NCBI GenBank assembly: GCA_035543055.1
Contig: DATKKJ010000160.1
Location: 1-37,710, forward strand
Direction: 5' to 3'
DNA from: Terriglobales bacterium
GTDB lineage: Bacteria; Acidobacteriota; Terriglobia; Terriglobales; Acidobacteriaceae
Length of the DNA stretch: 37,710 nt
Shown here: positions 1-37,710 of the stretch, in pieces
How positions within the stretch are numbered: position 1 is the stretch's first letter
Layout: every line of letters begins with the position of its first letter
Program-made: the position numbers and the translations under genes
The notes under the pieces: model-generated
The model's database searches: none
Told to the model about the DNA's origin: nothing
Seen by the model: only the letters and a program-made list of their open reading frames with translations

Positions 1-80
1 GGTAGTGACGGGACTTCCGCTACGAATACTCCATCCTCGTCCGCTTCGATCAGGACCCGGCACTTCAGGTGGTTGGCCAT
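1..80 (-). CDS. HicB-like antitoxin / HicB-fold protein, C-terminus cut by window edge
   Basis: Only the first 26 codons are in the window; the gene runs off base 1. The reading begins MANHLKCRVLIEADEDG and continues into VFVAEVPSL. This fits the opening beta strand, the E-x-D-E-D-G turn and the V-P-x-L strand of the HicB partial RNase-H fold. HicB proteins usually pair with a HicA toxin RNase, but many single HicB-fold proteins exist and no HicA is visible here. It starts 9 bases after the UbiD stop on the same strand, so it may be co-transcribed with it. Assignment rests on about 25 residues and is moderate. Confidence 0.5.
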   Translation of the reverse strand, partial: MANHLKCRVLIEADEDGVFVAEVPSL

Positions 81-89
81 AGGCGCATT

Positions 90-1685
90 CTACTCAATCC
101 CGAGCTTCTTCCAAATCTCGTCCACCCGCCGCTTCGTCGTCTCGTCCATCTCGATCTCGTCGGGCCAGGGGCGGGTGAAGCCTTCGGTGGGCCATTTGCG
201 GGTGGCGTCGATGCCCATCTTGCTGCCGAAGTTGGGCAGGCGGGAGGCGTGGTCGAGCGAGTCCACCGGACCCAGGGTGAACTGGATGTCGCGCTCCGGG
301 TCGATGTGATTAGCGACGCGAAGCACCACCTCGCGCACGTCCTGCACGTCGCAGTCCTCGTCCACCACGATGATGCACTTGGTGAACATGGCCTGGCCCA
401 TGGCCCAGATGCCGTTCATCACCTTGCGGGCATGCCCGGGATAGGACTTGCGGATGGAGACCAGCATCAGGTTGTGGAAGACGGCCTCGACCGGCAGGTT
501 GACGTCCACGATCTCGGGCAGCGTGACCCGCATCAGCGGCAGGAACATGCGCTCCACCGCCTTGCCCATGTAGGCGTCCTCCATCGGAGGCTTGCCCACG
601 ATGGTGGTGGCGTAGATGGGGTCCTTGCGGTGGGTGACGCAGGTGAGGTGGAAGACCGGATACTCGTCTTCGAGGGAGTAGAAACCGGTGTGGTCGCCGA
701 AAGGGCCCTCGGTGCGCAGCTCGTCGAGGTTGACGTAGCCCTCGAGGACGATCTCGGCGGTGGCCGGGACCTCCAGGTCCACGGTCTCGCACTTCACCAG
801 TTCGACCGGCTTGCCGCGCAGGAAGCCGGCGATGAGGAACTCCTCGACGTCGGGAGGCGCGGGGACGATGGCGGCAAAGGTCAGCGCCGGGTCGGTGCCG
901 AGGGCCACCGCGACTTCAAGTTTTCCTTTAACTCTCTTGTCGAGGGCGTCGATGGCGCCGCCGCCGGAGCGGGCCATGAGGTCAACGGCCGCAGCCGAGG
1001 GCGGCCTCGCCGCGTGAGTTGGGCCAGCAGCGGCGGCGCGCATGGCGTCGCGGTAGTGTTCGGCGGCGACCTTCTGGCGCTGCCAGTGCATGCCGGCGGT
1101 GGTGGCGTCGTACACCTGCATGCGGTACATGCCGACATTGCGCTTCCCCGTCCGCGGGTCGCGGGTGATGACGCAGGGCAGGGTGATGAAGCGGCCGGCG
1201 TCCTGGGGCCAGCACTTAAGCACGGGAAAATCCAGCAGGGAGAAACCGTTCTTCTTGATGACCTCTTTGCACGGCCCGGTGGAGACGGTCTTGGGGAAGA
1301 ACTTGCCCAGGTCGGCGAGCATGGGCAGCATCTTGAGCTTGTCGAGCAGGCCCTCGGGGGCCTTGACGTCGAGGAACTGGTGGATGCGCTGGGCGATCTC
1401 GTCGAGGGAGTCCACACCCAGCGCCAGACGCATGCGGCGCTCGGAACCGAACTGGTTGATGAGCAGCCGGGCGCCGGGATGGCCCTTGAGATTGTCGAAG
1501 AGGAGCGCGGGACCGCCGGGACTTTGTCCCGGCCTGCTCGAGGGCGAGCGGGCTACAAGACCCTTGCTGACGCGGTCGGTGATTTCGGTGATCTCGAGGA
1601 TGGGATCGACCTCGACGGAGATGCGCTTCAGCTCGCCGGCCTTCTCCAGAGCGGAGATCCACTCGCGAAGATCGTTGTAGGGCAT
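90..1685 (-). CDS. ubiD: UbiD-family (prenylated-FMN) decarboxylase
   Basis: 531 residues, full length for UbiD, the non-oxidative decarboxylase that uses the prenylated FMN made by UbiX. Classical UbiD acts on 4-hydroxy-3-polyprenylbenzoate in quinone synthesis; menaquinone-pathway and aromatic-acid relatives share the fold. The N-terminus (LREWISALEKAGELKRI) is the typical UbiD opening. The central region has the EGPFGDHTGFYS stretch, and the C-terminal third has the IVVDEDCDVQDVREVV stretch of the family. No UbiX or other quinone gene is in the window, so the substrate cannot be assigned. An array of 7-base repeats lies just upstream at 1707-1741, between this gene and the divergent kinase operon. 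Confidence 0.9.
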   Translation of the reverse strand: MPYNDLREWISALEKAGELKRISVEVDPILEITEITDRVSKGLVARSPSSRPGQSPGGPALLFDNLKGHPGARLLINQFGSERRMRLALGVDSLDEIAQRIHQFLDVKAPEGLLDKLKMLPMLADLGKFFPKTVSTGPCKEVIKKNGFSLLDFPVLKCWPQDAGRFITLPCVITRDPRTGKRNVGMYRMQVYDATTAGMHWQRQKVAAEHYRDAMRAAAAGPTHAARPPSAAAVDLMARSGGGAIDALDKRVKGKLEVAVALGTDPALTFAAIVPAPPDVEEFLIAGFLRGKPVELVKCETVDLEVPATAEIVLEGYVNLDELRTEGPFGDHTGFYSLEDEYPVFHLTCVTHRKDPIYATTIVGKPPMEDAYMGKAVERMFLPLMRVTLPEIVDVNLPVEAVFHNLMLVSIRKSYPGHARKVMNGIWAMGQAMFTKCIIVVDEDCDVQDVREVVLRVANHIDPERDIQFTLGPVDSLDHASRLPNFGSKMGIDATRKWPTEGFTRPWPDEIEMDETTKRRVDEIWKKLGIE

Positions 1686-1706
1686 GGGAACCGGCGATTA
1701 TACGGG

Positions 1707-1741
1707 ATTGGCGATCGGGGATTGGTGATTTGCGATCTGGA
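1707..1741. repeat. Heptamer-period array, ubiD upstream spacer
   Basis: Five consecutive 7-base units follow the pattern ATyNGnG, with T or C at the third position in each. A looser continuation toward 1693 keeps the same phase. The array lies between the divergent ubiD and kinase genes and would fall in the ubiD 5' leader or promoter. It belongs to the set of heptamer arrays found in several spacers of this window. Confidence 0.6.
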
Positions 1742-1798
1742 CATCACCCGATCTGGGGGGGCGCCGCGAACGGCCGGCGTGCGGCCCGCACACTCCAT

Positions 1799-1814
1799 TG
1801 TGACCCCAATCACA
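1799..1814. promoter_or_regulatory. CRP/FNR-family operator candidate
   Basis: The sequence is TGTGA, six bases, then TCACA, an exact match to the Escherichia coli CRP half-site pair with standard spacing. It sits in the divergent spacer 114 bases upstream of the ubiD start and 62 bases upstream of the preferred kinase start (1876). It could serve either promoter. Many Crp/Fnr-family regulators of redox or cAMP response bind this dyad; which regulator acts here is unknown. Confidence 0.5.
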
Positions 1815-1875
1815 GAAGCTTGTGAGGGGCGATGATATCCCTGAGGCTGGCGCGGCCGGCCCGCGCCGGGGGACG

Positions 1876-3177
1876 ATGCGCCACACTGCACCCGCGCGGG
1901 GATGGTTCTGGGCCACGCTGGCGCTTTCCAGCCTCAGCCTGGTGGCGCTGGTGTTCGCCTTCTGGGAACTGGTGGAGAACCGCTTCTTCCGCGACTTGGA
2001 CTACGTCAGCCTGCATTACCTGTACATCAGCCGGGGCATCGCCTCTTCCATCCTGCTGGCGGCGTGGGCGGCCTGGCTGGTGATGCGCGAGCGCCGGGCA
2101 GCGGAAGAAGAGCTGAGCAAGTCGCGCGAGCGTTACCGCGGGCTGCTCGACGCCTCGCCGGGCGCGGTGGCGCTGTTCGGCGCCGACCTGCGGGTGCTGG
2201 AGTGGAACGCGTCGGCGGAGCGGCTCTACGGATATCAGCGCGACTTCGTCCTGGAACTGCCGGTCCCGACCGTGCCGCCGCAACGCCGGGCCGAACTGGC
2301 CGAATCCATGGCGCGGGTGCAGCGGGGCGAAGCGGTGCTGGACCAGGAAAGCGAGCGGGTGGACGCCTCCGGGCAGCTCATCCAAGTGCAGCTCAGCCTG
2401 CTTCCCTTCCACGAAGGCGGCGAGCTGTTCTATCTGGAGGTGGCAGCCGACATCCGGGAGCGGGTGCGGCTGCGGGAACGGCTCATCGAGTTCGAGAAGC
2501 TGACCAGCATGGGACAGATGGCGGCGGGCACGGCGCACCACCTGAATACGCCGCTGGCGGCCATGCTGCTGCGCGTGCAGATGATGCGGGGACGGATGCA
2601 GGAGCCGGCCACCGCCGAAGAACTGGAACGGCTGGAAGGCAGCCTGCGTTTCTGCCAGCAGTTCGTGCAGCGTCTGCTGGACTTCTCGCGCCGTCCTACG
2701 ATGCGCAGGGAGCCGGAGCCGGTGCGGGCGGTGATCGAGGGCGTGCTGGCGTTCATCGGGCCGACGTTGCAGGCGAAGCAGGTGCGGCTGGGCTGCGAAT
2801 TGAACGGCATCGGGGGTCAGAGGGTGCTGGGAGACCGCAACGAGCTGGAGACCTTGCTGCTCATCCTGCTGAGCAACGCCGCCGACGCGGTGGAAAAAGG
2901 CGGCCGCATCGGGATCACGGTACAGGGCGGTGGAGAGAACGTGGAGATCAGCATCAGCGACGATGGCTGCGGCATCCCGGCGGAGTCCCTGCCCCGCATC
3001 TTCGAACCCTTCTACACCACCAAGCCAGTGGGCAAAGGCACGGGGCTGGGCCTGGCGATCGCGAAGAACATCGTGAGCCAGCACGGGGGGAGCATCCGGC
3101 TGGAGAGCGGCCAGGGCAGAGGGACGCGGGCGATCGTGCAGCTCCCCGCGCTGGCCGCCACGGCGGTGCCGGCATGA
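1876..3177 (+). CDS. Membrane PAS-domain sensor histidine kinase
   Basis: Two hydrophobic helices near the N-terminus (about residues 12-31 and 55-70) anchor a short outer loop. A PAS domain follows (about 85-200), then a HisKA dimerisation helix with phospho-acceptor His at about residue 221, and a HATPase with DDGCGIP and GTGLGLAIAKN boxes. The H-box reads AHHLNTPL: a His replaces the usual Glu directly after the acceptor His. A GTG at 1822 would add 18 codons, but it has no Shine-Dalgarno and lies only 7 bases after the CRP-like palindrome. ATG 1876 follows a G-rich stretch, so I prefer it weakly. The stop overlaps the regulator ATG (ATGA), giving a coupled kinase-regulator pair. The signal sensed is unknown. 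Confidence 0.9.
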   Translation: MRHTAPARGWFWATLALSSLSLVALVFAFWELVENRFFRDLDYVSLHYLYISRGIASSILLAAWAAWLVMRERRAAEEELSKSRERYRGLLDASPGAVALFGADLRVLEWNASAERLYGYQRDFVLELPVPTVPPQRRAELAESMARVQRGEAVLDQESERVDASGQLIQVQLSLLPFHEGGELFYLEVAADIRERVRLRERLIEFEKLTSMGQMAAGTAHHLNTPLAAMLLRVQMMRGRMQEPATAEELERLEGSLRFCQQFVQRLLDFSRRPTMRREPEPVRAVIEGVLAFIGPTLQAKQVRLGCELNGIGGQRVLGDRNELETLLLILLSNAADAVEKGGRIGITVQGGGENVEISISDDGCGIPAESLPRIFEPFYTTKPVGKGTGLGLAIAKNIVSQHGGSIRLESGQGRGTRAIVQLPALAATAVPA

Positions 3178-4541
3178 GGCGCGACATCGAGATCCTGGTG
3201 GTGGACGACGACCGCGAGCTGGCGGAGACGCTGCGCGACCTGCTGGTGGGCGAAGGTTACACGGTGGCGGTGGCGCTGTCGGCGGGCGAGGCGCTGGCAG
3301 TGCACGAGGAGAACCCGCAACTGGCGCTGGCGCTGCTCGACCTGATCATGCCCCAGTGCGACGGCATGGCGCTGATGGACCAACTGCACCGCCGCAACCG
3401 CAGCCTGCCGGTCATCATCATGACCGGATTCGGCACCATCGAGACCGCGGTGGACGCCATAAAGCGCGGCGCCGAAGACTACCTGACCAAGCCCTTCGAC
3501 CGGGAAGCGGTGCAGAAGAAGATCGGGCGCTTGATGGAAGTGCACCGGCTGCGGGACCGGGTGGCGGAGCTGGAAGCCGACCTGAAGCAGGTGAGCGACC
3601 CCTTCCAGGAACTGGTGTACGTCTCCCGCGGCATGCAGCAGGTGGTGGACCGGGCACGGACGGCGGCGGAGAGCGACGCCACCGTGCTGATCGTGGGCGA
3701 GACCGGCACCGGAAAAGAGAAACTGGCGCGCGCCCTTCACCGCGCCAGCCGCCGGGCGTCGGGACCGTTCGTGGCGGTGAACTGCGGGGCGTTGCCCAAG
3801 GAGCTGATCGAGAGCGAGCTGTTCGGGGTGCGGAAAGGCGCGTACACCGGGGCTTACAGCGACCGCCCGGGGGTGTTTGCGGCGGCGGCGCGGGGCACGG
3901 TCTTCCTGGACGAGATCGGCGAAATGCCCAAGGAAGCGCAAGTGAAGCTGCTGCGGGTGTTGCAGGAGCGGGAAGCGCGCCCGGTGGGCGGGACCACGGC
4001 GCGCCCGGTGGACGTGCGGGTGGTGGCGGCGACCAACTACCCGATCACGGCCCTGCGCGCCGAGCACCTGCGCGAAGACCTGTATTTCCGCCTGGCCACG
4101 GTGGTGCTGGAGGTCCCCCCGCTGCGCACCCGGCGCGAAGACGTGCTGGTGCTGGCGCAATGGTTCTGCTCGCGCCTGGCGGAGCGCTACGGCCGGCACA
4201 TCACGCTGAACCCGAGCGCGGTCGAAGCGCTCCTGGGCTACGGCTTTCCGGGGAACGTGCGCGAGCTGGAGAACATCCTGGAGAGTGCGGCGGCGGTGTC
4301 GAAGGAAGACCCGCAGATCCTCACCGACCGAGACGTCCGCCCCCTGTTGCATACCAGCGACGCCCCGCCGGGATGGATCGAACAACCGATGACCCTGGAA
4401 GAGATGGAGAAGATCGCCATCGAGCGTGCGCTGCGCTTGTGCCAGGGCAACCGCACGCGGGCGGCGTCGCTGCTGGGGATCTCCCGCGACACGCTGTACC
4501 GCAAGCTGCGCGACCTGAACATCGCGGTGGGGGCGCCATGA
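3174..4541 (+). CDS. Sigma-54-dependent response regulator (NtrC family)
   Basis: 455 residues in three parts. The receiver domain has the acidic pair at D11-D12, phospho-acceptor D56 in LLDLIMP, and TKPFD at its end. The AAA+ domain has Walker A GETGTGKE and Walker B TVFLDEIGE. A C-terminal Fis-type helix-turn-helix has RAASLLGISRDTLYRKL. The sigma-54 contact loop reads GAYTGA instead of the common GAFTGA; Tyr at this position is a tolerated natural variant. It is the partner of the upstream PAS kinase and overlaps the downstream cytochrome gene by four bases (ATGA). The cluster should therefore be read as kinase, activator and cytochrome made together. Candidate targets in this window include the -24/-12 promoter of the PEP-CTERM gene. 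Confidence 0.93.
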   Translation: MRRDIEILVVDDDRELAETLRDLLVGEGYTVAVALSAGEALAVHEENPQLALALLDLIMPQCDGMALMDQLHRRNRSLPVIIMTGFGTIETAVDAIKRGAEDYLTKPFDREAVQKKIGRLMEVHRLRDRVAELEADLKQVSDPFQELVYVSRGMQQVVDRARTAAESDATVLIVGETGTGKEKLARALHRASRRASGPFVAVNCGALPKELIESELFGVRKGAYTGAYSDRPGVFAAAARGTVFLDEIGEMPKEAQVKLLRVLQEREARPVGGTTARPVDVRVVAATNYPITALRAEHLREDLYFRLATVVLEVPPLRTRREDVLVLAQWFCSRLAERYGRHITLNPSAVEALLGYGFPGNVRELENILESAAAVSKEDPQILTDRDVRPLLHTSDAPPGWIEQPMTLEEMEKIAIERALRLCQGNRTRAASLLGISRDTLYRKLRDLNIAVGAP

Positions 4542-5731
4542 GCGAGCGGCGCGAGACCGTGATGTGGTCGGTGGTGGCGGTGGCGGCGCTGGTGGTCTTT
4601 GGGCTGGCAGTGCGCGGACAGTTCCAGAGCGTGCAGAGCCGGGGCGCGACCAACGTACCCTCGCGGCCATCGGAAGGCGACGCGCTGTTCCGCGCCAAGG
4701 GCTGCGTGCAATGCCACGAGGCCAACGAAATGGCGGCCCGCTCGGAAGGCAAAGGCCGCGCCCAGCCGCTCCCTGAGCTGGTCACCGCCATGTGGAACCA
4801 TGCGCCGCGGATGTGGGAAGCGATGGCGGCGCGGAAGTTGCAGTATCCCGAACTCAGCTACGAAGAAACCGGGCAACTGGTGGCCTACCTCTACATCTCC
4901 CGCTCCATGGACGCGCCGGGCGACCGGGAGCGGGGGGCGAAGCTCTTCGCGGTGCGGCAATGCAGCCGTTGCCACGGCGCGGTGCCTGGGGAGGCGCCCA
5001 GCGTGGCGCAACTGGCGTCCACCGACGACCTGGTGACCTGGACGCAGACCCTGTGGAACCATGCGTCGGTCATGCAGGCGCGGATGACGGCCATCGGCAT
5101 CACCTGGCCGCGCTTCGAAGGCAACGACCTGCGCGACCTGTTCGCGCACATCCGCCAGGACGGACACGAATCGCACCTCTCCATCGCCAAGGCGGATCCC
5201 GACCGTGGCTGGCAGGTCTTCCAGGAAAAGGGATGCATCGAATGTCACGGGATCTCGCGCGGCTCGGAACACGTGGCCGCAGATTTCGGGCCCAGCCGCG
5301 AGCTGCCGCCCACCTACTCGCAGTTCGCCGCCTCCATGCTCAACCACTTCCCCACCATGCAGCGCGCCATCGCCACCAAGGGCGGCAAGCCGCCGGTGTT
5401 CGCCGGCAGCGACATGGCGGACGTGACCGTGTTCCTCTACAACCTGCATTACCTGGAGCCGTCGGGCTCGCCGCAGGTCGGGGCCAGCGTTTTTGTCTGG
5501 CGGGGCTGCGCCCAGTGTCACGGCAGGACGGCAGAGGGCACGCGCGCCGGCCCGGCGCTGCGCGGCCGCGGGCAGACCTACACCTCGGTGCGGCTAGCCG
5601 CCACCCTGTGGGCGCACGGCTCGCGGATGTACGCGCGCACGCGGGCCCAAGGACAGGCGTGGCCGTCGCTGCTGCCCTCCGATGTCGGCGATATGCTGGC
5701 GTTCCTGAATACGCCAATAGAGAAGAAGTAG
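4538..5731 (+). CDS. Four-haem c-type cytochrome of four tandem domains
   Basis: 397 residues, with an N-terminal membrane helix (about 8-25) that is a signal anchor to the outer face. Four CXXCH haem sites start at C56, C142, C233 and C324, spaced 86-91 residues apart. Each is followed by a matching motif of form [WL]-[NA]-H-x-x-x-M: WNHAPRM at 86, WNHASVM at 173, LNHFPTM at 268 and WAHGSRM at 358. The Met is a likely sixth iron ligand. This is four copies of one monohaem cytochrome c domain in a chain, a plausible electron wire. It overlaps the sigma-54 regulator gene by four bases, which is unusual for a structural redox protein. I do not recognise a named family for the four-domain form. 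Confidence 0.85.
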   Translation: MSERRETVMWSVVAVAALVVFGLAVRGQFQSVQSRGATNVPSRPSEGDALFRAKGCVQCHEANEMAARSEGKGRAQPLPELVTAMWNHAPRMWEAMAARKLQYPELSYEETGQLVAYLYISRSMDAPGDRERGAKLFAVRQCSRCHGAVPGEAPSVAQLASTDDLVTWTQTLWNHASVMQARMTAIGITWPRFEGNDLRDLFAHIRQDGHESHLSIAKADPDRGWQVFQEKGCIECHGISRGSEHVAADFGPSRELPPTYSQFAASMLNHFPTMQRAIATKGGKPPVFAGSDMADVTVFLYNLHYLEPSGSPQVGASVFVWRGCAQCHGRTAEGTRAGPALRGRGQTYTSVRLAATLWAHGSRMYARTRAQGQAWPSLLPSDVGDMLAFLNTPIEKK

Positions 5732-5754
5732 CCAGTAGCCAGTCGCCGGTCGCC
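5727..5754. repeat. Heptamer array starting in the cytochrome stop codon
   Basis: Four units with consensus (A/G)GT(A/C)GCC run without gaps. The TAG stop of the cytochrome gene (5729-5731) is bases 3-5 of the first unit. A second array of three 7-base units ending in GCA lies at 5766-5786. Confidence 0.75.
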
Positions 5755-5765
5755 AGCGAGAACCC

Positions 5766-5786
5766 GGAGGCAGAACGCAGTCGGCA
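5766..5786. repeat. Second heptamer array in the same spacer
   Basis: Three units, each ending in GCA: GGAGGCA, GAACGCA, GTCGGCA. A related array (GGAGGCA first, GCAGGCA last) occurs at 10569-10589 after the nine-haem cytochrome gene. Confidence 0.55.
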
Positions 5787-5877
5787 GGCGATCCAAGCCC
5801 TCACATAGATACGTGCTGCCGGACATTGACGGGCGACCGTCCACAGGCGTAAGAAGGCGGCCACAAAGGAGAGCGTC

Positions 5878-6084
5878 ATGGCCGATAGCGTCTATAAAGT
5901 CGTCGACATCGTGGGTACCAGCACCGATTCCTGGGAAAAGGCGGCTACCGCTGCATTGAAAACGGCCGCGAAATCATTGCGCGACCTGCGGGTGGCCGAG
6001 ATCCAGAAGTTCGACATTCACCTGGAGGACGGGAAAATGGTGTACCGGGTGAAGATGAGCGTGTCGTTCAAGTACGAGAAGTAG
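5878..6084 (+). CDS. Dodecin-family flavin-binding protein
   Basis: 68 residues, typical for dodecin. Dodecins assemble into hollow dodecamers that store or buffer riboflavin, FMN or related molecules in the cytoplasm. The sequence shows the family pattern: VYKVVDIVGTS at the start, SWEKAATAALKTAAK in the helix, and a closing strand YRVKMSVSFKYE. A good ribosome site (AAAGGAG) precedes the ATG. It stands alone, with the PEP-CTERM gene convergent downstream. Confidence 0.92.
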   Translation: MADSVYKVVDIVGTSTDSWEKAATAALKTAAKSLRDLRVAEIQKFDIHLEDGKMVYRVKMSVSFKYEK

Positions 6085-6153
6085 GGAGTTTCGACCCCGT
6101 CCCCCGCCCTGGGCCGGTGGGCAGACGTGTGATTGGAACGCTCCGGCCGTGAC

Positions 6154-6864
6154 CTAATTGCGGAACCGTTTCCGGACGGCACCACCAAGAACCACCAAGC
6201 CACAGCCGAGCAGGGCCAAGCTTCCGGGCTCTGGCACGGCAGTGCCTTCCTGGCTGAAGTTGATGTTCCCAATGCCGACGTCGTCACTATCGACGTTCGT
6301 CGAGTCGAACATGATGCGCAAGGTTTCGGCAGTCACACCGTTGAAGCTGAAGTGATAATGCCCAGCGCTCGGAATGAAGGGATCGCTGACCGAAAACAGG
6401 ACGTTTCCATCGCCGTCGAGGACCTGCACATCGTTGATGGTATAGCCGGCAACGTCAAAACATCCCACGAATGTGACCGAACAAGTCGCCATGTCGAAGG
6501 AATTGAGGGTAACCAGAAATCCGGGGTCGGCGATGAGATCGAACTCGAAGACCTTGGGCTCCTGGGCGAAGATAACGTTAGCCAGATCGCCGTAGTCGCC
6601 CAACCAGGTGTAAACCGGCGGCAGGCCCGAAGTGGCGAACTGGGTAACGACATTTGGGGTTGGCCCACCTACCAAGTCATAGAGAAATCCGTCTTGCGTG
6701 GCGGAGGTCACTTGATTGCCGTAGCCGGGGGGCAGCGGAGCCCAATCGACGAAGTTCCCCACTGCCGGTCGAAATAGGAGCGTCGTCCCCTGCGCGGAAA
6801 CCGTCACCATGAGTGCAAAGCTAACAACAACGAGAACCTCCAGCATGATCGACTTGCGCGACAT
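6154..6864 (-). CDS. PEP-CTERM sorted exported protein
   Basis: 236 residues. The start at 6864 is chosen because GGAGG stands just upstream and a signal peptide follows at once (hydrophobic core LEVLVVVSFALMVTVSA). A longer in-frame reading to 7026 lacks these. The C-terminus has the classic tripartite sorting tag: VPEPGSLALLG, a hydrophobic helix, then a basic end RKRFRN. Exosortase recognises this tag and sends the protein to the cell surface or exopolysaccharide matrix. No exosortase is in the window. The body is a beta-rich sequence that I do not recognise. A possible sigma-54 promoter lies at 7044-7059. Confidence 0.85.
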   Translation of the reverse strand: MSRKSIMLEVLVVVSFALMVTVSAQGTTLLFRPAVGNFVDWAPLPPGYGNQVTSATQDGFLYDLVGGPTPNVVTQFATSGLPPVYTWLGDYGDLANVIFAQEPKVFEFDLIADPGFLVTLNSFDMATCSVTFVGCFDVAGYTINDVQVLDGDGNVLFSVSDPFIPSAGHYHFSFNGVTAETLRIMFDSTNVDSDDVGIGNINFSQEGTAVPEPGSLALLGCGLVVLGGAVRKRFRN

Positions 6865-7043
6865 GCGACCCTCCTTTGGCCAGGGGTTGAGTCTCTCCCC
6901 GACGTGTCGTTCACTGGTTACAGCCTGGGCCGAGGTCTCGGGAATCCGAATCCGGGTGGTGATGGCCTTGGGGCCTTCTCGTGCGCGAACCGAGCAGGAG
7001 TGCGCGAACAGGGCGTCTCGCGGCACGAGCTTGTCTTGGAACG

Positions 7044-7059
7044 AGCAATCCGGATTCCA
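7044..7059 (-). promoter_or_regulatory. Sigma-54 (-24/-12) promoter candidate for PEP-CTERM gene
   Basis: Minus strand: TGGAATC, four bases, TTGCT. The -24 GG and -12 GC are at the required spacing and the TTGC box is complete; three positions in the -24 box differ from consensus. PEP-CTERM systems in other bacteria are known to use a sigma-54 activator (PrsR). The predicted start near 7033 leaves a long leader. Confidence 0.4.
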
Positions 7060-7344
7060 CCGTCCTGCTTGAAAAGGAGCAACTTAGGAACTCTCCCCAC
7101 CCCCGGTGTGCAACGTTTTTCACAGTGAGTAGAACTGAAGTTCCTCCGTAGATGCGCACTGTCCGAATCTCTGACAGTCGCCTGATCTTCTGACACGTCG
7201 CTTCCCGAACGTTCTTGACAGCCGCCTCCAAACGCCATGTTTCTAACGACTTATGGCTCGAGCCGACACTCCGGATTCGGCAATTCAGGTGCATAGGCTA
7301 GGGCTGAGCGGAAGGCGGGAAGCACCCCCGCAACCAAAAGCACT

Positions 7345-7373
7345 CTTACCGGCCTCGTGGTAACTGGTAGAAT
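7345..7373 (+). promoter_or_regulatory. Candidate sigma-70-type promoter of the bc operon
   Basis: A -10 box TAGAAT at 7368-7373 has a weak -35 CTTACC 17 bases upstream. The ATG of the first operon gene is 30 bases downstream, with AAAGGAG between. Confidence 0.4.
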
Positions 7374-7403
7374 GACCCGCCTTCCGCTCCAAAGGAGAAG
7401 GAC

Positions 7404-7718
7404 ATGTTCAGACAAGTCAACTGGCTGGCCCTGACCGGACTTGTGATGCTGGCGGCGGGAGTGTTCCTGGTCTTCAGTCCATACAGCATGTTTCCGCTGT
7501 GGGCGATCTGGCTGGTGGGGCCGCTGCTCTGGTACCTGGGGGCAGCGCTGACCGTAGCCGGGATCGCAGCCCATTTCTTCGGCGCCCCGAACCCGAAGAA
7601 GGCGGCAGAGTCGTTCGCTGAAGCGAAGTCCACGCCGCACCTGGAGCGCATGGGCCTCGCCACCGCGCCCGCCAGAGTGGAAAGCGAAATCCCCGCGATG
7701 AGTGGGTTCACTCTGTGA
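7404..7718 (+). CDS. Small two-helix membrane protein, first gene of bc operon
   Basis: 104 residues. Two hydrophobic helices (about residues 8-27 and 35-58) are followed by a polar tail. AAAGGAG stands before the ATG. No known domain is recognised. It overlaps the Rieske start (GTGA), so it is translated with the quinol-oxidising complex and may be an accessory subunit or assembly factor. That role is inferred from position only. Confidence 0.7.
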   Translation: MFRQVNWLALTGLVMLAAGVFLVFSPYSMFPLWAIWLVGPLLWYLGAALTVAGIAAHFFGAPNPKKAAESFAEAKSTPHLERMGLATAPARVESEIPAMSGFTL

Positions 7719-8239
7719 ACAAGGACGACCGGGAACCCATGGCTACGAAGCCGTGTCCCATGGTGATGGCGGCGGCAAGAGAACCCGAGCAACAGAAAAC
7801 ACAGGACAAGGGGCGCAGGCGATTCGTCGGCCTGGTGCTGGGCGGCGGGGTGTTCGCGTCTTTGGTATCGTTCCTCTATCCGGTGCTGCGATATGTGCTG
7901 CCGCCGCCGGCGGCGGACCTGGGCACCGATTCGGTGCTGGCGGGGACCACCTCCGAGTTGAAAGTCAACTCGGCCAAGATCTTCAGGTTTGGCAGCCGGC
8001 CGGGGCTGCTGATCCGGACCGCCTCGGGCGAGTACAGGGCGATGTCGGCCACCTGCACGCACCTGAGCTGCACGGTGCAATACCGCGCCGACCTCCACGA
8101 GGTCTGGTGCGCCTGCCACAACGGTTTGTACGACCTGAGCGGGCGCAATATCTCGGGCCCGCCGCCGCGCCCCCTCGACCTCTACGACGTCCACGTCAAG
8201 GGCGAAGAAATCTACGTGAACCGCAAGCAAGGAGCCTGA
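7715..8239 (+). CDS. Rieske [2Fe-2S] iron-sulfur protein
   Basis: 174 residues from a GTG overlapping the previous stop; an ATG at 7739 is an alternative start. A GRRRFVG twin-arginine-like stretch leads into one membrane helix (about 37-60), as in Rieske proteins exported folded by Tat. Box I is CTHLSC (C114, H116, C119) and box II is CACHNGLYD (C132, C134, H135). The cluster ligands are C114, H116, C132 and H135, with C119-C134 as the disulfide. The second box has N-G where most have G-S, which can lower the redox potential and would suit menaquinol. It is the quinol-side electron acceptor of the complex encoded here. Confidence 0.93.
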   Translation: MNKDDREPMATKPCPMVMAAAREPEQQKTQDKGRRRFVGLVLGGGVFASLVSFLYPVLRYVLPPPAADLGTDSVLAGTTSELKVNSAKIFRFGSRPGLLIRTASGEYRAMSATCTHLSCTVQYRADLHEVWCACHNGLYDLSGRNISGPPPRPLDLYDVHVKGEEIYVNRKQGA

Positions 8240-8242
8240 TCG

Positions 8243-9331
8243 ATGCGCCACGCCGCCAGCTACGTCCGCGACTGGCTCGACCAGCGCTTCGGGTGGGAAG
8301 AGCTCATCGCCCCGCTGCGGCACAAGACGGTGCCGCTGCATCGCCTCTCCTACTGGTACTTCCTGGGCGGGATCACGCTGTTCCTGTTCGGGGTGCAGGT
8401 GACCACCGGCATCCTGCTGCTGCTCTACTACCGGCCCAGCGCCAACGAGGCCTACGAAAGCGTGAAGTACATCAGCACGCAGGTGCAGTTCGGTTGGTTG
8501 ATCCGCAGCATCCACTCCTGGTCGGCGAACCTGATGGTGTTCACCGCGTTCGCGCATATGTTCAGCGTGGTGTTCCTGCGGGCCTATCGCAAGCCCCGGG
8601 AGCTGACCTGGGTGTCGGGGGTGCTGCTGCTGTTCCTGGCCCTGGGCTTCGGCTTCAGCGGATATCTGCTGCCCTGGAACACGCTGGCCTTCTTCGCCAC
8701 CAAGGTGGGGACGGACGTGGCCGGGCAGGTGCCCGTGATCGGACACTGGATTCTGGTCTTCCTGCGGGGCGGCGAGGACGTGACCGGCGCCACCCTGACC
8801 CGCTTCTTCGGCTTCCACGTGGCGGTACTGCCGGGCATCACCACGGTGCTGCTGGGGCTGCATCTGGCCCTGGTGCAGAGATTCGGCATCAGCGTGCCCC
8901 CGCGAGTGGAGGAGGAGTGGTCGTACCGGCCGGAGCAGAAGAAGGAGATGAAGTTCTTCCCGAATTTCCTGCTGCGCGAAGTGATGGCCTGGTACGTGGG
9001 CCTGGGCGCGCTAGCGGCGCTGGCCGCGATCTATCCCTGGGAACTGGGAGCCAAGGCCGATCCCTTCGCGCCAGCCCCGGCGGGGATCAAGCCGGAGTGG
9101 TATTTCCTGTGGGCCTTCCAGACCCTCAAGCTGATCCCGTCGAAGATCCTCGCGTTGGACGGCGAACTGCTGGGGATCCTGGGCATGGGCGTGGCGGGCG
9201 CCATCTGGCTGGCGCTTCCCTTCCTCGAGCCCAAGCGGATGCCGCGCGGGCACCGCCTCCTGACCGGCCTGGGGGTCTTCGCCCTGACCTACATGGCGGC
9301 CATGACGATCTACGGGTGGGTGGCGAAATGA
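8243..9331 (+). CDS. Cytochrome b, b6-type with fused subunit IV
   Basis: 362 residues, the sum of cytochrome b6 and subunit IV in one chain. Haem ligands are H91 and H105 (13 between) and H192 and H207 (14 between). The 13/14 pattern marks the b6 type rather than mitochondrial-type cytochrome b (13/13). The quinol-site motif PEWY is at 284-287. The first helix ([12 protein letters not shown]) aligns with the b6 segment that holds the Cys for the extra haem ci, but Phe stands there and the whole protein has no Cys, so a covalent ci haem is absent. The gene lies 3 bases after the Rieske stop and overlaps the nine-haem gene by four bases (ATGA). Confidence 0.93.
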
Positions 9332-10563
9332 ACCGGACACTGGCAGTGATGGGATGCCTGCTGCTGATGATGGCGGCCGGCCGGGCAGCGGACAAGAACA
9401 CCTGTCTCGATTGCCACTCGCAGATGGAAGCGCCGCTCAAGGTGACCCCGGCCGAATACGCCAGCAATATCCACACGGAAAAAGGACTGAACTGCACCAG
9501 CTGCCACGGTGGGGATGCCAGCAGCGACTCCGACGCCATGAGTCGCGCCGCAGGGTTCCGAGGACACATCGAACGGCGGCAGGTCCCGGAACTCTGCGGC
9601 AGTTGCCACAGCGACGGGGCGAAGATGCGGCAATACAACCCCTCGCTGCGCACCGACCAGCTCAGCCAGTACAAGACCAGCGTGCACGGCAAGCGACTGG
9701 CGGCGGGCGACCAGAAGGTCGCGGTCTGCACCGATTGCCATACGGTGCACAATATCCGTCCGGCGTCGGACCCGCGTTCCAGCGTGCATCCGCTGAACGT
9801 GGCCAACACCTGCAAGCGCTGTCACTCCGACGCGCAGTACATGAAGGACTACAAGATCCCCCACGACCAGTTTGCCGGCTACACCGCCAGCGTTCACCAC
9901 AAGGCGATGACCGAGAACGGGGACCTGAGCGCTCCTACCTGCACCACGTGCCATGGGAACCATGGCGCCGCGCCTCCGGGACTGGCGACGGTGGAGAACG
10001 TGTGCTCGACCTGTCACGTCTTCCAGGCGCAGCTCTTCGACAAGAGCCCGCACAAGAGACCGTTCGCCGAAGCCGGCATGGGCGGATGCGTCACCTGCCA
10101 CAGCAATCACCGCATCACGCATCCCACGGATGCGATGGTGGGCTCGGGCGCCGGTTCGGTGTGCACCAACTGCCACTCCCAGGGCGACGCCGGCTACAAG
10201 ACGGCGGAGGTCATCGCCGCGCGCTTCGCGGAGCTGTCCGGCGCCGTCGAAGAGTCGCGGACTCTGCTGGAGCGGGCGGCGCACTCGGGCATGGAAGTCA
10301 GCGACGCGGAACTGGAGCTGGACGCGGCCAAGGATTCGCTGACCAAAGCGCGGGTGTCGCTGCACAGCTTCAGCGTGAACCGGGTGGACGAGGACATCGC
10401 CGCCGGGCTGAAGACCGCGCAGAAGACGCGCGAAGCCGGGCTGGCGGCCCTAAAGCAACGCGAGTATCGCCGCATGGGGCTGCTGGTGTCGCTGGCGACC
10501 ATCGTGGCCACCGTCGCCGCGCTGGCTTTTTATATCCGACAGATCGAGAAAGCGGACTCCTAG
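9328..10563 (+). CDS. Nine-haem c-type cytochrome, C-terminally anchored, bc-complex partner
   Basis: 411 residues. A signal peptide (about 1-20) is followed by nine CXXCH motifs starting at C26, C56, C90, C134, C162, C205, C226, C254 and C279. Several extra His residues (TVHNI, SNHRITH, GNHG) can serve as distal ligands. A long charged helical stretch (about 295-385, probable coiled coil) then leads to a single C-terminal membrane helix (387-405). Standing in an operon with Rieske and cytochrome b, it takes the place of cytochrome c1 or f and can pass electrons to periplasmic or outer-surface acceptors. Multihaem partners for bc complexes are known in Geobacter (Cbc clusters) and other anaerobes; the exact acceptor here is unknown. 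Confidence 0.9.
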
Positions 10564-10568
10564 AACCG

Positions 10569-10589
10569 GGAGGCAGTCGGCGGCAGGCA
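10569..10589. repeat. Heptamer array after the nine-haem gene
   Basis: Three units GGAGGCA, GTCGGCG and GCAGGCA lie between the cytochrome stop (10561-10563) and the end of the convergent tRNA. It resembles the array at 5766-5786. Confidence 0.5.
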
Positions 10590-10590
10590 C

Positions 10591-10664
10591 TGGAGCGGGG
10601 TACGGGAATTGAACCCGTGTCACCGGCTTGGGAAGCCGGGGCACGACCACTATACCAACCCCGC
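10591..10664 (-). tRNA. tRNA-Gly (anticodon CCC), CCA encoded
   Basis: 74 bases on the minus strand. The acceptor stem pairs GCGGGGT with ACCCCGC, followed by discriminator T and an encoded CCA. The anticodon stem CCGGC/GCCGG holds the loop TTCCCAA, giving anticodon CCC, which reads GGG codons. The T arm has the standard GGTTCAATTCC core. U73 is normal for bacterial tRNA-Gly. Confidence 0.95.
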
Positions 10665-10676
10665 TCAATTTGTTAG

Positions 10677-10705
10677 CTTATCAAAACCGACGCAAAGACA
10701 GCCAA
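10677..10705 (-). promoter_or_regulatory. Candidate promoter of tRNA-Gly
   Basis: Minus strand: -35 TTGGCT, 17 bases, -10 GATAAG, with a predicted start about 6 bases before the tRNA. Confidence 0.4.
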
Positions 10706-10708
10706 CAC

Positions 10709-10792
10709 CGCCCCACTAAGGTGGGGCTCCAAAGCAAAATGAAGCGGTAGATCCTCAGGCTTATCCCTACGGGATTGCGCTCAGGATGACCG
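10709..10792. repeat. Dispersed ~85-bp intergenic element, copy 1
   Basis: It matches 26471-26556 end to end. The left end is CGCCCCACT with its complement GTGGGG; the right end is CGCTCAGGATG. The core has ATCCC-TAC-GGGAT, and the conserved motif CGGTAG-TCCTCA lies mid-element; the ~20 bases between the left hairpin and that motif differ. It lies just past the 3' end of the minus-strand Ig-like gene. No coding potential. It looks like a small non-autonomous or REP-type hairpin element. Confidence 0.65.
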
Positions 10793-10801
10793 ATGTCCAA
10801 G

Positions 10802-12070
10802 TCACTTCTTGGACTTGGCGATGGCCAGGAGCAGGTCGGTATCGGCGCCGGCGCTGCGGAGTTGCCTCTCGGCATCGTCATTCAGAGCGAAGGAGACCCC
10901 GAACTGGCTGACCAGCGAGGCGACGCGCGGCGCCGGCACACCCTTCTGCAACGCTTCCAGGACCTCGGACAACGCCAGGGGCGGAGGACCCGGAGGCGGT
11001 TTGCGCTGGACCTCGATCTTGAAGGGCAGGCGCGAACCGTCGTGGGGAATGACGAAGCCCTGGATGGTATTGGGGCCGATGGCAGGAAGCGCAGCGTCCG
11101 CCTCGAACTCGACTTCACCGGCAGGGTTGGTGTGGAAGGTCGCAGGTTTGCCAGCAATCTCCACGCGATCAATGTTGCGGAAGCCGGCGGCGATGCCGCG
11201 AACGCGGACGGCCTCCTTGTCGGTCTCCGCGTTCGGCGCCGGGTCCAGCAGCCGCACATCGGGATGGTTCATAGTGAAGATCATTTGCGCCTGGGACTTG
11301 TCGGTGGCGCTGGCCATGACCACGATGGCGCTGGCGCCGGGGTTCACGGCGAAATCGGGGAGGGTGAACTCCACGGTAGTGGGCGCCAGGGCCTTCAGGT
11401 GAGCGGGGGCATTGTTGACCGTAACCGAGGCGATGCCACTGGCGTGGGAGGCCACGCCACGCAAGCTGACGCGCGCCGCGGCTACATCGAGGGCTTTGCC
11501 GGATTCAGCGCCCACCGGATCGAGCATGCTGATGACCGGGGGCGTGGCCGGGGGATGCAGGCGGGCTTCGCGGGCGCGCACGCGGTCCATGACGTCATCG
11601 AAGCGGGTGGCGGCCTCGACCAGTTCCTGATAAGCGAGGACATTGGCCCAGTCGAGCTTGGTCGTCCCGCCGTCGATCCAGCGCTTGCGCATGCGCATGA
11701 AATGATAGGTCGTCGTGCCCCCATGAAACTTCAACTCGGCGGCCTCGTTGGGCTGCCCCCAGATGGTCCACTGGTTGGCGTTGCTCAGATCGGAGCGGGC
11801 GTACTGGAAGCTGTGCCCCTTCTCCCCTTCCGGGCGCACGACCTCGTACCAGATCTTGTCCCGGGAGAAATACAGGTACCCGGCGCAACCGGAGCCGAAA
11901 TGAACGTGGGCCACCGGATAACGAAGCACCGACTCATCCCCTGACTTCACCAACTGGGCGCCGTCTTCATCGGCGGGAATGCCGGGCTGAGGGCGCTTGA
12001 AAAGCTGGGCGGATGCGCTGGCCGCCAGCAACAGGATGAAGAGCAGTAAGAAGGACCTGCGGACGTTCAC
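10802..12070 (-). CDS. Exported Ig-like-domain protein coupled to Ser/Thr kinase
   Basis: 422 residues from a GTG that overlaps the kinase stop. A clear signal peptide (RRSFLLLFILLLAASASA) is followed by a globular region rich in aromatic residues (about 40-150). Two Ig-like beta modules come next (about 180-275 and 280-345). A Pro-rich break leads to a C-terminal helical module of about 60 residues (LSEVLEALQKGVPAPRVASL, then a GV-x-F strand and a GAD-x-x-LL end). To my knowledge modules of this last type recur in Acidobacteriota beside Ser/Thr kinases. The function is unknown. Its overlap with the kinase gene suggests a ligand, substrate or partner of the kinase system. Confidence 0.75.
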   Translation of the reverse strand: MNVRRSFLLLFILLLAASASAQLFKRPQPGIPADEDGAQLVKSGDESVLRYPVAHVHFGSGCAGYLYFSRDKIWYEVVRPEGEKGHSFQYARSDLSNANQWTIWGQPNEAAELKFHGGTTTYHFMRMRKRWIDGGTTKLDWANVLAYQELVEAATRFDDVMDRVRAREARLHPPATPPVISMLDPVGAESGKALDVAAARVSLRGVASHASGIASVTVNNAPAHLKALAPTTVEFTLPDFAVNPGASAIVVMASATDKSQAQMIFTMNHPDVRLLDPAPNAETDKEAVRVRGIAAGFRNIDRVEIAGKPATFHTNPAGEVEFEADAALPAIGPNTIQGFVIPHDGSRLPFKIEVQRKPPPGPPPLALSEVLEALQKGVPAPRVASLVSQFGVSFALNDDAERQLRSAGADTDLLLAIAKSKK

Positions 12071-14055
12071 TTGCGCCTCCTCAAGAGGATCTCCTCTTCG
12101 GTGGCCTTGGCCTGGCGGGCGCGGCTGAGCCCAGCCTGGGCAGAAGCGTCATTGGGGTCGATGGCGAGAGCGGAATTGTAGACGTCGATGGCGGCGGCGT
12201 AGGCGCCCGAGTTGGTGAGGCGCTCCCCGTCGGCGAGGAGTTCCTGGAGACGCTGGCGCTGCTGGGCGGGAAGGCCGCGAGAAGCCGGCGGCTCCGGCCT
12301 ACGCTCGCGCACCGGCCTGGGGGCGGCGGCCTTGGGCTCGGGTTTCGGCTTCCCCGTTTTCGGCGGAGTGGTGGTCACAGCCGGCACGGCAGCCGCCACC
12401 GGCGGAAAATCGATCTGATTGCGAACTTCCTTGACCGCCGGCTGGCCGCTGGCGATGCGCGCCGCTTCTTCCGCCAGGCTCTGGGTCGCGACGTGACCGC
12501 TCAAGGTCACCACGCCGCCGTGAACAGCGACTTCCAAGGACTGCAATTCGGGGACGGCAGCGATAGCCGTCTTCACCGAGGCTGCGATCGCGTCGTCGGC
12601 GGGAACCGTGGCGCCCGCCGGGGACGGAGCAGCGGCAGTCGCGCCAGCGGCCTGAGTGCGCATGTACCAGTAACCTGCCCCGCTCATCAGCCCCGCCGTC
12701 AGGAGGACAGCCAGCGTCACCCATAACCAGGTGCGCCGGGGCGCCGGAGGAGGCGCAGCTCGGCGCGGCGCGGCCGCCCGGGGCGCGGATGCCGCGGGGG
12801 CCGAAGAGGTGGGCGCCGAATACTGCAATGGGAACGAAGGCGCTACCGGCGTCGGCTCGCGAGGAGGCGGAGCGGGCCGGGCAGCGACCAGCGGCGGTTG
12901 CGGCGCCCTGGGCGCAGGCGGCGCCGGGGGCGGAGGCGGTTCGCTCCGCGGCAACGGATCGTGCGTCTTGGCAGGGACCGGGGTCGGCACGCGCGACGGC
13001 GCCAGCCGCAGATTGGCGAGGACATCGGAACCGATGGCGGCGGTGGCGTCTTCGCGCCCGGTCGCGCTCTCGGCGCCGATCCTGGCGGTGGCCGCCCACT
13101 GCTCGGGCGCGTTCATGGCTTCCAGCATCTCGAGCGCGCTCTGGAAGCGGTCCTTGGGGTCCTTCTGCAAGGCCTTCATCACAATCATGGAGATGGGCTT
13201 GGGGATCCCGAGCGAGGGACAGAGCACGTGGGCCGGAGTGGGTATGGCCTGGATGTGCTTGATGAGCAGGGCCACGGGAGTGTCGGACTCGAACGGTAGG
13301 TGGCCGGTCAGCATCTCGTAGAGCACGACCCCGAGGGAGTAGAGGTCGGCGCGGCTGTCGACGTCGGAGCCGTGCTTGCCCATCGCCTGCTCCGGAGACA
13401 AGTACTGCGGGGTCCCGACCACCACACCGGTCTTGGTGGCGCTGAAGCCGGTGCCGGCGTCGAAGGCACCCTCGCGCACCTTGGCGATGCCGAAGTCGAG
13501 GACCTTGACCTGCTCAGGGTTATCGCCCTCGCGCACCAGCAGGATGTTGTCGGGCTTGATGTCGCGATGGGTGATGCCCAAGGCGTGGGCGGCGCCCAGG
13601 GCGGCGACGATCTGCTTGCCCAGATGCATCACCCGGTTCACCACCAGCGGCCCTTCCTTCTCGATGACCTCGCGCAGGTCGCGACCCTGCACATACTCCA
13701 TGACGATGAAGGGGCGGCCGTCGTCGGTGGTGTCCAGGTCGTCCACGCGGACGGCATTGGGGTGCTGGAGCTTGCGGGTGACGATGGCCTCGTTGCGGAA
13801 GCGCTTCAGGAAGATTTCGTCGTCGATGAAACGGCTGCTGACGATCTTGATGGCGCGGATCTCGTTGAAGGCGAGGTGCCTGGCCTTGTACACCGAGGCC
13901 ATACCGCCGGACCCGATCTTCTCCAGAATCTCGTACTTGCCGCGGACCTGCATGCCCTGGACGAGTTCCGAGGTGACCCGGAGGACGGTCTTGTCCCGGG
14001 GGCAGACCGTGAAATCGTTCGGATAGGTCGCATGGCACTGGTCGCAATAACGCAC
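12067..14055 (-). CDS. Transmembrane Ser/Thr protein kinase with zinc ribbon, BON and TPR
   Basis: 662 residues from a GTG. An N-terminal four-Cys ribbon (CDQC near 4, CPRD near 18) precedes a Hanks-type kinase. The kinase has a glycine loop (GSGGMASVYKA), VAIK-type Lys in AIKIV, catalytic HRDIKPDN, DFG, and an APE-like segment (LSPEQAM). A long Pro/Ala linker leads to one membrane helix (about 440-462). Beyond it lie a BON domain (about 485-555) and a C-terminal TPR-like helix pair (about 605-650). The kinase is cytoplasmic, while BON and TPR face outward, where BON may contact the envelope. The adjacent Ig-like exported protein gene overlaps it, so the two probably act together. Confidence 0.93.
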   Translation of the reverse strand: MRYCDQCHATYPNDFTVCPRDKTVLRVTSELVQGMQVRGKYEILEKIGSGGMASVYKARHLAFNEIRAIKIVSSRFIDDEIFLKRFRNEAIVTRKLQHPNAVRVDDLDTTDDGRPFIVMEYVQGRDLREVIEKEGPLVVNRVMHLGKQIVAALGAAHALGITHRDIKPDNILLVREGDNPEQVKVLDFGIAKVREGAFDAGTGFSATKTGVVVGTPQYLSPEQAMGKHGSDVDSRADLYSLGVVLYEMLTGHLPFESDTPVALLIKHIQAIPTPAHVLCPSLGIPKPISMIVMKALQKDPKDRFQSALEMLEAMNAPEQWAATARIGAESATGREDATAAIGSDVLANLRLAPSRVPTPVPAKTHDPLPRSEPPPPPAPPAPRAPQPPLVAARPAPPPREPTPVAPSFPLQYSAPTSSAPAASAPRAAAPRRAAPPPAPRRTWLWVTLAVLLTAGLMSGAGYWYMRTQAAGATAAAPSPAGATVPADDAIAASVKTAIAAVPELQSLEVAVHGGVVTLSGHVATQSLAEEAARIASGQPAVKEVRNQIDFPPVAAAVPAVTTTPPKTGKPKPEPKAAAPRPVRERRPEPPASRGLPAQQRQRLQELLADGERLTNSGAYAAAIDVYNSALAIDPNDASAQAGLSRARQAKATEEEILLRRRK

Positions 14056-14201
14056 GAATGCCCGCCCTGCTTATGAGAGCCGAAATCAAAGGCCCAAGAT
14101 TATCTCAGGGCGAATGATAGCCCGAAGTGGCCCCCGGATTTCAGTGATTTCCGGCACGCTGGTAAACCGAAAGTAACCGGTGGGTCCGGGGAGTGCTCTT
14201 C
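14056..14201. other. Spacer between archaemetzincin end and kinase start
   Basis: 146 bases with no gene. A GATAAT -10-like box (minus strand, 14099-14104) could serve the kinase. A near-perfect dyad with CCGGA and TCCGG ends lies at about 14136-14156 and may end the archaemetzincin operon, but no T run follows. Confidence 0.35.
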
Positions 14202-14759
14202 CTAGAAAATACCGAAACGGCGACGGGCGGGGATCACGGACAGCGCATGCTCGTGGCAGGCGGGGCAGAAATCGGCGCCCTTGATGTCGATCCACTCGAC
14301 GGAGTGGGAGGCGGCCATGACACAGCCGTAGTCCTGGCAGTGGGTGAGACCGAGGGTGTGGCCGAGCTCGTGAACCGATTCTTTCAGCAACCGGGCGGCG
14401 AACAGCTCCGGGTCGTTGGGCAGTCCGTAGAATCCCTGGGTCAGACGCCGCCAGGAGACCACGCAGCAGCGGCCGGTGAGCTGGGCCTCGCCGAAGACGA
14501 AGGTCAGGATGGGCATGTAGAGGTCCACCGAAGTGACGCCCAGCAGGCGCCAGCATCCGTTGGGCAGCAGGCCGGAGAGCGCGCTCAGGATCTGGGTGGA
14601 GTGGTACTGCTGGCGCTGCGCGTGCAGGAAGGGCTTGGGGTCGAGCGAATCCGGCAAGAGTTGGCAATCGACGCGCAGAATCTCCTGCAGGCCACGCCGC
14701 AGGCGCTCGAGCACGGCGCCGTCGGGAGGACCGACCGGCAGCAGGTGGATGACGCTCAT
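14202..14759 (-). CDS. amzA: Archaemetzincin-family zinc protease
   Basis: 185 residues. It has the extended metzincin zinc site HELGHTLGLTHC (three His, catalytic Glu), followed by CVM (the Met-turn region). A final C-x-x-C (FCPACH) supplies the second zinc site that defines archaemetzincins. Family members are soluble cytoplasmic metalloproteases with few known substrates; they are sporadic in bacteria. The gene overlaps the stop of the sigma-54 regulator gene by four bases (ATGA), so it is the last gene of the hybA-nrfD-kinase-regulator operon. That coupling suggests a regulated proteolysis role in the same response. Full length; confident on family. Confidence 0.92.
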   Translation of the reverse strand: MSVIHLLPVGPPDGAVLERLRRGLQEILRVDCQLLPDSLDPKPFLHAQRQQYHSTQILSALSGLLPNGCWRLLGVTSVDLYMPILTFVFGEAQLTGRCCVVSWRRLTQGFYGLPNDPELFAARLLKESVHELGHTLGLTHCQDYGCVMAASHSVEWIDIKGADFCPACHEHALSVIPARRRFGIF

Positions 14760-16126
14760 CGCGCGTTCGTGGTGGCGGTGGCGGCCGGGGTGCGTTTCCA
14801 GCCGTACTTCTTGAGCTTGTTGTAAAGCGTGACCCGGTCGATATCGAGCACTTCAGCGGCGCGGGTCTGGTTGCCTCCGCACTCCTCCAGCACGCGCAGG
14901 ATGTGCAGGCGCTCGATGTCTTCCAGGGTCTTGCCGGTCTCGAACTCCTGCGGCTTGAGCTTGAGGGTGAAGTCCTGCTCGCGCAGTTGCGGCTCGGCGG
15001 CCACTACCATGGCGCGCTCGACGGCGTTCTCGAGCTCGCGCACATTGCCCGGCCAGTCGTAGTCCTGCAGGAGGCTCATGGCGGCGGGAGCCACGTTGGC
15101 GATGCGCTTGTTCATCGAGGCGGAGAACTTGCGGACGAAGTGGTCCACCAGCAGGGGGATGTCTTCCTTGCGGGCCCGCAGCGGCGGAATCTCGATGCGG
15201 AAGACGTTCAGGCGGTAGAACAGGTCGGGACGGAACGTCCCTTCCTCGATGAGCTTCTCCAGGTCCTTGTTGGTGGCGGCGACGCAGCGAAAATCGACCT
15301 TGATCGGCTGGTTGCCGCCGACGCGCACGATCTCGCGCTCCTGCAGCACGCGCAGCAGGTCGGTCTGGGTCTTGAGGGAGATGTCGCCGATCTCGTCGAG
15401 GAAAACGGTGCCGCCCTCGGCGATCTCGAACTTGCCTTTCTTGCGGTACTGGGCCCCGGTGAAAGCGCCTTTCTCGTGGCCGAAGAGCTCGCTTTCCAGC
15501 AGGGTTTCGGTCAGGGCGCCGCAGTGGATGACGACCAGGGGATTGAAGCGGCGCGGGCTCATGCCGTGGATAGCTCGGGCCACGAGTTCCTTGCCGGTAC
15601 CGCTCTCGCCGGTGACCAGCACGGTGGCGTCGGTCGAGCCGACGGTCTCGATGGCCTCGAAGACCTTCTTCATGGCGGCGGACTGGCCGATGAGATCGGG
15701 CGGGCGCAGCACCTCCCCGACGGTCTCCTTCAGGCGCGCGGCTTCCTTCTCGGCGTGGCGGTGGGAGAGCGCGTTCTTGACCACGTGGGCGATGTCATCG
15801 GGATCGAAAGGCTTGGTGACGTAATCGTAGGCGCCGTTCTTGAGCGCCTGCACCGCGGTCTCCACCGAGGCATAGCCGGTCATGATGATGACGATGAGGT
15901 CAGGATCGATCTCGTGCAGGCGGCGCTGCAATTCGATGCCGTCAATGCCGGGCATCTTGATGTCGATCAGGGCGAGGTCCCAGCGGCGCTCGGTGAGGCG
16001 GGCAAGGGCCTCGTGAGCGCTCTCCGCGGTGCCCACCTCGTAGCCCTCGTCGCGGAACCAGTGTCCCAGCGACTCGTGCACGATAGCTTCGTCGTCGACG
16101 ATCAGGATGGTGGATTTCCCTGGCAT
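14756..16126 (-). CDS. Sigma-54-dependent response regulator (NtrC family), redox operon
   Basis: 456 residues. The receiver has D11-D12 and phospho-acceptor D55 (LIDIKMPG), then TKPFD. The AAA+ domain has GESGTGKE, a canonical GAFTGA loop and TVFLDEIGD. The C-terminal Fis-type helix-turn-helix has RAAEVLDIDRVTLYNKLKKYGWKR. AAAGGAG precedes the ATG, 6 bases after the kinase stop. As an activator encoded inside an operon with a -24/-12 promoter, it most likely drives its own operon (19842-19857) and the GcvH-like gene (20824-20839). The dyad at 19927-19968 is a natural candidate binding site. Confidence 0.94.
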   Translation of the reverse strand: MPGKSTILIVDDEAIVHESLGHWFRDEGYEVGTAESAHEALARLTERRWDLALIDIKMPGIDGIELQRRLHEIDPDLIVIIMTGYASVETAVQALKNGAYDYVTKPFDPDDIAHVVKNALSHRHAEKEAARLKETVGEVLRPPDLIGQSAAMKKVFEAIETVGSTDATVLVTGESGTGKELVARAIHGMSPRRFNPLVVIHCGALTETLLESELFGHEKGAFTGAQYRKKGKFEIAEGGTVFLDEIGDISLKTQTDLLRVLQEREIVRVGGNQPIKVDFRCVAATNKDLEKLIEEGTFRPDLFYRLNVFRIEIPPLRARKEDIPLLVDHFVRKFSASMNKRIANVAPAAMSLLQDYDWPGNVRELENAVERAMVVAAEPQLREQDFTLKLKPQEFETGKTLEDIERLHILRVLEECGGNQTRAAEVLDIDRVTLYNKLKKYGWKRTPAATATTNAR

Positions 16127-16132
16127 AAGCGA

Positions 16133-17845
16133 TCACTCCTTTGCGGCCACCGCTTCAGGCGGCTTGGGCTGCGCCCCCAGCACTCCGTCGAGCGGAAGCG
16201 TGACGCTGAAGGTCGAGCCCTTGCCGGGCTCGGACTCGACCTCGATGTGGCCGCGGTGACGATCGGCGATGCCCTTGCTGATGGCCAGCCCCAATCCGGT
16301 GCCGCGGTCCTTGGTGGTGTAAAAAGGCTCGAAGAGGTTGGCCCGCGCTTCGGGGGAGATGCCGGTGCCGTCGTCCTGAACCTGAAGCAGGACCTTGGCG
16401 TGCTCCGGCACCAGTCGGGTGCGGACGGCCAGCGTGCCGCCACGCGGCATGGCATCGATGGCGTTCAGCACCAGCGCGAGCACCAGCTGCTCCATCTGGG
16501 CGGCGTCGCATTCCACGTTCGGCAGGTCGGGGGCCAGCTCGGCGTTGAGGGTGATGTTGCCCAGCTCTAACTGGTGCTTCACCAGACGCAGGCAGCGGTC
16601 CACGATGGGGTTCAACGACACCCATTCCAGGTTCATGGGGGCGGAGCGGGAGAAGGTGAGCAGGTTCTTGACGATGTCGCCGCAGCGGCGGCTCTCCGAT
16701 TCGATCAGCTCCAGGGCGCCGCAAACCTCCTTGCGGCGTTCTTCCTTCCAGGGAGTGTGGCCGGCCCACTTGCGCAGCAGCTTGGAGTAGGTGAGGATGC
16801 CGGCCAGCGGGTTGTTGATCTCGTGGGCGACGGTGGCCGCCAGCTTGCCGATGGAGGCCATCTTCTCCACTTGCAAGGCGTGATCGTTGGCGCGCTTGAG
16901 CTCGCGGGTCTTTTCCTCCACCCGCTCCTCGAGGGTGTGGGTCCAGGAGGTGACCTCTTCCCGGGCCTCACGGAGGTCGCGGCTCATGCGGTTGAATGAC
17001 TCGGCCAGCTCGCCCAGCTCGTCGCGGGAGCCGACCGTGATCTGATATCCCAGCTGTCCCTTGCCCAGGCGCTCCGTGCCAACCTTCAAGGACTTGACTG
17101 GAATGTGGACCAGCCTCCAGACGAAGACGCCGGTCAGGATGACGACGACCGCGACGCCAACGAAGGTGTATCCGGCCATCTGCCGGGTATCCTGGGCGAT
17201 CTGGCGGTCGACGGGCGCCAGCGAGAGGTCGGTGTCGAGCACGCCCAAGATCTTCTGTTCGGCGGGGTGGGCATGGCATTCGGCGTTGGAACACGAGGGC
17301 TTGTTCTCGATGGGCGTGATGATTCCCAGAACGCGCTCCCCATTCGGCCGGAAGATGCGGAAGCGGTCGGGACGGTCGAGACGGGCCAGCGGCTGGGCCT
17401 TGGCGTGGCAGGCGTAACAGGCCTCGGCGCTCTTATCGACGTACTTGTTCACTTCCCGGTCGTCGGTGGAGAAGCTGATGCGCCCTTCCTGGTTGAAAAT
17501 GCGGATGCGCAGGATGCCGGGCTCGGCGCCGGTGGTGCGGATCTGCTCGTAGAGCGCCACCCGGTTGTTGTGCAACATGTGATACTCGGTGCTGCGCTTG
17601 ATGACGTCGCTGATGCGCTCCGCGTTGGCCAGCGTGAACTGCTCCAGGTGCTTGCGGTGGAGGCGGATGTTGAGATAGCCCAAAAGCGAAAAGATCGCCA
17701 CCATGGCGATCAGCAGGACCACGACCAGCTTCGCGCTCAAGCTCTGGGTCAGCCGGCGGAAGCGCCGATACCCCGGCGCGCCGGGGGGCGACGCGCCGGG
17801 GGTCTCTCGATCGGCGGGGAGACGGATTGGGGGGGGGTGCGCCAC
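16133..17845 (-). CDS. Sensor histidine kinase with two haem-type motifs in the outer loop
   Basis: 570 residues from a GTG. Two membrane helices (about 38-58 and 227-246) enclose a 165-residue outer domain. That domain carries CYACH at 143-147 (standard CXXCH) and CSNAECH at 185-191 (CX4CH, a spacing that binds haem in Desulfovibrio cytochrome c3). HAMP follows (about 247-300), then a coiled coil, HisKA (AHEINNPLAGIL) and HATPase (DDGTGI, GTGLGLAISKG). The likely input is redox state or a ligand read by c-type haem at the membrane surface; haem attachment is inferred. A nine-C run lies in codons 3-6, a possible slippage site. The gene lies between nrfD and the regulator, with gaps of 3 and 6 bases. 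Confidence 0.92.
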   Translation of the reverse strand: MAHPPPIRLPADRETPGASPPGAPGYRRFRRLTQSLSAKLVVVLLIAMVAIFSLLGYLNIRLHRKHLEQFTLANAERISDVIKRSTEYHMLHNNRVALYEQIRTTGAEPGILRIRIFNQEGRISFSTDDREVNKYVDKSAEACYACHAKAQPLARLDRPDRFRIFRPNGERVLGIITPIENKPSCSNAECHAHPAEQKILGVLDTDLSLAPVDRQIAQDTRQMAGYTFVGVAVVVILTGVFVWRLVHIPVKSLKVGTERLGKGQLGYQITVGSRDELGELAESFNRMSRDLREAREEVTSWTHTLEERVEEKTRELKRANDHALQVEKMASIGKLAATVAHEINNPLAGILTYSKLLRKWAGHTPWKEERRKEVCGALELIESESRRCGDIVKNLLTFSRSAPMNLEWVSLNPIVDRCLRLVKHQLELGNITLNAELAPDLPNVECDAAQMEQLVLALVLNAIDAMPRGGTLAVRTRLVPEHAKVLLQVQDDGTGISPEARANLFEPFYTTKDRGTGLGLAISKGIADRHRGHIEVESEPGKGSTFSVTLPLDGVLGAQPKPPEAVAAKE

Positions 17846-17848
17846 GCC

Positions 17849-19033
17849 TCAGTCTCCCGGAACCACTTCCTCGGCTAGAGCCACCGAGCGCACTGCCGCC
17901 GCCGGCAGCGTCGCCGGCGCTGGCTGCTCCTCGGGGAAGATGGGCAAGTACTTGGCGGCGGCGCCGAACAGGGCGAATCCCGCCGCGATGATGGCCGCGG
18001 TCACCGCCATTTCCGTCCACTTGGGGACGTAATGCATGCCGGCCGATCCTTCGATGCCGGTGATGCTCACGTTCAGCCGGTTGGTGATGAAACCCAGCAG
18101 AGCCAGCACCGCCGACAGGTAAAGCCCGCCCGCGCTGGCGCGCACGCGCTTGGAGAGCAGCAGCGCGATGGGAACGGCGGTCAGCAGGGCCTCGACCAGA
18201 AAGAAGGGGCGCTCATAACTGGGGACCAGCAACAGCTTGAGGACGCCCCGGTGGTACAGGTCCTGAGTGCGGATAACACCGTAGATCATCAGCACCACCA
18301 CCAGGATGCGGCCCAGTTCCGACAGCAACGGCATCTCCAATTGACGGTGAAAATACTTGGAGCTCAGGCTGCTTTCGAAGATGGTCATGGCCAGCCCGAC
18401 GCCGATCGCCGAGAGGAAGAAGAAGACCGGAAGCAGCGGGCTGTACCAGAAGGGGTGCAGCTTGTTGGGCATGATCAGGTAGAGCGTGCCCAGCGAGGAC
18501 TGGTGCAGGGTGGAGAGGATCACGCCCACGCACACCAGAGGGATGCTGACGGCGTGCATGATGCGCAGCGCCTTCGACATGCGGAACTTCTCGAACACGA
18601 TGGGCGCGAATTCCAGCGCCAGCACCGTGGTGTAGAGCATGACGCAGTAGGCCACCTCGAACATCACGGAATGCGGATTGCGCATGACGAGCGGGTGCCA
18701 GATGCGGTAGTAGCGTCCGAGGTCATACATCAAGGCGACACAGACCAGCACGTAACCTAAGAATGCGGTAAGAACAGTGGGCCGGATGATGGGCTTGAAG
18801 CGTTCGAGGTTGAAGACATGGACGGCGGCCATGAGGGTGAAGCCGCCGGCGGCCAGCATGACGCCGCAGAGGACGTCGAAGCCGATCCAAAGGCCCCAGG
18901 GAAACTCGTCGCTGAGGTTGGTGGAGGCGCCCAGGCCGTAGGCGAAACGCAGCACGGTGGCATAGGCGCCCATGGCCATGATGAACAGGAAAACAACCTT
19001 CCAGAAGGTGAACTTCATCAGTCTCTGCTTCAT
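17849..19033 (-). CDS. NrfD/HybB-type integral membrane quinone-site subunit
   Basis: 394 residues with about ten hydrophobic helices, the length and pattern of HybB rather than the shorter NrfD. The opening (FWKVVFLFIMAMGAY, then EFPWGLWIGFDVLCGV) and the loop HQSSLGTLYLIMPNKLHPFW are characteristic of HybB/NrfD proteins. These subunits bind (mena)quinone in the membrane and exchange electrons with a partner iron-sulfur protein. The partner here is the HybA-like gene 3 bases upstream. No molybdenum or [NiFe] catalytic subunit is next to it, so the terminal donor or acceptor is missing from the cluster. Confidence 0.93.
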   Translation of the reverse strand: MKQRLMKFTFWKVVFLFIMAMGAYATVLRFAYGLGASTNLSDEFPWGLWIGFDVLCGVMLAAGGFTLMAAVHVFNLERFKPIIRPTVLTAFLGYVLVCVALMYDLGRYYRIWHPLVMRNPHSVMFEVAYCVMLYTTVLALEFAPIVFEKFRMSKALRIMHAVSIPLVCVGVILSTLHQSSLGTLYLIMPNKLHPFWYSPLLPVFFFLSAIGVGLAMTIFESSLSSKYFHRQLEMPLLSELGRILVVVLMIYGVIRTQDLYHRGVLKLLLVPSYERPFFLVEALLTAVPIALLLSKRVRASAGGLYLSAVLALLGFITNRLNVSITGIEGSAGMHYVPKWTEMAVTAAIIAAGFALFGAAAKYLPIFPEEQPAPATLPAAAVRSVALAEEVVPGD

Positions 19034-19036
19034 GGC

Positions 19037-19801
19037 CTAGCGCACCTCCTTGTGGTTCTTGGCCGCGGCTTCGCGAGCGGCGACCTCTTCGCGGCGGTGG
19101 GTGATCCACCAGATGCCTCCCAGCAGAACGCTGCCCAGTCCCACCAGGTCGGGAATGCGGGAGAGCACGCGGAAGGTGAACATGGGCAACGGCTCGTGGA
19201 CCAGGTCGGTGCGGAAGCCAAAGCCCTCGAAGGCGACCGAGGAGAGCATGAGCACGCTGGTACCGCCGACCTCGGTCTCCCCATACACGTGATTGACGTA
19301 ATTGCCCGGGTTCTGCCGGATGCGCTCGTGGGCTTCCGCCAACAGCTCGTCGCGCGTGCCGAACTTGGTGGCCCCGGTGGGACAGGCCTCGGTGCAGGCG
19401 GTCACCTTGCCCGCCGCCAGCCGGTCGGAGCACATGTCGCACTTCTTCACCGCCGGCAGGGCCTTGCTCCACTCGTACTTGGGGACACCGAAGGGGCAGG
19501 CCGCCATGCAATAGCGACAGCCCATGCAGCGGGCCTCTTCGTAGATCACCGGGCCGTCGGCGGTCTTGCGCAGGGCGGCGACCGGGCAGACCGAAGCGCA
19601 GCTGGGATCGTTGCAGTTCATGCACAGGCGGCGCATGAACTTGTCGTTCCTGGCGAGGACGACGGTGAACTTGTGCGCCGACTGCTTCTCTTCGGCGGCG
19701 ATGGTCTCGTTGTAAGGGAGCTTATTGCGTTCGGCGCAGGCCTGCTCGCAGGCCTTGCAGCCGATGCACAGGGTGGCGTCGTACAGGATCGCCTTGCTCA
19801 T
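19037..19801 (-). CDS. HybA-like four-cluster ferredoxin with C-terminal membrane anchor
   Basis: 254 residues. Cys groups for four [4Fe-4S] clusters are visible: CIGCKACEQAC, CMNCNDPSCASVCP, CMGCRYCMAACPFG and CDMCSDRLAAG with CTEACP. A C-terminal helix (about 215-235) anchors it, as in HybA. There is no Tat signal at the N-terminus (it begins MSKAILYDATLCIGC), so the clusters may lie on the cytoplasmic side or be carried across by a partner; this differs from classical HybA. It heads the operon with nrfD, the haem kinase, the sigma-54 regulator and archaemetzincin. A GGAGG lies 11 bases before the ATG, a slightly long gap. Confidence 0.92.
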   Translation of the reverse strand: MSKAILYDATLCIGCKACEQACAERNKLPYNETIAAEEKQSAHKFTVVLARNDKFMRRLCMNCNDPSCASVCPVAALRKTADGPVIYEEARCMGCRYCMAACPFGVPKYEWSKALPAVKKCDMCSDRLAAGKVTACTEACPTGATKFGTRDELLAEAHERIRQNPGNYVNHVYGETEVGGTSVLMLSSVAFEGFGFRTDLVHEPLPMFTFRVLSRIPDLVGLGSVLLGGIWWITHRREEVAAREAAAKNHKEVR

Positions 19802-19841
19802 GATGGTTCACGCCTCCGCACAGAACACCCACCCAGGTGGA

Positions 19842-19857
19842 GGCAAGCGGCCTGCCG
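19842..19857 (-). promoter_or_regulatory. Sigma-54 (-24/-12) promoter of the hybA operon
   Basis: Minus strand: CGGCAGG, four bases, TTGCC. GG and GC are at the exact required spacing, and both core boxes fit TGGCACG-N4-TTGCW with three mismatches. The predicted start is near 19831, about 30 bases before the hybA ATG. The operon itself encodes a sigma-54 activator. Confidence 0.65.
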
Positions 19858-19926
19858 GAGTAGAGGCTCTGTAGCAGTAAATGAAGTGGTGCAAGTGATG
19901 GGTTGGTAAGGACTTCGGCCGGCGGT

Positions 19927-19968
19927 GCACAAGCCGGAGTGCACTCTCTGGAGAGTGCTGGTTTGTGC
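19927..19968. promoter_or_regulatory. Two-tier dyad, candidate enhancer site of the sigma-54 activator
   Basis: The inner arms GCACTCTC and GAGAGTGC (19941-19958) have a 2-base centre. The outer arms GCACAA and TTGTGC (19927-19932 and 19963-19968) have unequal gaps of 8 and 4 bases. The centre is about 118 bases upstream of the predicted hybA start, the usual place for NtrC-type activator sites. Confidence 0.55.
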
Positions 19969-20100
19969 TGAGGAAATCAGCGCAGGTTTTTGGGGCTGCT
20001 GGCACACAGCGGAGAAATTCATCGCTGCAAAGACGGAGCGGCGGCTCCGGATTTGCCGGCGCCGCCGCTGCGCTTTGGGCCAGGAGGATCGCCATCGCAC

Positions 20101-20766
20101 TCAGCTCAGGAAGAATTCGCGGGTGACCTTGCCCCAATCCAGGTCGGGGAGCTGGCCACCCAGATCGTCGATGGCCATGCCGCCATCGGCCATGGCGCCC
20201 TCCGCCATGGGCAGGTGCTTGCGCAGCCGCGCCGCGGCTTCTTCCATCCACCAGCGGGCGAGGTCGCCGGAGAGCAAGTTGCGGAAGTTGAGCTTGGCAT
20301 CGGGGGCTTCGACCGCCACCAGCCAGCCTTCGCCGTAGGGATCGCGGCGGGCGCGCTCGGGATCGGCGGCCGCTCCATCGTTGATCTCGGTCACGACACC
20401 TTCCACCGGCGACACCAGGTCGGTGGCGATCCCGTTGCGATGCAGGGTGACGATCTTCTGTCCCTGGCGGACCCATTGTCCGCGCTGTGGCAGCGTGATC
20501 TTCTCCACTTTGCCCACCAGCCGGGCGGCGAAGTCGTCGAGGCCGGTCCGGACCAGCTTCGGGCCTTCACTCTGTGCCCAGGTGTGGCCGGGGTGGTAGC
20601 GCAGGCCCTCGGGGAGCAGGAATCCAGAGACGATATTGGGTTGCGGCCGGCGTCCGGCCGCGGTCGCCAGCATGGGCTGCACCGCCGGGCGCAGCATGCG
20701 CTTGCTGTAGAAGTAGTCGACGATGAGGAAGGCGATGAAGGTCGCGAGTACGAGAATGACGGTCAT
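20101..20766 (-). CDS. Membrane-anchored GcvH-like protein without the lipoyl lysine
   Basis: 221 residues. A single N-terminal helix (about 2-19) precedes a GcvH-type domain (about 57-165). Family landmarks are HTWAQSEG, then VRQGQKIVTL, DLVSPVEGVV and DPYGEGWLV. In GcvH the lipoylated Lys sits four residues before the Asp of this D-L-x-(S/A)-P; here that position is Gly (NGIATDLVSP) and no Lys lies between residues 105 and 157, so lipoylation is not expected. A C-terminal extension of about 55 residues is not part of GcvH. AGGAGG precedes the ATG at ideal spacing. With no glycine-cleavage genes nearby and its own sigma-54 promoter, it probably serves the HybA/NrfD module. Confidence 0.85.
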   Translation of the reverse strand: MTVILVLATFIAFLIVDYFYSKRMLRPAVQPMLATAAGRRPQPNIVSGFLLPEGLRYHPGHTWAQSEGPKLVRTGLDDFAARLVGKVEKITLPQRGQWVRQGQKIVTLHRNGIATDLVSPVEGVVTEINDGAAADPERARRDPYGEGWLVAVEAPDAKLNFRNLLSGDLARWWMEEAAARLRKHLPMAEGAMADGGMAIDDLGGQLPDLDWGKVTREFFLS

Positions 20767-21072
20767 GACGAGCCTCCTGGCGTGGGTCCTTTCGTTTCTG
20801 CGCCACGTTCCACCTTTACCTAAGGCAAGTCGGTGGCCGCTCTTGCCAAGCGGGAATAAGCCGCATGGGAGTCGCCGTAACCTGTTAGGAGTTAAGGAGT
20901 TGTGAGGGATTCTCGGGGAGCCGGCTCAGCGGAGCTGTTGTGTTCCCAATCGCCTCGTCGCTGATTTTTGCAGCAGCGTTTTGCAACAGAACCCCGTTAA
21001 TCACTTCATCGCCTCAGCAAAATCAGTAGGTTACGCCGGGACGATGTGTAGTTGATTTTCGCAGCGCACCTC
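20767..21072. other. Divergent spacer, GcvH-like and TPR genes
   Basis: 306 bases. It holds the -24/-12 promoter at 20824-20839, a 10-base palindrome GAGCCGGCTC at 20918-20927 (about 110 bases from the predicted start) and a pair TTGCA/TGCAA at 20958-20976. An inverted pair CTGATTTTTGC/GCAAAATCAG lies at about 20951-21026. No gene seen. Confidence 0.5.
20824..20839 (-). promoter_or_regulatory. Sigma-54 (-24/-12) promoter of the GcvH-like gene
   Basis: Minus strand: CGGCCAC, four bases, TTGCC. It has the same GG/GC spacing and the same CGGC and TTGCC ends as the hybA promoter at 19842-19857. The predicted start is near 20814, about 47 bases before the ATG. Confidence 0.6.
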
Positions 21073-22752
21073 ATGGAAGAATTCAATGGCCCTTCGCGCA
21101 CCGTGTTCGCAGCCAGACGCCTGCGCATCACATGCGATAATCGAAGCGCCTTGAAGCGGGCCATTCATCTGGGGCTGGTCGTTCTCCTGCTCTGCAGCGG
21201 GTCGGTAGCGCAGCATCTTCCTGGCGCCAGCCAGACCCTGGTGATCCTGCCGTTCGAGAATGCCTCCAAGGCGCCAGGGATCGAATGGATCGGCGAGTCG
21301 TTCCCCGAGGTCCTGGGCCAGCGCATGTCGATCCCCTCGCTGATCATGTACTCCCGCTCAGACCGCATGGCCGCCTTCGAGCGGCTGGGCGTGCCGCTGA
21401 GCCTGCGGCCCTCACGCGCCACCGCCTACCGCATCGCCGAGGAGATGGACGTGGACTACCTGGTGATGGGGCGCTATACCTTCGACGGACAGACGTTCAC
21501 CGCCAGCGCCCAACTGCTCGACATGGGCAAGCTGCGGCTCCATCCCGAGGTCCAGGAATCGGGGCCGTTGGTCAAGCTCATCGACATCCAGACCGCGCTC
21601 GCCTGGGACGTGATGCGGCTGCTGAACCCGATGCTGGTGACCTCGAGGAACGGATTCGTGAAGGCGTCGCAGCCCATCCGCCTGGACGCGCTGGAGGCCT
21701 ACGTGCGGGCCATGATTGCCGGGCCGGGGCCGGAGCGGGCCCGCCAACTGCTCGCCGCCATCCGCCTCAAGCCCGATTACTACGAGGCCATCCTCGAACT
21801 GGGAAAGACGTATTTCGAACAGCGCGAGTTCGAGCAAGCCGCCCGCTGGCTGGCCAAGATCCCAAAGAGCGACGCCAGCGCCAAGGAGGCGAATTTCTTC
21901 CTCGGCCTCTCAGACTACTATCTGGGGCAGTACGAGGCGGCGGAGGGCGCTTTCGCATTCGTGGCGTCGCGCCTTCCCTTGACCGAGGTGTACAACAATC
22001 TCGGGGTGGTGGCCAGCCGGCGGGGTCAGAAGGATGCGGTCGGGTATTTCGAACGTGCGGTGGAGGCCGACCCGGCGGACGCCGATTACCGCTACAACCT
22101 GGCGGCTGCGCTCTACCGGGCCGGTGACCGGGCGGGAGCGGCGAAGCAGGCGCGCGAGGCGCTGGCGCTGCGTCCCTACGACAGCGAGGCCAAGGCCGTG
22201 CTGGACCTGGCCACCAACGATGCCCCGCCCCAGTCCCCCGGTCCGCGCGGCGGGCGCACGCCGGCGGCGAGGGTCCCGCTGGAACGCATCAAGCGCAACT
22301 ACGAGGAAGCCTCGTTCCGGCAGCTTTCCCAGGAGATCGAGAACGTGGCCGAGCTGCGCATGGCCAAGCAGCCCCCGCGGGTGCACGCGACCTATCACAT
22401 CGAGCGGGGACGGGAGCTGCTGGGGCGGGGGTTCGTGGGCGAGGCCGAACACGAGTTCCGCGAAGCCATCTCGCTCGACCAGAATAACGGGGCGGCGCAC
22501 GCCGGGCTGGCGACAGTGCTGGAGGCGACCGGGGACGTGGCGGGGGCGCGCAATGAGGCGCGCGCCTCGGTGCGCATACAGCCCTCGGCCGAAGCTTATC
22601 TGGTGCTGGCCCGGCTCGACCTGCGCGACAATAATCCTGCGGCCGCCTTGCAGGCGATCGGCCGCGCCCTGGCGCTGGAACCGGACAATGCTTCGGCGGC
22701 GGCTTTGCAGCGCACGGTGCAAGCCAAGCTGGCGGAGAAGGGCCAGCGGTAA
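21073..22752 (+). CDS. Exported TolB-N-like / TPR repeat protein
   Basis: About 560 residues depending on the start. TTG 21052, ATG 21073 and TTG 21151 are all in frame and none has a strong ribosome site. The last would begin directly with a signal peptide (KRAIHLGLVVLLLCSGSVAQ), so the true start may be 21151. After the signal comes a TolB-N/FlgO-like alpha-beta domain (TLVILPFENAS to about residue 160), then several TPR helix pairs through to the C-terminus, broken by a Pro/Gly linker near the middle. TPRs are seen at EAILELGKTYFEQREFEQAA, EVYNNLGVVASRRGQ and AHAGLATVLEATGD. Probably a periplasmic scaffold. The heptamer array follows its stop at once. Confidence 0.8.
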   Translation: MEEFNGPSRTVFAARRLRITCDNRSALKRAIHLGLVVLLLCSGSVAQHLPGASQTLVILPFENASKAPGIEWIGESFPEVLGQRMSIPSLIMYSRSDRMAAFERLGVPLSLRPSRATAYRIAEEMDVDYLVMGRYTFDGQTFTASAQLLDMGKLRLHPEVQESGPLVKLIDIQTALAWDVMRLLNPMLVTSRNGFVKASQPIRLDALEAYVRAMIAGPGPERARQLLAAIRLKPDYYEAILELGKTYFEQREFEQAARWLAKIPKSDASAKEANFFLGLSDYYLGQYEAAEGAFAFVASRLPLTEVYNNLGVVASRRGQKDAVGYFERAVEADPADADYRYNLAAALYRAGDRAGAAKQAREALALRPYDSEAKAVLDLATNDAPPQSPGPRGGRTPAARVPLERIKRNYEEASFRQLSQEIENVAELRMAKQPPRVHATYHIERGRELLGRGFVGEAEHEFREAISLDQNNGAAHAGLATVLEATGDVAGARNEARASVRIQPSAEAYLVLARLDLRDNNPAAALQAIGRALALEPDNASAAALQRTVQAKLAEKGQR

Positions 22753-22780
22753 ACTGAGTACTCAGTACTCGGTACTCAGT
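22753..22780. repeat. Heptamer array directly after the TPR gene stop
   Basis: Four units, consensus ACT(C/G)(A/G)GT, begin on the base after the TAA stop (22750-22752). The array ends 20 bases before the NfeD ATG. Confidence 0.75.
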
Positions 22781-22799
22781 GAGATTGCGGAGGCGTCCA

Positions 22800-24119
22800 A
22801 TGAGGCGCACCACAAAGAACCTACTTGTTGCCATCTTTCTTTTCCTCCTCTCCTCCCCGTTAGCGGCGGACGTGGTGAAGATCGTGGTGGACGACATGAT
22901 CCACCCCATCACCGACGAGTACATCGGGCGGGCGCTGGAATTCGCCAAGCAGCGCAAAGCGGAGGCGGTCCTGATCCAGCTGCGAACGCCGGGCGGCCTG
23001 GTGGACTCCACCCGCTCCATCATCGAGAAGATCGAAGCGTCCCCGGTGCCGGTGATCGTTTATGTCGCGCCCAGCGGGAGCCGGGCAGCGTCGGCGGGCT
23101 TCTTCATCCTGGAGTCAGCGGACGTAGCGGCGATGGCTCCAGGCACCAACACCGGGGCGGCGCACCCGGTCGCTTTTTCTCCGTTCATGACCGAAGCGAA
23201 ACAGGATGATGTGATGAAAACGAAGGTCGAGAACGATACTGCTGCCTGGATGCGGTCGTTCGTCTCCAAACGGGGGCGCAACGTGGAGGCGGCGGAGAGC
23301 GCGGTGCGGCAGTCGAAGTCCTGGACCGAACAGGAGGCGCTCAAGGAACATCTCATAGACTACGTCGCACCGAACGAGGCGGAGTTGCTCAAGCTACTGG
23401 ACGGCAAGACCGTCACCCGCTTCAACGGCACGACGGCCGTGCTCCATACCGCGGGCCAGGCGGTGGTCGAGTACGACATGTCGCTGAAGCAGCGCATCCT
23501 GGCCTGGATGATGGACCCCAACGTGGCCTTCATCATTTTTGCCATCGGCATGCTGGCCCTGTACGTGGAGTTCAACCATCCCGGCGCGGTGGCGCCCGGA
23601 GTGGTGGGGTTCATCTGCATCCTGCTGGCGCTGTTCGCGCTCAACATCCTGCCGACAAGGTTTGCGGCGCTGGCCCTGATCGTGGGCGCGTTCGTGCTGT
23701 TCGCGCTCGAAGCCAAGTTCCAATCGCACGGCGTGCTGGCGGTGGGCGGCATCGCCCTGATGGTGCTCGGGGCCATGCTGCTGGTGGACGGACCTATCCC
23801 GGAGATGCGGGTCAAGCTGGTGACCGCGCTGGCGGTCAGCATCCCGCTGGCAGGGATCACCGTTTTCCTGATGACTCTGGTGCTGCGAGCGCGACGAAAC
23901 AAGGTGGTGACCGGCGAGCAGGGACTGGTGGGGACGGTGGGCGTGGTGCGCAGCCCGCTGACACCCCAAGGCAAGGTCTTCGTCAACGGCGAGCTCTGGG
24001 ACGCCTATTCGACTGCGCCCGTACAGCTCGGTGAGCAGGTGCGGGTGGTGCGGGTGGACGGCCTGGCCCTGGAGGTCGAGCCGGTACGGCACGAGGCGGC
24101 GCAGCCGGCCAGAGCATAG
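22800..24119 (+). CDS. NfeD-family membrane serine protease (long form)
   Basis: 439 residues from ATG 22800, chosen for CGGAGG six bases upstream; a GTG at 22779 is inside the heptamer array. A signal peptide is followed by a ClpP-like protease domain (about 25-230). The domain has LRTPGG, the catalytic Ser stretch SRAASAGFFIL and TNTGAAHPV. About four membrane helices and a C-terminal OB-fold NfeD domain (GLVGTVGVV to LWDAYS) complete the protein. Long NfeD proteins cut stomatin-type partners and act in membrane quality control. The slipin gene downstream is the standard partner, separated by 179 bases of repeat-bearing spacer. Confidence 0.92.
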   Translation: MRRTTKNLLVAIFLFLLSSPLAADVVKIVVDDMIHPITDEYIGRALEFAKQRKAEAVLIQLRTPGGLVDSTRSIIEKIEASPVPVIVYVAPSGSRAASAGFFILESADVAAMAPGTNTGAAHPVAFSPFMTEAKQDDVMKTKVENDTAAWMRSFVSKRGRNVEAAESAVRQSKSWTEQEALKEHLIDYVAPNEAELLKLLDGKTVTRFNGTTAVLHTAGQAVVEYDMSLKQRILAWMMDPNVAFIIFAIGMLALYVEFNHPGAVAPGVVGFICILLALFALNILPTRFAALALIVGAFVLFALEAKFQSHGVLAVGGIALMVLGAMLLVDGPIPEMRVKLVTALAVSIPLAGITVFLMTLVLRARRNKVVTGEQGLVGTVGVVRSPLTPQGKVFVNGELWDAYSTAPVQLGEQVRVVRVDGLALEVEPVRHEAAQPARA

Positions 24120-24159
24120 TCCACAGTGCATAGCGCAGAGTCCAGAGTCCAAAGTGGCT
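24118..24159. repeat. Heptamer array starting in the NfeD stop codon
   Basis: Six 7-base units, most starting AGTCC or AGTG. The last two bases of the TAG stop (24117-24119) are the first bases of unit one. Confidence 0.75.
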
Positions 24160-24207
24160 GAGCGACGGCGCGACTTACTGTTTCCGAACCATGTTCGTAC
24201 CCTTCTG

Positions 24208-24242
24208 AATACTGGGTAACGAGTACTGGGTACCGGGTACTT
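24208..24242. repeat. Heptamer array upstream of the slipin gene
   Basis: Five units of form (A/G)(G/A)TA(C/A)(T/C)(G/T), most containing GTAC. It ends 56 bases before the slipin ATG; a TACAAT -10-like box follows at 24254-24259. Confidence 0.7.
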
Positions 24243-24298
24243 CCTTTTCGCAGTACAATCCGCGACAGCAACACAGTTCACGAGAAAGAGGCGTTCTT

Positions 24299-25072
24299 AT
24301 GCCGGGCTTCGGCGTGGTTGTCATCGTCATCGTCGGCTTATACATACTGAGTTCGATCAAGATCCTGGCGGAATACGAGCGCGGCGTCATCTTCCGGCTG
24401 GGCCGCCTGCTGGCGGAGGCGAAGGGCCCGGGAATCATCCTGGTGTTCGCTCCCGTGGATCGCATGGTGCGCATCTCGCTGCGGCAGGAGGCGCTGGAGG
24501 TCCCGCCCCAGGACATCATCACCCGCGACAACGTGACCCTGAAGGTCAACGCCGTCATCTTCCTGCGCGTGATCGACTCCAACAAGGCGGTGGTGCAGGT
24601 CTCGAACTATCTCTACCAGACCTCGCAGTTCGCCCAGACCACCCTGCGCTCGGTGCTGGGCGAGGTCGAGTTGGACCAGTTGCTCTCCCACCGCGACATG
24701 CTGAACACGCGCATCCAGAGCATCCTGGACACGCACACCGCGCCCTGGGGCGTGAAGGTGGTGAACGTCGAGGTCAAGCAGGTGGACCTACCGGAATCCA
24801 TGCTGCGGGCCATGGCGAAGCAGGCCGAAGCGGAGCGCGAGAAGCGCGCCAAGGTGATCCACGCGGAGGGCGAGTTCGCGGCGGCGCAGCGCCTAGTGGA
24901 GGCGGCGCACCTCCTCGCGACCGAGCCCATCGCGCTGCAACTGCGCTACCTGCAGACGCTCACCGAGATCGGGGTGGAGAAGAACACCACCATCGTCTTC
25001 CCGGTGCCGATCGACATCATCGGCAATATCCAGAAGCTGCTGGAACAATCGCTGGGTAAACCGAAGTCATAG
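24299..25072 (+). CDS. Slipin / stomatin-like SPFH (Band 7) protein
   Basis: 257 residues. A short hydrophobic N-terminus (VVVIVIVGLYILSSI) anchors it, then the SPFH core begins with EYERGVIFRLGRL. It continues through RDNVTLKVNAVIFLRV and a long charged helix (AKQAEAEREKRAKVIHAEGE). It ends with the slipin signature ALQLRYLQTLTEIGVEKNTT. Slipins form large membrane rings and organise lipid domains, and NfeD proteases cut or complement them. Pairing with the upstream NfeD gene is the conserved arrangement. GAAAGAGG stands before the ATG. Confidence 0.94.
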   Translation: MPGFGVVVIVIVGLYILSSIKILAEYERGVIFRLGRLLAEAKGPGIILVFAPVDRMVRISLRQEALEVPPQDIITRDNVTLKVNAVIFLRVIDSNKAVVQVSNYLYQTSQFAQTTLRSVLGEVELDQLLSHRDMLNTRIQSILDTHTAPWGVKVVNVEVKQVDLPESMLRAMAKQAEAEREKRAKVIHAEGEFAAAQRLVEAAHLLATEPIALQLRYLQTLTEIGVEKNTTIVFPVPIDIIGNIQKLLEQSLGKPKS

Positions 25073-25094
25073 ATCTAAAAGAGCGGAGAATCGA

Positions 25095-25715
25095 ATGCCG
25101 GAACAAGACGTGGAGGTAACCTTGGGCACAGGAAAACTGCTGGGACTGTTCTTCGGGATGGTGGTGGTCTGCGCCATCTTCTTCGGCCTGGGATACTCGA
25201 TGGGCAAGAATGCGACGCCCGCGGGATCGCTGATCACGGACGGCGGACCGTCGGTGGTGCAGGCGGGCCCGAAGCCGACCCCGGCCCGCACCCCGCCGAC
25301 TGCGGCATCCACGGACGCTGGCGCGCCCCCGACGGCGCCCAGTCAGGCCGACCTCACCTTCTACAAGTCCACGGAGCAGAAAGAGGTCGCCGCCAAGCTG
25401 ACGCCGGCCGCTGAGGCCAAGGCTCCACCGTCCGCTGCGCCCGCCACGCCAGCCGCGGCTCCCAAGCAGGCGCCCGCTCCCGAGATGCATTCCGGGGCCG
25501 GCTACGTGGTGCAGGTGGCGGCGGTCGCCAAACAGGAAGACGCGGAAGCCCTGGCCGACGCCCTGCGCAAGAAGAGCTATCCGGTATTCGTGATGAACAC
25601 CGCCAATGACAAGCTGATCCGGGTGCAGATCGGGCCCTTCGCCGAACTCCGGCAAGCCGAAGACATGAAGGCGAAGCTGGCGGGCGACGGATACAACGCA
25701 ATCGTAAAGAAGTAG
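25095..25715 (+). CDS. SPOR-domain membrane protein
   Basis: 206 residues. A single membrane helix (about 14-36) anchors a Pro/Ala-rich periplasmic linker. A C-terminal SPOR domain follows (about 133-206: GYVVQVAAVAKQEDAEALAD to DGYNAIVKK). SPOR domains bind denuded glycan strands of peptidoglycan at division sites, so a role in division or wall remodelling is likely. It lies 22 bases after the slipin stop and is probably co-transcribed with it. Confidence 0.9.
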   Translation: MPEQDVEVTLGTGKLLGLFFGMVVVCAIFFGLGYSMGKNATPAGSLITDGGPSVVQAGPKPTPARTPPTAASTDAGAPPTAPSQADLTFYKSTEQKEVAAKLTPAAEAKAPPSAAPATPAAAPKQAPAPEMHSGAGYVVQVAAVAKQEDAEALADALRKKSYPVFVMNTANDKLIRVQIGPFAELRQAEDMKAKLAGDGYNAIVKK

Positions 25716-25726
25716 CAAGGACAAAT

Positions 25727-25795
25727 CAGATCGCAGAAGTCAGAATGCAGAAGTAAATGCCTTCTGGAGTCTTACTTCTGCAATCTGCCTTCTGC
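25727..25795. repeat. Heptamer array folded into an inverted pair between convergent genes
   Basis: Four units of consensus CAGA(A/T)(G/T/C)(T/G) at 25727-25754 face three complementary-sense units ending in TCTG at 25774-25794. GCAGAAGTAA (25747-25756) and TTACTTCTGC (25772-25781) pair perfectly over 10 bases with a 15-base loop. Lying between the SPOR and sulfite-oxidase-like genes, it could act as a two-way transcription stop. Confidence 0.7.
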
Positions 25796-25815
25796 GTTCC
25801 TCGTTGCCTCTGCAT

Positions 25816-26442
25816 CTAATCCGTATCGAAGCGCTGTTCCTTCCACGGATCTCCGTACATGTGGTAGCCGTTCTGCTCCCAGAAACCGGGCGCGTCGTTC
25901 TCCAGGAACTCCAGGCCCCGGACCCACTTCACCGACTTCCAGGCGTACAGATGGGGAACGATGAGGCGCAGCGGGTATCCATGCTCGGGGCTGAGCGCTT
26001 GCCCGTCGTGATGGGTAGCGAAGAGGACATTGGGACGGTCGAGATCGGCGAGCGGAACGTTGGCCGTGAAGCCCTGTTCGGCGTGGACCAGGACGCACCT
26101 GGCTTCGGGTTTCGGCCGCGCCAGGCGCAAGATCTCGCGAAAGGACACGCCCTCCCAGCGATTGTCGAAGCGGCTCCAGCGGGTGACGCAGTGGAAGTCG
26201 GAGGTCACCTGGGTCCGGGGGAGCTTGTTGAATCCATCCCAGGCGAGTTTCACCGGGCCCGCGACCAGGCCCCAGACCTTGAAATCCCAGGTGGCGGGAT
26301 CGAAACCGGGCACCGAGCCGTAATGCAGCACCGGCCACTTGAGCGTGGCCGCCTGACCGGGAGGCAGGCGATGCGCCTCCTTCATCCGGAGCTCAAGCTC
26401 CTTCCGCTCATTGCCTTCGAAGAGCATGACGTTGTGATTCAC
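25816..26442 (-). CDS. Sulfite-oxidase-like molybdopterin protein
   Basis: 208 residues from a GTG; an ATG five codons later is an alternative. It is the short form of the sulfite oxidase/MsrP fold. Landmarks are WDFKVWGLV, then TSDFHCVTRWS, where the Cys would bind molybdenum, WEGVSFREIL and HGYPLRLIVPHLYAWKSVKW. There is no signal peptide or Tat motif, so it is probably cytoplasmic, unlike MsrP. The substrate is unknown. No membrane haem partner (MsrQ) is adjacent. Confidence 0.9.
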   Translation of the reverse strand: MNHNVMLFEGNERKELELRMKEAHRLPPGQAATLKWPVLHYGSVPGFDPATWDFKVWGLVAGPVKLAWDGFNKLPRTQVTSDFHCVTRWSRFDNRWEGVSFREILRLARPKPEARCVLVHAEQGFTANVPLADLDRPNVLFATHHDGQALSPEHGYPLRLIVPHLYAWKSVKWVRGLEFLENDAPGFWEQNGYHMYGDPWKEQRFDTD

Positions 26443-26470
26443 GCCGGAGAGGAAAGTTGCACAACCGGCG

Positions 26471-26556
26471 TCGCCCCACTGCCGTGGGGCTCGCTGCGAG
26501 CTGCCAACGGTAGGTCCTCACGCTCATCCCTAACGGGAGTTCGCTCAGGATGTACG
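26471..26556. repeat. Dispersed ~85-bp intergenic element, copy 2
   Basis: It aligns with 10709-10792 with conserved ends and core: CGCCCCACT and GTGGGGCTC at the left, CGGTAG-TCCTCA in the middle, CCCTA-ACGGGA and CGCTCAGGATG at the right. It sits between the sulfite-oxidase-like start and a terminator. Confidence 0.65.
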
Positions 26557-26586
26557 AAAGAAAAGGGCCGGGACGAGGCCCGGCCC
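26557..26586 (-). terminator. Rho-independent terminator of the exported-protein gene
   Basis: Minus strand: GGGCCGGG, six-base loop, CCCGGCCC, then TTTTCTTTC. It begins 15 bases after the stop of the gene at 26602-27570. Confidence 0.85.
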
Positions 26587-26601
26587 AGGCAGACTCAGGA
26601 A

Positions 26602-27570
26602 TCAGCGCGAGACCGCGGTAAACAGGTCGGTCTGGAGCAACGACTGGAAGCGCTGGTCATCGCTCTTGAAGTGGACCTTCAAGGTGGAGGCGTCCGACTC
26701 CACGGTGGTGTTCTCCAGGGCGTACTGTTCGGAGCCCTTGGCGTTCATCTTGCGATACATCAGGCCCGCCTTGACCAGCGAGGAGAGCGTGGCCGCGGTC
26801 ATGTTGTCGGCGGTCAGCACGCTGAGGTCGAAGTTGACGCCATTGTTGAAGTCCATGGTGTAGTAAGAGCCCGACAGACGCTTCTTGACCGTTTCGTAAT
26901 CCGCCAGGCCGGCGGCGTCACCCAGGGCCGAGCGCATCATGTTCCGCGTCCCCTCGGCGTCGAGCACGCTCCACACCGCGCCTCCGCTGACCGACTGGAT
27001 CAGGTCGGTGACATCGGCGTTGCTGTTGAGGCTGCGCTTGTCCCCGTCACGGGTCTGCAGCGCGTTCCTCACCGCGCTCGAGTCTCCGAAGACCAGGGTC
27101 CAGTCGTCGAGGAACGCCATCTCCATCCCGTTGCCCATGGGGTAGATGGCCGATTTGTGGTACATGGCGGGCTTGATTCCCTTCTTCTGCATGCGGGCGA
27201 CCACGCGGGAGCGCCCGAATTGCCCGTTGGCAACGCCCATGACCTTCAACGTGGACTTCGGCTTGGCCTCCGGGTTGTCTTTGGGGGGCGGCATGGTGAC
27301 GCGGTAGGAGACGAAGGTCAGGCTGTCCATCTGAGTGGCAGGGTCGATGCCCACAGCGCGCAGGGCCGTCTCGAACTGCTTCAGGTTTTCCGGCAGCACG
27401 CGGCCCTTCAAGGCCATGGCGGTCTCGGAATTGGTCACCCGGCGATAATCCACGGAGATGATCTGCTGCACCTCGGCGGGAATCACGGCATTGGCCGCCG
27501 TCCCCAGGGTGGCCGCCATCGCCGGCAGCGCCAGCAGCAGAACCAACAGAATCAGCACACTACGCTTCAT
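26602..27570 (-). CDS. Exported protein of unknown function
   Basis: 322 residues. A signal peptide (KRSVLILLVLLLALPAMA) precedes a mixed alpha-beta body with no motif I can name. Stretches such as IISVDYRRV near the N-terminus, then LDDWTLVFGDSSAVRNALQ, recall bacterial exported proteins of the DUF3352 type. The likeness is loose. It has a strong terminator and a large inverted repeat in its leader (27602-27640). Monocistronic. Confidence 0.75.
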   Translation of the reverse strand: MKRSVLILLVLLLALPAMAATLGTAANAVIPAEVQQIISVDYRRVTNSETAMALKGRVLPENLKQFETALRAVGIDPATQMDSLTFVSYRVTMPPPKDNPEAKPKSTLKVMGVANGQFGRSRVVARMQKKGIKPAMYHKSAIYPMGNGMEMAFLDDWTLVFGDSSAVRNALQTRDGDKRSLNSNADVTDLIQSVSGGAVWSVLDAEGTRNMMRSALGDAAGLADYETVKKRLSGSYYTMDFNNGVNFDLSVLTADNMTAATLSSLVKAGLMYRKMNAKGSEQYALENTTVESDASTLKVHFKSDDQRFQSLLQTDLFTAVSR

Positions 27571-27601
27571 AGGACCTCATTGTTCGGATTCGATGCCGGA
27601 A

Positions 27602-27640
27602 AGATGTTCCCGGCGGAGCTGTGGTTGGACGGGAACATCT
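27602..27640. promoter_or_regulatory. 11-base inverted repeat between FTCD and the exported-protein gene
   Basis: AGATGTTCCCG and CGGGAACATCT pair perfectly around a 17-base centre, 32 bases upstream of the start at 27570. It may be an operator or leader hairpin of that gene, or a terminator for FTCD; only three T follow on the minus strand, so the latter is weaker. Confidence 0.5.
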
Positions 27641-27725
27641 CTGCTTAGCACGTTTATACCACCGAAACCCTGCTCCCAAGAGAAGGTTTCGGGTGACTTG
27701 AGAAGCACTCGGTGCTCAGCAAGAC

Positions 27726-29198
27726 TCATGCAGGTTTCAGGGCCGCGGTCTTCCGGCGGGTCTCGGAAACAAACTCGTGATCGGTCAGAGACTCGAGGTT
27801 GATGTCCACATTCGCCAAGGCGCCTTCGACGGCGGCGCGGGAAAGTGCGGCGGCCACGGTCAGGTCGGAAGCCATCTTGGGGTTGGTGATGGCCTTCAGC
27901 GAGCCGGTGATGCGGCCGACCTCCGCGCTCCGCTCGGCAACACTCAGGGGAACGTTGGTCGCCTGGCGCAAGGCGGCGTTGATGGCGGAATCGCCGTTGG
28001 GAGACTCCTTGGCCGCCTTGTAGGCCTTGACCACGGAATCGTAGGAGGCGGCGTCGGCGTCAATGGCTGCTTTCAACTCCTCGCGGAGCTGTGAAAGGCG
28101 GGCGATGGCTTCGCCCAGCTCGCGGTCATACTGCAGGTAGTTCTTCTTGCCGCGGGACATGGCGGCCACCATGTGGGCCAGGCCGGCGGCCATGGCGCCG
28201 GCCGCGGCGGAGGCGCTGCCGCCTCCGGGGGTCGCCGTCGGCGCCGCCAGCTGTTCCACGAACGGTTCCACGCCCCCGCGCAGTCCTCCGACCGCCATCT
28301 TTCCGCCCATGATGGCGGCGAGGCGGTTCTCCAGGATCAGCGAGGAATCGAAATTCTCCACCTGAAGGAACCACTCGGCGGCCTGCTCCAGGGCTTTCTT
28401 GGGGATGAGCCCGACGATCTCGCTGGAGAGCGGCATCACGCCGTAGCGGGCCGCTTCCCGTTTCACGAACTCGAAGACGCGGGCCACCGGCGTCTGCTCG
28501 AAGTCGGTGAGGTTCATCGAGACCTGGGCCAGGCCGCGCACCGGGAATCCCGCGGCCTTGACGTAGCGCAGGCCGCCGGTCGAGAAGCGGATGGCCTTGG
28601 CCACCTTCTTGGCGATCTCTACGTCGGGGGTATTCAGGTAGATGTTGTAGGCGATGAGGAACTTGCGGGCGCCGACCACGGTGGCGCCGGCGGTGGGATG
28701 GACGCGCGGCTCGCCGACGTCGGGCTTGCGCGCAGGGTTGGTGGCGATCTCGTCGCGGATGCCCTCGAACTGGCCACGGCGGATGTTCTCCAGGTTGGTG
28801 CGCTCCGGGGTGGTGGCGGCGGCTTCGTAAAAATAGACGGGGATCTGGTAGCGCTTCCAGATCTCCTCGCCGACCTTGCGGGCGATGGTCACACAGTCGT
28901 CGATGGTCACGCCCTCGATGGGGATGAACGGCACCACATCGGCGGCGCCCAGGCGCGGATGCGCCCCCTGGTGCCTGGTCAGATCGATGAGCGCCGCGGC
29001 CTTGCCCACGCCGCGGATAGCGGCCTCGGCGATGGCGTCGCGGTCGCCCACGATGGTGATGACGCAGCGGTTGTGGTCGGCGTCCATCTCGCGATCCAGC
29101 AGGAAGACGCCGGGGAGCTTCATCGCCGCGACAATGGCGTCAACCTTGGCTTTGTCGCGGCCTTCGGAGAAGTTGGGGACACATTCGACGAGAGACAT
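27726..29198 (-). CDS. ftcD: Glutamate formimidoyltransferase-formimidoyl-THF cyclodeaminase fusion
   Basis: 490 residues. The N-terminal formiminotransferase (about 1-300) has LVECVPNFSEGRD, DADHNRCVIT and HQGAHPRLGAADVVPFIPI. The cyclodeaminase (about 310-490) has LAAPTATPGGGSASAAAGAM. Together they move the formimino group of formiminoglutamate, from histidine breakdown, to tetrahydrofolate and then release ammonia to give methenyl-THF. The fused order is as in animals and many bacteria. No other hut genes are in the window. Confidence 0.95.
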   Translation of the reverse strand: MSLVECVPNFSEGRDKAKVDAIVAAMKLPGVFLLDREMDADHNRCVITIVGDRDAIAEAAIRGVGKAAALIDLTRHQGAHPRLGAADVVPFIPIEGVTIDDCVTIARKVGEEIWKRYQIPVYFYEAAATTPERTNLENIRRGQFEGIRDEIATNPARKPDVGEPRVHPTAGATVVGARKFLIAYNIYLNTPDVEIAKKVAKAIRFSTGGLRYVKAAGFPVRGLAQVSMNLTDFEQTPVARVFEFVKREAARYGVMPLSSEIVGLIPKKALEQAAEWFLQVENFDSSLILENRLAAIMGGKMAVGGLRGGVEPFVEQLAAPTATPGGGSASAAAGAMAAGLAHMVAAMSRGKKNYLQYDRELGEAIARLSQLREELKAAIDADAASYDSVVKAYKAAKESPNGDSAINAALRQATNVPLSVAERSAEVGRITGSLKAITNPKMASDLTVAAALSRAAVEGALANVDINLESLTDHEFVSETRRKTAALKPA

Positions 29199-29267
29199 AA
29201 CAAGCCTGCCGGATGAATTGAAACAGTCGAGGATAGCGGGTTAGCAAGCCGGTCGCAACTGCACAAG

Positions 29268-29300
29268 AGATCCCTCGCGACCGAGGTCGCTCAGGATGAC
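29268..29300. repeat. Partial third copy of the dispersed element
   Basis: Only the right part is present: a TCCCTCG/CCGAGG hairpin followed by TCGCTCAGGATGAC, matching the right ends of the copies at 10709 and 26471. As with copy 1, it lies next to the 3' end of a minus-strand gene. Confidence 0.45.
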
Positions 29301-29307
29301 GCCGGCG

Positions 29308-29850
29308 TCATTTCCACCAGTGATATCCGAGCGTGAACTGGATGGTGTTGATACCCGGGTTGGGAGAGGCGAGGCCGGCGTTGGAGATATGCACGTACCG
29401 CGCTGCGAGATTGATGGAACGGTTGTGCTGAATGAAGAACTGCAACCCCGCTGCAGCTTGAGGCGTGAAGTTCACCGCATTGGTGCCGAAAGGCACGTCG
29501 TGATTGGTGAAGAGAAGCCCCGCTCCTCCCTCCAGGTAGGGCACCACCTTCTTCCCGGCAGAGAAGTTGTATTTCAACAAGACGGGCGTGAATCCGCCGC
29601 CGTAAGAGTTCTCCACCGGTTGGAAGACCACGTAGGCGGGGATCAGATCGACGGCGTACTCGAAATGGTCGGTGAGCAGATATCCGACCCGCAGGCCCGC
29701 GTTCCAGACCTGCGTGTCTTCGGTCCCGCCGGGGACCCAGGTTCCGCCACCCGTCCAGATACCGAGCTCCCAGGCGCCTTTGTGGATGGAGTTGGAGTTT
29801 TGCGCGGCAACAGAGACACAGAGCAGCAGAATGACGGCGGCCAGTCTCAT
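29308..29850 (-). CDS. PagL-like lipid A 3-O-deacylase / acyloxyacyl hydrolase family outer-membrane protein
   Basis: 180 residues. ATG 29850 is chosen because AAGGA stands 8 bases upstream and the signal peptide (RLAAVILLLCVSVAAQ) starts there; ATG 29868 is in frame. The body alternates as beta strands of a small barrel and ends in aromatic W-W-K. Near the C-terminus, YVHISNAGLASPNPGIN matches the PagL active-site block (His and Ser of the H-x-S-N motif, then N-x-G-x-N). PagL removes the 3-position acyl chain of lipid A in the outer membrane, which implies a Gram-negative envelope. Monocistronic. Confidence 0.85.
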   Translation of the reverse strand: MRLAAVILLLCVSVAAQNSNSIHKGAWELGIWTGGGTWVPGGTEDTQVWNAGLRVGYLLTDHFEYAVDLIPAYVVFQPVENSYGGGFTPVLLKYNFSAGKKVVPYLEGGAGLLFTNHDVPFGTNAVNFTPQAAAGLQFFIQHNRSINLAARYVHISNAGLASPNPGINTIQFTLGYHWWK

Positions 29851-29931
29851 CAGGTCGTTCCTTGGCATGCGGTTCCGAAGAAATTAGCAGGAGTGGAGAC
29901 GGTTTGGCGATAGCAAACAAAGCACGGTGCA

Positions 29932-29959
29932 CAGAAGAAGCCGCCCCCTGGGGCGGCTT
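29932..29959 (-). terminator. Terminator of the yebC gene
   Basis: AAGCCGCCCC and GGGGCGGCTT (29938-29959) form a perfect 10-base stem with a 2-base centre. On the minus strand it is followed by CTTCTGT. It lies just after the yebC stop and its heptamer array. Confidence 0.7.
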
Positions 29960-29963
29960 GGCT

Positions 29964-29991
29964 GACGACCGGCGACTGACGACTAGCGACT
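29964..29991. repeat. Heptamer array beginning in the yebC stop codon
   Basis: Four units, consensus (G/A)(A/G)CGAC(T/C) on the plus strand. On the gene strand the TAG stop (29992-29990) is part of the first unit. Confidence 0.75.
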
Positions 29992-30736
29992 AACTCGCCA
30001 CTTCCTCCAGCGCCTTCTGGTCGATATCGAAATTGGAGTACACGTGCTGGACGTCGTCGTGGTCCTCCAGCGCCTCCAGCAGGCGGATCATCGTGCCGGC
30101 CTGCTGCCCTTCCAGCTTCACGTAGGTCTGGGGCAGCATGGCGATCTCCGACGTGGTAACCGGCAGATTGGCCTTCTTCACCGCCGCCAGCACGGGCTCG
30201 TAGCTGTGCGGGTCGGTGACGACTTCCCAGTTCTCGCCATCGTCGCGCAGGTCTTCGGCGCCGGCGTCGAGCACGACGCCCATCAGGTCGTCTTCCTTCA
30301 CCGCGGACTTGGGGATGGTGACCGAACCTTTCTTGTGGAACATGTAGGCGACCGAACCGGCCTCGCCCATGTTCCCGCCGTTCTTGGTCAGGACGTGGCG
30401 GATCTCGCTGACAGTGCGGTTGCGGTTGTCGCTGGAGATCTCGATGAGCATGGCCACCCCGCCCGGCCCGTAGCCTTCCAGGGTGAACTCTTCGTAGCTG
30501 ACGCCGGGGAGTTCGCCGGTACCACGCTGGATGGCGCGCTTGATGTTGTCGGCGGGCATGTTCTCCGCCTTGGCGGCGGCAATAGCTCCGCGCAGGCGCG
30601 GATTCTTGTCGGGATCGCCCCCGCCCTTGGCCGCCATGGTGATCTCCTTGATCAGGCGGGTGAAGATCTTGCCGCGCTTGGCGTCCAGCGCGCCCTTCTT
30701 GTGTTTGATGGTGGCCCATTTGGAATGGCCGGACAT
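29990..30736 (-). CDS. yebC: YebC/PmpR-family protein
   Basis: 248 residues, full length. It opens with the invariant [13 protein letters not shown] and continues with [27 protein letters not shown] and YEGYGP-type ([12 protein letters not shown]). Members have been described as transcription regulators and, more recently, as factors that relieve ribosome stalling at proline runs; mitochondrial TACO1 is the relative. It is cytoplasmic. Single-gene unit with its own terminator. Confidence 0.95.
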
Positions 30737-30793
30737 GCGAAACCTCGCGTGCTGGGGGGACCAGCAGAGATGAAGGCAATCGCGGATTATAGC

Positions 30794-30821
30794 AGTCGCT
30801 AGTCGCTGGTCGCTAGTCGCT
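30794..30821. repeat. Heptamer array next to the AI-2E-type gene stop
   Basis: Four units, (A/G)GTCGCT. On the gene strand the units read AGCGAC(T/C) and begin two bases past the TAG stop (30826-30824). Confidence 0.75.
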
Positions 30822-30823
30822 GG

Positions 30824-31324
30824 CTAACGCCGAAGCTGTTGCGGACGCGGGTCGGGCGGAAGGACCTCCGGCTGTCGGGTACGGGCCTTGTAGGTGTAGA
30901 GGACCGCGAGCAGCGGCGCCGAGACCAGCACTCCGATGAAGTTGAAGAAGAAGCCGAGCACCAGCGGGGTCAGGATGGAGGCCCAGATGGGTACCTTCAC
31001 CGTCCGCTTCATGATGTACGGCTGGAGCACCAGGCCGTCGGCAACGGCGATCGTCGCGTACAGGATCAGGACGTAAATCAGGCGCATGCCGCCGCCGCTG
31101 GTCACGCCGGCAAAGGCGGGGCCGATCAGCGAGAGGATGGGACCGAAGTGGGGAACATATTGAAACGCGAAGGCGAGCAGTGCCCAGAACGGAGCCCAGG
31201 GCACGCCGATGATCCACAGCCCCACCAGCCAGATGCCGCCGACGATCAGCGAGTCGTAGGTCTGGGCGACGAACCAGCGGTGCAGGGCCGAGCCGGTGGT
31301 GCGCAGGTGGTCTTGAAGATCCAT
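30824..31324 (-). CDS. Half-size AI-2E (PerM/YdiK) family membrane protein
   Basis: 166 residues against about 350 for the family. It matches only the C-terminal half: three to four membrane helices with FQYVPHFGPILSLIGPAFAGV, QPYIMKRTVKVPIW and PLVLGFFFNFIGVLVSAPLLAVLY. A reasonable ribosome site (AGGGAAG) stands before the ATG, and the upstream DNA holds no lost N-terminal half because it belongs to the divergent sigma-factor gene. It may be a real short form or a decayed copy. AI-2E proteins are putative exporters, and some are sodium/proton antiporters. Confidence 0.8.
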   Translation of the reverse strand: MDLQDHLRTTGSALHRWFVAQTYDSLIVGGIWLVGLWIIGVPWAPFWALLAFAFQYVPHFGPILSLIGPAFAGVTSGGGMRLIYVLILYATIAVADGLVLQPYIMKRTVKVPIWASILTPLVLGFFFNFIGVLVSAPLLAVLYTYKARTRQPEVLPPDPRPQQLRR

Positions 31325-31416
31325 GTCTTCCCTGCTTAGATGCTATCGAACCGAGATTCCACCGTTCGCTGTAAACCTCGCCAAGGGAAATCCGTCAGAT
31401 AGGGTAACAGCCGGGT

Positions 31417-32016
31417 ATGGAAGACGCGCTCGAGATCACGGCCGCCGGGCGGTTCGCGGAAGGGGTGACTCCGCTTGATTTCGAGCGGCTGGTCCCCGAG
31501 TACCAGCAGCGGATCTACCGCATCCTGCTGGGCCTGGTGCGGGACCCCGACACGGCCGACAACCTGACCCAGGAATGCTTTGTGCGCGCCTACCAGAAGC
31601 GCGCCGCCTTCCGCGGAGACTCCAGCGTGGCGACCTGGCTGGTCTCGATCGCCATCAACTTGGCCCGCGACCACGCCCGCAACCGGCGCACGCACTTCTG
31701 GCAGCGGCTATTCGCCACTCCGGTCGAGGAGCGTGAAGAGGCGATGGCCAGCGCCAGGGACCGCGGTTCATCCGCGGAGCAGCGGCTGATCGCCTCGCAG
31801 CAGCTTTCGCAGGTCTGGCACATAGTGGACGGTCTCTCTCCACGGCAGCGCGAAGTCTTCCTGCTGCGCTTCGTCGAGGAGCTGCCGCTGGAGCAGATCG
31901 CCGAAGCCACCGGGATGCAGGTCGGGACGGTGAAGGCGCACCTTGCACGGGCCGTCTCCACCGTTCGGCAACGAGTGAGGGAGTATGCAGTTAGAACGAC
32001 ACCTGAACGACACTGA
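31417..32016 (+). CDS. ECF-type RNA polymerase sigma factor
   Basis: 199 residues. Region 2 (YQQRIYRILLGLVRDPDTAD, LTQECFVRAYQK, ATWLVSIAINLARDHAR) and region 4 (LSPRQREVFLLRFVEELPLE, then MQVGTVKAHLARA) are complete, and there is no region 3. The anti-sigma gene overlaps its end by 32 bases and a Spy-like gene follows, so it is probably an envelope-stress or metal-stress switch. It is divergent from the AI-2E-type gene with a 92-base spacer, in which I see no certain ECF promoter. Confidence 0.93.
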   Translation: MEDALEITAAGRFAEGVTPLDFERLVPEYQQRIYRILLGLVRDPDTADNLTQECFVRAYQKRAAFRGDSSVATWLVSIAINLARDHARNRRTHFWQRLFATPVEEREEAMASARDRGSSAEQRLIASQQLSQVWHIVDGLSPRQREVFLLRFVEELPLEQIAEATGMQVGTVKAHLARAVSTVRQRVREYAVRTTPERH

Positions 32017-32464
32017 AGTCGGCGAACTGCTGGCCGGCGAGGGGATCGACGAGGCGACGAGGCATGTGGCGCGTTGCACCGCATGTTCGTCCGAGGTCAC
32101 CGAGCTTGCCACCTTGCGTGACGCTCTGCGGGGCGAGTTGAGCGGGGCCGCCGACCGTCCCGAGCACTTCTGGATACGTCAGCGGGCGCGGATGAGGGAG
32201 CGGTTGACGCAGCAGAGGCCGTGTTTGCGCTGGCCGATCGCGGCCATGGCGGCCCTGGCGGTGCTGAGCTTCGGGCTCTCCAGTATCAAGACGCCAGCCC
32301 CGGCGCCGGCCCGTGCGGTGCAGACCGTCGACGCCGACGACCTGCTGCTGCGCGACATCCAGCACTCGCTGGCGCATCGGGCCCCGGAGCCGCTCATGCC
32401 GGCCAGCGTCCTGCTGCAAGAGATGACAATCGATTCAAGGAAGCACGAGAAGAGGGAGAACTGA
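31985..32464 (+). CDS. Anti-sigma factor with H-x3-C-x2-C motif
   Basis: 159 residues. The N-terminal HVARCTAC block, with an earlier His, is the zinc-binding anti-sigma (ZAS) signature. A membrane helix (about 82-100) and a periplasmic tail follow. It would hold the ECF factor at the membrane until a signal arrives. The start overlaps the sigma gene by 32 bases, and the stop is directly adjacent to the next ATG. Confidence 0.88.
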   Translation: MQLERHLNDTEVGELLAGEGIDEATRHVARCTACSSEVTELATLRDALRGELSGAADRPEHFWIRQRARMRERLTQQRPCLRWPIAAMAALAVLSFGLSSIKTPAPAPARAVQTVDADDLLLRDIQHSLAHRAPEPLMPASVLLQEMTIDSRKHEKREN

Positions 32465-33064
32465 ATGAAACGCATTGTGCTGATCGTACTGTTACTGTTC
32501 TTTGTCGCCGGCCCAGCCACCGCCCAGGAGGCTGGAGTACGTCGACATACAGGGCCGCTGGGCGCGGCTCCCACGCCGCCTCCGGCTCCGCCCGCACCGC
32601 TGGGCAAATGGTGGAAGAATTCGGACGTGGTCAAGGAGCTGCAACTGAGCGATGCCCAGATCAAGCAGATCGAGCAGACATTCATCGACTACCGCCTGAA
32701 ACTGATCGACCTGCGTGCCGAGGTGGAGCGGCAGGAACTGAGGCTGCAGCCCCTGATCGAAGCCGATCGCCCGGACGAGCAACAGGTCGGGGCGCAGGTG
32801 GATGCGGTGCTGGCGGCCCGCGCCAAGCTGGAAAAGACCAACACCATGATGATGCTGGCCATCCGGCGGGCGCTTTCGGTGGAGCAGTGGAAGAAGCTGC
32901 AAGCCATCCAGCAGAAGCGCGAGGGGCCATTCATGCGCCACTTCGAAGGGCCGGTACCGCAGCCCGGCGCACACATGGAGAGGGACGTCTTCTACTACCG
33001 GCGCGGCCCCGGAGGTGCGCCTGAGGCAACTCCCCCGCCGCCCGGCGCCGAGCACGACGAGTAG
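32465..33064 (+). CDS. Spy/CpxP-like periplasmic protein
   Basis: 199 residues. A signal peptide ([20 protein letters not shown]) is followed by an all-helical body with [19 protein letters not shown], the L-x-L-[ST]-x-x-Q motif region of Spy/CpxP/LTXXQ proteins. A second helix pair ends [15 protein letters not shown], and the tail is Pro/Gly rich. Relatives are periplasmic chaperones or metal/stress sensors feeding back on envelope-stress pathways. Co-transcribed with the sigma and anti-sigma genes. A strong terminator follows. Confidence 0.85.
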
Positions 33065-33072
33065 TCTTTCCC

Positions 33073-33116
33073 GCGGCCGCCATGGTCCCCTGCCCGGCAA
33101 TGGCGGCCGCTTTTTT
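33073..33116 (+). terminator. Rho-independent terminator of the ECF operon
   Basis: GCGGCCGCCAT and ATGGCGGCCGC pair perfectly (11 bases) around a 16-base loop, then six T. Confidence 0.92.
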
Positions 33117-33165
33117 CCATGCTAGACTTGGTTGTGGGCATCCCCCTACAAGTGAGAGAGCAGCG

Positions 33166-33861
33166 ATGAAATTCGGCGTACTGGTGTTCCCGGGCTCCAA
33201 CTGCGATCACGACGCCTACTGGGTAGCCGGGCAAGTGGCCAAGCAACCGGTAACCTTCCTCTGGCACGAAACCCACGACTTGGAGGATTGCGACGCCGTC
33301 ATCGTGCCCGGCGGCTTCGCCTACGGGGATTACCTGCGCACCGGGGCCATCGCCCGCTTTGCTCCGGTGATGGAATCGGTAAAGAAGTTTGCCGCCTCGG
33401 GCGGGCTGGTGATCGGCATCTGCAACGGCTTCCAGATCCTGTGCGAAGCGGGATTGCTGCCCGGCGCGCTCATGAGGAACTCAGGGCTGAAATACATCTG
33501 CAAGCACGTGCACGTACGCGTGGAAAGCATCGACACGCCCTTTACCAACGCCTGCCGGAAGGGCGAGGTGCTGCGCATCCCCATCGGGCACATGGAAGGC
33601 AACTACTATTGCGACCAGGCCACGCTGGACGCGTTGCAGCGGCAGGAGCGGGTCGTCTTCCGCTACTCGACCCCCCAGGGTCAGATCACGGCGCAAGCCA
33701 ATCCCAACGGATCCCTGGACAACATCGCCGGCGTCTGCAGCGAGGGCCGCAATGTGCTCGGCATGATGCCGCACCCCGAACGCGCCAGCGAGGACCAGCT
33801 GGGTTCGGCTGATGGGTTCAAGGTCTTCCAGTCCATGGTCGGAGCGCTGGCCGCAAGATAG
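33166..33861 (+). CDS. purQ: Phosphoribosylformylglycinamidine synthase subunit PurQ
   Basis: 231 residues. The glutaminase subunit supplies ammonia to PurL in step four of purine synthesis. Visible are FPGSNCDHD at the start, [15 protein letters not shown], the nucleophile C86 in GICNGFQIL, and the His-Glu pair in [11 protein letters not shown] 33166 is chosen because the family begins [10 protein letters not shown] and GAGAGAG stands upstream; an earlier in-frame ATG at 33082 is inside the terminator. PurS and PurL are not in the window. Confidence 0.96.
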
Positions 33862-33886
33862 CAGTCAGGATCACATCCTCAGCGAA

Positions 33887-33917
33887 AAGCCCCGCGCCCA
33901 CGCGGGCTTCTCTTCTT
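33887..33917 (+). terminator. Terminator of purQ
   Basis: AAGCCCCGCG and CGCGGGCTT form a stem with one bulged C and a CCCA loop, followed by TCTCTTCTT. A TACAAT -10-like box for the next gene lies at 33921-33926. Confidence 0.7.
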
Positions 33918-33958
33918 GGGTACAATGCAGCGCGGGGGTCGTTATTCATCCGGAAAAG

Positions 33959-35194
33959 GTGTACGAATTCGGGCCTTTCCGGCTCGAAGTAGAGGAACGG
34001 CGCTGCCTCAAGCGCGGCCAACCGGTCCGGTTGCGCGGCAAGGTGTTCGACACACTGGCGGCCTTGGTCACTCACCATGGCCGGCTGCTGCGGAAAGACG
34101 AACTCCTGGGGATGGTCTGGCCGGACACGATCGTCGAGGAGAACAACCTCGACCATACGATCTCGCGCCTTCGCAAAGCGCTGGGAGATCAGGGGCAGTA
34201 CATCGAAACCGTCCCCCGCCAGGGATACCGGTTCGTTGCCCCGGTGACGGAATCCGACCGCACCGCAGCGCCACCGGCTGTCGTGCAGAGACCTCCCCAG
34301 ATCCCGGAGCAGAAGATCTGCTTCTTCACCACCGACGACGGCGTCCGCATCGCCTACTCCACAGCGGGGAGCGGGCCGCCGCTGGTCAAGGCGGCCAACT
34401 GGCTGAACCACCTGGAATTCGAGTGGAAGAGCCCTATCTGGCGGCATTGGATCCCCGAACTCACCCGCCGGCACACGCTCATACGTTACGACGAGCGCGG
34501 GAACGGGCTCTCGGACTGGAACATCCAGGACTTCTCCTTCGAGGCCTGGGTGCGGGATTTTGACCAGTTGATCGACACCCTGGGGCTGAAGCACTTTGCG
34601 CTGCTGGGTATCTCGCAGGGAGGCGCGGTGGCCGTATCGTATGCGGTCCGGCACCCGGAGCGGGTCAGCCGCATGATCCTCTACGGCGCATTTGCCCGCG
34701 GCTGGTCGATGCGCAACGCCCCGCAGGAGGTGGAACGGCGTACCGCCTTGCTGACCCTCATCAAGTTCGGCTGGGGAAAGGACAATCCCGCATTCCGACA
34801 GCTTTGGAGCTCCTTGTTCACTCCCGATGCGCCGCCGGAGCAGTTCGACTGGTTCAATGAGCTGCAGCGAGTGACCACGTCGCCGGAGAATGCAGTCGAG
34901 CTGCTTTCCGCCGGGGGACGCATCAACGTGGTGGACTTGCTGCCCAGCGTGCGCTGCCCGACCTTAGTTCTTCACAGCGCCGGGGATGCGGTCGTTCCCA
35001 TCGCGGAGGGCCGGCTGCTGGCGTCGCGCATTCCCGGTGCGCGCTTCGTGGAACTGCCCAGCCGCAACCACCTGGTCATGGCACACGAGCCCGCCTGGAA
35101 GGTATTCACGCGTGAGGTGCGGTCGTTCCTTGAAGAAGATGCCGCGCAGTACGCGGGTGGTTCCTTGCGGCTGGTGCGCGGCGGGCGAAGATAG
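33959..35194 (+). CDS. Winged-helix DNA-binding domain fused to alpha/beta hydrolase
   Basis: 411 residues from GTG 33959. This start is chosen because the OmpR/CadC-type winged helix normally begins here (YEFGPFRLEVEERRCL) and a TACAAT box lies at 33921; a longer reading to 33812 overlaps purQ. The winged helix (about 1-95) has GKVFDTLAALVTHHGRLLRK and QYIETVPRQGYRFVAPV. A linker leads to an alpha/beta hydrolase (about 115-395) with nucleophile S219 in GISQGG, an Asp in HSAGDAVVP and His in SRNHLVM. It lacks membrane helices, unlike CadC. A transcription factor whose sensor is an esterase-like domain is plausible; the ligand is unknown. Confidence 0.87.
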   Translation: MYEFGPFRLEVEERRCLKRGQPVRLRGKVFDTLAALVTHHGRLLRKDELLGMVWPDTIVEENNLDHTISRLRKALGDQGQYIETVPRQGYRFVAPVTESDRTAAPPAVVQRPPQIPEQKICFFTTDDGVRIAYSTAGSGPPLVKAANWLNHLEFEWKSPIWRHWIPELTRRHTLIRYDERGNGLSDWNIQDFSFEAWVRDFDQLIDTLGLKHFALLGISQGGAVAVSYAVRHPERVSRMILYGAFARGWSMRNAPQEVERRTALLTLIKFGWGKDNPAFRQLWSSLFTPDAPPEQFDWFNELQRVTTSPENAVELLSAGGRINVVDLLPSVRCPTLVLHSAGDAVVPIAEGRLLASRIPGARFVELPSRNHLVMAHEPAWKVFTREVRSFLEEDAAQYAGGSLRLVRGGRR

Positions 35195-35203
35195 GGCGCC
35201 CCG

Positions 35204-36319
35204 TTACTGGAACGCCTCCTTGTTGACCACGTAGGGCATCTTGCGGACGTCGCCGCCGTAGTTGCCTTCCAGCATGTCGATCAGCCCCTGCACGCAGCGC
35301 CCGGCCATCCCTTTGTCGGGCTCTGGGGAAAGGCGAGTGATGGTGGCGGCGCTGGCGAAATGGGGAAACAGGCGCAGCCGGTCGGCGATCTCGGGATCGC
35401 GCAAGGGCGAATCGGCGGGCAGAGGCTCCTTCTCGAAGACGTCGATGGCAGCACCGGCGATCCAGCGCTCCTTCAGGGCCTTGTACAGCGCGTTCTCCTC
35501 CACCACCGGACCGCGCGAAGTGTTCACCAGATAAGCGCTGGGCTTCATCAGCCGGAAGGTCTTCTCGTCGAACAGGTGATACGTCGGGGTATCGGATTCC
35601 CCGGGCCGCAGCAGGGGCACATGGACGCTCACGAAGTCGGCCCGGCGAAGCGCTTCTTCAAGGCCGACATAGCGGATATGGCGACGTTCCTTGCAAATCC
35701 CGGTCGCGGCCCGCTGGTCCATCAGGGTCTGAATATTCGCGACGAAGCGCTCATTCTGGTACTGCGCGTCGTAGCAGAGGATGTCCATGTCGAAGCCGAT
35801 GGCCTTCTTGATGAGGGCCAGGCCGATGCGGCCGGTGCCGATCACGGCCAGCGTCTTCCCGGTCACCTCGTCGCCGAGGAACGGCAGGAAGGGATGCCAG
35901 GTCTCCCACTTGTTGTCGCGCAGGAGATGCTCGGCGGGCCACAGCTTGCGAGCGGCGGCGGCCAGGATGAAGAAGGCAAACTCCGCCGTGGCCTCGGTCA
36001 GGACGTCGGCAGTATGGGTGAAAGGGACTTTGTAGCGGTTGGCATCAGCCCGGTTGATGTTGTCGAAGCCAACGGCGATCTGGGCCACGCCCTTCAGGGT
36101 CCCCTTGCCGGCTTCGAAGACCTCGGCGTCAATCGGGTCGCGCAGGGTGGTGATCAGGCCGTCCACGCCCGACTTGACCTTCTCGATGATGAGCTTCTTG
36201 GGGGGCGGCTCGGGCTTGGGATACACCTCGAGCTCATAGCCGCGCTGGCGAAGGATGTTCAAGGCCGGGTCGCCGATATCGCAGGTAGCAAAGACGCGAA
36301 AGCGTTTCTTTTCGTTCAA
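35204..36319 (-). CDS. D-2-hydroxyacid dehydrogenase (NAD(P)-dependent)
   Basis: 371 residues. The nucleotide-binding motif is VIGTGRIGLALIKKA; the catalytic Arg is in NTSRGPVV, Glu in FEKEPLP and His in FPHFASAAT. It is longer than most glyoxylate/hydroxypyruvate reductases, with an insert around the QNERFVANIQTLMDQRAATG region. The substrate could be glyoxylate, hydroxypyruvate or another 2-oxoacid. It is convergent with the hydrolase fusion gene, with only nine bases between the ends, and lies downstream of the aminotransferase on the same strand. The two could form a transamination-reduction pair, although a terminator candidate separates them. Confidence 0.9.
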   Translation of the reverse strand: MNEKKRFRVFATCDIGDPALNILRQRGYELEVYPKPEPPPKKLIIEKVKSGVDGLITTLRDPIDAEVFEAGKGTLKGVAQIAVGFDNINRADANRYKVPFTHTADVLTEATAEFAFFILAAAARKLWPAEHLLRDNKWETWHPFLPFLGDEVTGKTLAVIGTGRIGLALIKKAIGFDMDILCYDAQYQNERFVANIQTLMDQRAATGICKERRHIRYVGLEEALRRADFVSVHVPLLRPGESDTPTYHLFDEKTFRLMKPSAYLVNTSRGPVVEENALYKALKERWIAGAAIDVFEKEPLPADSPLRDPEIADRLRLFPHFASAATITRLSPEPDKGMAGRCVQGLIDMLEGNYGGDVRKMPYVVNKEAFQ

Positions 36320-36330
36320 GTCAAAACCTC

Positions 36331-36375
36331 AACACAAAGGACACAAAGATTTCCACGAAGGACACAAAGGAAACC
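36331..36375. repeat. Degenerate ACACAAAGG repeat
   Basis: Three near-copies of ACACAAAG(G/A) plus a CCACGAAGG variant lie in the aminotransferase-dehydrogenase spacer. The period is about nine bases, different from the heptamer arrays. Confidence 0.55.
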
Positions 36376-36411
36376 GTACAAAGCAAAGCAGAGACGCCCC
36401 ACCACGTCTCT
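36376..36411 (-). terminator. Terminator candidate after the aminotransferase
   Basis: Minus strand: AGAGACG, eight-base loop, CGTCTCT, then GCTTTGCTTTGT. A stronger GC palindrome lies upstream at 36425-36445. Confidence 0.5.
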
Positions 36412-36424
36412 GCTGATCCAAGTC

Positions 36425-36445
36425 CGCCGGGCGGGCCGCCCGGCG
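36425..36445. repeat. GC-rich palindrome after the aminotransferase stop
   Basis: CGCCGGGCG and CGCCCGGCG pair around GGC. It lies 11 bases after the gene end. No T run follows, so it may be an mRNA end-protecting hairpin rather than a terminator. Confidence 0.55.
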
Positions 36446-36456
36446 CTACACAACAC

Positions 36457-37644
36457 CTACAGGTTCTTGTTGGCCCACTGCTCGACGCGGTCCAGCGCCT
36501 TGTTGATGTTCTCGATCGAATTGGCGACGCTGAAGCGCAAATAGCCTTCGCCGAACGCGCCGAAGGCGGTGCCGGAGAGCGCCGCCACGCCCGCCTGTTC
36601 CAGCAGGGCGTCGGCCAGCTTCTTCGACGGCCACCCGGTCCGGGTGATGTTCGGGAACATGTAGAAGGCGCCCTTGGGCTTCTTGCAGGAGAAGCCCTTG
36701 ATACGATTGATGCGGTCGTAGAAGACGTCGCGGCGGCGGCGGAACTCGTTGCACATGCGGTCCACCGACGACTGGTCGCCGCGCAATCCGGCCGCGCCCG
36801 CCACCTGGGTAAAGCTGGCGGTGCAGGAGTTGGAGTTGGTCATCAGGCGGGCGATATGCTGCGCCAAGTCGGCGCGCATGACGCCGTATCCCAGGCGCCA
36901 GCCGGTCATGGCATAGGTCTTGGAGAAGCCGTCCAGCAGGATGACCCGGTCCTTCCAGCCATCCAGCGACATCAGGGAGTGATGCTCGCCTTCGAAGATC
37001 AGGCGGCTGTAAATCTCGTCGGAGAGGACGAAGATGTCGCGGTCGCCGATGGCCTCGGCGACGTCGCGGCTGTCCTCCTTGGTCATCACCCCACCGGTCG
37101 GGTTCTGGGGCGAGTTCAGGATGATGAGCTTGGTGCGGTCGTTGACCAGCGACTTCAGCTCGTTCACGTCCAGGCGGAAGTCCCGGTCTTCGCGCAGCTG
37201 GATGGGGACGGCCTTGGCCCCCAGGAAGTTGATCATCGACTCATAGATGGGGAAGCCAGGGTTGGGGTAGATGACTTCATCCCCTTCTTCAACCAATGCC
37301 ATAATCGTGAAGAAAATAATTGGCTTGCCACCAGGCACAACAACAACTTCATCGGCCGTGGCCTTGACCCGGCGGGAGCGGCTGACGTCTTCCGCGATGG
37401 CTTCGCGCAGGGTCGGCAGGCCAGCCGAGGGGCCGTAGTGGGTCCAGCCCTTGTGCAGGGCGTCGGTGGCCGCCTCAATGATGTTCGCGGGGGTGTCAAA
37501 ATCGGGTTCGCCGATCTCCAGGTGGACGATGTCGCGCCCCTTGGCTTCCAGGGCGCGGGCCTTCACCAGCACCTCGAATGCCGTCTCGGTGCCGAGGCGG
37601 GACATGCGGCGTGCCAGGCGCAGTTCGGTCTGTGTAGCTCTCAT
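36457..37644 (-). CDS. Class I/II PLP-dependent aminotransferase
   Basis: 395 residues, full length. Landmarks of the aspartate-aminotransferase superfamily are IGEPDFDTP, THYGPSAGLPTLREAI, NSPQNPTGG, LSDEIYSRL and the PLP Lys in DGFSKTYAMTGWRLGY. The C-terminal Arg that binds the substrate carboxylate is in GYLRFSVA. The substrate cannot be set from sequence alone; aspartate, alanine or aromatic acids are possible. Start ATG 37644. The 66 bases upstream to the window end contain no further gene that can be supported. Confidence 0.93.
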   Translation of the reverse strand: MRATQTELRLARRMSRLGTETAFEVLVKARALEAKGRDIVHLEIGEPDFDTPANIIEAATDALHKGWTHYGPSAGLPTLREAIAEDVSRSRRVKATADEVVVVPGGKPIIFFTIMALVEEGDEVIYPNPGFPIYESMINFLGAKAVPIQLREDRDFRLDVNELKSLVNDRTKLIILNSPQNPTGGVMTKEDSRDVAEAIGDRDIFVLSDEIYSRLIFEGEHHSLMSLDGWKDRVILLDGFSKTYAMTGWRLGYGVMRADLAQHIARLMTNSNSCTASFTQVAGAAGLRGDQSSVDRMCNEFRRRRDVFYDRINRIKGFSCKKPKGAFYMFPNITRTGWPSKKLADALLEQAGVAALSGTAFGAFGEGYLRFSVANSIENINKALDRVEQWANKNL

Positions 37645-37710
37645 GGAATGACCTCGTATGAATGCAGAATGAGCAGCTTCCCGGCGTCACCGACACCGGG
37701 GGAAGGAACC

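Follow-up and report, generated by a model that had tools for sequence, protein, structure and literature searches.

A membrane-anchored GcvH-like protein without the lipoyl lysine in a conserved gene module with a predicted NrfD-type quinone oxidoreductase of Acidobacteriota

The protein described here, hereafter Q, shares with the glycine cleavage H protein (GcvH, PF01597) its fold and the core motifs GHTW, SPVEG and DPYGEGW. It differs from GcvH in lacking the lipoyl lysine, in carrying an N-terminal membrane helix and a tail of about 55 residues with DGG, W and FFL motifs, and in having no adjoining gcvT or gcvP. Lysine-free barrel-sandwich (lipoyl-like) domains do occur in the redox membrane complexes that contain RnfC and NqrA, but these domains are not of the GcvH family and the complexes are different ones. 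LbpA of the sHdr sulfur-oxidation pathway resembles Q in being a GcvH-like protein recruited into a redox system outside glycine cleavage (PMC6067878). LbpA, however, has a strictly conserved lipoylated lysine and mostly two conserved cysteines (PMC6067878), whereas the Q analyzed here has no lysine at that site, no cysteine at all and no hdr genes alongside; lysine, cysteines and gene context thus rule out an LbpA/sHdr identity. The genes next to Q recall HmcBC, HybAB and QrcCD, in which a four-cluster Fe-S subunit is combined with a 10-helix NrfD-like quinone subunit (PMC6303296, PMC8076601). In contrast to these systems, the Fe-S subunit found here has no Tat signal, a GcvH-like protein is added, and the operon is devoid of a hydrogenase, Mo-type or multiheme partner.

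The window, i.e., the whole stretch of DNA that was analyzed, comprises 37,710 nucleotides of contig DATKKJ010000160.1 from a Terriglobales bacterium. The features of Q therein are as follows:

20101-20766, minus strand: Q, membrane-anchored GcvH-like protein of 221 amino acids (coordinates include the stop codon), identified by Pfam, AlphaFold2, Foldseek and 97 homologues
20698-20763, minus strand: N-terminal transmembrane helix of Q, residues 2-23, a helix in the AlphaFold2 model
20269-20604, minus strand: GCV_H domain of Q (Pfam PF01597)
20431-20433, minus strand: codon of Gly112, the lipoyl-lysine position, placed by alignment with the genome's own GcvH and by the family column
20104-20268, minus strand: C-terminal helical tail, absent from GcvH, with near-invariant ADGG (20179-20190), W211 and FFL

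A sequence-only reading of this open reading frame had proposed a GcvH fold with glycine in place of the lipoyl lysine, preceded by a helix and followed by a new tail, and each of these elements was recovered. GCV_H was the sole Pfam match of Q (E 4.8e-18; 65.7 bits for a cut-off of 22.2), and all 53 members of the Q family alignment matched it as well. The AlphaFold2 model, computed with the family alignment as input, reached a pLDDT of 88.5 and consists of the helix at residues 2-23, a low-confidence linker (26-37), a GcvH beta-sandwich with pLDDT of about 95-98 and the added helical tail. When this model was compared with the PDB by Foldseek, the best 22 matches were all H-proteins or GcvH-like proteins, with TM-scores over the target mostly of 0.82-0.91 (0.85-0.90 for the top matches). 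Furthermore, in homologues with a called helix the flank following the helix was the more positive one in 75 of 84 cases, and the sequences suggest that the C-terminal domain of Q faces the cytoplasm.

We then focused on the lipoyl-lysine position. Aligned with the GcvH of the same genome (TVESVKAVSELYSPVSG), the lysine column falls on Gly112 of Q, within HRNGIATDLVSPVEG. In the model, residues 104-110 and 113-118 form two strands, and N111-G112 is the hairpin turn between them. An alignment of many homologues, the check that had been suggested for this position, gave glycine in 86, aspartate in six, asparagine in two, histidine in two and lysine in only one of 97 Q homologues, and a [DN]-G tight turn occupies the site in 74 of 93 distinct family sequences. 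Homologues keeping the lysine in the same gene context, named beforehand as the observation that would speak against the proposal, were accordingly confined to that one sequence (L017/L139) and a receiver fusion (L180), and in both the lysine of the turn lies outside any ESVKA-type lipoylation motif. By motif, the lipoyl lysine is kept in 15 of 16 canonical GcvH proteins of relatives; the sixteenth reads AIESVKAVSD, so that by inspection the lysine is present there too. The window genome encodes its canonical GcvH and GcvT on another contig (L117). Moreover, the Q family has invariants of its own, e.g., G48, H58, W63, R73 and D194-G195, the last of these in the tail, nearly always followed by G196 and absent from GcvH. 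Family-wide loss of the lysine, a separate canonical GcvH and its own invariants therefore argue that Q is a distinct and maintained protein; as read from the alignment, lysine loss is a conserved trait of the family and not the mark of a degenerate pseudogene. These comparisons lend good support to the view that Q is not lipoylated at the canonical site.

The same reading had placed Q beside quinone-linked redox genes, and profile matches confirmed HybA and NrfD/HybB as its downstream neighbours. They are followed on the same strand by three further genes:

19037-19801, minus strand: HybA/HmcB-like protein with four 4Fe-4S motifs and no Tat signal; two in-frame codons precede its ATG
17849-19033, minus strand: HybB/HmcC-like membrane subunit of the NrfD family with 10 predicted transmembrane helices
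16133-17845, minus strand: membrane histidine kinase whose sensor region has CxxCH and CxxxxCH motifs of the heme type
14756-16126, minus strand: NtrC-type sigma-54 response regulator, by profile matches
14202-14759, minus strand: M54 (archaemetzincin) peptidase, by profile matches

With a multi-cluster Fe-S protein next to an NrfD-like one, the pair qualifies as an NrfD-family quinone module, its activity being predicted. The best NCBIfam matches of the two window proteins were HmcB (268 of 420 bits) and HmcC (325 of 550 bits), both below equivalog level, and as the window genes stay under the Hmc, Hyb and Qrc cut-offs, membership in Hmc or Qrc proper was rejected. A related locus, L129, does reach the HmcB equivalog (428.5 of 420 bits).

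The order Q, HybA, HybB, kinase, regulator, M54 on one strand recurs as co-linear operons in homologous loci. Over 61 genomes (the window's own and its relatives), strong matches to Q and to HybB (the latter with E below 1e-100) and matches to M54 coincide fully: 14 genomes have all three and the remaining 47 have none of them, a count uncorrected for kinship; likewise, Fisher's test for Q and HybB over the 61 genomes gave 4e-14 with shared ancestry uncorrected. Copy numbers of Q and HybB were equal in 12 of the 14 genomes with Q. In some genomes, Q lies on a different contig from HybA/HybB, which counts against Q being a subunit of their complex. In addition, a second paralogous set, Q2-HybA2-HybB2, was found with Q directly before HybA-HybB in all 13 fetched loci, and a Glu/Leu-dehydrogenase-type gene follows it in nine of them. 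Judged by gene order and co-occurrence, Q is part of a conserved module with HybA, HybB, the heme-type kinase, the sigma-54 regulator and M54. A search of the phylum of a Lentisphaerae relative found the Q family in 2 of 145 genomes; within the sampled genomes, the family is mainly acidobacterial. As a separate observation, the bacterial M54 peptidase was found only in the Q-module genomes (14 of 61). The window also holds, in a row, genes for a Rieske protein, cytochrome b and a cytochrome c of the multiheme type (7715-10563, plus strand), a bc1-like complex in which the multiheme protein is an unusual partner, as well as a Ser/Thr kinase with BON domain and TPR (12067-14055, minus strand); Ser/Thr kinase genes of this BON/TPR type recur near Q genes in L035, L037, L041 and L114.

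Taken together, the proposal that a cofactor-less lipoyl-carrier fold has been reused in a new role found support in a conserved family that exists besides an ordinary GcvH, while the role itself can only be proposed. We consider it about an even bet that an NrfD-type quinone oxidoreductase has in Q an accessory or effector subunit that faces the cytoplasm and carries no cofactor. Q would be anchored by its one N-terminal helix, with a non-lipoylated domain in the cytoplasm, and would serve, presumably by physical binding, the Hmc/Qrc-like HybA/HybB menaquinone oxidoreductase. The hairpin that holds the lipoyl lysine in GcvH would now be a plain tight turn, leaving Q therefore without a covalent cofactor, and Q could dock or gate through protein-protein contact.

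Regarding the control of Q, promoter-like sites of the sigma-54 (-24/-12) type were found upstream of both Q and HybA:

20823-20841, minus strand: site upstream of Q, core CGGCCACCGACTTGC at 20825-20839, at -73 from the ATG
19841-19859, minus strand: site upstream of HybA, TCCGGCAGGCCGCTTGCCT

The HybA-upstream site is the top-scoring sigma-54-like site on either strand of the window, and the Q-upstream site ranks fourth. Among 96 regions of 150 bp upstream of Q genes, 54 contain YGGC-N7-TTGC, 42 of them with a start at -80 to -61; the background rate of this pattern is 0.05 per 380 bp. We infer that the adjacent sigma-54 regulator controls Q. Across the family, the kinase retains CxxCH in 33 of 39 and CxxxxCH in 38 of 39 sequences, and this heme-binding histidine kinase may sense the redox state, with control of Q being transcriptional here, through the regulator.

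In other families, control by the kinase could be direct, through a fused receiver domain. Fusions of a transmembrane segment, a receiver and a GcvH domain occur in at least 13 genomes (L130:8437-9531, minus strand; L169-L178, L180 and L181), with Response_reg (2.9e-29) and GCV_H (2.3e-20) matched by Pfam on a single chain, and the acidic pair, the phospho-acceptor Asp, the Thr and the Lys of the receiver are kept in 13 of 13. In most loci (L130, L169-L177, L180, L181), the fusion gene directly follows HybA-HybB-kinase, HybA-HybB being out of view on the short contig of L176. L178 has a different gene order, with two different receiver-GcvH genes in tandem, one of them without a membrane helix. 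As the phospho-acceptor residues are retained, evolution has in these fusions coupled the lysine-free GcvH domain directly to the kinase. The chain of the window Q carries no receiver domain. These fusions, including the helix-free one, the sigma-54 control, and the kinase or regulator genes that adjoin Q in most loci would also fit a rather unlikely alternative, namely that Q is mainly a two-component signalling protein, a GcvH-fold output or adaptor to or from kinase and regulator, and no HybAB subunit. Against this speak the second-set Q, which directly precedes HybA-HybB wherever it was fetched, the finding that two or three Qs may share a genome with just one M54, and the Q genes that flank Qrc operons too. 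In L128, GcvH-like genes flank an operon whose QrcD scores 588 bits, over the equivalog cut-off of 570, and L134 and L138 are similar; distant GcvH-like members are also present in two or three copies around HybA-HybB in L125, L129, L101, L102 and L097.

In the three Qrc loci, all of Acidobacteriota, a multiheme cytochrome, a QrcB-like protein, QrcC and QrcD lie between the two GcvH-like genes, one of which has a repeated Cys-rich N-terminal region without a Pfam match. Cys-rich N-terminal extensions on GcvH-like proteins were seen in L137 and L128; that of L137 (5819-7006, minus strand) is a long N-terminal half with CPFL...YC and CIWM...C..C repeats and no Pfam match, and from its sequence it looks like a metal-binding region.

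Returning to Q as an oxidoreductase subunit, a bolder version seems possible but doubtful: the lysine-free GcvH would be a new two-component output, a membrane effector controlled by the heme kinase that directly switches an NrfD-type oxidoreductase leading from ferredoxin-linked 2-oxoacid oxidation to respiration, in an M54-marked undescribed module.

The link to 2-oxoacids comes from gene context. Operons for two types of 2-oxoacid:ferredoxin oxidoreductase (Kor, and Vor accompanied by a CoA-transferase-like gene) adjoin Q, or the complete set from Q to M54, in many loci, and the module lies on one strand with Kor/Vor operons in L063, L077, L163 and L177. Uncorrected for kinship, KorA is found in 13 of 14 genomes with Q and 4 of 47 without it, and VorB in 13 and 5, respectively, of the same two groups. 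This linkage and co-occurrence could be explained by Q being a docking scaffold that brings these oxidoreductases to the membrane, recalling the docking of lipoyl domains to dehydrogenases. We regard such a function as improbable, as one genome (G026) has Q and the module with neither KorA nor VorB, and as Kor/Vor genes do not neighbour the Q of the second set or the Qs linked to Qrc. For Q as a subunit of the quinone oxidoreductase, the Kor/Vor linkage, together with the Glu/Leu-dehydrogenase-type gene by the second set, suggests a chain from amino-acid deamination through ferredoxin-reducing 2-oxoacid oxidation to quinone, and the oxidoreductase is probably fed by ferredoxin-linked 2-oxoacid oxidation. 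The donor would be ferredoxin reduced with amino-acid-derived 2-oxoacids; electrons would pass from the Fe-S subunit to HybB and on to the quinone pool, and Q may couple or regulate their flow.

The main weakness of this mechanism is the sidedness of HybA. Its missing Tat signal suggests a cytoplasmic location; its positive C-terminal tail and the ordinary orientation and charge pattern of HybB suggest a periplasmic one. Moreover, related modules in L129, L097 and L178 have Tat-type Fe-S subunits, and ferredoxin therefore cannot be the universal donor. The module of G026, a genome devoid of KorA and VorB, likewise speaks against this mechanism.

It is very unlikely that lipoate or some other covalent group is attached to Q through a lysine elsewhere in the chain. 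The lysines of Q are residues 22, 70, 86, 89, 104, 158, 183 and 213, none within seven residues of Gly112. K104 and K158 are kept in 87 of 97 and 74 of 96 homologues, respectively, but both lie away from the hairpin tip, which is a [DN]-G turn and, to our knowledge, the only lipoylation site of GcvH and E2 proteins. No other lysine of Q emerged as a lipoylated one, the second observation named beforehand as speaking against the proposal. The reading of Q as a GcvH, be it ordinary or in decay, can practically be dismissed: homology to GcvH is offset by an intact, conserved Q with its own invariants, by gcvT and an intact gcvH elsewhere in the genome, and by sub-equivalog scores for GcvH (TIGR00527, 67.7 of 115.85 bits; NF002270, 76.3 of 117 bits). 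Scores for TIGR03077 not_gcvH (43.1 of 144 bits) and NF045810 GcvH_rel_desulf (36.7 of 150 bits) were also below the curated cut-offs.

In the open-access literature, we found no description of a module combining a GcvH-like protein and NrfD, or archaemetzincin with two-component and sigma-54 genes, nor a matching one of non-lipoylated H-like proteins, receiver-GcvH outputs or ferredoxin:menaquinone links, and the Q module is apparently without a published description. Control by sigma-54 and a heme kinase, the receiver-GcvH fusions, M54 and the link to ferredoxin-dependent 2-oxoacid oxidation are additions to the sequence-only reading. Current family models would label members of the module as glycine cleavage H protein, hydrogenase-2 subunits and archaemetzincin, whereas, if our reading is true, Q, HybA, HybB, the heme kinase, the sigma-54 regulator and M54 would form a six-gene module that can be tracked. 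In that case, respiratory complexes of a soil phylum of very high abundance would reuse a classic cofactor-carrier fold, now without cofactor, for regulation or docking. As to how the ferredoxin reduced by 2-oxoacid oxidoreductases delivers electrons to quinone in Acidobacteria, the module would offer a candidate answer.
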